Program-made: the position numbers and the translations under genes
Shown: positions 1 to 64,000 of the stretch, in pieces
Layout of the letters: every line of letters begins with the position of its first letter
Numbering within the stretch: position 1 is the first letter of the stretch
From: Xanthostigma xanthostigma
Lineage: Eukaryota > Arthropoda > Insecta > Raphidioptera > Raphidiidae
NCBI GenBank assembly: GCA_963575645.1
Contig: OY754464.1
Location: forward strand, 71,212,948-71,276,947
Direction: 5' to 3'
DNA: 64,000 bases
The notes under the pieces: generated by a model
Seen by the model: only the letters and a program-made list of their open reading frames with translations
Told to the model about the DNA's origin: nothing
The model's database searches: none

Positions 1-250
1 GTGGATTGGGATCGTCCCAAATTCAACAATTTTGTTTGTTCACGTACCCATTCATCCAGAAATGGGCCTCATCGCTGAAGATGATTTTTCGATGAACGTT
101 ACCCGAACAGAACTCCCATTTTGATAAAATAATTTTATCATTTGCACGTGTTGTTGAACACTGTATCCGTCCATGGTGATTTGGCAAAACAGACTGAATA
201 AATGATAGCCAATTTGACAGATGTAGCTTCAACAAGATGGCCGCTATCAA
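1..250 (-). mobile_element. Tc1/mariner (IS630-type) transposase fragment
   Basis: Read on the minus strand from 250 downwards, the translation contains SDEAHFWMNGYVNKQN, the block around the first catalytic Asp of a DDE transposase found in many insect Tc/mariner-like elements. A stop interrupts the frame at about 23-25, after which a short in-frame stretch (IWDDPNP) continues to the window edge. Only a C-terminal catalytic piece is visible, so this is a decayed fragment lying in or beside the 5' part of the prominin-like gene. Confidence 0.65.
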
Positions 251-586
251 CTGTCAAAGTCCTTATTGGAAGACCCATTATATTTATTGTTCGGAAAAGT
301 AGCGTAGTATGGTAAAGCAACCTTGCATTCGGAAGATACTGGGTATCCCTAAGACTTTCCCGGACATCTCTAGAATTTCTCACACATCCTCAGACATACT
401 TTTTACTTATAGTAGAATATAGTAAATGAAGCGGCGAAGCAAAGAAACAATCGAAAGCATTCCCGCCTCATGAATAAAAACTATACCACTTATATACTGG
501 TTCTTAATAAAGATGCTATTCTATTCTATAACATTAAGTGTATTTTGAATTTATAGAATAGGTCATAGGACATTAACATGTTTCAG
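251..586. other. Intronic stretch with no recognised feature
   Basis: AT-rich sequence upstream of the first visible prominin-like exon. I see no coding potential or repeat with a partner in the window, apart from the polypyrimidine and AG acceptor ending at 586. Confidence 0.5.
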
Positions 587-682
587 ACGTCGAAGAACTT
601 CTGGGTCAACCTATACAAAGAGAACTTGCTTCGGAAACTGGCATCGATGTTGCCTTGGAAGCTTTGCTCGACGTCAGCCACG
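587..682 (+). CDS. Prominin-like exon 1 of those visible (extracellular loop 1)
   Basis: Acceptor TTTCAG ends at 586 and donor GTAATT begins at 683. The exon enters with one base carried from an exon outside the window and leaves with one base (G). It encodes [18 protein letters not shown] and then a helical stretch, as in the coiled segments of prominin loop 1. Confidence 0.72.
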
Positions 683-3600
683 GTAATTTAACTAGCACCA
701 CTCTACTCTAGAGTTAGATATAAAAATTGAATATAAAAAAAATATAGTCGAACTCGTGTATTTGCAACTCCATCTATTTTCACCTGATTTCATGTGTTTT
801 TTAAGTTTTTACTCCCTACTTATCACCCAAAGTGTCTCCTCTTACACCGCCCAGCTAATGAAAAACACGTTTAACAACGTTTAACCTCAAAGTAATGGTT
901 TGTCTATGACTGTCCCGAAGTGAGGATGAAGGAAATGTTGAAAATACATAAGTCCATTAATCCCAACAGATTGTGAAATACATTAACATATCCCTTGTGC
1001 TAGTCTCATGTCCATATTCACCGAACGTAAGTAGTTATTTATTCGGTTCATTTGTTCTTCAGATAGCTATTCCTCCAAATAAATAGCGATAATTCAATTC
1101 ACCACACATAATCATATTTACTGCAAGTATAAATCTATTCAGTCTTACTTCGAGAGTATAAATATTTATTCGCCAGATAAAATAATAACCTAACCTATAA
1201 ACGTGTTCTGGGCCCAAAACTGTGGAATGATCTGCCTCAAACAATTAAAGAATGTTCATCTTTAAAAAAATTTAAAAGTAATTGTAAATTATATTTGCTC
1301 AACAAGCAGTAATGCAAAAAATTTAATTAAATTTCTACACTGCACTGACATAATTTTTGAAATTAGAATACATAGATAGATATAATCATATAGATATATA
1401 TATTATTTGTTAATGTATATGACATTGTATGGCCGACTGGCTTTTATGTCTTTAAATAAATAATAATAATAATAGTATATCTACAGTTTGCTCTTGTGAA
1501 TTCATTTATGCGTTGTTTATTAACCTTGTGTGAAGTGTATAGTTGTAAAACTTTAAAGTTAGTGAAAGTTTTGTATGCAGTTGGGTTAGGATAAAACATT
1601 ATTATTTTGTGGAACTTTTTTTTGACGTTTACACTAACGCCATCGGTCGGATTTTTGTGTGAACGTCAAAATATTCAACAAAAAGAGCAAGGAGTGTAGT
1701 GCAGTGTATATTTATTCTTTAACTAACTTTTCTACCTGATAATTTGCTTAATGAATTGCAAGTAAATTTTATTCTAATGAATAAATTTGTTCCGAGATTA
1801 GTAGGTTCTATCTTTAATAGGGTTCGGTGAGTACGGGCATCGGTCGGATAATAAAATGTTCGAACGACCCGTACAGACAACTCCTGAGGGAATTTATAGA
1901 CTGAGACACTTTGAAGTCTAGCCTTAAACTGAACAGTTTGTATGTTATCGATGTAATTTTGTATATGCGGACGGGCGACCAACAGGGAGTCGAGAGATTG
2001 CAGTAAAGGTGACACAGTTACTGGAGGAAGGTCAGGCGGCTCAAGAGATAGCGCGCACCGCTCAAGTGCGCGTTCGAGAGCTCAGGAGACACATTGAAGC
2101 GACGCTTAGACAATGCACCGCGCGCGATGTATCCCTGTGTGACACCTTGGATCCGACTAGATTGGAAATCGTTTTTAAAATTGACACCGTAAGTCGATCA
2201 TTATAAATAAATAAAATGTCTTACACCTCGAATATGTTCGACGTATTTGAGGTGTCAGACATTTTAAATGGTTCATGTTATTTGTCAGAGAACATTATTT
2301 TAGCGTTTTGGTTGAAGTTTTTAAGCTATCCAATTAAAAAACAAACAGTATCTATACATTTTTTACCTGTCGTCAAAACGACATCTTTCGGAAAATTTAG
2401 AGGGAAAACGCCCCAAAATAAAGAAAAGCCATAGAGGAAATAGGTGTCAGACTAGGCCTTATGAAGCCATATACAAAGTTTGGGGAGAGTATTTGTCAGT
2501 AAAATTTTTGCCGACGGGCACTCTGACTAATTCTATCGCTGTTGAACAAAATCATTATATATTTAAATATTATTTTTTACTTTTTAGTGCACATTGCCAT
2601 AAAAGGGTGTGTTTTTTACCATAATTAAAGTGACTGTTCACCAGCTGTTCAATATGACTCCTTCACTCTCTATAAAACGCATTTGAACGTTTATGACATA
2701 TTATAAATATTTTTATTTTTTGCAGCTATTAGCGAACCACAATTTGGCACATATTCGATATTTGGGAGAAAACAATTTGACCGTGGCAGCTAAAGAAGCT
2801 CGAGAAGAATTTCAATTTATACCTCAAACTATTGTCAAAAGTACTCAAATTACCAGAAATGGTAGGCCTCTTACGTGTCTTTATAAAAACTATATTTGAA
2901 ATAGACACAAAATAATACAGTAAATTTGTAAAGCATCGATAATCCGTACTCTAAATGACTCGAATTATCTACCTACAAATACCCCCTGCACTCTTATCAA
3001 ATTTCCTTCGACTAAATACAGCTCTTCCGATGCTATTTTTAAAGCTAAAAGACTCGGGTAAACGCCAAATGAAGGAGCAAGAATCATATAATCGAAATTT
3101 TTACAATAAATTTCCTCAAAAAACTGAATCTATATACAGAATGTTTTTTAAGTGGATTCTTCTTTTTTAACAGCGTCTAGAAATCAAATAGGCGAACAAA
3201 ACTTCTTTATCAAAACTCAAAAATAAGAGAGAAACAGCCGTTCAAAGTTTAATTAATTTTTTTAAATTTTATTTCATTAATTCAAAAACCCGGTTAACAC
3301 ACGCGAGGAAATGTATCCCAAATAATTCACAAAAGGCCCTTATCGCTACTACAAGCATCTACAGAAGCATGGCTGCGACGCACGCATCTTTGCGTCCAAC
3401 AAAACGGGAACAACTTCGAACAATTTCTGTGAATACTTGATACTGACATAACATATTTCCATAGTGACATAACATAATGCCAGGACCGACCTCAAAATTT
3501 GATAAAATTTAATAAAACTTGAAAAGCCCGTTTCTCTTTCATTTTTGAGTTTTGATACAAAAGTTACTTGAAATATTTGTTCGTCTATTTTATTTCTACA

Positions 3601-6600
3601 CGCTGCTAAAAAAAGAATTAACTTAAAAATCACGTAATTTATAATCGTTTAGAAATTAAATATTAGATACATGGTTTATAATCTCCGAATTTTTGACAAT
3701 TCGAAATTTTGATTTAATTAGTTCGGATTAACGCGACTTTACTGTACCTGAAGTACTGTAAGAAATAGTACAATATTCTGTTTTCAGAAATCATTCGAAT
3801 ATTGGTAAACCACCGTAACTCTATCTATGAGTCGATTCGAATACTAGACGACGTTGCACGCGACGTCAATTCCGCTATAGAAAACACGAGAGCCAAAGCG
3901 TCCTATGTAGTTGACAGCGTCGCCGAGGTTGAACAGTGGCGCTGGTTGACAGGCCTCTGTAAGTATAATAATATAATTTTAACTGAAACCGATCATTTGA
4001 TTTCAGTCGTAAACAAGCCTGTTTAAAACACATATGATTTCTGCTGTCGAGCGTCTGTAAATTGCACAGGTCCATTGAGTCGCAAGTTGATGTCTGGGGT
4101 TCAAACAAAATAATAATTTTATATAATTTGCACTGATTGTTCACTCGGCACTTGGTAGAACATGATTAATAACAAATAAAAAAAAATAAACAATCAGTCC
4201 ATCTTCAGGAGTACACCATATAGGTACTATAAAATAATAATAATAATTACTAAATGTATAGTATAGTATTATATATTTCTGTAAGTACTCCTGAAGATGG
4301 ACAGATTCTCCGAAACAATCGTCGAGAGAAAAAATATTTTGTAGAATGTTCAAGTGTGTTTTTATTCGTAAAGGATGAAACCTGGTGGCATAGGATCAAT
4401 GAGCTTTGCAAATACTGAAGGTTTTTATTGCATTTTATTGTCTGACGTTTCGGCAAACTTTATGCCATCTTCGGAGAATCAATGCTGTCTGTTTTGTCAG
4501 TATTGTTGTTATGTAAAAAATAAATTAAAATAAAAAATGTCATCAACGGGTATTAAAATTAAATTAAAATCGACTGATTTTTACTGAAAATTGTATAAAC
4601 GTGTCAAATGTAACTTGTTTAAAATTATACTGTTATACTGTTTTTATTGTTTGATAATAATTAATTTTATACTTTGATCGATAACTAAAACAATTTCAAA
4701 CCTTCAAAGTCTACAAAAGACACTGTTTACAAAATTTTAAATTTAAAAAAGACAGATTATTAAATTGTTATGAAAAGTTATTGTACACGAAATTACTAGT
4801 TTATTTATCTAGATTAGGTGTGACTGCGTTTTATTATTTTTGTGACAATGATTCTCACCTATCTTATGGATTTTTTTTCAAATAAAACAGAACGTTCTTA
4901 GATTGCTTTTAAATTGCGCTTCAATGTTCAATATTTCAAAAAATATCCCAAACCTCCCCTTTTGAGGGACCGTCGATCTCATCTATACCGGTGCTATTTT
5001 ATATATCCCATCCGCCCCCGCTGGGACTTATTTGCGTTGTTTACGAAACAACGCCTACTTTGCTGTTTTTTTAATTAATTTTTTATTTGTACTAAGTAGT
5101 TGTTGATTTTGGAATGTTTTACATTGGATCCGGCAGCTGCGCTACCATCGCAGTATCGAATATTCAATATTATTCTATTTTAATTTTAGTTTATCCCGAC
5201 AGTCGTTCTTTTTCACACGGGTGAAACCGGGCGTATAAAATACGTATAAAATATCTTACAAAAATTTAATTTCCATTCGCTTAGTCGTTTGATCGGAAAC
5301 GGTCTGACCATAAACAAACGTTTTTCAAAAATATTTTTTTGTATTCCGGGGACATCAGATAGGAAAAATTTAATTTATGAATCAACAAATTTAAATAAAT
5401 ATTTCAATACAGGTGCAGCACTATCAGTATTCCTGATTTGGTTGCTGCTTCTGACAGGCATCAGTTGCGGCTGTTGCGGCGCCGAAACAAAAGCCGGTCC
5501 TACACTACTAATAGCTCTGTTCTTCATCTGTTTGTTTTCCGTGGCCCTCTGGGCGATTGTGATCGCTTCACTTGTCGTAGGAGGACATGGAGAAGTGTTT
5601 ATTTGCAAACCTCTGTTTGACGAACCGAAATATAAATCCTTGAGTAAACTCTTGGATAACCCTGGACTTTTATATAAAAGAGGAGGATTCTTTACGAACC
5701 TAATAAACGGGAATGATAGTTTGGAAATTCCAATAAAGGATATTTTAAGGTATGTGAATTTAGTGTTCGAAAAAAAAGACGTACGTAATTCTGAAAATAG
5801 TGGTCGATTTTAATAAAGGACCTCGCACAAACCTTATGGTATTTGGCTCTCGGTTAAATTGATCGAAAATGGTTTTATTTTATTGTTTAAAGGTCACTAA
5901 GAAAAAGTGTCCATGGGCGCATAGCCTAACAACCAATAGATTTTTAGCTACAGATATGATTAGCGAGATTTTAGATAGGTAGAAGGATATCCATTGAATG
6001 CACAATCTCAAAAAACCCTAAGCTCTAGAAATATGTTTTCGAGTGCTCTAAATCCGGATATGATATTATTATTTTATACAGGTGAAGCCCTCTAACATTA
6101 CCTAGTTTTCGACTATTTTTCTATTTTAAAAAAAAGCACAAATGTTAAACATGGAACATGTGTGTGAATTCAATGGATATCCCTATATCTAAAATTTCGC
6201 AAAACATATTTGTAGCTAAAAATCTATTGGTTTTTAGGCTATGCGCCCATAGACACTTTTTCTTAGTGGTCTTTAAACTATATAAAATAAAACCATTTGC
6301 GATCAATTTAACCAAGAACCAAATCCCATAAAGTTTGTGCGGGGTCCTTTTACGATTTCAAAGCTACATGCCCGTTCGTGATATCGAAATATTATCATTA
6401 AAATATATTCCAATTTTTTGTTGTTAACAGAGACTGTAGAAAAAACAATCCAGCATATCAAACTTTTAAACTGGATCGAATCTACAATATCAATTTAATT
6501 ACGAATTACCGAAACTGGCTCGATCTTTACACTCATTTCAAAAAAATCAATGTTAAAATCCAAGATCTGCGACTGTTAACTCCGGATCTTCAAAGGCACT

Positions 6601-9600
6601 TACAAGAGCTTCTTCAAGCTTCGAAAGCAAACTTTGCGAATTTCAGAACACAACTGTCAGGACCAGTGACGGCTAAAGATCTGAAATCGTTTTCAAATCA
6701 ACTCGAAAGCGTGGCAAATGGCGTGTCGGATTTAACGACAGCATCGAGAATGGAGACGTTATCCTCGAGGATAAAAAAGTTAATGGACACCTATATACTT
6801 CCTTTGGAACAAAATAAGGAGAAAATAGTTTATTTGTTGACAGCTTTGGAAGTACAAATTCAGCCATTACAAAGACAAGTGAATCAATCAATTGCGCATT
6901 TAAAGACGATTCAATACTATGTTAGTAATCAAGGAGCCACTATTGCAGAACAGGTAACTGTTTCAAATTTTATCCCAAAATTTGATTTCAATCCGCTCAT
7001 CCGTTTGACCTGTATCCTGCTCACAGATTAACAGACTAACAAACAGTCGCACAGAGAAAAATATTGTAAAATTTTGAAAAGTATTTGACCTAAACTAGTA
7101 GGTACCATTCCTCACTTGTGGGTTGGAATGGTAAAATACAAACAGTCAAAACTCTTCTAACAAACCATTGCTCTTACAACATAATTGAATTTAAAATTAT
7201 AATTTTTAACCAAGCCGTGTAGCGTAGTAGTGAGAGCACTAGACTCGCATTCGGGAGGTACCGTGTTCGAATCCCGGCGGGGGCAGACGTGGCTGGGACT
7301 TTTTCCTGCTGCCACTCGTCGTGAAACGATAATTCCAGTACCGACCATCTTGATGAGGTTTTCCATGATTTCCCTCAATAATTCTAGATAAATATCGAGA
7401 TGGTTTTTTATTCAAGGCCAAGGCTGATTATCAGACTGCTATGCTCAAAATTTGTCTACCTTATCCTAATGTCCTAACATTCCTTCATTCGCACATTGTT
7501 ATTAATTAGTTTCAAATTTTATCCCCTTTTGGAACAGAGCGGTAAAGTGTAGTTGTGAGAGCACTAGACTCGCATTCGGGAGGTACCGGGTTAGAATCCC
7601 GGCGGGGGCAGATGTGGCTGGGACTTTTTCCTGCTGCCACTCGTCGAGAAACGATAATTCTAGTACCGACCATCTTGTTGAGGTTTTCCATGATTTCCCT
7701 CAATAATTCTAGATAAATATCGAGATGGTTCCTTATTCAAGGCCAAGGCCGATTACCTGTCAAACTCCTATGCTCAAAATTTGCCTACCTTATCCTAATG
7801 TCCTAAAATTCCTTCATTCGCACATTGCTATTAATTAATTGAAGTTGAAAAAATGTAAAAAATAACGGCAAGTGTGATAGATGGAAAATAGTGATGGCAA
7901 GGGCGTAGATATTTTTTTCTGAGGGGGTAAAGCAAAAAAATCAATATTTTTTAAGTTTTTTAATACGAAGACATTTTTTTTTAGTAAACATACTTGAAAA
8001 ATTTTGCCATGTACATATTTTGGGAGAAAAAAAACAAGGTCCTTTCATTTCCGTAACAAGCAGGTCTTTCTTTCGATTTCGCGCACGCTCTTTGTTGTGG
8101 CTGGGTGCTTGCGTTCCTGATGAGTCCTTGTGGGGAATTACCCCCCTGTACCCCTTCCCATATATACGCCCTTGATTAATGGTACGAATGACGTCTATTA
8201 TGACATAAAGTCGAGAAACGAACGTTAAACGCATTATTACTACGATGAAGGAAGGTTTGGTTGAGGATCAGAAATAAGCTTTACCGATGTTATTATCTTA
8301 TCCCATTAGGTGCGATATTTTGCAGTATCATTAAAAAAGAATAATTAAATTGAGAATAATTGTTTTTCAAACGGAAGCTCAGTCTGTAATATGGATTTTT
8401 CCTATAGTTTGTCTTGGTACTTAAACAGAAGAAAGCATTTCCAAAATGTTCGTGTGTACAATACGATATTTATTTTATTTTTCTAGAAAACTTCAGATTA
8501 CGTGCGCAGATTAGAAAAATATTTAGAACAATACAGAAATCATGTATTAGATCAAATTGAAGTGAAAATTGCACCATCTAAACCGATTTGGGATATTTAC
8601 CATTCTACAAGGATGTTCGTCTGTAGACACGTTGTAGATTCTTTGGCAAGTTATCTCAATTATATTAAGGGCGCTGCCCACGAGGCTGGAAACACTGCTA
8701 GAAACACTGCTTGGACTTCTGCTGGCCGGCAGGCTGGGTACGAGGCTGAAAATGGCGTCACTGCGGGCTAGCTCACAAGATAGATTTTAAAATTAGAACA
8801 GGGGCTATTTTCCTTGCTAGATCCTCTGCTTGCTCTGAGCAACAACCAATCAGGAAACAGTATCTTGTCACGTGGGCGACATGAACAAACCAACACGGCG
8901 TCATTCAGCTTAGAGTCAGACAACAGACACGTTTTATTCTAAGTGTGTAAGCTTTCACGGCCGGTGTTGATCCAAATCTTCTTGGTTTCCGGGCTTGTAT
9001 GCCATGGTCCATTGGTATTACTACCTGACGTTTCGTCTACAATTGCGGTAGACATTACTGTGACATTACCTGTGAGCAGCCTAGAAGGACACTTCTCCCG
9101 CTACCACATCGCCTTTGTTAATGTCTACCGCAGTTGTAGACGAAACGTCAGGTAGTACCTGCAATGGACCACGGCATACAAGCCCGGAAACCAAGAAGAT
9201 TTGGACGTTTTATTCTGTGTTTATATTTGAAACAAAAACAATCTCGAAAAGACGTCTCGTGTGAAGCGATCACTGAACTATAAAACTAGTAGTCAAATCT
9301 AGTAAGGAATCTTGCGGCAAATCCAGCCTCGTGTGCAGCGGCGTTTAAATAACCTTAAGGCTTAAGCCCACCACTCACGATTCAGCGGAGTTGTACGATT
9401 GTCATTTTGCACGGCTGCAGACATACATGTTTGCAACACTGTAGGTTGGATCGTTTATTGGATCGTGTTTTGTAGCTTCCGATACGATAGTGGAATTTTG
9501 GTACAGTAAAAAAAAAAAGTTCTAAATTAACTGTTACAAAGCAGAAGATTCGCTAAAAGTATATTTTCGTCCGTTTAAAAGCAAAACTCGTCTGCAATGC

Positions 9601-11778
9601 CATTACGGGGTTTCGTCTCATTCGAGTTCCAACAAAATTGTACTGAAATCCCGCCTTAGACAAGGCTGCAACGTTGAATTGTGAATGTTGGGCTTTTAGT
9701 CCAGTCAAAATAGACAAAAATAGTGATAAGTTTACAATAATTCTATCCGATCCGATCACCTAAAAAATTTATTCAAGGTCAAAGGTTAAAAGTATCGTTT
9801 TTTTGCACTTTTCTCGTAAACGGTAAATGTTACCTAAAAAAAAGGTCAGACAAAAGTTGTAGACCACGCAGTTATCTGCAAGAATTGTTCTTATGCTTTC
9901 TTTTCCTACGAATCACCATTCTTTTAAAATGGTGATTTCATACATCGAAAATATTAATATACAATGATACATATTAATATTTAATGTTATTTTTGATAAA
10001 TACGTTCAGTACATAGACATTTTTTTCCATATCTCAGGAATAGTGATTCGTAGTAAAAAAAATATAACAACAGTTTTTGTAGACAATTACATGATCTCCA
10101 ACTTTTTTCTGACCTATTTTTAGATAAAATTTACCGTTTACGAGAAAAGTGCAAAAAACCGATATTTTTTACCTTTGACCTTGAATAAATTTTGAAGCAG
10201 ATTTAGGATCTATGGAGACTTTTGATATTTTATTTGTAATTTTTAGATCTATGCGAATTATAGTAAATTGAAATGTTTATTTTGTCTGGACTATTCAGAG
10301 ATTGAATCAACAACAATCTATTTATATTTTTAGAATGGTTTTTGGGTTGCAACATTATGGTGCCTTTTATTGTTTCTGGGAATAGTTCCTTTGACAATTA
10401 AATTATCGACTTGCTACAAACGGATCAGTCGAAACTCGAATTCGGATTCACCCTTGTGAGTTGGTACTATAAAACGGTTAATATAAATATCTTTTATTTT
10501 AATCAAATTAATGTTTTTTTTTTAAGAATGTCTGACACAACGGCTACTCCAACAGAAAGTGGCGTATGGACTACTCCCGGGTATGTTATCAAATGATCAA
10601 ATTTTATTAAAAGCATTACATTACTAAGATGGACACGAACTCATTCGGTTGGGTCTGGTTCAGTACGGAGTGGAGCGATCGGAACTTTTAGAAAACACTA
10701 AAATAAATAGACTAAAGCGGCACATAGACGCTCAATATTATTGTGCAATGTGGGTTGCACAATATTTTGACGGCGGCCCTTAGACGGTCAATATGATTTT
10801 ACAATATTTTGGTTTGTGCAAAAAATTGTACTTTATATAGATATTGAAGGTTGTGCAATATATTGCTCAATTGCGAACACAGACGGTACAGCCACATTGT
10901 GCAAACAGTCCCCACCAGAACTTCAGTCATCGTGTTGTCACGATTACTATAGTTTTTGCACTTCACATCCCACAAAGCCGGAAGACCACGATACACCTCG
11001 ATAAATTCAACAATAAATTGTCTTTCGGCTTTCTTGTCACCCATGATAACGCGCAGTTGAGAAGACTTGTTGAAACGACTGCTACTTGAGATCAACTGAC
11101 GAGATATTGCGCAATCTTGACAACAGACGGCACAATATTTCCCCGCTTGTGCAATTATATTGCACAAACCCAAATATTGCGCGATAATATTGAGCGTCTA
11201 TGGGCCGCTTTATACGTATCGCATCGTATTAGGTTTTATATTTTTTGAAAATGTTAATTGAGCCACGCTACCAAAAACCGAAAAGATTCAACGCATGTCG
11301 TGCTTTCAATTTTATTTGACAGATGCTAGTAGTTTTTAAATCCACAATGAGAAAATTTGTAACGTGCTGCCACCAGAAGAACCAATCCACCTGTAATATT
11401 TTGTATATATACTTACCGTATTTCTCGGACTATAAGACGCACCTTTTTACATAGAAAAATGGACTCTTTTGGGTGCGTCTTATGGTCCGAAGGTAACATT
11501 AATATATTTTTTTCAATGAATCGTCTCTAAATTTATATTAACAATAAATAAAAATTATGAACCAAAAGTAACATTAGAATATTTTTTTCTAAAAATAATC
11601 TTATAAATTTTTTTATAGTCCAAAAAATACGGTATACTATACATTTAAAACACTATAAAGTAGACAATGCATTGTCTATGCTAGCAGTAGCAGACCAATA
11701 CAATAAGTTTAATAGCTTATAATTGTATTTTTTTATTTCATATTTTGTTTCAGAACACAACCAAGCGATGGATGGTAA
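587..11778 (+). CDS. Prominin-like (CD133 family) pentaspan membrane glycoprotein, 5' partial
   Basis: Prominins are five-pass cholesterol-binding glycoproteins of plasma-membrane protrusions; in insects they include the photoreceptor rhabdomere protein prominin and prominin-like paralogues. Ten exons (587-682, 2004-2188, 2726-2861, 3788-3958, 5413-5749, 6431-6953, 8487-8645, 10334-10455, 10527-10580, 11754-11778) keep one reading frame through every junction and give 602 residues plus a stop. The order is the end of extracellular loop 1, TM3, the Cys-rich cytoplasmic turn CGCCG, TM4, a long extracellular loop 2 beginning with DCRKN, TM5 and a short acidic/Ser-Thr tail. The family usually has about 850 residues, so roughly the first 250, with TM1 and TM2, lie left of the window. 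All introns are GT-AG except intron 7, which fits GC-AG. Family assignment is strong; which paralogue it is cannot be told. Confidence 0.88.
1014..1203 (+). repeat. Dispersed repeat, inverted partner at 42593-42798
   Basis: Shares blocks such as ATTTATTCGGTTCATT and AATAGCGATAATTCAATTCA with the reverse complement of 42593-42798. The copies differ by many substitutions, so the family is old. No coding capacity or class-specific ends seen. Confidence 0.6.
1204..1475 (+). mobile_element. LINE (CR1/L2-like) 3' end fragment
   Basis: Bases 1204-1312 read [20 protein letters not shown], then [15 protein letters not shown] and a stop, the standard C-terminal tail of CR1/jockey-type reverse transcriptases (GPKLWN-LP). 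A short 3' UTR follows and ends in an ATA/ATAAT repeat near 1453-1475, a usual LINE tail. The element is 5' truncated and sits in the first visible prominin-like intron. Confidence 0.7.
2004..2188 (+). CDS. Prominin-like exon 2 (extracellular loop 1)
   Basis: Acceptor TTGCAG and donor GTAAGT flank 185 bp. The carried G plus TA gives Val. The product is a helical Arg/Glu-rich stretch with two cysteines (RQC...SLC), positions typical of the paired cysteines in prominin loop 1. It ends in phase 0. Confidence 0.8.
2212..2266 (+). repeat. 55-nt near-perfect hairpin just downstream of a prominin-like 5' splice site
   Basis: Arms 2212-2233 and 2245-2266 pair over 22 positions with two mismatches around an 11-nt loop. 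It begins 23 bp after the donor at 2189. It could be a tiny MITE remnant or an RNA hairpin; nothing decides between these. Confidence 0.6.
2726..2861 (+). CDS. Prominin-like exon 3 (extracellular loop 1)
   Basis: Acceptor TTGCAG, donor GTAGGC, 136 bp, phase 0 in and phase 1 out. It encodes [17 protein letters not shown] followed by a helix ending [15 protein letters not shown]. No cysteines or membrane segment. Confidence 0.78.
3160..3617. mobile_element. DNA transposon-like MITE with long terminal inverted repeats
   Basis: The left end TTCTTTTTTAACAGCG and right end CGCTGCTAAAAAAAGAA are inverted repeats. Similarity continues inward for about 100 bp (AAAACTCAAAAATAAGAGAG against its diverged complement). 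No transposase. It lies in the intron between exons 3 and 4. Confidence 0.65.
3788..3958 (+). CDS. Prominin-like exon 4 (end of loop 1, entering TM3)
   Basis: Acceptor TTTCAG, donor GTAAGT, 171 bp, phase 1 in and phase 1 out. The product ends [11 protein letters not shown], the Trp/Tyr-rich border that precedes TM3 in prominins. The codon for the next Cys is split between this exon and exon 5. Confidence 0.82.
4100..4365. mobile_element. Penelope-related repeat with head-to-head hammerhead-like cores
   Basis: A plus-strand core CTGAAGA (4291-4297), stem GGA/TCC and GAAAC (4312-4316) followed by CGTC and GAG is preceded on the minus strand by CTGAAGA (complement of 4202-4208), whose stem-II half is deleted. 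The flanks GGAGTAC ... GTACTCC are palindromic. Sequence beyond the cores (TTATTAATCATGTTCTACC) recurs at 18080-18110, showing one family. Confidence 0.6.
4376..4490 (-). mobile_element. Second Penelope-type terminal repeat, degenerate hammerhead core
   Basis: On the minus strand CCGAAGA (4468-4474), a GGCA/TGCC-type stem, then GAAAC (4447-4451) and GTC followed by AGA. The first core base pair is changed from CUGA to CCGA, so it is probably inactive. Confidence 0.5.
4500..5412. other. Intron 4 remainder, no recognised gene
   Basis: AT-rich intron with a short C-rich patch near 4950-5030 and a Helitron-like end fragment near 5213-5235 (CGGGTGAAACCGGGCG without the terminal CTAG). Nothing else supportable. 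Confidence 0.4.
5413..5749 (+). CDS. Prominin-like exon 5 (TM3, CGCCG turn, TM4)
   Basis: Acceptor ATACAG, donor GTATGT, 337 bp. It encodes TM3 ([17 protein letters not shown]), the family hallmark Cys-Gly turn CGCCG, TM4 ([19 protein letters not shown]) and the start of extracellular loop 2 with one Cys (FICKPL). This is the most diagnostic exon. An open frame continues upstream of the acceptor, but no start codon is needed because the exon is internal. It ends with AG carried over. Confidence 0.9.
5815..6355. mobile_element. MITE family 1, copy 1
   Basis: Ends GGACCTCGCACAAACC and GTTTGTGCGGGGTCC are inverted repeats, and about 130 bp of each arm pairs (TCACTAAGAAAAAGTGTC against its complement). 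A second copy is at 13240-13725. No coding capacity. It lies in the intron between exons 5 and 6. Confidence 0.75.
6431..6953 (+). CDS. Prominin-like exon 6 (extracellular loop 2)
   Basis: Acceptor AACAG, donor GTAACT, 523 bp. AG from exon 5 plus A gives Arg, followed by [15 protein letters not shown], the conserved start of prominin loop 2. The rest is long amphipathic helix (for example [20 protein letters not shown]) and ends GATIAEQ in phase 0. Confidence 0.9.
6960..7140 (-). repeat. 'ACCATTCC' repeat family, fragment
   Basis: Reverse-complement match to the start of copies at 34139, 41403, 46247 and 51455, including the hairpin ACCATTCC ... GGAATGGT. An internal deletion removes the middle. 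Confidence 0.7.
7208..7512 (+). mobile_element. tRNA-derived SINE, copy 1
   Basis: A Pol III box A-like TAGTGAGAGCAC and box B GTTCGAATCCC (7265-7275) sit at tRNA spacing, followed by a body (GATGAGGTTTTCCATGATTT) shared with copies at 7541 and 23875. This copy lacks the terminal tail seen in the others. Confidence 0.75.
7541..8240 (+). mobile_element. tRNA-derived SINE, copy 2, split by a MITE
   Basis: Same head and body as copy 1, continuing to a tail TATGACATAAAGTCGAGAAA that is also the tail of copy 3. The body is interrupted by the insertion at 7898-8174, so the SINE is older than that element. Confidence 0.75.
7898..8174. mobile_element. hAT-type MITE inserted in SINE copy 2
   Basis: Termini CAAGGGCGTA and TACGCCCTTG are inverted repeats. 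The flanks AGTGATGG and ATTAATGG match at 6 of 8 positions, fitting an aged 8-bp target duplication. The interior resembles that of the element at 11973-12345. Confidence 0.65.
8243..8290 (+). repeat. Fragment of the hammerhead palindrome family
   Basis: GATGAAGGAAGGTTTGGTTG and AAATAAGCTTTACC match the outer arm of the palindrome at 53216-53511. Only the terminus remains. Confidence 0.55.
8487..8645 (+). CDS. Prominin-like exon 7 (end of loop 2), with GC donor
   Basis: Acceptor TTCTAG at 8486; 159 bp in phase 0. It encodes [20 protein letters not shown] and then a helix ending [11 protein letters not shown]. The next exon starts NGFWVATLW, so the join VVDSL-NGFW matches the family pattern D-P-L-N-x-F-W at the entry to TM5. 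The base pair after 8645 is GC in the strong context TTG|GCAAGT, so the intron is GC-AG. No in-phase GT donor exists nearby; reading on enters a MITE at 8668 and stops at 8769. Confidence 0.82.
8668..9344. mobile_element. Harbinger-type MITE, copy 1, beside prominin-like exon 7
   Basis: Flanked by TTA (8665-8667 and 9345-9347). The ends carry the CACGAGGCTGG and CCTCGTGTGCAGC inverted repeats of the intact copy at 28356-28804. It is inserted 22 bp past the end of exon 7 and split internally by 8941-9205. Exon 7 read-through enters it in an open frame. Confidence 0.75.
8941..9205. mobile_element. Palindromic insertion nested in the Harbinger MITE
   Basis: The 11-bp sequence CGTTTTATTCT occurs at 8930-8940 and again at 9206-9216, bracketing a palindromic insert whose arms contain GACGTTTCGTCTAC and its complement. 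An 11-bp duplication suits target-primed retroposition better than hAT or Harbinger insertion. GAAACGUC is present but no CUGANGA core. Confidence 0.65.
9345..9756. other. Intron 7 segment, nothing recognised
   Basis: Continuation of the GC-AG intron after the MITE. Contains an A run near 9508-9518 and no coding or repeat signal that I can place. Confidence 0.4.
9757..10200. mobile_element. Long-TIR palindromic MITE in intron 7
   Basis: Arms beginning AATTTATTCAAGGTCAAAGG and ending with its diverged complement near 10195 pair for about 150 bp each (including CTCGTAAACGGTAAAT). No open frame. Confidence 0.7.
10334..10455 (+). CDS. Prominin-like exon 8 (TM5 and juxtamembrane tail)
   Basis: Acceptor TTTTAG, donor GTGAGT, 122 bp, phase 0 in and phase 2 out. 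It encodes TM5 ([20 protein letters not shown]) followed by KLSTCYKRI and a Ser/Asn-rich stretch, matching the Lys/Tyr/Arg-rich cytosolic border after TM5 in prominins. If the donor is not used, a TGA lies immediately at the junction. Confidence 0.85.
10527..10580 (+). CDS. Prominin-like exon 9 (cytoplasmic tail)
   Basis: Acceptor TTTAAG, donor GTATGT, 54 bp, phase 2 in and out. It encodes [18 protein letters not shown], a Ser/Thr-rich tail. Assigned from position, splice sites and phase rather than similarity. Confidence 0.6.
10713..11212. mobile_element. MITE with TA-flanked inverted repeats, intron 9
   Basis: TAAAGCGGCACATAGACGCT at the left mirrors AGCGTCTATGGGCCGCTTTA at the right. The interior repeats a TTGTGCAATAT motif in both directions. 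It lies between prominin-like exons 9 and 10. Confidence 0.7.
11416..11632. mobile_element. Mariner-type MITE with TA target duplication
   Basis: Termini CCGTATTTCTCGGACTATAA and TTATAGTCCAAAAAATACGG are inverted repeats flanked by TA on both sides. An internal GGTGCGTCTTAT hairpin repeats the end sequence. Common Tc1/mariner-derived MITE architecture. Confidence 0.75.
11754..11778 (+). CDS. Prominin-like terminal exon 10 and stop
   Basis: Acceptor TTTCAG ends at 11753 after a pyrimidine tract. GG carried from exon 9 plus A gives Gly, then TQPSDGW and TAA. A GT inside the exon (11775) followed by an acceptor near 11882 would also hit a stop at once. An AATAAA lies about 50 bp downstream. Confidence 0.5.
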
Positions 11779-11828
11779 AAAATTAAACAGCTAAAATAAG
11801 ATTTGTCATTTTTTATACAATATTGAAA

Positions 11829-11834
11829 AATAAA
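11829..11834 (+). terminator. AATAAA polyadenylation signal of the prominin-like gene
   Basis: Canonical hexamer about 50 bp past the proposed stop. AT-rich sequence makes chance matches common, so support is mainly positional. Confidence 0.45.
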
Positions 11835-11972
11835 GTAAAATTTATAATATAACAAGTATTGCATTCTTTATTGCTAATCCAGACAATTGGGCGACAGACT
11901 CCGAAAGCTCAGAAAAAAATAAAACGAAATAAAATTTAGATATAAATATATAATATAATTATCCACAAGAAG

Positions 11973-12345
11973 CAGGGGCGGATTTGATACCTTGGCTGCC
12001 TTAGGCCTACGGAAGATGGCCGCCCTCCCTACTCCTTGCAAATGACCTTTTTTAATAGCCTAGCTTAAAAAATTTTATCGTGTGCACAATTATTGAATAG
12101 CAAAAAAAAAACGAATGACCTTTTTTTTAACAGCCTAACTTCTTGACAAATTTTATCGTGTGTCGGCACAAAATAGGAGAGCAAAAAAAAGATTCTTTCA
12201 TTTCCACAACAAAAAAGTCTTTTTTCGTTTGTTGTAGCTGAGTGCCCGTGCAATTGGATATTTAAAAGTACTATAAAAAAAATTCTCACTAAGTTTTGCC
12301 GCCCTAGGCCCGGACCTACTTGGCCTATAGGAAAATCCGCCCCTG
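11973..12345. mobile_element. hAT-type MITE with perfect 8-bp duplication
   Basis: Begins CAGGGGCGGATTT and ends AAATCCGCCCCTG, flanked on both sides by ACAAGAAG (11965-11972 and 12346-12353). The perfect duplication indicates relatively recent insertion just downstream of the prominin-like gene. Confidence 0.88.
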
Positions 12346-12719
12346 ACAAGAAGTAAGAGAAGAATCGTACCTGATTTCAAAATAAAATTTAACATTGAAG
12401 ACGGATAATATTACAATGATTCTGTGATCATAGTTTTATCATAATTTAATCATTTGACATTCAATTCGATTCTAATTCTAAATTTTAGAGCTCAAAAAAA
12501 GGAATGTGTTCGGTCGTTCTTTGATTGGTAACCAAATTTAATTCACAAATGTGTATCACTTTGAAGTGAAAATATTTTCCGTTTAAAAAGTGATTCAAAA
12601 CCTAAAGAAAAAGTCCTCCGGCTGTAGGTCAGCCCGACCATGAATGGATCCGCCTAATGACTTACGGCATAATTTCATCTATACCTGCTCGCGGTATAAT
12701 TATAACAATATAATGACCA

Positions 12720-13007
12720 TTGTTCAATGAAAGAATATCCATGCAATTAAATTCTGTAGTTGATCAAATAAAAACTGGATTGCATAATTCCATAATATGC
12801 AATGCATATAATGCAGTTTGCCAACCGACGTCTACACGGGAACAGCAAATACAATACACTACACAGTTGTTTTATGATCTTGTAGAATGTTATAAGTTGA
12901 TATTGCAAGAAAGGTGTTTCCACAGATGCTGTCACAGAAGTGTTAAAAATAAATGCATAGCCACAAGACAAAGTTGCTCATGTCAAAATTTTGATAATAC
13001 AGTGTAA
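12720..13007 (+). CDS. Unassigned cysteine-rich small protein candidate
   Basis: An open frame of 95 codons beginning TTGTTCAATG, with internal ATG codons, between the hAT MITE and a pogo-like end. The last 35 residues hold nine cysteines (CFHRCCHRSVKNKC, then a second CSC cluster), unusual for random AT-rich sequence. No signal peptide or membrane segment is evident and I recognise no family. It could be an exon of an unseen gene, a decayed transposon domain or chance. Spacing and splice sites do not settle the start. Confidence 0.25.
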   Translation: MFNERISMQLNSVVDQIKTGLHNSIICNAYNAVCQPTSTREQQIQYTTQLFYDLVECYKLILQERCFHRCCHRSVKNKCIATRQSCSCQNFDNTV

Positions 13008-13090
13008 ACTCTATATACAGTGACACTCAAGAGACTGTGCACTTTGTGGCGTTATTGAGAGTTGTCGTTAAACGAAGGGAAGACATAATC
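13003..13090 (+). repeat. Pogo-like terminal fragment
   Basis: CAGTGTAAACTCTATATACA resembles the terminal repeat of the pogo-type MITE at 30264. I cannot find a matching right end nearby. Confidence 0.35.
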
Positions 13091-13239
13091 CATTAATATT
13101 TCATTACTATAATATGTATTTACTCATAATATATAAAATTCACCACTGACCAACTCCCACCTCTATTGCGCGTATTAATAAAACTTTTATTCGCTATGTT
13201 CACAGTTTGCAAGTTTGTGAGCAACTAAGAATATGACAG

Positions 13240-13725
13240 CTTATCGATAGGCAGTTGATCGAAAACGGTTTTATTTTATAGTTTAAAGGTTACTAAAAAA
13301 ACTGTACTGTACATGAGGGCATAGCCTAAAACCAAAAAAATTTTAGCTACAAGATTTTAGATATATAGGGATATCCATTAATTTCACAATCTTAAAAAAT
13401 CCTAAGCTCTAGAAATATGTTTTCGAGTGCGCTGAATCCGAATATGAAATTATTATTTTATATAGGGTGACACCTTCCAACATTACCTAGTTTTCAACTA
13501 TTTTTCTATTTCTAAAAAAAAGCACAAAAGTTGAATATGGAACATATTTTTGATATCTGAAATCTCGCTAATCATATCTGTAGCTACAAATCTATTGGTT
13601 TTTAGGCTATGTGCCCATAGACACTTTTTCTTAGTGGTCTTTAAACTATAAAACAAAACCATTTTCGATCAATTTAACCGAGAACCAAATCCCATAAGAT
13701 TTGTGCGGGGTTCTTTTCACGTCGC
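13240..13725. mobile_element. MITE family 1, copy 2
   Basis: Same body as 5815-6355 (GAAAATATGTTTTCGAG-type blocks, GGCTATG-GCCCATAGACAC and its complement). The left terminus is truncated at about 13240; the right end TTTGTGCGGGGTTC remains. Confidence 0.72.
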
Positions 13726-14082
13726 CTCAAATGCCTACCCAAAAATGTTCGTTAAGCTCTTGTGGTCTATTAAATGGAAAACTTCGAAGTTATTTTCTGT
13801 CTTTAAACGCTTGAAGTAATTTGCAACAGTTTAGTTTTATAGCTGACAGAACACTGAGTATGAGTTATAAGGAGTATGTAGATAGGCAAAGTCGAAAGAA
13901 CAATCACGCACAGTGTAACAACTTTTGAGAAAGGTGTGTCTCGAGTCTCGACAAAACGCCGAACTCTTTAAATAGCCTTTGGCTACCGAATCGATCGTAC
14001 GTATAACGTGTGTGATTTGTTTTAAAATTGTTCGACGCAGAACTAACCATTGTCGAATCGAATCATGAAGTGCGGTTACACC

Positions 14083-14540
14083 CAGTGATGGATTTAGGCT
14101 TGCTGCCGCCCTAGGCCCCATTCAAGGCGCCGCCCTTTTTGATAAAATGAATTTCATTAATTTTGATCCAATATTTTTATTTAAAAATAACTTTATTGAA
14201 ATATAATTTTTAAATAAGTATAACTAATAAACATGACAGATAAATAAGTTATAAATTAATCTCACTAAAGGAACAGAAAGTAAGCTACTCAATAAAGACT
14301 ATAATTGATCTATTAAAAAATTAACATCTTACCCATACAGATTGAGAAGTAAATTAATGAATTGAATTATAATATATTCTATAGAAATTTTTTTATGAAA
14401 ACTAATCTGAACCAATTTCTGAAATTGATTGTCTTTACCTTTCGCCTCTAAAATTTTGTCATTTCAAAAATTTTTGCCGCCCTTCAAATTATGCCGCCCT
14501 AGGCCCGGGCCTCACGGGCCTAGGCGTAAATCCATCACTG
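14083..14540. mobile_element. hAT-type MITE with 8-bp duplication
   Basis: Begins CAGTGATGGATTTAGGC and ends AAATCCATCACTG with subterminal GCCGCCCTAGGCCC on both sides. Flanks GTTACACC and ACTACACC share 6 of 8 bases. Interior AT-rich and non-coding. Confidence 0.82.
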
Positions 14541-14689
14541 ACTACACCTAGGTTTAGTCAATGGCAATGAAAACGGGCCAGAAATCGCTTAGTGCCTTAA
14601 AAAGTTGCAGATTTGCAAAACGCATGAAAACATGAAAAGATTTATGATATTATTTGGAAAAATCCATATTACTTAAAACTACCCGCTGA

Positions 14690-15240
14690 AAGCACATTAT
14701 TCCTCTTTTTACCCGACTGCAGCGAAGCCAAATGGAAGGGTTATGAGTTTAGCAGTCTATGTATGTTTGTATTTACGGATGTTCCACCGTAACGCCTAAA
14801 ATATTCATCCGATTTTCATCAATAAGGTGTCAATCCATTCGTTATTATGGCCCAGGTAACATAGGCTCCATTTATTTTTGAATTTTAGTTCCAGGGGTAA
14901 GCAAATTGAAAACAAATAATAAGTTAAAAAAATAATCTAAATAAAAAATAAGTCCCAAAACTAAAACCCGACTACTGAAAAGTATGAAACAAGAAAATAT
15001 TCTCATCTGAGGATAGCCGTAGTCGTATGCCAACTCATATATATGAGGCCCCTCTAGATGTATTGCATGATGCACTTTGCCCTAGAGCTTAATATGATCG
15101 CTTACTTAAAATGTAATGTTTTATTAAGGTAGGTATCATACGGCCACGGTTATTCTTAGATGAGAATATTTTCTTGTGTCATACTTTTCAGTAGTCGAGT
15201 TTTAGCTTTGGAACTTATTTTTTTTCCTTTCGAATCAATA
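14690..15240 (-). mobile_element. Dispersed repeat family 2, copy 1, with palindromic core
   Basis: Matches 51815-52360 and 54779-55309. The core is a palindrome (GAAAATATTCTCATCTGAGG and its complement, AGTATGA ... TCATACTTTTCAG). The outer part includes GGAACATCCGTAAATACAAA in complement. No protein and no clear target duplication. Confidence 0.7.
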
Positions 15241-15296
15241 AAGGTCTCGTTTAAATGTAAAATTAAAAGTGACTCGTTATTATTTTGACATATCAA

Positions 15297-15425
15297 ATAT
15301 AAATTGTTAGGTTAAAAATCGATTTTCAATCCTTAAATTTCACTTATCAATCAGATACTATTTTAAACAACACCTCGTTCGTCGAAATCGGTCCAGCGGT
15401 CTAGGAGGAGATAGCCGTACTAAAA
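15297..15425 (+). repeat. Dispersed repeat, partner at 32100-32250
   Basis: Shares ATCGGTCCAGCGGTCTAGGA and GAGATAGCCGTAC with 32100-32250, with diverged flanks. Class unknown. Confidence 0.6.
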
Positions 15426-15940
15426 AACGACTGCTTTTAACGTCTCAGTTATTATTATAATTATTACTGCCGTCAAGAAACGCTTAAATAGCAAAACAAC
15501 GTCAATAAACTAATGCGCTCCAACCAATCTTGCTGTGTTCCTCAGATTTTAGAGTCTAATTAAAATATATTTTCATTTTGCATAATAAAAATACAGGTGC
15601 TTAGTTGGTTGTCTAGTTCTAGTTAACATAGTTAAGAACCCCACATAAACGATACATGCAATCAACTTTCTTGATCTATGATTTTGAACCAATGAAATGT
15701 GGTTAAAAATATGCGCATGACCTGCAAGATTTACTTCAAATGATTTAGGAGTTTAGGTGATTCGTTTAACATATTGCAACATACTAAACATATTTCAACG
15801 AACTTAAAAAAGAAATATTGATTAATGACGTGTCTTTACATTTAGAAGATTTAGGTTTGAAGATAATCACGACCGTACCTATGGGTTGTCAATTAGCGCT
15901 ATCAAAAGTCCATCAAATCTAAAATTAATAGTAAAAACAA
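15426..15940. other. Intergenic, nothing recognised
   Basis: AT-rich sequence between repeats with no coding or structural signal I can support. Confidence 0.4.
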
Positions 15941-16014
15941 AAAACACGTGAAAATTCTACAAAATATTTTTTCTTCTTAACGATCGTTTCGTACATTAAG
16001 TCCATCATCAGGAG

Positions 16015-17961
16015 CAGTGGCAGATTTACACATTTCCCAAGTATTGGCTTTTAAATTCTTGCCGCCCTTGCCTCTACAATTGTCAGTTCCTAGATTATTT
16101 TAACAATCCAACAATTTGGTTGAAATTATACATAAAAAATAGTTTTTGGGTATAATCCAATCAACCTGCGAAAGCTCAATGTTAAATTTAAAAAATAAAA
16201 AATTTAAAAAATACGTTGTTGTAGAATAAAATAATCCAAAAAACATAGCGTTTTTATTTTTCGGAAAATCAATGGTTAAGTTAACCTAAAAAATTCGCAA
16301 AAGTCCGAAAAACGCTTTTTTCGCGTTAAAAAAGGAAGTAGATCTCTAATGCAAAAAAGTTAAATTACAGAGTTGTAGATCTTAAAAATACCTATCGATT
16401 GACGCGCGTTCAGTCCAATTCGGTTGCGTAGGTGCTGAGAAAACTTGGAAAAACCATCGAAAATAGTCGTTTTTAAATTTGTGAATAACTTTTTTTCTTT
16501 TGTGATTTTAAAGTTGATATTTAGTGAAATTATGTGTTATAGGTTCACAAATCTTCAATTTTTTTTTTAGCAAAAAATTTTGCATATTTTTCGAAATATC
16601 GCATGTTTTCGAAAAAAAACATCTTTCGTAAAAACATCCGTGTTGGTCAGGAAATTATGCTAGAGCAACTTTTCAAGGCTCAATCACTTCTTCTAGACTT
16701 ATTCTATCATACAATTTTTGCAGCAAATAAAATATGTCAATTTTTGATGCCCAAAACAGGCTCCGAAAAAAGTGCTTTTTTTCGGGTTGCGTTTTTCGAG
16801 ATTTTTTACCGGATTTTCGTAAAAACACGTATGATACCAACGAAAATGCATTGTACTGATTTTTCTACGAATTAAAAAAAAAAAATTACCCTACGACCAT
16901 CTGGAGTCAAGTTCGTTTTTTTTTTGACAAAATTCCCTAAGCGACGGTTAAACTCTTAGAGGTTTGAAACTTGCACACGTTACTAATAAATACTTACTTT
17001 GCATTAAAAAAAATATTCACAATTGTTATCTTTAGCGGAACAACGGCTATGATCCCGTTAAAGTTGAGTGTTTCTACGCGTCGCGCATCGACTGCCTATA
17101 CTGGGATGTACATAATGATAATTGTGAGGTAACCATGGTATTTCAATTTCGAAAAACGCAACTCGAAAAAAAGCACTTTTTTTGGAGCCTGTTTTGGGCA
17201 TCAAAAATTGACATATTTTATTTGCTGCAAAAATTGTATGATAGAATAAGTCTAGAAGAAGTGATTGAGCCTTGAAAAGTTGCTCTAGCATAATTTCCTG
17301 ACCAACAGCGATGTTTTTACGAAAGGTGTTTTTTTTCAAAAACATGCGATATTTCGAAAAATTTGCAAAATTTTTTGCTAAAAAAAAACTGAAGATTTGT
17401 GAACCTATCATAATTTCACCAAATATCAACTTTGAAATCACAAAAGAAAAAAAGTTATTCACAAATTTAAAAACGACTATTTTCGATGGTTTTTCCAAGT
17501 TTTCTCAGCACCTACGCATCCGAATTGGACTGAACGCGCGTCTATCGATAGGTTTTTTTAAGATCTACAACTCTGTAATTTAACTTTTTTGTATTAGAGA
17601 TCTACTTCTTTTTTTAACGCGAAAAAAGCGTTTTTTGGACTTTTGCGAATTTTTTAGGTTAACTTAACCATTGATTTGCCGAAAAATAAAAACGCTATGT
17701 TTTTTGGATTATTTTACTCTACAACAACGTATTTTTTGTTTACTAATAACACTTATGTCATCCGTTTTGTAGATTGATTTTACTAGTATATTTCTGAGCT
17801 AATCAGAGCTTAATCATATACGAAAAATAAGGCGGGGTAATGTATGTCACTTACACAATAATGTACATTCGGTAAACGTAATAAAATAATCTTTATTTGC
17901 CGCCCCTAAAATTTTCCACCCTAGGCTTAAGCCTACTTAGCCTGCCGGTAGATCCGCCAAA
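16015..17961. mobile_element. hAT-type element carrying a giant foldback
   Basis: ATCAGGAG occurs at 16007-16014 and 17962-17969 as an exact 8-bp duplication. The ends CAGTGGCAGATTTA and GGTAGATCCGCC, with subterminal GCCGCCC, resemble the elements at 11973 and 14083. About 80 percent of the element is the foldback described separately. No transposase. Confidence 0.75.
16204..17737. repeat. Large inverted repeat, about 600-bp arms
   Basis: Arms 16204-16803 and 17145-17737 are near-complementary throughout, for example GATGCCCAAAACAGGCTCCG at left and its complement at right, separated by about 340 bp. Open frames at 16603-16875 and 17058-17498 are the two arms read in opposite directions (both contain MLEQLFKAQSLLLDLFYHTI), so I do not call genes. 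Confidence 0.85.
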
Positions 17962-18318
17962 ATCAGGAGTACAGACATATACGTAGGTACTCTGATGATG
18001 GACTTAATGTCTGAAATGATTGTTGAGAAGACAAAATATTTGGTAGATTTTTCACGTGTTTTTTCTTTTTACTATTTGTTATTAATCATGTTCTACCAAA
18101 TGCCGAGTGAAAAATCAGTGCAAATTAAGTCTAAAATTGTAATTCTCAAAAATAAGAAAAGTGTTAACTGAATTGAAAAGGGCTTGAGAATAGCCGAGCT
18201 CGTAGAACGTCTTTGTTTTTATGACACATTTACTACAAACCCTCAGTTACCAGAGGTTGTCATCCAAGAACTGGTGGACACCTTAATTAATTAAATATTC
18301 AATTCACCATAAAAATAA

Positions 18319-18920
18319 TCTATACTAATATATAAAGCTGAAGAGTTTGTTTGTTTGTTTGAACGCGCTAATCTCAGAAACTACTGGTTCAAAATTAAAT
18401 TTTTTTTTGGATAGCCCATTTATCGAGGAAGGCTATAGGCTATATAAAATCAGGCTACGACCATTAGGAGCGGAGCATTAATGTTGCAAAATGTATCTCA
18501 AAAATAAACTTCTATTCCGGTGAAATGCACTAACTAAATATACTCATATTAGCGTTGCCAGAATACAACGCCGGCTAGCTCAATCGGTAGAGCACACGAC
18601 TATCAATATCAGGGTCGTGGGTTCGAGCCCTACGTTGGGCGAGTATATTTTTATTTTTTTTTTTTATTTTCTACATTGCTTTCTTCTAAGACTTACATTT
18701 AAATTTATTTTAATTTTATTTATTAATTAAAAAAAAATATTAGTTAAAAAAAGTATAAATACTGCTTTTTATCGACAAAAACTTTTGAACGGTAACTCCG
18801 ATCATCATGAAATTTGGACACAACATTCATCTCGGTAAACTAAGATGAATGTGTGTACTCATGTTCCTCCCTTCCCCATTCGTTCTTTTACACCCGGGTG
18901 AAAACGAGCGGGACCGCTAG
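18319..18920 (+). mobile_element. Non-autonomous Helitron A carrying a tRNA-Lys-derived unit
   Basis: Starts TCTATACTAATATATAAAGC after A and ends GGGACCGCTAG before T, the Helitron A|T target rule, with a CCCGG ... hairpin just inside the 3' end. The body matches Helitrons B, C and D (GGATAGCCCATTTATCGAGG). No Rep/helicase is present. Confidence 0.85.
18570..18641 (+). tRNA. tRNA-Lys-derived sequence in Helitron A (decayed)
   Basis: Retains box A TAGCTCAATCGGTAGAGC and box B GGTTCGAGCCC, and the 3' acceptor half GTTGGGC. The anticodon loop has changed to CTATCAA and one acceptor base is lost, so it is unlikely to be a working tRNA-Lys. A T run follows within 12 bp, as expected of a Pol III terminator. 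Confidence 0.6.
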
Positions 18921-18995
18921 TGTTTGATATTTTGAGGACAATACAAGTACAAAACAAATTTTCGTAGTTTAGTCAATGAGTGCTCATAAGGGGCA

Positions 18996-20163
18996 TCTAG
19001 ATGGAAAAGTCGAAAGCAGAACATTTGACTTAGGAACTTTGTTTGGACTAGTTAGGAGATAAACATACTAAAAGTCCTTGCCCCTCTGAGGTACGCCCGA
19101 AGGGGGGGAGCACAAAGAAGGTCCCGTTTTTTGGTTTTTTGCTTTCATCTCGAAAACGGTACGTCGTACGAAATTTTGTTGGAATACATAATGAAAGCTG
19201 ATAAAATTCTCTACAACTTTAGTTTTCACACTTTTTATCTATCTCCAATCTTTGCCTAGCTATGAGCTCCGAAAAATGGTCGATTTTCAAAAATGTGTTA
19301 AATTCTCTGTAGCACATTGTAACAATACGAATTTGTCAAAATCATTTCGTATCGCTCATCCAAACTATTAAAAACACCCACACACTATTAAAAAATAACA
19401 TAAGCTTTAACCTATTGAAGACCCTGGGCACATTAGGATTATGGGGCCCTTATGACCTTAACAGAGCACTATTTTGTTAGAATAGACAAAGAAAATAGAT
19501 AAACAAGGTTCTAGATTCTAAGTCGAGGAATGTGATATAAAATGCATATATTTAAAAGGATCACGTTCCCAATTTTAACATGAAGGACACAAAAAAAATA
19601 AGTATATGAAAAATAGTTCACTGATGATTTTTGTTTAAAACAGTTTAGGTACTTAGTATACCATTAAACTAGGGGGTCCCTATCGATCGCGGGGCCCTGG
19701 GCACGTGCCAGAGTGCCCAGTGGGAAAGAGGGCCCTGTGTGGAGGTACTCCCAGCTTATGTTATTTTTTAATAGTGTGTGGGTGTTTTTAATAGTGTGGA
19801 TGAGCGATACGAAATGATTTTGACAAATTCGTATTGTTACAATGTGCTACAGAGAATTTAACACATTTTTGAAAATCGACCATTTTTCGGAGCTCATAGC
19901 TAGGCAAAGATTGGAGATAGATAAAAAGTGTGAAAACTAAAGTTGTAGAGAATTTTATCAGCTTTCATTATGTATTCCAACAAAATTTCGTACGACGTAC
20001 TGTTTTCGAGATGAAAGCAAAATACCAAAAAACGGGACCTTCTTTGTGCTCCCCCCCTTCGGGCGTACCTCGGAGGGGTAAGGACTTTTAGTATGTTTAT
20101 CTCCTAACTAGTCCAAACAAAGTTCCTAAGTCAAATGTTCTGCTTTCGACTTTTCCATCTAGA
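18996..20163. repeat. Foldback element with two 411-bp arms
   Basis: Left arm 18996-19406 begins TCTAGATGGAAAAGTCG and right arm 19753-20163 ends with its complement. The arms are nearly identical and the same length. The 346-bp spacer contains GGCCCTGGGCAC-type sequence whose first part recurs inverted at 47870-47965. No open frame spans it. Confidence 0.88.
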
Positions 20164-20699
20164 ATTATTCGTTGCCTAAGCTAGTAGTACAGTTTTTTAT
20201 TGTAAAAGATCAGGTTTCAATATACTAGTACGAAATAATGAATATTCCAATTTTATACTTGAAGTGGGAGAAACCTTGTAAAAATGGCCCAGAGCATTCC
20301 CCCGGGAAATATGTTTGTAAATAAATTTTATATTATCAATTACAGTTAATGTAAACATCAACTTTAATTAAAATTAGTTAAAAACTTTTTTATAATATAC
20401 CTTCTATTAGTAGGAGAGCTATCAAACATTTTTGGGTAAGTATTTGAGGCAGTGTGAAAATTTGTGTAACACTTCTTTTGTAATGTCTGAACACAATACC
20501 GAAGACCTGACCGAAGGGTAGTGGAGCTTAATCAAGACGTGAATTTTTAACTTTACGAAATTTTATTTGATAAAATTATACGGGATACAAAGCTAAAATA
20601 TTAAAACAATTTTTATTTATGACGCAAATTTTGCATAATAGTAGGTACTATACAACACCAAACTAGTTTTTAAGTTTATTATTTTATATTATTATTAGT

Positions 20700-20835
20700 T
20701 GTATTTCTTACAACTATATAATATTAAATTTTTAATTATATGTAACACATAACTACTGTATTCTCCGGACTTACCCTATGTCGGTATAGACAAATTGGGA
20801 AAAATAAATTATTATTATTATTATTATTATTACTC
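20700..20835 (+). mobile_element. LINE 3' UTR and ATT-repeat tail
   Basis: TATGTCGGTATAGACAAATT followed by AAATAAATTATT and a perfect ATT microsatellite (about 20812-20832), the usual end of insect CR1-type LINE copies. No coding part remains. Confidence 0.45.
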
Positions 20836-21115
20836 GAACATTATTTATTGGTCCACTTTTCGGCAATATTTTTTGCCTTCTTCAGGACCTATAACAAATA
20901 AATGAGACCCTACACATCTAAACCATAAACTTAAATTTTTTTAAGTATAGATTTTTAAGGTAAGCCTAATAAGTAATTATTTGATATACAAATATTTTAA
21001 AAATTTTAAGTTTATGGTTTAGATGTGTAGGGTATTATTTATTTGTTATAAGTCCTGAAGAAACAAAGAAATATTGCCGAAACGTTGACCAATAAATAAT
21101 GTTCTAGTGAATAAA
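20826..21115. mobile_element. Palindromic repeat with head-to-head hammerhead motifs
   Basis: Minus arm: CTGAAGA (complement of 20879-20885), stem GGCAA/TTGCC, GAAA (complement of 20858-20861). Plus arm: CTGAAGA 21055-21061, GAAAC 21079-21083, then GTT|GACC, with stem I GGTC/GACC. The plus arm has lost half of stem II; the minus arm has a changed base after GAAA. Arms share ACATTATTTATTGGTC and its complement. Confidence 0.7.
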
Positions 21116-21239
21116 AATTGTTTTAATATTTTGGCTTTGTATCCCATATAATTTTATCATATAATATCAAGGTGTCTTATTTTGTAGAAAAGAAACGAAA
21201 CGGTTGATTTATGAGTCAAATTTGTTTATTGTAGGAAGA

Positions 21240-21282
21240 CTACGTTTCGACACCTGTTTTGGTGTCTTCCTCAGGTCTATAA
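21240..21282 (-). ncRNA. Hammerhead ribozyme motif, Penelope 3' region
   Basis: Read on the minus strand: stem I GAC, core CUGAGGA (complement of 21268-21274), stem II GACACC/GGUGUC with a 6-nt loop, GAAAC (complement of 21244-21248), then GUA with GUC closing stem I. All invariant positions fit CUGANGA...GAAA...NUH. Stem III is only the palindromic ACGU, as in Penelope hammerheads thought to act as dimers. Confidence 0.7.
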
Positions 21283-21528
21283 GAAAATAAATAATTAATA
21301 CATATAATAGTTAAAACTTAATTATACATTAGTAATAAAACATAATCAAATATACCTTTAATTAATTGACATTACTTGACCATAACATCACAAAATCTAA
21401 TTCATACTTTACTGAAATTTAACAACGATCGCAATAAACTTGATCTAAGTATTACATTCTTTTAAAACATTATAATTATGACATAATATAGAACTAGACT
21501 GCAGATAATACCAACATTAAATAGTTAT

Positions 21529-22551
21529 TTAATTTACACCATTACTTAGTTCATCAGTTTTTTTTAAATTTGTGATAAGAGAGAAGTAGGTTTTTGCCAA
21601 TTTATTAGCATCATCTTTTATGTTAATACGATTTTTTTGCAAATTAATGTGGAGCATTTCTGAAAAGATGCGTCGATGCCAATTAGGTTCATTATCTAAT
21701 ATGTCAATATTATCGAAATCAAACTTATGTTTATAATTCAAAATGTGATTCAAAATAACAGAAGAACTGGTATTTCCTAATCTTCTACAAAGTCTTTGGT
21801 GTTCAGAAATACGTACACTAACTTGGCGTTTGGTTTCACCTACATATGAAGCATCACAATCACAACAATTAATTCTATATACCACATTGTTAAGTTTGCA
21901 TTTTTCAGTCTTGTCTTTTCCTCTTTTTATAATACTAGAATAGTTCTTAATAACCGGTATGGTTTTAATATGATATTTTTTAAGCTTTTTTGATATGATG
22001 TCATAAATTTTATTTAAAAATGGAATGCGTATGTAAATAGGGCGTTTGTCATTTTCATTAATAGGAACCAATGAATTACCAATTTTATTACCCTGATCAT
22101 TACAGTTGGTGGTGTTATTAATAGAGTTGACTTTAGTAAATAGTCTCTTTTTAATATGAAATTTAATGAATTTTTCTGGATAATCATTAAGTAAAAGACA
22201 ATTATGAACTAATTGTAAATTTTTTTCCCAAAAACATGGGTGTGAAAGAAGTAGAACTTTATCAACCAGAGAATAGACAATACCTCTCTTTTGAGTAATA
22301 GGATGATCAGAATTAAAATTTAAATATCTATGTGAAGAAGGAGGTTTATGAAACCAATCAGTAATGACTCTATTATCTTGTATAATAATCGTCATATCTA
22401 GGAAACTAAGTTTATTATCCGTTTGAATTTCATATGTGAATTTGAGTCTATTATCGTAATTGTTAAAAACCTCCAACATTTCTTGGATTTTGTCTTTAGG
22501 AATAATAGTAAAAATATGTCTTATTTTGTTAACAAGAAATTTTATTTGCAA
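21529..22551 (-). pseudogene. Penelope-like reverse transcriptase C-terminus plus GIY-YIG endonuclease
   Basis: Residues 1-60 include KLSFLDMTIIIQDNRV, the strand after the RT catalytic motif. The middle (TDWFHKPPSSHRYLNFNSDH) is the RT thumb of Penelope elements. Near residues 225-290 lies VYRINCCDCDASYVGETKRQ with downstream Arg, HQ and Asn positions, the GIY-YIG nuclease that cuts the target for priming. The C-terminal tail is LNINLQKN-like. The frame is intact for 340 codons but lacks the N-terminal fingers and palm, so it cannot be autonomous. Confidence 0.85.
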
Positions 22552-22711
22552 AAAAGTTCTTTATGAAAGATATCTTCAGGGCGATACCACATATAATTTA
22601 CTTAAATCGGTTCAGCGTTTTTTTTAATATATTTATTTACTTTCGTAGTTTTTATTTGTTTTTATTATATATCTGTTTTCTAGAGCATACTTTCAGAGGA
22701 GTCCCAGAAAA

Positions 22712-22718
<7 letters not shown>

Positions 22719-22742
<24 letters not shown>
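22719..22742. repeat. (TA)n microsatellite
   Basis: About 12 uninterrupted TA units. Confidence 0.95.
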
Positions 22743-22959
22743 CTTCCAGTTTTAAGTTTAGTATTCCACTAAAAAATAAAAAAATTAAAAAAAAAAAATT
22801 GAACCTCCTTCAAAAAAACCACTGACAAGTGTATAAAATTTTGAGGTAGCCGTCACTTTCGTAAGAGTCGATGTGTACAAAGTTTTAGTAATTAATGTAT
22901 GAGTATAATCTCTCTATAAAGTTTTAAATATGGAAAATTCTTGGAAACAATAGACTTCC

Positions 22960-23035
22960 AATGCAGTGCATTTATTTAATACATTTTATTTGCCAACGTT
23001 TCGACTTGGATCCAACTTTTTCAAGGCGTTAAAAA
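22960..23035 (-). repeat. Degenerate Penelope/hammerhead fragment
   Basis: The complement reads GCC, a mutated core TTGAAAA, a stem with GGATCC, then GTCGAAACGTT|GGC. Stem I is kept but two core bases differ, so the ribozyme is likely inactive. Confidence 0.45.
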
Positions 23036-23275
23036 CTATTTAAAAACTACAAACTCGCAACTTAACAAAACTAAAATAACAATAACAACTTGACAATAGC
23101 GTACAAGTGACAAAGGCAACGAGCGATCACGGCCAATCACCGACGAGCGCACGTTCCGTGCAGGTAGCTGGGAGGTGGTAGGAGTCTTAACGACTCTAAA
23201 ATGTGCCTTTCGATGCTGTTTGTGACTAACTTCCGAACATTTTAGATCCGTGGCGCGTATTATACACTAAAGTCA
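23036..23275 (+). repeat. Dispersed repeat, partner at 62082-62312
   Basis: Shares long identical blocks with 62082-62312, such as GATCACGGCCAATCACCGAC and GAGCGCACGTTCCGTGCAGG, and ends GATCCGTGGCGC. Each copy has private insertions. No coding potential; class unknown. Confidence 0.75.
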
Positions 23276-23874
23276 ATTTTTAGTAATTAAATTTGCGTTG
23301 ACCGCAAAACTGTATTGTTTTTCTCTTTTTATTAGTGGCATTTTGGAAGGAGGATGATCTTTTTAGAGTATACCTTATTGCTTCTCTATGACATCAAAAC
23401 CATTTAATATTCGCGTTGAAATGTCACAGAGATATGTAAAATGGATATTAGGTGACTACAGGCTTAAATTTCTACAGAGATTCATCTAAATAATCGTTAC
23501 ATTAATAAAATGCCAAGAACACAACTCAGGCTATTTATAAATATTAAATATATCGATTTAATTGGCCCGAAAATTCGTGCCAACATAATTCTAACATAAA
23601 CAGTTCAAGTTACGCCCACCGTGTAATGTTTTCTTATTGTTAAAATGAACAGTCAGTGGCACCTCGTTAAATAATGAACGCGTGGGCTAAGATTTTACAT
23701 GTTAATTTATCTGGCTCTCTGTTACACAACATTTATTCGTAAATTAAAATACCATGTTTATTTGTGTCGACAAAGAAAACAATTGCTAGTCTGAACTGCG
23801 CGAGCCAATTGCCAAATAGTGCAGAAAAGGGAGGAAGAAAAAGTTCGTGCATATATTCCATCTCAATACGTAAA

Positions 23875-24225
23875 TCTGAGGGTTAATCCCGGCGGGGGCA
23901 GATGTGGCTGGAACTTTTTCCTGCTACCTCTCGCCGAGAAACGATAATCCTTGTATGGGCCATCATGTTGAGGTTTTTTATGGTTTCCTTCAATAATTCC
24001 AGATAAATATCAAGATGGTTCCTTATTCAAGGCCATGGCCGATTACCTGTCATACTCCTATGCTCAAAAATTGCCTACCTTATCCCAAGATCCTAAAATT
24101 CCTTCAATCGCCCATTGTTATTAAAGTGGAATTTTAAAAATGTAGAAAATTACGGAATAGATGGAAAATAGTAATGGTGTGAATAGCGCCTGTTATGACA
24201 TAAAGTCAAGAAACGGACGTTAAAC
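23875..24225 (+). mobile_element. tRNA-derived SINE, copy 3 (5' truncated)
   Basis: Starts inside the SINE at ATCCCGGCGGGGGCAGATG, lacks boxes A and B, and runs to the tail TATGACATAAAGTCAAGAAA. It abuts the Helitron at 24231. Confidence 0.7.
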
Positions 24226-24230
24226 CATTA

Positions 24231-24635
24231 TCTATATATATAAAATTCTCGTGTCACAATTTTGGCCGCGCTAATCTCCGAAAACACTAAACCAATTTTA
24301 ATGAAATTTTGTAGATGTGTCATTCTTGGTGCAACTTACGCTATAGGTTAGTACCTATTTATTAAATTTTGTTTACAAAATTAGGGTATTTTCTCAAAAA
24401 AACTGTTTTAGTAACATGTAGCGACATCTGATAGAATTGTCTCAAAGCTATTAGCTCAGAAGCAAACATAAAACTGTTTTAGTAACAAGTAGCGACATCT
24501 GATTGAAATCGCGCAAAGTTATTAGTTCAGAAGCAAATCTATTAGTTCAGACGCCGGGCCGCAAACAAAATACCTACATTTTGAGAATTGTATTTGTATC
24601 TATCGTACCCGGGTGAAACCAGGACGAACCGCTAG
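24231..24635 (+). mobile_element. Non-autonomous Helitron, second family
   Basis: A|TCTATATATATAAAATTCTC at the 5' end and CGAACCGCTAG|T at the 3' end, with CCCGGGTGAAACC hairpin sequence before the terminus. The body contains tandem-like GTAGCGACATCTGAT blocks. A truncated inverted relative is at 52865-53062. Confidence 0.85.
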
Positions 24636-25084
24636 TTATTATTATATATTATTATATTTTAATTTGTTAACCTTCTAAAATGTGCTTCCTAAGTCCTATG
24701 CCTTAAGTTAGGAATAATTTTGAAATGAAACTGGTTATGTGAATTTATTATACGAAAAACGATTGAAGGTTAAAATTATATGGAACGCCTTTGCCTGTCA
24801 TATTGTATTAAAATTAAGTTTCATGTAAAGTTCAAACCAATTGCCCACGCAATGAAAGGTCGCGTAATGAGTTATGCAATCGCGTAAGTAACAAAGATCA
24901 CGTGCAAGTTTCGGTAACACAATGTCTGATCCGATATCACCACGTCTTGTGCAGTACTTAAACACTAACATAATTTATTATTTATTATTTCTATCTCATT
25001 ATTATTCATCTGACTTGAAATTATGCCTTCTTTAACCCGTCAAAGGTTCGTTGATTTTCGCAAGTCTGGACGTCGGTAGAATTG

Positions 25085-25880
25085 ATGATAATAATAATAA
25101 ATTCCTTTAACTCCTAAGTGGAGCATAGGGCCTCTACGAAATTTTTAAATCTAGTCCTATCTTTAGCCATATGTTTGACTTGAAGCCAGGTAGTTCCTTG
25201 TTCCATAACTTCTTCACGAACAGTTCTTCTCCAGGATATTTTTGGTCTGCCTCTTTTTCGGTATCCCTGTGGGTTCCAATCCAAGGCTCTCTTTGCTATG
25301 TCGTCATCTGTCTTTCGTAGCGTGTGTCCTATCCAATTCCATTTTCTACGTTTTATAATTACACAGATTTGTTCAAGACATGCACGTTTCCAAAGTTCGT
25401 TGTTCGAGACGTGTTCATACCATTTCACCTTGAGGATTGTTCTGAGACATTTGTTTATGAAGATTTGCAGTTTAGTTGTTATGGCTTTCGTCACTTTCCA
25501 GGTTTCAGATCCATATAGAAGGACCGATTTTACATTTGAAAATACGCAACTTCGTTTTTTCAAAAATCATACTTGAATGCCAAATACGATTTAAACTTCC
25601 GAACGCTTGGGATGCTTTTTTGATTCTGCTGTCTATATCCATTTCTGCTCCTCCATCATTGCTAATTATACTGCCCAGATAACAAAATTCTTCCACTTCT
25701 TTAACAGGTATATCTTTTATTACCAACTGTTGACGACTCACCTTACCGATTTTCATAGCGACTTTCTTATCTATATTGATACGGAGACCTGCGACTTCTG
25801 CCTGTTCCACGAGGAGATCTATTTTTGCTTGCATATCCGCGCTATTATTTGCCAAATTGATGATAAGGAGGTGCAAAATG
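25085..25880 (-). mobile_element. RTE-like LINE, 3' fragment with frameshift
   Basis: One frame (25505-25876) reads EEFCYLGSIISNDGGAEMDI, an overlapping one (25114-25563) reads VLLYGSETWKVTKAI and then WIGHTLRK and KRGRPKISWRR, the adjacent C-terminal blocks of insect RTE-type reverse transcriptases. A frameshift lies near 25510-25560. A very short 3' UTR ending in an ATT/ATC repeat (25085-25102) also suits RTE. The catalytic palm is missing. Confidence 0.75.
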
Positions 25881-25885
25881 AACTT

Positions 25886-26595
25886 TTAGGAGTTTGAGGC
25901 GTTGAACGAAGATAATGAAACAAATCTGAAATTAAGTTTTTTTAATAGATTTTTATGACAAAATTGTCTGTAAAAAATCCAAAATCATTAGGAGATTTAT
26001 AAAGTTAAAAATTAAAAAATAACTTTACATGTAGTCTTATGGAAAATATGTCAACCTAGCATGCAAACGGTACATTTAATTTTTTTGCAAATAATTAATA
26101 ATGTCAGCAGTTCCGAAAACTAACTGGGTAAAGCATCGATGTCTTACAAATATATTAATATTTTTTTTCAATTTAATTTGGAGACTTTTAATCAATAAAA
26201 AAATTATTAAACCTTAGCAGTTTTCGATTATGGACTTTTATTCTTGACAATTTTAACTGAATTTTCAACTTTTTAATGATTTAATTTTAATTTTCATTAC
26301 TTCTAATTTCTTTTTTATTAATTATTTACTGCAAAATTATGTAAAATGCAGATATTTACATAAATTTATTTTTTCTAACCTAACTTTATACAAAAAATTC
26401 ATAAGTTAGTCCATTAAGTAAAATACTGAAATAATTAATAATAAAAAAATGATATTTATGCCTTTATGACAATAATTTATTGGTAACATCGACTTATATA
26501 ACCTTTTAAAAAAATGTATTCTGAAAAAGTTCCGATTTAGAATTCGATTGGGACTGTAACGAATCAACCTTCTTAAGCGCGTTAAGGAGGTATAT
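25886..26595. mobile_element. MITE family 3, copy 1
   Basis: About 700 bp colinear with 44611-45309. Blocks include AAAATCATTAGGAGATTTAT and CAGCAGTTCCGAAAACTAAC. The ends GTTTGAGGCGTTG and AATCAACCTTCTTAA are diverged forms of the TTAA-flanked ends of copy 2. It truncates the RTE-like LINE. Confidence 0.75.
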
Positions 26596-26692
26596 TTGAA
26601 TGAACCAGGCAAAAAGTGAAACGCTTCCCCTTCTTCGACTTCAAGGGATAATTGAGAGGAAAGAGGTGTCCCAGAACTAGGGTTGCCAGGCC

Positions 26693-27774
26693 CTAAAATA
26701 CAAAAGCCGGACTCGGCAATATATTAGGCCGGACATTTTGACCTAAAAGCCGGACAAACCTTTTTTAAAAGCCAAACATACCTTTTAATAGCCAAACATA
26801 TCTTTTTAAAGCCGGACATTACATTTATAATAAAAACAAACTCTATTAGGTTGAATTAAAGCTGTTTATTAATTATTATTTAATAATGAATCACAGTTTT
26901 GTTATAGAATTAACAATATTCAACAAACAGTCCTACCTACCAATCACAATTTGTATTTATGTTACGGTCAATGTCCGGAATCTGGGAAATGTCGACAATA
27001 CCCGGGCAATGCCCACATTAACCGGTAAATTTCGACAATGCCCGAGTCACATCGGGCAGTGTCCGAAATCGGACAAGGTTCTGAAATTTAATGCATTGAG
27101 ATATATTGTTTATTGCTCATATCATATAAAAAATATAATTATTTATATTAGTAATGCCTTTTTGTATTTTTTTATTCATTAAAATAAATAAAATGTGTGG
27201 AAATAAATTATACGTGGTTTCAATCATCAATAATTGTAATAGAAAGCTGAAAAATATATTCTTCAATAGTTGATATCAGTGATAAAAATTCCATAAAGGG
27301 TTAATGATAACTTATCATAATAAAGATACAATCAAATGTCAGCGTTTCATGTTTATAAAAAATCTATTTTTTGAACCTTGTCCGATTTTGGACATTGCCC
27401 GATGTGGCTCAGGCATTGTCGACATTGCCCGTATTCCGGACATTGACCGTAACACTTATACCTATGATATTGATGAAGTGAAAAATGTTTGTTCTTCTGT
27501 AGAGACTTTTAGTAGATATAAAATAAAAAAAAAAAAACAACAAACAAACCAACAAATATAGCTCTCTTTTAACTAACAGTTTTTGTTAACCAAATTAAAA
27601 ATTATCCATTTTTTTTTTTTGGATAGAAACAGAAATATCTTTATTAAAAATTTACAATTTCAAACTCTTGAAAACTATCAAAAAGTCTATAAGTAATTAA
27701 AAATACACAGATTAAAAGCCTAACAAAAGCCGGACAGACCGGACACGACCGTAAAAAGCCGGACTACTGGCAAC
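26693..27774. mobile_element. hAT-like element with nested palindrome
   Basis: Begins TAGGGTTGCCAGG and ends CTGGCAACCCTA, with repeated subterminal AAAGCCGGAC motifs on both sides. The 8-bp flanks do not clearly match, so the class is tentative. Confidence 0.55.
26957..27455. mobile_element. Palindromic MITE nested in the element at 26693
   Basis: GTTACGGTCAATGTCCGGAA at the left mirrors TTCCGGACATTGACCGTAAC at the right, and GACAATGCCCGAG/GGGCA motifs recur in both arms. The interior is AT-rich. Confidence 0.75.
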
Positions 27775-28355
27775 CCTACCTCCGACGGACGGCTTTTTTT
27801 AGTATTTTCTTATTAATTGAGACTATTATCAGTTCATTCTGAATGTTACAGAACTTTGCTCAGAAATTGTGAAATCGAGGTCTTTGCCGCGTAGGTTGGT
27901 ATCTCATTTTGTTTAGAAGCTATAACATTTAAATTTACTCAAAAATAATAATAAATGATATACGTGTCCACTGCAGGGTTAATATGTTTAAAATTATAAA
28001 TCATTTTTAAAATTTAATTTATTCGTACTAACATCGTATTCGTCACGCCTTTAAATTATTTATAATAAACTTTTCACGAATCCGGTTCACAATTTCCCAA
28101 TTTGGTTTATTTAAAAGAGTTGAATTAACTTTTAATATTCATTATAGAACAGTTCTAAACGTTACAAAATAGAAAGAGAGTTTTTTTTTACAAAAATTCG
28201 TGCTCTTTGCGTGATTGTAATTTAATCGGTCAATATAACGACTGGACCGATCTCTATTGCGAGTTAATACGATATACCTACTTTAAAGTGGATCCAGTAT
28301 ACTACTTATTTCAATTCAGAATAGAGTTTAAATGTAAAACGATTTACTTCGGTTA

Positions 28356-28804
28356 AGGCCTCTGCACACGAGGCTAGAAACGCTGCTAGATTCCTTGCTA
28401 GATTTGCCTACTAGCGCTGGTTTTCTTGATTGATGTTAAGTGCTCGCTTCACACGAGACTATTTTCCAAGCGTGTTTTGTGGATAGATTTGGTGCGCACG
28501 CAGTGACAGTTCGAATATAAACATTAAACACAGAGCAAAACGTGTCTGTTGTCTAGCAGAATGACGCTATGTGGGCGTTTGTGCAAATGCCCACGTGAAT
28601 ATACCTTCCTGATTGGTTCTTGCTCATATACCTAGCAACAAATCTAGCAGGGAAAATAGCCCCTGTTCTAATTGTAAAACCTATCTTCTGAGTTAGCAAG
28701 GCAGCCCGCAGTGACGTCATTTCCAGCTTCGTACCCAGCCTACCGACTAGCAGAACTCCTAGCAGCGTTTCTAGCAGTGTTTCTAGCCTCGTGTGCAGCG
28801 GCCT
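28356..28804. mobile_element. Harbinger-type MITE, intact copy
   Basis: TTA at 28353-28355 and 28805-28807 flank the ends AGGCCTCTGCACACGAGG and CTCGTGTGCAGCGGCCT. The interior carries repeated CTAGCAG and GCTAGATT blocks. Relatives: 8668-9344, 39799-40098 and 41870-42005. No transposase. Confidence 0.85.
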
Positions 28805-28856
28805 TTAGTTCGGCTATCACACTGAATATACTATTATACTATATAGTTAAACTATA

Positions 28857-29776
28857 CTAGCGGTCCCGCCCGGTTTCACCCGGGTGCAAAAGAACGAATG
28901 GGGAAAGAACGGACATGAGTACGCACATTCATCTTAGTTTAGCGAGATGAATGACGTGTCCAAAGTTTTTGCAGTTTTCGGCAGTTCCCTGCTTTGTTAC
29001 TTATTTTTAACTCAAACCTCCGTTTTTGATGAAAATATGTACATGTATGTGTCATCTACTGTCGAATAAATATAAATGTAAAGAGATGTATACTGCAAGC
29101 AGAATAAAAAACACAACTTTAACCGTTTATAGATGGCTCTAAATACTTTCACGTTTTGCTAAAAAATACAATGATAAAAAGCAGTATTTATACTTTTTTT
29201 AAGTAATAAATTTCTTTAATTGTAATTAATAAAATATAATAAATATTTAATTGAAAATACTGTAGGAAAATTATTTTTATATAGGTACCTATAGTTAACA
29301 GTTTTCAAATGAGCTATTAATTAGATTTATTTAATTTTTATTAGTCGTAAATAAAATCAAAATAAATTAATTTGTAAGCCTTAAAAGAAAGAAATGTAGA
29401 AAATAAAAAAAATAAAATAGAAATATATTCGCCCAACGTGGGGCTCGAACCCACGACCCTGAGATTAAGAGTCGCATGCTCTACCGACTGAGCTAGCCGC
29501 GCTTGTGAATGTACAACACTAATATTGAAATATTTAGTTAGGGCATTTCACCTGAATAGAAGCATATGACAGACAAATTTTGAGATACATTTTGCAACAT
29601 TTTTCATTGATGCTCCGCTCCTATTGGTCATAGCGTGATATTATATAGCCTATAGCCGTCCTCGATAAGTGGGCTATCCAACAAAAAATATTTTTTTCAA
29701 TTCGAACCAGTAGTTTTTGAAATTAGCGCGTTCAACCAAACAAACAATCTCTTCAGCTTTATATATTAGTAGTAGA
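28857..29776 (-). mobile_element. Non-autonomous Helitron B carrying tRNA-Lys
   Basis: Reverse orientation: A|CTAGCGGTCCC at the left is the complement of the 3' end, and the 5' end TC lies at 29775-29776, followed by T. The body matches copies A and C. It has extra sequence between tRNA and 3' end (29000-29150) absent from the others. Confidence 0.85.
29430..29502 (-). tRNA. tRNA-Lys(CTT)-like gene in Helitron B (best preserved)
   Basis: Seventy-three bases with the cloverleaf parts of tRNA-Lys: TAGCTCAGTCGGTAGAGC D-arm, loop CTCTTAA with anticodon CTT, and T-arm GTGGGTTCGAGCCCCAC. One acceptor mismatch and one anticodon-stem mismatch are visible. T runs follow on the minus strand. It may be transcribed; charging is unproven. 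Confidence 0.7.
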
Positions 29777-30263
29777 TTGTAGGTAACTAACGGACTTGCC
29801 TTTTTGCGAAATTCACAAAATCGCCTTAAGAAGTACTATTGTAAAAATCTATATGGACATATGCATTATGTATGCATGCATTTTTGCATTTTGTCTGGTA
29901 ATGTTGACATGAAACAATTGTGATAAAATAAAAATGATCAGTAGTACAATTACTTCTTACTATTGTTGATTACTCATTCGAATACTATCAGAATAAATAA
30001 TCATGTAGGAAGTCTAGTGTTACAATAATATGTGAATAAATTTGCATGTTGCTGCAACCATTTGGTAGCTGATTCACTGCACATAACAATCTCGAGGAAA
30101 TGTCAAACAATATTGGGTCACTAAATTTTGATCTCTTTAGTCTGCACGATGAAGAAATTGCATTTTGACGCAACTACAGGGCAAAACAAACACAAATGAA
30201 AGACGTTACGAAAATAGATAAACGGAAATATCACATTTTTTATTCTAATGCAAATTAATTATA

Positions 30264-30749
30264 CAGTGTAACCTCTTTATAACGAATCTCAAGGGACCGA
30301 GCATTTTTTTTCGTTATAATGAGTTTTCGTTATGTGGAGGTAAGAAAGAAAAATAACCAAATTTCGCTTAATTAATTTATTCCAAACTTTGCCTGACGTT
30401 TTTTGCTATGCGCGAATATTTGTTTTGTATTTTAATAAGTATCTTATGCATATATGTCTAGGGATGTGGTGGAATAATCTTCATTAAACAATAGAAATTT
30501 TTTGATAAGTTTGGCAACATCAAGTGCTTGTTGAATAGTTGGTGATGATTCAGAATCGTTCTCTTTACGTCTGTAAATATTTGCTGACGCCTAAATATGA
30601 ACATATTTCTTCGTAATAGAGAATGGCTGTTGCGCTATAAAGAGGGTATTAATGTATGGGTTTTAAGGTAAACCAACCAAATTGTAAAAATGTCGACGTT
30701 ATAGGGAGTTTTTCGTTATAACGAAGGACGTTATAAAGAGGTTAAACTG
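30264..30749. mobile_element. Pogo/Tigger-type MITE
   Basis: TA-flanked ends CAGTGTAACCTCTTTATAAC and GTTATAAAGAGGTTAAACTG, with a second CGTTATAA repeat further in on each side. Typical pogo-derived MITE ends; interior non-coding. Confidence 0.85.
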
Positions 30750-30812
30750 TAGTTGTCTGAAATTTCGAATATTTTTATTTAAAATGATTGTCTCGACGTC
30801 AGTATTTGTAAA

Positions 30813-31530
30813 TCTATACTAATATATAAAGCTGAAGAGTTTGTTTGGTTGGATGAACGCGCTAATCTCAGAAACTACTGGTTCGAACTGAAAAAAAAAA
30901 TGGTTTTGTTGGATAGCCCATTTATCGAGGAAGGCTATATAATATCACGCTACGACCAATTGGAGTGGAACATCAATGAAAAATGTTGTAAGATGTATCT
31001 CAAAATTAGTCCGTCCGACAAATATTATCAGGTGAAATGCCTTAACTAAATATTGCTATATTAGCGCCTCATGTTTACAAGCCCGGATAGCTCAGTCGTT
31101 AGAGCGTAAGACTCTTAATGCCAAGGTCTTGGGTTCAAGCCCCTCGTCGGCGAATATGTTTTAATTTTTTTTTTTCTACATTGCTTTCTTCTAAGGCTTA
31201 CATTTCAATTTTTTTAAATTTTATTACGACTAATTAAAATTAAATAAATCTAATTAATAGCTCATTTGAAAACTGTTACAGCTATAGGTGTACCTATATA
31301 AAAAAATTTTTTTTTTTTCAATTAAATATTTATTATATTAAGAAATTTATTACTTAAAAAAAGTATAAATACTGCTTTTTAACGACAAAATTTTTTGAAC
31401 GGTAACTCCGATCATTATGAAGTTTGGACACAACATTCATCTCGGTAAACTAAGATGAATGTACGTACTCATGTCCCTTCCTTCCCCATTCGTTCTTTTG
31501 CACCCGGGTGAAACCGGGCGGGACCGCTAG
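30813..31530 (+). mobile_element. Non-autonomous Helitron C carrying tRNA-Lys
   Basis: A|TCTATACTAATATATAAAGC and GGGACCGCTAG|T, with the hairpin CACCCGGGTGAAACCGGG before the end. Colinear with A and B. An open frame at 30849-31049 is repeat sequence only. Confidence 0.87.
31081..31152 (+). tRNA. tRNA-Lys(CTT)-derived sequence in Helitron C
   Basis: D-arm TAGCTCAGTCGTTAGAGC, loop CTCTTAA (anticodon CTT) and T-arm TTGGGTTCAAGCCCC. Several stem positions differ from copy B, and the acceptor 3' half is eroded to GTCGGCG. A T run follows. Confidence 0.62.
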
Positions 31531-31559
31531 TCATAAATAATTTGATCAAATTAATCAAA

Positions 31560-32260
31560 TGATATATACGCATGAAAACATGAACAGATTTACGATATTT
31601 GGAAAAATATACAAATATCTCAGACAGGCTTAATATTGACGTGTCTTATAAAAAAAAGTACGCTTAATATATAAGGCCGACCCGCAAATTTTTATCTTGA
31701 TTAGTTTAGACGCTATGACGGTTTAAAATGTATAAAGAATAAACAGTTAAAAATTGGCTATATCTCCGAAACCAAAAAAGATACATGGTTGCGGATGGGT
31801 GGAATCGATTCAGAATGACTTTTTCTATAAGTGTGCATAATATCAAACGAAACAGAGTCAATTTATTTTTCAACAATTTTTAAATTTTGTAAGACAGAGT
31901 TGTAGCCTTCTTACTTTTTCCGTTTTTAAGAAAACCCAGAAATCTGTGGATATTGTTTACAAACGACTAACAACCGAGGTTATTCTTACAGAAAAAATCG
32001 TGCTTAATCTATTGTGTCCACTCCTAGCTCGGTATTATTAGCTGTTGAGAAGTTATTTTTTTAATTCTTCTAAAATAAAATAAATAAATAAATAAGTTAT
32101 TTTAACACATCAAATTTCCACATTCATTTTTTGAACATCAATTTTCAATGCTTAAAATTCTCTTTTTGCAATTCTGACACACATTTCAAAAGACATCTCG
32201 TTCGTCAAAATCGGTCCAGCGGTCTAGGAGGAGATAGCCGTACAGAAATCTGCTGGCCTA
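31560..32260. repeat. Dispersed repeat of unknown class
   Basis: The end 32100-32250 matches 15297-15425. The rest (for example ATATCTCCGAAACCAAAAAA) has no partner I can see. No open frame. Confidence 0.45.
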
Positions 32261-32816
32261 TATAGATTACGCAATGATCTTTCGTCAACGTACAAACTAT
32301 AATAACCGGTAACCGGCAAGTCTATGTGTCTACATGTTGTGCTGCAGGGTAATAATTATATCTGTCACATCACACAACCTGACTTCACGTACAAAATCGG
32401 AAAAACGAAAAAAAATTAGATCAAGGCAGGCGTTTAAATGCACGGTGATTGTATAACATAAAATCGAATCGATGAGAATTTATGTGTTGTAGGTACGCTT
32501 TCATTGACAAGTTTAATTGCACATTTTTCTTTGAATTCAATATAGGTAAATAAGTAATGTTTTTGTCACCATCAAATTAAAATTTTTAATTAATTATAAG
32601 TCTGTAGCTAAAGTAGGGTTATGTAGTTTTCTTTCAGTGGTAATATTAATGAATATAACAAATCATAGTGTCTGCATTTCTGTTTGAATAAAAAAAAATG
32701 ATAAGTTGAGTTTTCTATTTACTGTAGGACATAAATGCTTTGTTTGTATGAGGCTAACAATGACTTTAAGATTCTTAAGTTCGATATTAACAGCGGTCCA
32801 TGATCGCATATAGTTT

Positions 32817-34085
32817 TAAAAAAAACTAAAAAACACGCTTTATATCAAACTAAAAAGTGAAAAATAAATATAGTTTAAAAGTAAAAAATATTATTTTAAA
32901 ATAAGCTTAAAACAATAATGAATAAAAAAATACAAGTATTATTGTGAAAAAAGCGTGGGCCGCTCGATGTACGAAAATGTGGAAAAAGCCCCCGACGCTT
33001 TTTTCATAAAAATTTAAGCTTATTTTAAAAAAATATTTTTGACGTGATAACGTCTTATAAATTGATGAATCACCAATCTTATAAATTGATAAAACACCGA
33101 CTGCATGCACGAAAAAGTGTAACGTAACGTTCCTAACGTTCGTAACGCGTAACGCGTAACGTTCCACCTGACCCTGTGCGTGCTTTTTGCTAATTTCTCG
33201 CTCAATTTAAATCAGATCGGTTTGAAACCAGTCTTAAACGAAAGAGGAGAACATTTTACATAGATTTCGTATAACAGAATTTGCCTAAACAGTTTTTTTA
33301 TACAAATTTATATAGAAAAATAGCTGTATAAATGCAATGTTGTCTAATGCATGGCGCATCGCGGTCGGTCGTCTTTGTTTGCCGTACATGGAAATTAGAA
33401 AATAACGTATGTTTTGTCTTAACATGAAAACGGCTGCATTTCTAATGTTTAATTCAATTTTTTGACATTAGTATTTTGTGAAATGCAACGCCTTCTAAGT
33501 TAAGTATTGGAATAACTAATTATTATTAGAACATAATACTTTGACAGTGTTGCAAACGTCACTTTTGACATTTCTTATCATTCCGACACCAAGGATAAGC
33601 GGATTGAAACCAAATTTTGGGAGAATGTTTGATATGCAAATATGAAGTGGCCTATTGTTTTTGGGGAACATCGACGCATGCGTAAAAGAATATATCTCTT
33701 ATAATGATGTTTTATATAATAATAATATAGTTTTTAAAACGGTTTTTACTCTATCTATTTTTACTAGAAATTTTTGTAAATTTTTTGGGGAAAATCGACG
33801 CATGCGCAAAAGAGATACATGCCATAGTTGTTTTTTATATAATAATAGTGTACTTTTTATAGTGTTTTATTATTCTACTTAATAAAATTTACCTAAATTT
33901 GAAGCGAAAGATGCAATATCATAGATTCGAATTATTATAATTATTATATAAATTTAGGTTATGTATTACGGAATACGTTATCACGTAAAACTATCGTCCG
34001 TAAACCGACTTTACAGACAACCAATTTTTTTTTACTTTTTAGTTCGATATAAAGCGTGTTTTTTAGTTTTTTTTTAAACTATATT
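32817..34085. mobile_element. Long inverted-repeat element with nested repeats
   Basis: CTAAAAAACACGCTTTATAT near 32826 mirrors ATATAAAGCGTGTTTTTTAG near 34050. It contains an inner palindrome (32906-33045, AAAATAAGCTT and complement), an AACG-rich patch, and a tandemly doubled part of the ACCATTCC family (33600-33880). Confidence 0.6.
33118..33175. repeat. AACG/GTAACG-rich short repeat patch
   Basis: Repeated TAACG units in close succession, the kind of subterminal motif array often seen in hAT elements (compare 38174-38517). Confidence 0.55.
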
Positions 34086-34138
34086 TTTCAACTAGACATT
34101 AAAATAAAATATATTTAGCTTAGTGTGTCCACGAACGC

Positions 34139-34570
34139 GCCTCTTTTTCCATTCCAACCCACAAGTGGGGGGATTGGCACTAGTTTAGGTCAAAATTTAC
34201 ATTTCAAAAATTTTCAATAATGTTTTCGTTTTGAGGACCCCCGAATCCAAAAAACATATTTTTGGAAAAAAACTGTGCGTCTGTAAGTCTGTGAACACGA
34301 TACAGGTCAAACGGATGAGAGGATTAAAACCAAATTTTAGGAGGATGTTTGGTATGCAAATATGAAGAGCCCTATTGTTTTTGGGAAAAATCGGCGCATG
34401 CGCAGAAGAGATATATGCTATAACGGTGTTTTTTATATAATAATGGTATACTTTTCATAACAGCTTATTACTCTGTTTATTTTTTTTCAAGAAAGTTTGC
34501 TTAAAAAAATTTTTTCTAAACTTTTTGTTTTGTAGATCTGTCGGAAATAAATTAGTTAAGCATGCTTTGA
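34139..34570 (+). repeat. 'ACCATTCC' repeat family
   Basis: Shares GAACACGATACAGGTCAAAC, GATGTTTGGTATGCAAATAT and ATCGGCGCATGCGCAGAAGA with copies at 41403, 46247 and 51455. The 5' end forms a hairpin. No protein, no clear terminal repeats; class unknown. Confidence 0.75.
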
Positions 34571-35118
34571 TTAATTTTTACATGACGTGGAACGTATTAT
34601 GTAGGTAACCATGGCAACGAATAGCAAATATCATATTGAATACTAGCAATTACCCGCGTTGCCTCACGTGATATCAGATATTTTATTTTGTTTATTATAA
34701 TAAAATGTCAACATTTTTGAAGTTGGAATGGTCCCGTCGCCCAATTGGCTGGAATTTTTTATGTATGTTAGTATTGATGTTTAAAGGATAGCTGGAAAAA
34801 AATAATCATCGTAGGACGTAGATATAATATTTATCCATATAAAGAATGCTAATACGGACGTTTGCCTTGTAACAATGTTGACCCCTGATGTTCATTGTTG
34901 TCCATAGATTGCTGTACAGCTTAATATGTAATGCTAAAAGTAGATATACAATATGATTCCATATGTCAGTGTGTATTTTATACTTATTTATTTCCCAATA
35001 TCTTAAATGTCACTTCAGTTATAATATAAGCACGTTGAAGTACTTATTCCAGCACTACCAATAAATTATATCCATAAAAAGTAATCCAGATATTTGGATC
35101 CGGTTCATAAATATCATT

Positions 35119-36080
35119 TTCTTCATACCTCGATCGAAAGTGCATACTTTCAGCATCAATTGCAAGGTAGAAAATCTAACATGTGGGATTACACTAGTGT
35201 CCGACCGAAATTTCGGTTTCGGCCAAAAAACTGGTTTCGGCTTAGTTTCGGTTTCGGCTGTCCATCCGGCCGAAACTACGGCCGAAACCGAAACTACATT
35301 CGGGAGGTTTCGCGCTGAAATGCGGTGCAGCTGCGAGCGACGAAGTGTCTTTTATGCCTGCGCGCTCCGCGTTTTTTTTTTTAGTTTGAAAGAAAACTTT
35401 TTTTGTTTTGATACTTTTGATTGAAGTACTTATTATTTTCATTAAAAATATTTATTTAGTTGTTGTATTTGGTAGGTAGGTACTTATTAATTTTAATTTT
35501 ATTGTAGTTCGTTAACAAGAGTACCATACAAAATGACCAAAGTTTAGAAGAAATAATTTTGTTCTTAAGATGTGTAAGAGTGTTTTTTTTTTTGTTGTGT
35601 GTACCTATACCTAAACATATTTATTAGATAAATACTTTTTACTAAAAAGTAATTTTGTTTTGTAGCTTCTATTTTATTTCATAATATTAAAAAAAAGTAT
35701 ATTTATTTGTGTTTTCTAAATAAGGGGGGTAATTATATGATATGATAAGTTAATGATTAGTTAAAATATCATAGGCTGAATGATTAATATGTGATTAATT
35801 GAAAAATTAAAAAAATAAATTATAAAGCCTGATTTTGATAATGTTTAATTAATTTTTCCCACGAAAACATGAAGTTTCGGTTTCGGCCGTAAAACTAGTT
35901 TCGGTCGGACACTAGATTACACGCACTGATGCGGGAAGTAGGTACATACGTTCGGGCGGCAGTAAAGAAAAAATAACCTATCAACTGTTGTTTAGATGTC
36001 GTTTCCATAGCAACCCTATTACATTTTAGCTAATAGTCGCGAACAGCTATCATTCATTGAACAAGAGCAAAACCGCTGGT
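35119..36080 (+). mobile_element. Repeat family 4, copy 1, split by a hAT element
   Basis: Starts TTCTTCATACCTCGATCG and continues after the insert with GTTTCCATAGCAACCCTATT and TAATAGTCGCGAACAGCT, shared with 58296-58636. The right terminus is not clear in this copy. Confidence 0.65.
35195..35914. mobile_element. hAT element with perfect 8-bp duplication
   Basis: GATTACAC at 35187-35194 and 35915-35922 flank ends TAGTGTCCGACCGAAA and TTTCGGTCGGACACTA. Subterminal GTTTCGGCC arrays occur at both ends. Interior AT-rich; reading frames near 35140-35440 are array sequence. Confidence 0.88.
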
Positions 36081-36435
36081 AAAGGCTAGTTTTTTTCGAT
36101 ATGATAAAATCTAGCGGATGTTTCTCATTTAAATAATAATCTTCCATCCTATGTAATGTGTGTATATAAATAATATAAATGTTAATGTCAAACTACATAA
36201 TTAGTCGAGAAATCGTAGATAAATAAATGCGAGGTCATATTAATAAATGTCCATTAATTAAAAACTTATGTTAATAGACATAATAACAACATTACTAATG
36301 TCAACCTAGAAAACGGATGCTACAAATATGCCATATGATGTTTATGATATAAATGTATCTATTTAGAACTTTTTAAAGAATATTAAAAATGGAAATATCA
36401 AAAAACAGCTGTGTGGTTTTAAGAAACCACGACGC

Positions 36436-36761
36436 AAGTGAAACTTTTATTGGATTGTAGGCATTGGATTGTAGACACTTATCCATCACGATTAATTATA
36501 AACAACAATATTCACATGAATACACGAATAAAAGCATGTAAACACTGTACAGCACTTGCCCGCATGACAGACTGACTATGTGTTATACATACTACACGGT
36601 CAGCTGATGCTAACCATGGGCGCCGCCATATTGGCCTTGGCTGCTCTACCGAGCGCCTACTCCGAGCGCCTTTCACTTTACCCCTACTCCGCGGCCGCCT
36701 GTAATGCGACATGCAACAGACGGCCAGAAAAATTCGGGGCGATAGAATAAAAGTTTCACTT
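36436..36761. mobile_element. Short TIR element with GC-rich interior
   Basis: AAGTGAAACTTTTATT at the left mirrors AATAAAAGTTTCACTT at the right. The interior (36600-36720) is unusually GC-rich for this window (GGGCGCCGCCATATTGG). No target duplication identified. Confidence 0.6.
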
Positions 36762-36794
36762 TAATAATTATTATGAGTGCCGTACTACTATTAA

Positions 36795-37275
36795 TCTAAA
36801 TATATAAATGGAAACCGTGACTGACCGACTGACTGATTGATCTATCAACGCACAGCTCAAACCACTGGACGGATTGAGCTGAAATTTAGCACACTGATAG
36901 TTATTATGACGTAGGCATCCGCTAAGAACAAATTTTTGAAATTTCAGCCCCTAAAAGGGTGTAACGGGGGTTCAAAATTTGCATGGAGAAATCATATAAG
37001 ATGTATCAATTCGAAAATGCGCAGGATTACTCCTGTGAACAAATAAATAAACACGTGTTTTATGCTTTTCCAAAAACAACCCCTTCAGAAGGTGAAGAGG
37101 TAAATAATTTAAAAATCAACATGGGTGTCAGTTTCAAAGTTTGTCAGGACGTTGAACATCAACAATTTTGAAATGTATTAGGGGGTCTACGTCGAGAAAG
37201 GAGTAGCTCTGCCAAATCATGGAAATTAATCCGTGTTTCGTCTCAATCGCGTGCGAAGTCGCGGGTAACGGCTAG
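36795..37275 (+). mobile_element. Non-autonomous Helitron, third family
   Basis: A|TCTAAATATATAAATGGAAA at the 5' end and GCGGGTAACGGCTAG|T at the 3' end, with a GCGTGCGAAGTCGC hairpin before it. The interior GAAATTTCAGCCCCTAAAA is typical of insect Helitrons. A 62-codon frame at 36983 is not supported as a gene. Confidence 0.82.
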
Positions 37276-38163
37276 TAATTTTTAACACGGGCGGTAGAAA
37301 GACTTTTGCTATACCATCACCTTTATCAAAAAATTATGGGAAAAACTTAAAAAGAAAATTGAACCGTTTAAGTGCTCTAAGCGTCAATAATTTTTTTAAC
37401 AAAGCATTATACGTGTTTATTCAACTCATGCGCGTTATTCATGTTTTATCATGCCTAAAAACCGAACCCTAAATAGCCATTTACCGACTGGTGACAATTA
37501 CTTGTCATAACTCAATGAAGATTCCTACTAGCTCGGCCATTGTGGAGTAATGAAAATAAACGTAACTATTTTCTGAGTCGTAACGAAATAGTAGGTAACA
37601 ACAACTCCGTTATTACCCATTGAGACTAAAATTGAGAGGCCGAATGTTTTCGACATGGACTTTATTCATAACCGGCTAACCTCAAACCAAAACATTGAAT
37701 CTTGCTGTTTGGTGCTGTTAGTATTGACAGTTTTTTTTATAAAGAAATAAATAGATATTTACAACATCTCATTATAATTAAAACTTGAATAACGCGCAAT
37801 TGTTGAATAAAATTATGGGCGCAACTTGTAGGCTAAGTCATGACCTGTCAGCGCCATGAATGACTTAGACTACTAGTTACGCCAATAACTATTAAAGCTT
37901 TATTAAAAACAGTATGTTCTCAACGCTTTTTCGATGCGTTGATAAATTGTGAATGAACGGATTGCACGTACATTGTAATCGATATAGGATCTGTTGTGTT
38001 GCGAAAACTAGGTCTTGACTGTCAATAAACGGTTGGGCGTAGCATCTGTGAATGGCAATGACTCAACAAACGAATGCTTTAAAATACCTCTATATTTGCG
38101 CTCACACGATGCGTAAACACAGAATTATCATACACCTTACCGGACGTGTAATTTCAGAGCACA
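37276..38163. other. Intergenic, nothing recognised
   Basis: AT-rich sequence without convincing coding or terminal-repeat signals. Confidence 0.35.
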
Positions 38164-38173
38164 TTTACCATAC

Positions 38174-38517
38174 TAGAGCTGTAACAAACCCTATGTATTC
38201 GTTACTGAGTATCGGGTACATCGTCTGACTCGAAGTAACGAATCGTCACTTACAAATTCATTACGTTACTCGTATCTGTCGTATCCATGTCAATTCGACT
38301 CGTTTGATGCGGTTATACGTTATACGAACGAAGTCATACCGTATCACGTATGCGACGCGCCTCGATGCGCGATGGTACATGCTTGATGCTGTTAGTACAC
38401 GATTGTATGTCGTATGAAAAGTAACGAGTAACGTAACGATACGAAAGTAACGGGTACTGGTTCTTTAAGTAACGAATACATACGGGTACACAATTTCTCG
38501 TTACTTTTACAGCTCTA
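38174..38517. mobile_element. hAT-like MITE with GTAACG arrays
   Basis: TAGAGCTGTAAC and TTTTACAGCTCTA are inverted ends. TTTACCAT (38164-38171) and TTTACCAC (38518-38525) look like an 8-bp duplication with a small offset. Subterminal AGTAACG repeats on both sides. Confidence 0.7.
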
Positions 38518-38576
38518 TTTACCACACCAAGTAAACGGACCGCTTCTTCAATTTTATCATTCCAGCTCACAAGTGG

Positions 38577-38818
38577 AGAAAATGCCTTTTATACTCCTCT
38601 ATACTACTCACTTTTTTTTTCAATTTTTTCGAAATGGTGGAACAATATGAAAAAAATAAGAACTAATTTTCTTTCTATTGCTATTTGTTTTTAAACAAAA
38701 GCTAAACGCAAAGCTATATAGAAAGAAAATTAGTTTTAATTTTTTTCGTACTGTTCCACCACTTCGAAAAAATTGAAAAAAATCCTAAGTATAGAGGAGA
38801 ATAAAGGGCATTTTCTGA
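38577..38818. mobile_element. Short palindromic MITE
   Basis: AGAAAATGCC ... GGCATTTTCT with arms of about 100 bp, including GGTGGAACA and TGTTCCACC, around a centre near 38698. No coding capacity. Confidence 0.75.
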
Positions 38819-39798
38819 CAAAATTTGGTGAGTGACACATTTAAAAAAAGTGGTTAAAAAATGATTTTCATATAATTTTTTTTTTATTTTAACATTAACC
38901 TTGAATCACTTATGACGGAGAGAATTTATCGAAAAATCATAAGAGACCTTTTTGGTTGAGCGTTCAATTCCCTACAAAAACATCTACTGATTGCTGTACG
39001 TTCATTTATTTCTGAGAAAAAAAATTAAATGTAAAAAGTGAAAAGATTCCATGTTATTTAAATGGAAAATGCATCATTTCGGCTCGGTTTAATATCAAAA
39101 TTAAGCGCATTTTTGGTGTAATACTTTTTTTTTAGGACAGACTAAAAATTTGGGGGTGGACCACAAAAAAAAACAGCTTGGGAAATAACGGACACCCTAA
39201 TATACATTCACATTTCTGATTATTTAAAGATAAATAAAAAAAAGCTTGTCATCCAATTTGTTCGGAGTCAAGTTGAGTGCAATACAATAGACCAGTAATT
39301 TTCGACATAAAAATCAAAATGTAAATAAATATTCGCAAGTCAGTTTAATTTTTGTTACAGGTCATTCCCCCTCCCTCGCCAAAAGGAAAATAATGATTGG
39401 CACTTACTTTGTGACTTATAACAAAACAAGAAATATTTGTAACTGTCACGGTTTTAAAGTTTAAGCATTCTGTAAAATATTAAAAAGGCGGTATCTCAAC
39501 ACTGACAATGGTTTGATTCAAATGTCTACATGCAATTTTATTGACTGATCTAAAACTTCCCAATGTCCTAATTTAATCATATATATAACATAAATTATAA
39601 TTATTTCAACGTGTAACGAAATCTTTCATTAAAGATTTTTAATTTTATTTATATTTTTATAGCTTCTACTCAGTTAACAGTTTTGTATTCATTTCAGTTA
39701 CGGTCCAAGCTAAAACCGTGCAAAACTTTACACTGCAAAAACTTTATTTTTTAATTTAACAGAAGAATATATGATGACAAATATCAAATCGGCGGTAA
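38819..39798. other. Intergenic, nothing recognised
   Basis: AT-rich, no coding signal. Possible unrecognised repeat pieces. Confidence 0.35.
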
Positions 39799-40098
39799 AC
39801 TAAAGGATTCTTTGCTAGATTTGCCTATTAGTTTTTTAGCTCTGGTTTTCTTGATTGCTGATATGTGCTCGATTCACACGAGACATCTTTTAAGCTAGTT
39901 TTGTGAATAAATCTGATGCTCGTGTAGTGATAGCCATGTTGCTGCTTGTTCATACCTAGCAGCGGACCTAGCAAAGAAAAAAGCTCATGTTCTAAATTTT
40001 AAAATCTATCTTGTGAGCTAGCAGGCGAGCCCGCAATGACGTAGCTTCCAGCCTACTTCAAGCAGTGTTTCAGCAGCTTTCTAGCCTCGTGTGCAACT
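39799..40098. mobile_element. Harbinger-type MITE, copy 3 (truncated)
   Basis: Colinear with 28380-28795 with deletions: GCTAGATTTGCCTA, CACACGAGAC and CTAGCCTCGTGTGCA are kept. The left terminus is missing. Confidence 0.7.
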
Positions 40099-41402
40099 TT
40101 TTTTTTATTGGCAGTATCTCGAATATGGCTCAACACTACTTGATGTAATTTATACAGATTATAGAGAAGTATCATCGTCTGCTTTGCTTTGTTTGCATAT
40201 CTCAAAGATCTCATATTTACGGTCTGCCTGGTATACAAAAAAAAAAAAATTGCACGGCGGATGATCAAAATTGTAAATAATTGATACTTTTCTATACATA
40301 AACTTCATCATTCGAGAAACAAAAGTTGATACAAATAATTGACTTGGTCTGCTACCGTTTAAACTCAATAGTAAGACTTTAATAGTAGTTGTCCAGTAGA
40401 CTTTCGCACGGTCAGAGCTTAGACTACTATGTAATTGACATGTTCTGCTGTAGTACTGCAGTTATTGGACATCAATAAAATAATGATAATAATCTCGCAC
40501 CAATTAAATCTGTTGAAATATCAATTAAAAAACTGAGTTACTTTACGAAGAATGCAAAGCATATTAATGTTCAAATCCCGTATATTTTTTTAATTAGTTT
40601 TAATTTTTTTTCTTTTTAATATACTAAACCAAATCTATTATGTAATTTTATTTATGATAAAATTAGAATATTTTCTGCAACTAAGAGGATCAATTGTGGT
40701 ATTAATTAAAAAATATTAGTGTTTCAGATCCAGCAATTAATATCAATATCATTTCAAATCCAGGTCCATTATCTTCTTAACATAATAATGATTAAATTAA
40801 AGATCAACACTGCATTTATAGATACCAAGTTTTTAATTTGAAATTTTTTTCAGTAGAGCTGACGTAAAACTAAGTAATATATTCAGAAGGGCACTATGTG
40901 CTTCCCAATAGAAGGCAATTCACTTCAATTTAAAGTTTTCAACTTGAAAAGGGAGACTAATCCTGTCTTAATTGCTGAATAATTGGCTCTAAAATGTATT
41001 AGTTTATCTTATAATGAACTACTGAATGTTCATAATATCAATATAAATAAAAAATACGATAAATAATTACAAAAAAATTATACATACTGGTACCTTAATA
41101 TAGCTATATATATTTGATAGATAATTACAAGATCTACAAAAATTAATCAATAACTGTAGAGGTAAATCGTTTTTACGAATCAATTTATTGGACTACATTC
41201 TAATATTTATTACCCAGACTAGCTTCAAGCTATCTAAAAGTATAGACATATGGAGTAAATTTTAGTCAAGTTCAAACTTTTTATTGATCGTTCTCAAGTT
41301 ATGGTTAAAATAATTTATGTGCAATAAATATTATGTTTTCATCGCTGGTAATGACAAATTTTCAAACTAACACATCTGTCTACCGAATTAAAACTAACGT
41401 TT
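40099..41402. other. Intergenic, nothing recognised
   Basis: Long AT-rich stretch, no repeat partner or gene that I can support. Confidence 0.35.
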
Positions 41403-41870
41403 TACCATTCTGACCCACAAGTGGGGAGTGGTACTAGTTTATGTCAAAAATCATTTTTGCAAAATTTTACAATATCTTTTTGTTTCAAGGTCCCCGAATT
41501 CAAAAAACATAATTTTGGAAAAACTATGTGCATCTGTTAGTCTGTATGTGAGCACGATACAGGTCAAACGGAGAAGCGGGTCGAAACCAAATTTTGGTAG
41601 GGTGTTTGATATGCAAATATGAAGAGCCCTATCGTTTTTGGGAAAATCGGCGCATGCGCAGAAGAGATATATGCTATAATGTTTTATATAATAATAATAT
41701 ACTTTTCATAACGGCTTATTAATCTATTTATTTTTTCAAGAAAGTTTCCTTATAAATGTTTTTTTTTAAACTATAGTTTCGGAAATATTTTGAAAATAAA
41801 AAAAAATCAGCTGTTCTTTTGTTTTGTAGATCTGTCAGAAATAAACTGGTTAAGCATGTTTACACTGCGC
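41403..41870 (+). repeat. 'ACCATTCC' repeat family
   Basis: Full-looking copy from TTTTACCATTCTGACCCACA to AGATCTGTCAGAAATAAACT, colinear with 34139-34570 including the 3' block. Confidence 0.75.
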
Positions 41871-42005
41871 GCGCATCAGATCTATCCTACAAAGCAAGCT
41901 TGAAAAGACGTCTCGTGTGAAGCGAGCACATAAAAACAATTAAGAAAAGTAGCTCTAGAAAACTAAGAATCTAGCGGCAAATCCAGCCTCGTGTGCAGCG
42001 ACCTT
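41870..42005. mobile_element. Harbinger-type MITE, right-end fragment
   Basis: AAGACGTCTCGTGTGAAGCG and CCAGCCTCGTGTGCAGCG match the right part of the copy at 8668-9344. Ends before TTTA. Confidence 0.65.
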
Positions 42006-42592
42006 TAAACACATATTGCAGACCAAGCGTAGTTTGGTAAGGAATGGAATGATTTCTTTGGGACCAAATTAGTTTAAAGTCATTCGCAGTTATACCTAAT
42101 TACTCTGATATGTTCTGCAAACAACATATCTCTCACATGTACAACAGTTTATAGTAATTATATGACCTTTAGCTTTTAACTATACCCACATTGTACACAA
42201 CAGTTGAATAGCCAGAGGTACAAGACATTACGGTTTTGTCGGGCGCATTTCGAGCACAAATCCAGCACGGCACAACATTAAAGATAAAGTGAATGTAAAT
42301 CATGTTACAAGATTGCAAGGATGGATAGATTATGTAAGAAGCATAAGTAATTTGCATGATTTTTAGTGTATTTGCCTATTATTACATAGTAATATAATAT
42401 ATGGCATATACACTACTGACGAGTGACGTCATTCAAATGTCGGAACCTAGGGATCGATTCATAAAAACACGACGTATCCGTACAAAAATACCTTTGTCAT
42501 GTATAATATATGTATACTAGCGGTATATAATAAACAACACATAAATAAATTCACAAAAGCATACCGTAGATATAATACTCCACGTTTATAGG

Positions 42593-42798
42593 CTAAGTGT
42601 TATGACCTATGTGACTGCCATAATTATTTTGTCAGGCGAATAAAAATTTATACCCTGGAAGTAAGATAGAATATATTTATATCTGCAATAAACATGATTA
42701 TGGTTGGTGAATTGAATTATCGCTATTTATTCGGAGGAATACTTACCTGAAGAACTAATGAACCGAATAAATAACTACTTACGTTCGGTGAATATGGC
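42593..42798 (-). repeat. Dispersed repeat, partner at 1014-1203
   Basis: Inverted, diverged copy of 1014-1203. The two lie about 41 kb apart. Confidence 0.6.
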
Positions 42799-43207
42799 CA
42801 TTAGAGTTACAGATTTAATTTTTCTGTGTGAAAAAAGACTCATAGTGTATTTTTTATCCTTGTCAGCTGCATTTAAACCTCATATGGTGAACTTTATTAG
42901 TAATTTTTTAAATCGATCTTTTATGTGTTATCGTTAAGGTGCATTTAGTCATCAGTGAGAGAGTACTCTTAAGGCCAAGATTCTATGAATTATGCCTTTT
43001 CCAGCATTTAATAAAATAATTTCACCATCCTTGAAGCAATTCATTTTATGTTATTTTTATAGCATGCATTTAATAAAACGAGGCTACATGACTTACGTTC
43101 GTATTTAAAACGGACACACAATATACAGATATGAGGTTGATAACTGATCGCCGGTGATCACCTCCTAGATTGTTACATCTGGCCAAGAATAAGTGACACA
43201 TTTAAAC

Positions 43208-44481
43208 TAGTGATGTGTCGCTCCTGAGCGAGTCGTTCATAATGAACGACTCCTTTCTCGGAGCGAAGCGAGTCGCTCTTTTTTTTGTGAATGACTCACT
43301 CCGAGCGCCATTGCTCTGTGCTGAGCTGTTCTGTACTGTCGCATTCGCACATTTACAGAGCGCACACAGCACAGAAAGATATAATATTGTAACAATAAAC
43401 ATTGTTAAGCTTTTATTATACTTTTAGACCAAGCAATAGAGATTTAAAACAGCGGACTCGTGACATAAAGACTAGTAGCAAACCGATTGTGCGATGATAT
43501 AAAAGATAATAAGCAGATGAATAGGTATGTGTTTTTCACTCGAGTTTCCGATCCATTAGTTAGTTATCAACAGTTTATTGCAAAAAAAACGCGATTTTTG
43601 TCTTTTTTTGCTTGTAACTTTGAAACTAATGGAGCAATCGGAATGCCCCAATAAAATGGTTTGTAGAGAATTGAAATATCTACAGAATGAGAGGTCGAAT
43701 GTCTTAATCGGATAATTGGGTCCTGAAAAATTTGGGAAAAACCAGAAAATTAGGCGTTTTTTCGAAAATGTATAGCTTCGTCATTTTTTGAGCTGGAGCG
43801 CTAAAATTTTGAGAGAAAGTAGGGATTATAATGTTCTCTATATGTGCCAAAGGTGGGTGCTGTCGGATTATTAGTTTTCGCCAAATCGCGATTGAAAGTT
43901 TGCAGTGCGCTTTTTTCCGGCAGACCTGTATGCGTTACCGTAAGTCCGATAATAATTTCAAAAAAAAGTTTTGAAAAGTTGACATCGTGCACTACAAAAC
44001 GTAGGTTTCAGTTTTTCGATCAGATGCCTGGAAGCATGCTAAAAACACTCGTAAAGTTCGCGAAAAACGGCAATAAACTGTTGATAATAATTAACTAATG
44101 GACCGGAAACTCGAGTGAAAAACATATACCTATTCATCTGCTTATTATCTTTTATATCATCGCACAATCGGTTTGCTACTAGTCTTTATGTCATGCAAAA
44201 ATACTCTACAGCTTGGCCTATTTATAGTTTCTTCGAAATGCGAATAATATAAGAATGTTAAGAATCATATTAACATGAGCTCAGAGCTGAGTGTGTATTG
44301 TGCAATGCTTCGTGACTCCTGAGCATGCATGATGACAGTTCACACCTCTGCAGTCTGCACTCTTGTGTAGTGCGTACTGTCTAGTGTCGCTCCTATGAAC
44401 GACTCCCTCTGAGCGACTCTTTTTAGTGAGTGGAGCGCACGGAGCCAGCTCCCAATAAAGAGTCATGTGGACACATCACTA
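43208..44481. mobile_element. hAT element with perfect 8-bp duplication and nested foldback
   Basis: ATTTAAAC at 43200-43207 and 44482-44489 flank ends TAGTGATGTGTC and GACACATCACTA. GAGCGACTC/GAGTCGCTC motifs are arrayed in both subterminal regions. About 730 bp of the interior is a separate palindromic insert. No transposase. Confidence 0.88.
43461..44193. mobile_element. Palindromic MITE nested in the hAT element
   Basis: Arms of about 125 bp from TGACATAAAGACTAGTAGC to its complement at 44175-44193, including GTTTTTCACTCGAGTTTCCG-like sequence. The interior contains short frames in both directions with no recognisable product. Confidence 0.8.
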
Positions 44482-44509
44482 ATTTAAACAGTATCCGGCG
44501 CGCGAGAGA

Positions 44510-45613
44510 TCTGTAAAGCTACCAGTGTAAAATGGACGGAATCGAGTAATTTTTAGCTTAAAATTTAGTGCTAATTTAGTGCTATTTCGGTGCTGCATTC
44601 GCGAATTTAAGGAGGTTGAGCCGTTTTACGAAGATAATGAAAAAAATCTGAAATAAAGTTTTTTTAATAGATTTTTTTATGACAAAATTTTCTGTAAAAA
44701 ATCCAAAATCATTAGGAGATTTATAAAGTTAAAAATTAAAAAAAACTTTTACATGTAGTCTTTTGCAAATATGTCAACCTAGCATGCAAACGGTACATTT
44801 TAATTTTTTGCAAATAACCAAATTATGTCAGCAGTTCCGAAAACTAACTATGTAAAGCCTCGATGTATTTTAATATTTTTTCCAATTTAATAAGGAGACT
44901 TTTAATCAATAAAAAAAAAATTATTAAACCTTAGCACTTTTCGATTATGGACTTTTATTCTTGACAATTTTAACTGAATTTTCAATTTTTTAATGATTTC
45001 ATTTTAATTTTTATAATCAATTATTTATTTATTTTTTTAATTATTTACTGCAAAAAATATGTAAAATACAAATATTTACATAAATTTATTTTTTCTAACC
45101 TAACTTTGTACAGAAAATTCAAAAGTTAGTCCATTAAGTAAAACACTGAAATAATTAATTAATATTAAAAAAAATATTTATTTATGCCTTTATGACAATA
45201 ATTTATTGGTATATCATCGACTTATAACCTTTTGTAAAAATTTATTATGGAAAAGTTACCATTTAGAATTCGACTTACTTTTGATTTGGACTGTAACGCA
45301 CCAACCTCCTTAATGTAAAATTTAGTTAAAAAAATATTGTTTGACGTATCGTTCGTCATCGTGAACTTTTTTTATATTTTCTGCATAGCACTTTTTGAGC
45401 ACTAATTGATGGCGTATTAACTGGGTTCATCTGTTAATATTTATTACGATATTCTATCAATGCAATGATAACTTAATTAAAAGTTAGCATTATTGTTAAT
45501 TATAGTCAGTACTATAAAGCGCAGTAAATTCGCAAATGCAGCACTAAATTAGCACTAAATTTTAAGCTAAAAATTACTCGCTTCTGTCCATTTTACACTG
45601 GTAACTTTACAGA
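44510..45613. mobile_element. Long-TIR element hosting MITE family 3
   Basis: TCTGTAAAGCTACCAGTG and its near complement end the element. About 100 bp of each arm pairs (TTTAGCTTAAAATTTAGTGC). Split internally by 44611-45309. Confidence 0.75.
44611..45309. mobile_element. MITE family 3, copy 2, TTAA-flanked
   Basis: TTAA at 44607-44610 and 45310-45313 flank ends GGAGGTTGAG and CCAACCTCC. A TTAA duplication suggests piggyBac-type insertion, though the terminal bases are not the usual CCC. Colinear with 25886-26595. Confidence 0.72.
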
Positions 45614-46246
45614 CCTTCCGGCGAGCCGAGTATTTGCCTATCATACCTTTTGCAACTCTGTATCTCTTTTAGTTTAGAAGTTATAGTTTGGGAGCTAACG
45701 CGCAAAAAAAACATGTCATCCCAACTTTCTGCTACCTTGTACATAAGCTACTTAAGTAATTTAGAGCACTAAAATTACTAAAAATCTACTTACGTAATAC
45801 TTGAATTGCCCTTTAGGCAAAAATTTGAGGAATGGGTTTGGGAAGCACATCTAAATGTTTACACACCAAAAATCGTCGTAAACAAAATCAAATACGCCAC
45901 CTTCGGTTTGAAATTAAACGTAAAATACCAACAATATAAAATATACTATGCAATATGCATATTTGAAATTTAATGATATGCAGCTATTCAATTTTAACAT
46001 ACATATTTCATAGCTATTTAAACTGGTCCGAAATCATATCAAAATTATAATATGCAAATATTAATTAATATGTTAGTTAACGAGCTAACCAATAATCGTC
46101 TCCCTTTAACCAAATTATTGCAAGCGATGGCCAATTTGTAATTACAAAATTCACTATAAAATAAATACTTCTATATATATTTAAATTAAGATTAACAATT
46201 TAAATGCTACCTGCATGTAGGTATATATAATATATTATTATATATA
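45614..46246. other. Intergenic, nothing recognised
   Basis: AT-rich, no supported feature. Confidence 0.35.
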
Positions 46247-46840
46247 TTTTACCATTCCAACCCACAAGTAGGGAATGGTACAAGTTTAGGTCAAAATTCA
46301 CTTTTCAAAAATGTTACAATATCTTTTCGTTTTGAGGTCCCCCGAATCCAAAAAACATATTTTTGGAAAAACTATGTGGGTCTGTTATAAGTCGGTTAGT
46401 CTGTTAGTCCGTTAGTTTGTGAACACGATACAGGTCAAACGGATGAGCGAATTGAAATCAAATTTTAGGAGGATGTTTGGTATGCAAATATGATGTGTCC
46501 TATTGTTTTTGGGGAAAATCGGCGCAAGAGCAGAAGAATATATCTCTTCTGCTCATGCGCTGAATTTTCCCAAAAACAATATAATAGGACTCATTTGCAT
46601 ACCAAACATCCTCCTAAAATTTGATTTCAATCCGCTCATCCGTTTGTCCTAAATCGCTATAACGGTGTTTTTAATATAATAATGATAATACACTTTTCAT
46701 AACGTGTTATTATTCTATTTATTATTTCAAGAAAGTTTCATTAAATAATTTTTTTTCTAGACTTTATAGTTCCGGAAATATTTTGTTAATAAAAAAAATC
46801 AACAGTTCTTTTGTTTTGTTATTGATTATTTTCTCCTCTT
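46247..46840 (+). repeat. 'ACCATTCC' repeat family with internal inverted duplication
   Basis: Colinear with 41403-41870, but a segment (AATCCGCTCATCCGTTTG, complement of the upstream block) is duplicated in inverted order at about 46550-46650, forming a palindrome around GAATATATCTCTTC. Confidence 0.75.
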
Positions 46841-47869
46841 TAAGAATCTTTTTTCCAATTTCCGCTACCGCTTATAGTTTTAAAGTAATTTCCAAAAATC
46901 TGAGGGGCCTTTTTTCTTTTCTTTTTTGTTAATAACAAATGCTGTTTTTGTCGGCGAAACAAATCAAAAAAACGTCTTTTTGGGAATATTTTTCTGAATC
47001 GAATAAGCTAATGCACATATTTTTGAAAACCTGGTTCTATTTTTCTCAAGAAAGTCACTTATTGACTAAGCTACTATATCGCAGTTAGAAAATTATTAAT
47101 AATTATTAAAGTTCATTTATTCTAGCAGCTGAGAAATTAGTTTCCAGGTCAGTTTCGGACACCACCGATGGTCCAAATCAACAAATGTTACCAACACATA
47201 TTTATCTAGTAGTAATTATTCAACAAGTCACATTCAGAATGCTATATGTCAATTATATCATCGAAATTAATTAATACAGATCTACAGAGTGCGTATATTT
47301 TTTAATTTCTCGTATACGAAGTAAAATCGATTTTTACACGATCAGAAGACTTTTTTCTATCCTCCGGAAAAAATCCAAACCAATGATTTCACTCAAATTT
47401 TGCATGCGTATTCAATGCGATCAAATCTCGAAGCGAAATCGCAAATTCGAACATTACTATGTAAGGAAATCTTCCTATTAAGTTTCTTTAAATCTAAACG
47501 AAAGAAATCTTACTAAATAATTATCGTATAAGATAGACATTTTGTTAGCTTAGAAGCTATCGTCTTTGAAAATCTTGACAAATCTCAACAAGTAGGCCGC
47601 TAAAGCAATGGCGTTGTTCCCACATTTTTTGGGTTACAATCTATGTAAGAGATTAACCAGTTTGTCGCTGATGTCCATAGAATGTGATTTGCTCAAAAAC
47701 AAAGATTTTGAAGAAGTGATTAACGATTTTGCCCATGTCAAATCTAGAAGGGTACCTTTTCAATCAACATGGATTTTCAAGCATTAACCTGTGAATGTTA
47801 AAAGAGTTACTATTGTGGATTATATTATATTATCTATACATTTAATGTGACTGTAAAGAAATAAAAATA

Positions 47870-47965
47870 AATCTAGAACCTTGCTTATCTACTTTCTTTG
47901 TCTATATAGTGCTCTGTCAAGGTCATAGGCCCAGAGCCTCCAATAGGTTAAAGACGGCCCTGGTG
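47870..47965 (-). repeat. Dispersed repeat matching a foldback spacer
   Basis: CTAGAACCTTGCTTATCTA and GTGCTCTGT match the complement of 19407-19510. Boundaries unclear. Confidence 0.55.
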
Positions 47966-49530
47966 CTCTCACCACTAGAACACCCGTTCTCTAAAATAGA
48001 GTCAAAGATAATTCTACGCACCCTGTATAAACACGTACGAGCACTTTTGATAAAGGTGTGATCAATTCAACGAACATGTTACCATGTATAAGTATAACCC
48101 AGACCTTCGACAATATCATACAGTTATTAAACTTATGCAAGCCGCTCTCACCTTACCAATTTATTCTAGCGTAGCGTTCGTCTTGACAGCGCGATACTTG
48201 CAGACCAACACTGACCAGCAAAATACATTTTAATTGGCTGGCTATCTAAAATAAATGGGTGTGTGCTTCTCGACAGCGACAGCATCACCGTAACGTAAAG
48301 AAGCGGTAGCGTGATTTTATTACGACCGTCATAACGGTGAGGAATAATGCGTGCAACGTTTTCTTACTTTACGGTGGTAAAAAGCGGTGAACTATTTCTA
48401 ATGTCACAAAATAACTCAAAAACAGATTGCTGAAAAATATTGTTTCGTATGTATGTTTCCATGATATCGCGTGACACAATAGATTAAAAATAGTGGCATG
48501 AAGACTAGACAAGGAGTACGAACTCCATGTATGCAAGTAGTTTCCTAAAATAAGAGGTCATTAATGTTCTATATGACGTACCAAAAAGATGGAGGGATGT
48601 GTATTACGATATGTATACTTCGAAAATTAAATAAATAATTTAGTATGCTTTAATTTTAGTAAGCAAAGTATAATTAAAAAATTAAAATGGCAAATGGAAA
48701 TTAGTTATAAATTAAATTTACGTAAAAAAAGGAAATTAGTGATGCAAGTGGCCAAAAAGAAAGCGTAATTTTTGCGATTTAGTAAGCAGATTCTGTCAAT
48801 TCTCCCAGTCATGCTTCTTGTATGGTCTCCATGTTTTTTTTTATATATATACTCTATTGAGTATCTATGACAGGCAACGTATCATGGATAAAAATTACCG
48901 AAATGGTTAATTTAAGCGGCTCTCTCGCGATCACTAATATTGCCGAGTACTTGATACTGTACTAAGTATTTTGAAATTTATATTTCACGATCTGAATTCA
49001 TATCGGTATTTTGGCTCCGCCTAAATACTTTCAAAATCGCGAAAATATCATCAGTATACCGATAATCCAGCAGTATATTTAACTTTAACATAATATACCA
49101 TAGAAGACGCATCATACATAGCCTGGCCATACGTCCCGCTGTCCCCAAAATACATAAAAATGTCCCGCTTTGACAAAACAAAAATGTAGCAGTTAGCAAA
49201 TCTTGTCTCCCGCACGTGCATAGTCAATGTTATACCTGGTATCATAAAAAGATACCTAAAAAAAGCAGTAAGTAGATTAAGAAAACAACGGTAGTTTCAA
49301 AAAGTATAAAAATTACTCTTAATGCTTCCACAAATTCGTTGCTTACAGCAGAGATAAGGGTCTTATAGTCAGTTTTGACAGGTACCTACTGATTCAGTCT
49401 CACTACCATAGTCAATTCAAACTCTACTGATTTGTCATTTAATTAACAATAATGATTTACGGGTGTCCCGCTCTGAGGAAAAAAATAGGTGGTTCTTATT
49501 TACATTTTTGATCATTTCACCTTTCATAAC
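47966..49530. other. Intergenic with a possible decayed hAT end
   Basis: TGGCCATACGTCCCGCTGTC (49125) and GTGTCCCGCTCTGAGG (49463) look like subterminal motifs of a hAT-type element, but I cannot define ends. No gene. Confidence 0.35.
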
Positions 49531-49771
49531 TATACTGCCCTAAAAAGGCAAAGGGCAGTAAGTGACATTTGTTGAAAAATGAGTTCATACTGAAACCAAC
49601 GACAGCAGTAAGTGCTGCAGCAATAATTTTATTGTCTTTAAAAAATATTTCCCCCATGTTTTGGTTTCCATAATCTAAAATCCTGGACGGTCAATACATT
49701 TTTAGTAAATCTTGATTTACTCAAATTCATAAGTTGGTCACTTACTGCCTTTTGCCTTTTACGGCAGTATA
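49531..49771. mobile_element. TA-flanked palindromic MITE
   Basis: TATACTGCCCTAAAAAGGCA at the left mirrors TTTTGCCTTTTACGGCAGTATA-like sequence at the right, with AGTAAGTGAC and its complement further in. 241 bp, non-coding. Confidence 0.7.
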
Positions 49772-50832
49772 TTACAAACGTATGTTTTATTTTTAAAACA
49801 ATAACAATTTAAGGGTGTCCTTAAAATAAATGGTCACGTTAATCATATTCATACGTTAGTTGCGTTGTTATGACATGCTATGGCAATCATTAAGAGCCCA
49901 TTTCCCCTGGTTTTCTCAATGCAATACAGTGGTCTGCAGCCTCCTTTAAATCTGATCGTAAAACAAGAGATAAAATTATGAAAAATTATTTTTATGAAGA
50001 TTAAGGGTCAATCTAGGTCCCTATTGTACCACTTTTTTAATTTTCTTAGCAGTAAAATTTTTAAACAAATTTAAAAAAACCGTAAAAAGTGTCTTTTAAA
50101 AGCATTCACCATTAATTAACAAAGTAAAAAATGAAAAATTTGTTACAATACGGTAATGCATTAATGATTTCTATAGCTACCAAATAAATAAAATCCATGA
50201 CCAGTTACGCCAGAAATTATTTGCGGGCAAGTCAGAAGAAATACTCGCTCTCGCACTAGCAAAACAAAACAATAAAATACTTTATTAAAGTACCAAACAA
50301 CAATGAATTATTCTGTGGTCCTCTCTGCCCACCTTCTTGTGGCAACTACCAACTGTGCTGTAAGACAGTATCTTTTGTATAATAACCTATGCAATATCCA
50401 CTCATGGGTAACAAACGAGATCATGCATATGTAATATGTGATGTATCGAAAGGGAAAGTACCCCACCCATCAGAGGTCGCCGCTTCGAAAGAGACAGGCA
50501 TATTAAATTACAACTGAACTAAATAAAACCGTTTCGCTTTTTCGTCAATCACGCTCTATACGTCACACTAGTGATGCAATTTGGTCAGTGGGTATCTCTG
50601 TATTCATTTGTGTGTGTGAGTTTTGGGTGTACTCCTCTTAATTCCAGTGACGGTTCGTCAAGTTTTATAGAATTTTGACTCTACCATCGCTTTTTATTTT
50701 TTTACAGTGCGCATTATTTTTCAAAAAGAATATCTCTTTATTTACTTTGACCTCTACTGTACATTCCTATAATTCCAGGCAAACTGAAAATATTTACATT
50801 CAGTCAGTAATACGTTAAGCAGTAAGATATAC
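49772..50832. other. Intergenic, nothing recognised
   Basis: AT-rich sequence with no coding or repeat signal that I can place. Confidence 0.35.
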
Positions 50833-51120
50833 GACAGATTGAAAGTTACAATAAATTTAAAAGTTCTCTAAGGCCTAGCTCACATGAAGAGCGTTCAACG
50901 CGCGTTGGCCCAACGCGCGTTTACAATTTCTATACAATTGTATATAACTGTTTATATGATAACGCGCGTCCAACGCGCCACCAACGCGCGTTATCATATA
51001 AACAGTTATATACAATTGTATAGAAATTGTAAACGCGCGTTGGGCCAACGCGCGTTGAACGCTCTTCATGTGAGCTAGGCCTTAGAGAACTTTTAAATTT
51101 ATTGTAACTTTCAAACTGTC
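50833..51120. repeat. Almost perfect 288-bp palindrome with GC-rich core
   Basis: Arms 50833-50969 and 50984-51120 are complementary with about one mismatch, around a 14-bp centre. The arms contain AACGCGCGTT-type blocks in an otherwise AT-rich region, and the palindrome extends through AAGGCCTAGCTCACATGA into AT-rich flank. The two 64-codon frames, one per strand, are mirror images and not genes. Confidence 0.9.
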
Positions 51121-51454
51121 TCGATTGACGCTGATGACCTCAGCTGTTGAGCGTCTATAATTCACAATCTCTCTCTCACTTTCTCGATTAATTCTTTGGA
51201 AGTCCCACTTAATTATATTTGACTTTGACACTATTTGTTATCTCTAGATGTAACAAATAAAGAGAAATATTATTATTATTATTATTAATGGATCACATGT
51301 TACCGGACTACCGAAGAAATGTTGATTGTGTTTGTCTGTCTTTTTTTTATTGGTGTTCCGTAGCCAAATGACAAAAAATTTCGTCATGTTCGTTCGTCTG
51401 TCTGTCCGAATGAGTCTTATGAATCTTCCATATTTCCATCGAATCTGTTGAAAT

Positions 51455-51730
51455 TTTACCATTCCAACCCACAAGTGGGAAATGGTACTAGTTTAAGACA
51501 AAATTTTACAATATTTTTTCGTTTAAAGGTCACTCGATTCCAAAAACATATTTTTGGAAAAACTCTGTGCATCTGTTTGTTGGTCTGTTAGGCTGTGAGC
51601 ACGATACAGGTCAAACGGATGAGCGGATAGGACCAAATTTTGAGAAGATGTTTTGTATGCAAATATGAAGAGCCCTATTGTTTTTGGGGAAAATCGGCGC
51701 ATGCGCAGAAGAGATATATGATATGTATTT
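51455..51730 (+). repeat. 'ACCATTCC' repeat family, 5' part
   Basis: Hairpin ACCATTCC ... GGAAATGGT followed by GAGCACGATACAGGTCAAAC and ATCGGCGCATGCGCAGAAGA. The 3' third is missing. An ATT repeat at 51270-51288 just upstream is a probable LINE tail. Confidence 0.72.
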
Positions 51731-51814
51731 CAAAAACATATAAATTGTAAAAATGATGATGTAAATAAGATGTAAATAATTATTCAATAAAAAGATTTTT
51801 AAACTTGATGTGAA

Positions 51815-52360
51815 CTAGATATAAAAAAAAAAATAAGTTCAAAAACTAAAACCCGACTACCTACTGAAAAGTATGATACAAGAAAATATTCTCATCTGAG
51901 GATATCCTTGTTCATGCCACCTACACTAACAAAACATAAAATTTTAACAGTATACTTAGTAAACGATTATAAGCTCTAGAGCAAAGTGCATCACGCTATA
52001 CATCTAGAGGGGCCTTATATATATGAGCTGGCATACGACCACGGCTATCCTCAGATGAGGATATTTTCTTGTTTCATATTTTTCAGTAGTTGGGTTTTAG
52101 TTTTTGAACTTATTTTTTATTTAAATTTTTTTTTAACTTCTTTTTTATTTGTTTTCACTTTGCTTCCCTCTGGGACCAAAATTCAAAAATAAATGTAGCC
52201 TATGTTACCCAGGCCATAATAACGAATCGATTGACATCTAATTTATCAAAATCAAATGAATAGTTTAGGCGCTACGGTGGAACATCCGTAAATACAAACA
52301 TACGTAGATTGCTAAACTCATAACCCTTCCTTTTGGCATCGTCGTAGTCGGGTAAAAATG
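51815..52360 (+). mobile_element. Dispersed repeat family 2, copy 2
   Basis: Palindromic core (ATTCTCATCTGAGGAT and complement) plus the outer block GGAACATCCGTAAATACAAA and ending near GTAGTCGGGTAAAAAT. Colinear with 54779-55309. Confidence 0.72.
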
Positions 52361-52864
52361 TGAACAAACTTTGTGACGAGTCGCTCTTGTTTTACATAAC
52401 GATGGACTTTTCTCGATCATTCGAAACATCGATATCCTAAAACTGAAGACAAAACAACGTAACTCTAAACGATTTGCAATTGCTGTCTCTATTCATGATT
52501 GATCATATTACACCAGCCTAAAATCGATCGTAGAATTCTAGACGAAAGAGATGTCCAAAAAACATATATATAAGATTTTGTGTGTCACTCTCTATCTAAG
52601 TTAAATCAAAAGAAAATGATGGATCTGAAAATTGTCATTAGCCGAATGTCTTAGAGGCTTTTTCAAAAGCAACATGTTGATAGATGTCTACGAGTACAAT
52701 GTACATATAAGTGAAAGAGATTGTCTCAAATTTGAGACTGCACTAACACAAGAATAAATAAAAAACAGACGCATAACTCAAAGGCCCTCTGGTGTGTCTA
52801 CCAATAGATTCGTGACCTTTGTTCCTAGTAAAAGATGAAATACTTTCCCATAAGTGTACCTAAA
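52361..52864. other. Intergenic, nothing recognised
   Basis: No supported feature. Confidence 0.35.
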
Positions 52865-53062
52865 TAATTTCACCCGGGTGCGATAGATATAATTCTGAAA
52901 ATAGCTAATAGCTTTGAGCTTTTCTATCAGATGTCGCTGCATGTTACTAAAACAGTTTTTTTTTTAAGAAAACACCGTAATTTTGTACAAGATATTTAAT
53001 AAAAATTATACTATAGTTAAGTTGGCCCAAGCAAGACACATTTACAAAATTTCTGGTCCCGA
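52865..53062 (-). mobile_element. Helitron 3' fragment of the 24231 family
   Basis: Inverted match to 24300-24620: CACCCGGGTGCGATAGATA, CAGATGTCGCTGCATGTTAC and AACTTACGC-like remains. The terminal CTAG is lost. Confidence 0.65.
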
Positions 53063-53215
53063 AAATCCCGGGATCGTACTTGGCTAATCTCGGGATTTTC
53101 GGGATTGCCACAAACAGATCTAGCTTGCTATCCGTAATCCGTTGCGCCTTTACAATTACCTTGCCTAGATTATATTAATATTATTTATTCAGTTAAAGTA
53201 GTGTTGATCCAATAG

Positions 53216-53511
53216 AATATTAAGATGAAGGAAGGTTTTTGGTTGAGGATCGCAAAATAAGCTTTACCAGTGTTTCGCTAGTGGCCAACGTTTCGAAAAA
53301 TTTATTTTCATCTTCAGGGCCTCAAGCTGGTCAAGTAGTGGTAAATTGTTCTGTTTAGAACATGTATACTGTTTAGAACAATTTACCACTACTTGACCAG
53401 TTTGAGGCCCCGAAGATGAAAATAAATTTTTCGAAACGTTGGCCACTAGCGCAACACTGGTAAAGCTTATTTTGCTATCCTCAACCAAAAACCTTCCTTC
53501 ATCTTAATATT
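53216..53511. mobile_element. 296-bp palindrome with head-to-head hammerhead motifs
   Basis: AATATTAAGATGAAGGAAGG at the left mirrors the right end. Left arm, minus strand: stem I GGCC, CTGAAGA (complement of 53311-53317), AT stem II, GAAAC (complement of 53290-53294), GTT|GGCC. Right arm, plus strand: same order but CCGAAGA (53410-53416) and GAAAC 53433-53437. Relatives at 60706-61779 and 8243. Confidence 0.75.
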
Positions 53512-53586
53512 ATTTATTACATAACGACAAAAACAATCCTTAAATACGCGGTACGATCCGTAAGAATATGAAATCTCCAGATCCTG

Positions 53587-53829
53587 AAGTACGTACAAAA
53601 TGAATCGGGGTTGGCAAATAGTATTAGACGTGAAATAAGCCTGTTCGAAAATGAAGGAGTTCGTGGATATCACTTAGAAACAGCATATAAGTTCTATTGT
53701 CTATTCCTTCAACCAGGGTAGAACCTGAGCGAGCGTTTTCAGCTGCTGCTGCTTATGTTGGCAATAAACTACGAAGCAGGCTTGTAAGTCAAACATTGGA
53801 TGCTTTGGTATTTCTGCGATTGTATTTTT
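53587..53829 (+). pseudogene. hAT transposase C-terminal dimerisation domain, frameshifted
   Basis: One frame reads LFENEGVRGYHLETAYKF and a second, one base shifted, continues IPSTRVEPERAFSAAAAYVG and KLRSRLVSQTLDALVFLR to a stop at 53829. This is the hAT C-terminal dimer domain. The shift lies near 53690. The catalytic part upstream is not recognisable, so the copy is dead. Confidence 0.8.
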
Positions 53830-54317
53830 GAAATTCTAAATAGTTTTTTTGTGTTGTCTTTTTGATTTCTTGCAAAAGTAAAGTTTTTTTTTGGTTTTGT
53901 CTATTTTCTTTTCTTACTATATTGTGATTTGTGTTGTGCAACGATATTAAAAACATTTTTTAAGTAATTACTCAAGTTTTTTTTCATTTCAGCCCATTTA
54001 GAAACCACATAGACTAATCCCGGGGTAGCCCCGGGATCCCAGGATTACGCATCTATAATCCCGTAGTCCCGGGATTGAACACATGCTCGGGATTGTATTC
54101 TCTACCCGCAACATCACAACAAATCTACATTTATCCATAACATATTTGTTCTGTTCACATAATATAATAATGACCAGGTATGCAAAGCATAATATCATAC
54201 CTGTGACTTATTATTGCATCAATTATAACTATGAGTAACAAGGTTGTTTGTCTGTGGCACATTTGGGTGGTGGCTTCTTGTCTTTACCACCAGCCACCAC
54301 CTCCAATTTCTGGAAGA

Positions 54318-54325
54318 TATAAAAG
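54318..54325 (+). promoter_or_regulatory. TATA box of the cuticular protein gene
   Basis: TATAAAAG lies 31 bp upstream of a TCATT initiator-like site (A at 54349) and 88 bp upstream of the ATG, the classic layout of insect cuticular genes. Confidence 0.75.
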
Positions 54326-54405
54326 ACTTTACCGTCGCAATCAACATCATTCTGTAACTAAGTGTAGTGTACTGATTTACAAAAACAGTTTCTCTTAATA
54401 AAAAA

Positions 54406-54417
54406 ATGGCATTCAAG
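54406..54417 (+). CDS. Cuticular protein exon 1 (MAFK)
   Basis: ATG after an A run, four codons, donor GTACGT. The very short first coding exon ending inside the signal peptide is typical of insect cuticular genes and matches the hydrophobic start of exon 2. Confidence 0.82.
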
Positions 54418-57400
54418 GTACGTCTAGATCCATTTTATTGCCTAATCGAAATAGTATCGGGGTGTTTCGTAATCATGTGAAGTAATCTGATTCACTGTCG
54501 AAATTGTGACACCGCGAATAAGTACGAAATGTGATTTAATTTTATCTGGTGTCCATTTACGTATTTAATTAATTTTTTTAATTAAATAATTTTGGTAATC
54601 TAAAGAATTTATACCACTGAGATTTCAGAATAAAAACAACGGTTATCTTTTGAAAACTTACGCAGTTTGTTTCGTATAATGTTTAAATTCTTAAAATAAA
54701 CATTTCATAAGTTGCCATCTGGTATCGTCTTTATAAGTTTACAGTTTTTTTTTTTTTATATATTTATTATCTAAACGGTAATTAAAAAAAATAAGTTCAA
54801 AAACTAAAACCCAACTACTGAAAAATATAAAACAAGAAAATATTCTCATCTGAGGATAGCCGTGGTCATATGCCACCTACCCTAGCAAAACATTACATTT
54901 TAACAGTAGTAAGCGATCATAAGCTCTAGGGCAAAGTGCATCACGCTATACATCTATAGGAGCCTTATATATTATATGAGATGGCATACGACCACGGCTA
55001 TCCTCAGATGAGAGTATTATCTTGTTTCATACTTTTCAGTAGTCGGGTCTTGGTTTTTAAGCTTATTTTTTATTTAAATATTTTTTTTGTACTTATTTTT
55101 TGTTATCAATTTTCTCACCCCTGGGACCAGAATTCAAAAATAAATGTATAGCCTATGTTACCCGGGCCATAATAACGAATCGATTTACACCTTATTTATC
55201 AAAATCGGATGAATAGTTTAGGCGCTACAGTGGAACATCCGTAAATACAAACATACATAGACTGCTAAACTCATAACCCTTCGTTTTGGCTTCGCCGTAG
55301 TCAGGTAAAAATTATTCAAAAATACTTTTAGAAGCTCAACGTAACGGTTAAACTGTATTAACGGTGTCTGACAAGCAAAAATTCTATAGTTAATGAACAA
55401 GACATAATTTAATCAATGATCAAGTTTGTCAGCGGGTAAATTGCACAGTTCGGTCGTTAATAATATTCGCGTCTATTTTCATTCTTAAATCTATAAAGCT
55501 GAAGAGTTTGTTTGTTTGTTTGGTTGAACGCGCTAATCTCAGGAACTTTTTTTTGTTGGATAGTCCATTTATCGAGGAAGACTATAAGCTATATAATATC
55601 ACGCTACGACCAATTGAAGGGTACACGGGAAGAAGGCGGTTTGTCAAAAAATGTAAATTGTGCATCAGCAAGTAAATGGTACGATCTTAAACACTCAAAA
55701 TGCTCTCCTGCACAATTTACATTTTTTGACAAACCGCCTTCTTCCCGTGTATCCTTCAATTGGAGAAAATATAACTCAAAATTTGTCCGTCCGACAAAAA
55801 CTTTTGAACGGTACAACATTCATCTCGGTAAACTAAGATGAACGTGCGTCCTTCCCCACATTCGTTCTTTCGCACGGGCGGGACCACTAGTCTTAATATA
55901 TATCAGAAATCATATTAATATGTAACAACTTACATATAACTGCAATGTTTCATTTCCTCAGATTGTAGTCCTCCTCGCCGCTTTGGCTTGCGCCAACGCC
56001 GGTTACTTGGGTGCTCCAGCCGCCGTCTCATACGCTGCCCCGGCAGCTTATGCCGCACCACACGCTTATGCTGCCCAAGCTTACGCTGCGCCACACGCTT
56101 ATGCTGCCCCAGCTTATGCCGCATATGCCGCTCCAGCCATCAAGACCATCGCCGCACCAGCCGTAGCCTACTCTTCCGCCCCAGCTGTATCCTCGTCATA
56201 CTCAGTATCCAAAACCCTTCACCCGGCTCCAGTCGCTTATGCCGCACCAGCCGTCAAAGCCGTAAGCTACGCCGCACCAGCCGTCAGCTACGCCGCACCA
56301 GCTGTCAGCTACGCCGCACCAGCCGTCAGCTATGCTGCACCAGCAGCTTATGCCGCACCTGCCGTACACTATGCCGCACCAGCTGTTAAATACGCCGCAC
56401 CAGCCGTAGCCACCTACGCTGCCCACGCACCAGCTGTCGGTAAGAATTAGTATTTTTTTTATCACGCTTAGAAAAAAATACTCTTGAATTCTCTGTTGCC
56501 AAAATGACGAAGACGCGAAATATGCAACTTATTTTATTTGAGAGTTTAGTAATCTTTTCACACCAATTAAAGTTTTTAGTGCAGTCAAATATGATAATTT
56601 GACTCTTAAATTCTGATGCACTTGATTTCAATCCCATTATTAATGATTCAGGATATCATAATATAAATTTTATGCAGTAGGTTAAATTATTGTAAATCAT
56701 TAATTCAAGTCTGATTTCACACCATAATAAATCTGCTTGTAGAATAATTTCTGTAGATAAATAGTTTAAAATTTAAACTGATTTAATAAAAAAATTAAGA
56801 ATATTGTATTATACAATATACAATAATATATAATTTAAAACTCAATAGAACAATTTTTTCCACCATAAATTATTGTAGTACGTTTAGATAAACACTAAAT
56901 TTAATATTTTTTCACAAATCAGAAACATTTTCAAAGTACAAATTAATATATAGTTTAAGAAAAATAATTTTTAATGATTATCAGTTTACAAAAACACTAA
57001 CACAATTCATTTTAGTCAATTAAAAATTCAAAATCGAGTAAAAACTGGCAACTTATCACTCTTGTGTATACAAGACTCTTGGCTTTATTTTTTGCCTATC
57101 AGAGCTATTACGCAATCTTTGACTTTGGTATTATTTAATATACATTTGAGCACAGCGGTTATTTGTACTAAAGCATCGTTTACATCTTTAATCCACAAAT
57201 ATACATACGATATTATTAAAATTAAAAGAAGCTTGAAAGTGGATTTCATTTGTCTATACAACAATAGTGACCGTTCAAATAAATAGAATATTAACATACT
57301 CAGAGTCCGCACACTGTACAAGAATAAAGAACAACTAACCGTAAATTCGACGCTGGTGAATTTTAAGCAATTTTCTTCATTTATAAAACACAACATTCGA

Positions 57401-59109
57401 TGTTTATTGCTTTGTGCATATAAAACTAAACCTCTTCTAATTTTAAAACTACTTTATTCAAAAGCTAGACGTTTCACTTGAAAAATAGAACACCCTTCAT
57501 TTTTAAAATATTTATCAAACTTTTCTTAGTAAAACGTTATCTAAAGATTTTAATTCCTATTAATTGGTTTCAATATCTGATTCAGAATGTTTATTTTTGG
57601 CACACCTCTCTGTTAAAAGTTGTTTTATGCCTATATAGTCGTCGTGAACTGATACATTTAACACTAGTGCTGTAAAGTTGTAAAATAAACATAGTTATAC
57701 TACGATTCCCATAGTAAATCATAATCTAACCGCATGAGAATTGAATGCAGTTAGAAGTGATCTTGCTCAAAATTGAACTGTCAAAAATTTTGAAAAAATG
57801 GTGAAAATCAGCAGTTTTATGGGGAATACGTATAAAAAATACTATATATAGAGTGACCGGTAATTGCTCGTATTCCTTTCGGAGAAGAAACTATAACTAA
57901 TTTGGAATTTTAACGTCTATGGGGGTCAGAAATGCGTCATTTTCGAGAAAATTTACTTCGGTTTCTTTTTTACAAAAATTCGAATTTTTTGAGAGTCAAA
58001 AATTAAAAAAAAAGAAAAAACGCTTTTTGGTTTGAATTTTTCCATGATCTGAGAGCTCATAAAAAATGACGCTATTCCGAACCCCAAGTGATAGAGGTTA
58101 AATCAATCCAAATTAGTCATAGTTTCTTCTCCCGAGAAAAATACGAGCAATTACCAGTCACCGGTATATATCTCGTGCGTGTCTATTTTATAACTGCTGG
58201 CGCTCGTTTTACTATTACTAATAACTTATTATTTTCAGTCAGTCTTTAATTTCATATTCCAATTAATTTTCTTAGGGTGATGAAATAATAATGTTTTCTT
58301 CATACCTCGATCGAAAGTGCATACTTTCGGCATCAATTGTAAGGCAGGAAGTCTAACACTTACTCCTTGGTGAGATTACACGCTACAATACGGGAAATTC
58401 GTACGTTCGGGCGTTAGTAAAGCAAAAACAACCAATCAACAGTCTGTTGTTTAAATGTCGTTTCCATAGCAACCCTATTACATTCTAACTAATAGTCGCG
58501 AACAGCTGTCATTCGTGTTTTTACGTTTAACCTCAAAGCTTCTTCCTTGGAATTTATCTGTGTTTTTATGTAATTAATAAGTAAATAAATAATTAATGTA
58601 TTTAATAAGCGTGCTTATGACCGAGGTATGAAGAAAAATAGTATACACCACACTGGCCGAAAGTGTGATACCTTGCCCCTCGCGCTTTGGCATTTTAGAA
58701 ATAAACTGCTTATAATTATATTGTTGTGAGTTCTGTGAATACGACTTTATCTAACAATTTTCTCGTTTGTTTAGCATACTCCTCAGCACCAGCTGTATCG
58801 TCATCCTACCAGGTTTCTAAGACAATCCACGCCGCTCCAGCCGTAGCATACGCCGCACCAGCAATCAAAGCCTACGCTGCCCCAGCCGTAGCCACCTACG
58901 CCGCACCAGCTGCCTACGCTGCACCACACTATGCCGCTGCCCCAGCTTATGCTGCATACGCTAAGACCTACGCCGCGCCAGCCGCTTATGCCGCCGCCCC
59001 AGCTTATGCCGCATACGCTAAGACCTACGCCGCACCAGCTGCCTATGCTGCTGGACCAGTCATTTCTCACACCTCATACAGTGGACTTGGTGCTCATTAC
59101 GCTTATTAA
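54406..59109 (+). CDS. AAPA-repeat cuticular protein (secreted)
   Basis: Structural protein of the chitinous cuticle, secreted by epidermal cells. Three coding exons (54406-54417, 55962-56439, 58775-59109) join in frame to about 274 residues. Residues 1-17 (MAFKIVVLLAALACANA) form a signal peptide, split after MAFK by the first intron, the usual intron position in insect cuticular genes. The rest is Ala, Pro, Tyr and Val in AAPAV/YAAPA repeats, without the chitin-binding Rebers-Riddiford domain. It belongs with low-complexity cuticle proteins such as the beetle larval F1/16.5-type. The block SSAPAVSSSYSVSKT occurs twice. The 1.5- and 2.3-kb introns hold repeats. Confidence 0.87.
54779..55309 (+). 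mobile_element. Dispersed repeat family 2, copy 3, in cuticular intron 1
   Basis: Same palindromic core and outer block as 51815-52360. Confidence 0.72.
55490..55890 (+). mobile_element. Helitron D, tRNA-less copy, in cuticular intron 1
   Basis: A|TCTATAAAGCTGAAGAGTTT at the start and GGGACCACTAG|T at the end. Same flanking body as Helitrons A-C (CCATTTATCGAGGAAGACTA), but the tRNA region is deleted and a 126-bp palindrome is inserted at 55624-55749. Confidence 0.8.
55624..55749. mobile_element. 126-bp palindromic MITE with TA duplication
   Basis: CACGGGAAGAAGGCGGTTTG and its complement end the element, flanked by TA on both sides. Arms of about 43 bp are nearly perfect, so insertion into Helitron D was recent. 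Confidence 0.82.
55962..56439 (+). CDS. Cuticular protein exon 2
   Basis: Acceptor TCCTCAG, phase 0 in. Encodes IVVLLAALACANAGYLGAPA and then AAPA repeats, including four tandem SYAAPAV units. Donor GTAAGA; without splicing the frame ends GKN and a stop 9 bp later. Marked shift to GC-rich, C-ending codons compared with the surroundings. Confidence 0.88.
57851..58163. mobile_element. Long-TIR MITE in cuticular intron 2
   Basis: GTGACCGGTAATTGCTCGTA and its near complement close the element. Arms of about 60 bp include AGAAACTATAACTAATTTGG. Non-coding. Confidence 0.75.
58296..58636. mobile_element. Repeat family 4, copy 2, with terminal inverted repeats
   Basis: TTTCTTCATACCTCG at the left mirrors CGAGGTATGAAGAAA at the right. 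Body shared with 35119-36080. It lies just upstream of cuticular exon 3. Confidence 0.72.
58775..59109 (+). CDS. Cuticular protein exon 3 and stop
   Basis: Acceptor GTTTAG at 58774. The carried G plus CA gives Ala. It begins AYSSAPAVSSSYQVSKTIHA, a near repeat of an exon 2 segment, continues with AAPAYAAYAKTY repeats and ends GLGAHYAY and TAA. Confidence 0.87.
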
Positions 59110-59186
59110 ATTATCGAACCCCCACTCTACTTTTGTTGACGTACTTAATTTATTTTCGTAGTTTCCTTAGTATTTATAATCAAAAC

Positions 59187-59192
59187 ATTAAA
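59187..59192 (+). terminator. ATTAAA polyadenylation signal of the cuticular gene
   Basis: ATTAAA lies 78 bp after the stop. A canonical AATAAA also occurs at 59414-59419. Confidence 0.5.
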
Positions 59193-60173
59193 GAAATAAG
59201 ATTCTTTTTTTATATTGTGAAAAGAAGAGAAACTGTTTCGGAATCTTATTTCTTTCATTTTTTTTTCAAGTATCTACGTAAACCTTTATTCCGAAAAAAC
59301 GAAAAATCGTGATGTAAATAGTTTCTTACTTTGTTTTATTTTTTTTATTGTTTTATTATGACAACTGAAATGAAAGCATTTTTATAGAATATAATTTTAT
59401 TATATTTTATTTCAATAAATATCTATTATTTCATAAAACAATGCATTTTTATTTATTTTCATATAAAAATCCAAAAACCTTTTAAAAAATTGAAGCTCTT
59501 TCAAAAAAAGCTTCTATAAAACGTAAAATAGTAAAGTTTTGAGATCGGCGCCAATTTCACTAGCGTAGTTTCATTCATTTAGCGTCAACTTAAAAACTTG
59601 ATTATTTTTCGCTTTGTTTTTCAGGAAGTTCCTTTTTTTGGAGTTAGTTTTTTTAGTGGCTTTGCAATACGTGGTGTCTAATAGTTTAATACTAAACTAG
59701 ACGAAAATCGCTGAACCGATTTACGTCAAATTTATGTGAGACCACACTAAAGGTAAGCCCTATTAAATAGGAAAACAATCATCAAAATCGGTTCACAATT
59801 AATGTTGAAGCTATGAGGTAACCACATAAAAAACTCCTCTTTTGAAGTCAGATATAAACGCCTAAGTCGATTAAAAAAACGTAGTACCAACCCGTAGTAT
59901 TTTAAACAAAATGGTGTTGTAATTTTTTAAATCGGTTAACTCATCGAAAAGTTATTGCTGAACAAACATTGAAATGTATGTCGAAATAACCTTTTTTTTA
60001 AGTCGGTTAAAAATTTGTCGTGAAATATTTATGTATTAGTTTAAAATTCTATGATAACGTTAAAGCTGTTAAACCTAAAAATTACATTTAGTTTAGAATT
60101 AGCTTTCGTGGTCAATTTCAAATAATAATTGATATTACAAAACAAACAGAAAATGCAGAAGTAATATTAAATT
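59193..60173. other. Gap between convergent genes
   Basis: AT-rich. A repeat-like stretch at 59680-60020 (AATCGGTTCACAATT, CGATTTACGTCAAATTT) resembles Helitron-type interspersed sequence, but no ends are visible. Confidence 0.35.
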
Positions 60174-60493
60174 TCAATTGCGGTGAATTTTAACAGTAGC
60201 TGAAACTCTTGAAACTCCTTCAGAATTTGTAGCAACACAAAAATACGTTCCTTGATCAGAAGGTCTCATACTGATAACTTGTATCCAAGACGTCGACATG
60301 AACGGTTCCGGACCTCCCCGTGTCTGGATGGCTACGTAGACGTCGTCCCCAGGAAGTAATTTATGCGTCGAATTGTGAGCGATGAATTCCCAAGTGATAA
60401 ACGGGACCGGATAGCCTTTCACTTCGCAATCGAGGCCAAAACTTTGGCCAATTTCGACGATGATGTCTTTTGGACCAGAAACTGGCCAGGGCA
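60174..60493 (-). CDS. IGFBP-rP1-like last exon (Ig domain, stop)
   Basis: Acceptor TTTCAG (complement of 60494-60499), carried G plus TG gives Val, then PWPVSGPKD and the Ig domain of about 100 residues, ending TVKIHRN and TGA. The two Ig cysteines and the Tyr-x-Cys motif are present. Confidence 0.85.
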
Positions 60494-63210
60494 CTGAAAC
60501 AAAGCATAACAATCAAATACAATTGAAAGAACCGGGCATTTTATTGCGCTATAAAGAAGAGTTGTTTGTTGTTTTTAAAATTTTTTTAACAACAAATAAA
60601 TGAACACATTTCTAAGAATCCCATTGTTGGGGTCTAAATAATGACGTATTGTTTCGCTATTGAGAGTGGTTGTTAGTAGAAGTTTTGTTCCAAAAATATG
60701 TATTAAAGGAGATTTATTTGGTTGAGGAACAATTGAAAAATAAGCTTTGCCATAGAGTATCGCTTGTGGCCAACATTTCGAAAAATATATTTTTATTATC
60801 AGGGTAAATTATAAATTATATTTTTCGAAACGTTGGCCACAATGTGGACAACGTTTCGAAAAATATAATTTACAATTTACCGTCTTAACTTGCATTGAGG
60901 CCCTGAAGATGAAAATAGTTGGCAAAACCAAAAGTGCACATCCCGCAAGTTTTCCACTTACATATTATTATAGGTATAACGAAAAAAATTGAGAAAATAG
61001 ATTTAAAAAAAAAAACAATTAAAAAAATAGAAAAAAAAATTAAAAATAAAATGGAATAGAAAAAAAATTATTACTTGTGTCAGCGGGAATCGAACCCGGC
61101 ACCTTGCTATTACTGGACTAACGCTTCTAACCGCTCGGCCATACCGATATCGCAGCTTGCGTTGTTATTGTAATTGTGGTAAAGAAGTGTAGCGTTATTC
61201 TACGTAATACACTACATTTACAATAACAGTTATAGGTATTTGTTTGTTTTTTTAAGGTTTTTTTATTTTAACTATTAGCTGTCAAAAATAATAAAATAAA
61301 GTTACTGTTTATAAAAATTAAACTACTGAACACATTTATGTGAATTTAAATAGGGTTCTGCTCTGATACTAAACAAAGTGAATAAAATATAACCCAAGGC
61401 AATCCGACCAAAATTGCGATCTGTAGAGTCGTGACGTACATACGTTGGTTCATACGTACAGACCAGCCGACAACTGCTGTGTGTAATTTTCAATTACAGT
61501 TTTAATAGTATTTATGAACTCAATTTGATTTAAAAATGGTTCTGTTTTATAGATGAGAATCTCCTCTTTTCAAAAAGCTTCAATTTGAATGGATTTCGTG
61601 TGAAATTAACTTAGATATAACTTCTTTTATGAACGAAAGTCAGCTCTGACGCACAAACCGATAATAAAGCATATACCGCTAGTTCAGCGGTATGTGCAAT
61701 ATATTTTTCGAAACGTTGGCCACAAGTGATATTCTTAAAGCTTATTTTTCAATTGTTCCTCAACCAAATAAATCTCCTTCAAGCTATATAGTGTTTTAAT
61801 ATGTAGAATGTAAATCAAACAAACCGTAGCAATTTCTATACGTTTAAGGAGTTTTTCGATAAATAGAAGTTCGCTATATAGAGTTGTATTTGTATAATAT
61901 TAAATGTCTGTAAATTTAAATCTGGGGTAAATCTTATCACTGTAGGTATGAAAGTCTTATTTGGAGTGTTTGGAGAATTTACACCGTAAAAATGCCAACA
62001 GAATATACAATACGCGCCACGAATCTAAAAGGTTCGGAAGTTAGATGCGAATGCGAGCTTGCGCTTGTACAGTCTGTTGAAAAACCATAAACTCGCAACT
62101 CAACAAAACTAAAATAACAATAACAACTTGACAATAGCGTACTCGAGTCTCGACTGTACTTTAAAGCAGGAAAACGACAAGTGACAAAGGCAACGAGCGA
62201 TCACGGCCAATCACCGACGAGCGCACGTTCCGTGCAGGTAGCTGGAAGATGATGGGACGACGCTGTTTGTGACTAACTTCCGAATCTTTTAGATCCGTGG
62301 CGCCTATTGTACAAATAATTGTTGTTTTGTACCATCAATACTTAAGAATGACCGAACCAATTTAAACTTAATGATTAAGCTATACTTTCATAGAATAAAA
62401 TAAAAGTTCTGTCAAAATCGAAGACGCGGATGAAGACTGGTATCTTTATAATATATTAAATTCCGGTGTCCGTTTGTTCGTAATTATTCTCCTCCTAAAC
62501 GGCTTGACCGATTTTGATGATTTTTTTATTCTGTACTTATGGGATCACCTGGATGGTTTTTACCTATAATTGAACCCGGTAGGTGGCGCTGTTGTCGAGA
62601 TCCAGAAATTTTTTCCTTTAATTTTCCGACCAAAAATGTTTGTACTTAATTACTTTTAGATTTCTCATATAAAAAACATTATAATCCCAAATTTTCAGCG
62701 TCCCAGCACCTCTCAATGTTTATTAATTCGTATTTTTTTTATATTCATGACTTTATTAAATAATTAATGAACGTTTCATTCATAACCGTTTGCCTACCGA
62801 GTCCGCTATTATTCTATAAAAAAGTGCGATGCAACATAATATGGAACTCTTCAAATTCGGGGAAGCCGAACCGAGCCATTTGTATTTTTATATTTTGCAT
62901 AAAAATTCATATTTAGAATGCAAATTAACGGAAAATAGTTTCTGGCCTCTAAATTTATTTTAGTAATATTATGCATATTATTTTATGCAATTTTTATCGA
63001 TAACAATGTCTCTATCTCTATAATGATATTATTATGTATTTAGGTATATTGTTTACCGGATCTGCAAGGTCCCCAATGTTTGAGCCAAACTGGTTCTTTA
63101 AGAGTCAAAGCCGACAGTTTCTCCATTTCACAAATCGACTCGTATGTGTGATTATCCGTGCCGCATGCCATTTTTTGATCGTGGCACATACATAGCGCTT
63201 CTGGTAGGTC
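60174..63210 (-). CDS. IGFBP-rP1/IGFBP7-like secreted protein (Kazal + Ig), 3' part
   Basis: Two exons on the minus strand (63057-63210, then 60174-60493) join in frame. The first gives a Kazal-type module (MACGTDNHTYESICEME, ending WLKHWGPC). The second gives a C2/I-set immunoglobulin domain: GPKDIIVEIGQSFGLDCEVK, the Trp of TWEF, and DQGTYFCVATNSEG with the second cysteine. Kazal followed at once by 'GPC...PKDI...CEV-G-P-P' is the order of IGFBP-related protein 1 (IGFBP7/MAC25), a secreted binding protein for insulin/IGF- or activin-type ligands in vertebrates. The N-terminal signal and IGFBP exons would lie right of the window. The ligand in insects is not inferable here. Confidence 0.8.
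60917..61702 (-). mobile_element. Insertion with tRNA-like head inside a hammerhead stem-loop
   Basis: Defined by comparison with the uninterrupted family copy. It contains the tRNA-like sequence 61077-61150 followed, on the minus strand, by long T runs. No reading frame. Short AATA/ATAT flanks may be a target duplication. Could be a SINE or a passenger of unknown type. Confidence 0.5.
61077..61150 (-). tRNA. tRNA-like sequence (SINE head or pseudo-tRNA)
   Basis: Box A TGGCCGAGCGG (complement of 61131-61141) and box B GGTTCGATTCC (complement of 61086-61096) at tRNA spacing, with T-arm CGGGTTCGATTCCCG. The anticodon arm does not fold properly, so it is not a normal tRNA. It resembles Leu/Ser-type tRNA at the D arm. 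Confidence 0.5.
62082..62312 (+). repeat. Dispersed repeat, partner at 23036-23275
   Basis: Same blocks as 23036-23275, plus a private CTCGAGTCTCGACTGTAC segment. In the intron of the IGFBP-rP1-like gene. Confidence 0.75.
62331..63056. other. Intron of the IGFBP-rP1-like gene
   Basis: A Helitron-like opening near 62447 (TATAATATATTAAATTCCGG then CGGCTTGACCGATTTTGATG) suggests another truncated element, but no CTAG end is present. Otherwise nothing. Confidence 0.4.
63057..63210 (-). CDS. IGFBP-rP1-like exon with Kazal module
   Basis: Acceptor TTTTAG (complement of 63211-63216), donor GTAAAC. Encodes DLPEALCMCHDQKMACGTDN and the rest of a Kazal fold; five cysteines visible, so one Kazal cysteine is likely in the preceding exon. 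Ends CRS plus G. Confidence 0.83.
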
Positions 63211-63294
63211 CTAAAAATCACTAAAATTAGTTAAATATTCATTTCGTTTATGACGTATTTCGTAATGTAATCGAATGACAATAATAAAATGCTT

Positions 63295-63676
63295 TTATTC
63301 AACACGCATGAGTAATATTATAATTTCGGGGCCCTGCTAAATTCTGGAGAAATAATAAATTACTTCATGTTGACGCGTAGAGTGCGGATAATGAGCCGAA
63401 ACTGTTCGATAATGTATTACTGCATAGTTTCTGGACCAATAGGAACACGGTAGCGAGCCGAAACTGGACGGTAATGTGTATTACTGCATAGTTTCTGGAC
63501 CAATAGGAACGCGGTAGCGATTTGTATATTATATGAAAACAGCATCGCAATTCAGCGAAAGTCAGGGCCAACTTGTGTGCATCGAGGGCGGTGGGTACGT
63601 CAATCAATGAAGTTATTTATTATTTCTCCCTCTTTTATCAGGGCCCCGATTACATATTACTCGTGCTAGTTGAATA
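63295..63676. mobile_element. TIR element with internal tandem duplication
   Basis: TTATTCAACACGCATGAGTA and TACTCGTGCTAGTTGAATAA are inverted ends, followed inward by GGGGCCCTG and CAGGGCCCC. Contains two 62-64 bp tandem units at 63393-63454 and 63455-63518. Confidence 0.75.
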
Positions 63677-63809
63677 AAGTATTATGTACGACTATTGATC
63701 GAAGGAGAATATTCCACTCACGTGTTACCGCACTCGCTACGCTCGTGCGGCAAAGTTCACGCTCGCTTGGAATCTTCTCCTTCTCTCACTAGTCCCACAA
63801 TATACTATT

Positions 63810-64000
63810 ATTCAACACGCGTGAGTAATATGTAATTTCGGGGCCCTGCTAAACTCGGGAGAAATAATAAATTACTTCATGTTTACGCGTAGAGTGCTAA
63901 TAATAAGCCGTACAGTGTGATAATGAATTTTCTGGACCAATAGAAACTCAGTAGCATGCCCAAGCGTGAAATAATGAAAAAGAACTGCACGCAGCTTCTG
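63810..64000. mobile_element. Second copy of the 63295 element, cut by the window edge
   Basis: Direct repeat: TTATTCAACACGCGTGAGTA, TTTCGGGGCCCTGC and CTTCATGTTTACGCGTAGAG. The tandem unit is single here as far as visible. Confidence 0.75.

Follow-up and report, generated by a model that had tools for sequence, protein, structure and literature searches.

The window, a 64,000-nucleotide stretch of the Xanthostigma xanthostigma genome, contains four non-autonomous Helitrons, all of which (4/4) have A/TC...CTAG/T ends (slashes mark the insertion joints). The elements and their parts are distributed as follows.

18319..18920, + strand: E1, non-autonomous Helitron of the C1 subfamily with a tRNA-derived segment (A/TC...CTAG/T ends)
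18570..18641, + strand: tRNA-Lys-derived segment of E1, with mismatches in the anticodon stem (Rfam tRNA 23.3 bits, under the cut-off)
28857..29776, − strand: E2, Helitron, a longer form whose right arm has an additional block at ~28968-29174 (sequence comparison)
29430..29502, − strand: tRNA-Lys (CTT)-derived segment of E2, the best kept in the window (ARAGORN; Rfam 50.9 bits)
30813..31530, + strand: E3, Helitron of the C3 subfamily (A/TC...CTAG/T ends, pairwise blastn)
31016..31022, + strand: left CGACAAA direct repeat at the E3 block border (junction comparison)
31023..31382, + strand: E3 middle block, comprising leader, tRNA, T run and AT-rich part, missing from the empty family (comparison with empty copies)
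31081..31152, + strand: tRNA-Lys-derived segment of E3, CTT anticodon loop retained, anticodon stem mismatched (C3 consensus)
31383..31389, + strand: right CGACAAA direct repeat at the E3 block border (junction comparison)
55490..55890, + strand: E4, Helitron without tRNA, a member of the empty family (ends, junction 55785-55811)
55610..55763, + strand: inverted-repeat (MITE-like) insert within E4, apparently with CAATTG on both sides
55792..55798, + strand: lone CGACAAA at the E4 empty junction (read from the sequence)

E1, E2 and E3 share 77–82% identity in their 5′ parts (E values from 7e-93 to 9e-170) and 89–94% at their 3′ ends (pairwise blastn), with the tRNA-Lys-derived segment at the same internal position in each. 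Coordinates, strands and ends of these three Helitrons, and the common placement of the tRNA segment, agree with a preliminary description of this DNA. E4, which the same description gave as a fourth copy without tRNA, does lack it, and the entire ~360-bp middle block is absent; the inverted-repeat insert at 55610-55763 is a separate feature. The extra right-arm block of E2 is also crossed by several other long genome matches in the E2 search.

A search of the assembly (623 Mb, 28 contigs) confirmed the preliminary observation as a whole and extended it from four copies to a family. Matches to Prominin and Ig, and one to Cuticle_3 under its cut-off, point to an arthropod and probably to an insect. 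E1 has 39 other genome copies at 93–95% identity (best 40 of 2849 first-look candidates scored) and E3 has 39 at 88–92% (best 40 of 5750); for E2, the best 40 of 5639 candidates were scored. The copies read—30 E1-type, 30 E3-type and 20 E2-type loci—are biased to well-kept ones because they were chosen as best matches. They yield consensuses of length 615 (C1, 30 copies), 732 (C3, 30 copies) and 749 (C2, 17 loci, three of them incomplete: L085 and L095 are cut at a CTAG inside the tRNA and L089 is shortened). As trimmed, 30/30 C1, 30/30 C3 and 15/17 C2 sequences contain the tRNA-derived sequence, the other two C2 sequences having tRNA scores below 20.

Immediately 3′ of the tRNA lies a 25-mer with 6,925 genome matches at ≤1 mismatch, against 0 for the control. 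Sampling 60 of 100 listed exact matches to it, from the first ~11.6 Mb of one contig, gave tRNA-derived sequence at 60/60 loci, a few partly deleted, with a lowest local tRNA score of 20 against a shuffled maximum of 14. At all 60 the segment lies inside the conserved Helitron body, which answers the preliminary suggestion to look for copies with the tRNA outside it. The Helitron body includes the tRNA as a fixed component, in a family of thousands. Subfamilies C1, C2 and C3 have common sequence on both sides of the tRNA, making independent captures unlikely; the pattern is consistent with a tRNA-Lys gene and its surroundings having been acquired once and then amplified.

Twenty of the flank-sampled loci were read whole, and with cut-offs set by eye (5′ score ≥18, 3′ score ≥13) the 5′ end was recognized in 17, the 3′ end in 15 and both in 12. 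For the insertion joints we examined 60 loci and kept the 45 with matching end patterns, dropping 15. An A precedes TC in 43/45 copies and a T follows CTAG in 44/45, so that the family also survives the other check proposed beforehand, for insertion sites lacking the A-to-T joint. Flanking sequence has no common word of the kind left by target duplication in 36/45. A CCCGG-loop-CCGGG hairpin is predicted near the 3′ end of E3 (z-score 0.01 against shuffled sequence, which it does not exceed in stability); the 3′ end of E1 folds differently (z-score −0.32).

The three window segments differ in decay, as described previously, and much of that decay is common to other copies of the same subfamily and so was inherited from master copies. 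ARAGORN calls only 29430-29502; the E1 segment falls below the Rfam tRNA cut-off of 29 bits, and 31081-31152 has no Rfam tRNA match at E ≤ 1. The C1 consensus (30 copies) has nearly the same tRNA decay as E1. With mismatches at four (C1), two (C2) and three (C3) of the five anticodon-stem pairs, counted by hand, none of the three consensuses forms an intact cloverleaf with a Lys anticodon. A minority of copies may still fold, and single functional copies are possible. We also considered, and dropped, an alternative hairpin in which the 5′ strand of the anticodon stem pairs with that of the T stem, and which seemed stabilized in the C1–C3 consensus folds; hand scoring of changes listed on a tree of the copies gave ~7 that strengthen it and ~6 that weaken it.

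Gene-finder behaviour depends strongly on which copies are sampled. ARAGORN called one of the 60 flank-sampled copies (as Asp) and none of 60 central C1/C3-type copies (L003–L062; the one call at L033 is the window's E2). It called 12/20 E2-type loci (5 Lys, 6 Asn, 1 undetermined) and 15/20 best matches to the E2 tRNA (13 Lys-CTT, 1 Lys-TTT, 1 Asn), these being the 20 retrieved of 39 scored besides the window's own. Each of these 20 is flanked by Helitron inner sequence on one or both sides, and L120 and L121, two of 29 matches listed in a genome Rfam tRNA search, lie within such sequence. The prediction that the family would inflate tRNA-Lys counts is therefore borne out mainly for its better-kept lineages, given the differing call rates. 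Applying 1/60 to the 6,925 occurrences suggests tRNA calls of the order of a hundred, with wide error. That the element spreads working tRNA genes, a further part of the earlier interpretation, is unsupported, with mismatched anticodon stems in all three consensuses and the single call among the 60 flank-sampled copies; the part of that interpretation that stands is a Helitron family carrying an internal tRNA.

E4 belongs to an empty sister family. Genome-wide, the empty junction, GTCCGTCCGACAAAAACTTTTGAACGG, has 7,986 matches when up to three mismatches are allowed, against 0 for the control, and 55785-55811 in E4 matches the pattern exactly. For a 25-mer from the right arm the genome count is 13,945 at ≤1 mismatch, and 0 for the control. 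Taking every fifth of 100 listed exact matches, from the first ~6.5 Mb of one contig (n = 20), we found eight copies with the tRNA, ten empty, one that retains just the 3′ portion of the block, and one with a different deletion. The junction pattern matches 10/10 of the sampled empty copies, 0/8 of the sampled filled ones and 0/77 of the filled best-match copies. Two further tRNA-free copies, found in the flanks of retrieved loci, align with E4 at the same junction. A single ~360-bp block distinguishes the filled form from the empty one. CGACAAA stands on both sides of the block in C3 and once in the empty form. The clean 7-nt repeat is confined to the C3 lineage: C1 and C2 have a shorter form of the left joint, the E2 lineage reads GTCCGTCATATGCT (for example, L070 and L079), and the left joint in filled lineages other than C3 is GTCCGTCATATGCTTC or the shorter form. 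Mean distance from the respective consensus is 8.6% for empty copies (10) versus 5.1% for filled ones (8), measured over 175 nt that take in a small amount of host flank and differing sequence upstream of the arm; by this measure the empty copies look older.

We consider it very probable that a short Helitron gained the tRNA-Lys block once and was later amplified with the tRNA as a hitch-hiker. The ancestor would have been a non-autonomous Helitron of ~345 bp, into which a ~360-bp block bearing a tRNA-Lys gene (most likely CTT) and its flanks was acquired at an internal CGACAAA, the likeliest route being filler DNA inserted while a break within the Helitron was being repaired. In its enlarged form, the Helitron may then have served as master of thousands of new copies, presumably spreading by a rolling-circle mechanism that used proteins provided in trans. 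Subsequent masters would have borne damaged tRNAs, for which reason the tRNA appears to be a hitch-hiker and not a working part. The opposite polarity, in which the filled form is ancestral and a master copy gave rise to the empty family by deletion between two CGACAAA repeats, would have the border repeat that slippage or recombination requires, and one deletion would suffice because 10/20 sampled copies have an identical junction. Such a deletion is nevertheless unlikely: the empty copies are the more divergent and hence look older, and the left joint of the other filled lineages is without the clean repeat; on these two grounds we favour gain.

The same 7-nt repeat bordering the C3 block could instead be a 7-bp target duplication left by a tRNA-derived SINE or other transposon nested in an ancestral Helitron. 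Yet ~50–60 nt of the block precede the tRNA, the block ends without an A-rich tail, no terminal inverted repeats are visible by eye at its ends, and 0/20 of the tRNA matches checked (of 39 scored) are free of Helitron sequence, all of which makes a nested insertion decidedly doubtful as the source of the block.

With single gain as the preferred reading, the role of the tRNA within the element can be examined through its rate of change. Changes per site in the tRNA, compared with the left and right flanks, are 0.024 versus 0.025 and 0.018 in C1, 0.041 versus 0.036 and 0.026 in C3, and 0.045 versus 0.052 and 0.053 in C2 (14 copies). On a tree of 163 copies, mixing the biased and flank samples and defining internal branches as those with at least five leaves, internal and copy-level changes stand in the same ratio in the tRNA and its flanks (p = 0.83). 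The simplest reading of these alignments is that the tRNA is a passenger, changing at roughly the rate of its flanks.

The preliminary description had proposed that the tRNA could give the element its own Pol III promoter. In the C1 and C3 consensuses an A box (TAGCTCARTCGG) and a B box (GGTTCRAGCCC) are readable despite the mismatched anticodon stems, and a T run follows the tRNA. Internal changes are also sparser in the boxes, with 10 in 23 sites compared with 36 in 50 for the remainder of the tRNA, a difference that, set against copy-level changes on the same 163-copy tree, amounts to no significant sparing (p = 0.30); weak constraint on the boxes may nonetheless exist. The right flank has even fewer internal changes (16 in 48 sites), the A box reads TAGCGCAATCGG in one sampled lineage, and the empty family reached a count of similar order without any tRNA (7,986 at ≤3 mismatches against 6,925 at ≤1). 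Sequence constraint therefore lends the proposal no support, readable boxes aside, and a working promoter that aids spread of the element is very unlikely. It seems to us highly improbable that the Helitron tRNA yields, or until recently yielded, functional tRNA-Lys(CTT) or a Pol III transcript; if it were so, a rolling-circle transposon would redistribute tRNA genes and could have replaced the host Lys-CTT genes.

Helitrons carry pieces of protein-coding genes, and tRNA-derived SINEs combine a tRNA-derived segment, readable A and B boxes and thousands of dispersed copies. The present family shares the tRNA segment, the boxes and the dispersal in thousands with SINEs, and a predicted mimicry of SINEs holds as a superficial likeness. 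It goes no further, as the tRNA is preceded by ~50–60 nt of the block and an A-rich tail is missing. Unlike a SINE's 5′ head, the tRNA is internal, ~270 bp into an element with Helitron ends (starting at consensus position 264 in C1, 274 in C3 and 263 in C2). In place of an A-rich or LINE-like tail with target duplications, the element ends in CTAG at joints between A and T.

Closer by description are the insect non-autonomous Helitrons Hel-2 (PMC4344730) and Hel1 (PMC6544945), whose published accounts give TC and CTAG/CTRR ends, A and T flanks and short non-coding copies, all in common with the window family; the main texts mention tRNA 0 times. For Hel1, a short core coexists with longer forms that have captured internal regions, for which the authors favour filler DNA (PMC6544945). 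An Arabidopsis tRNA-Cys cluster is likewise reported within Helitron-annotated sequence, and its authors raise amplification by a Helitron, noting in 2023 that Helitron capture, if involved, would be the first for a non-coding RNA (PMC10701932). In that account the units are tandem and no reliable Helitron covering the tRNAs emerged from three Helitron finders, whereas the copies here are dispersed, with defined ends, A/T joints and an empty sister family. The titles and abstract openings of the literature searched gave no other Helitron-borne tRNA besides the Arabidopsis case. Helitron capture as such is known. With a tRNA gene fixed in thousands of Helitrons, the family offers a clean example of a non-coding RNA gene being captured, and the empty sister family, of similar size and with one exact junction, supplies a datable before-and-after pair. 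Whether an internal Pol III promoter alters Helitron success can also be tested with this family, which cautions too that Helitrons can inflate tRNA counts and cause tRNA-based repeat classes to be misnamed.

As for the donor, some copies retain TGAGA and have lost the partner strand, while others retain TCTCA with the first strand changed. The simplest ancestor of the block has both, from which we infer a tRNA-Lys(CTT) gene; the two strands match the anticodon stem of what we take to be the standard animal tRNA-Lys(CTT). A donor gene with flanks matching the block was not found in the genome with the patterns tried. Four pattern searches, narrower than an exhaustive tRNA scan, gave no intact Lys-CTT core of the presumed animal standard. 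The core itself had no exact match and seven one-mismatch places, none with both presumed stem strands; an open-stem pattern had 109 matches, with no perfect anticodon stem among the 100 listed; and a shorter pattern had 40 matches, none with a perfect stem. The presumed perfect stem-loop occurs at one place in the genome, L123, which is tRNA-like with a damaged acceptor and without an ARAGORN call; blastn against the consensuses gives a match over the tRNA part and short AT-rich matches elsewhere. Lys-TTT genes are present in the genome, and we rejected them as donors, their anticodon and T stems being unlike those of the block. In other collections, a 28-place pattern had 0 matches among genome contigs, and a 17-mer had two among viral contigs, each of only 18 bases. 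Against a phage collection, E3 matched eight records over ~55–60 bases within its tRNA part, six of them annotated as tRNA-Lys.

Among the 60 central copies of the C1/C3 Helitron subfamilies (loci L003–L062), target sites were counted in the 45 where the end patterns matched. Beyond the 3′ end, positions +7 to +9 past CTAG favour ATA (A in 38/45, T in 33/45 and A in 33/45), which points to a possible Helitron target preference additional to the A|T junction.

Two Helitrons of the window contain further blocks, and the interval between E2 and E3, both of which carry a tRNA-Lys-derived segment, holds a candidate repeat:

28968–29174, extra right-arm block of E2, about 200 bp
55610–55763, MITE-like inverted-repeat insert inside the tRNA-free Helitron E4, apparently with CAATTG on both flanks
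30264–30749, stretch with inverted ends, CAGTGTAACCTCTTTATAACG..., between E2 and E3, seen by eye

The E2 block is spanned by several further long genome matches among the 40 scored of 5639 candidates for E2, and is perhaps a second acquisition. The stretch between E2 and E3 looks like a TA-flanked MITE.

Searching the whole genome with four patterns based on the standard animal core, we found no intact tRNA-Lys(CTT) core among the matches listed. The perfect anticodon stem-loop gave a single genome occurrence by pattern search (contig C2, position 4642942; locus L123), where the surrounding sequence is tRNA-like with a damaged acceptor. At the lower end of the genome's listed Rfam tRNA matches (39–45 bits), five loci (L115–L119) represent another tRNA-like repeat, GTAGTGGTGAGAGCAC...GGTACCGGGTTCGAATCCCGGCGG, whose copies have downstream sequence in common; it is possibly a tRNA-derived SINE.

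Elsewhere in the window, two opposite-strand ORFs at 16543–17504 encode a near-identical peptide, SKYRMF.KKN.FRKNI, and therefore mark an inverted repeat. There is also a longer frame:

21529–22560, minus strand, open frame of 343 aa with a GIY-YIG-like stretch, YVGETKRQVSVRISEHQ

Pfam gave no above-cut-off match for this frame; it is perhaps a Penelope-like element.
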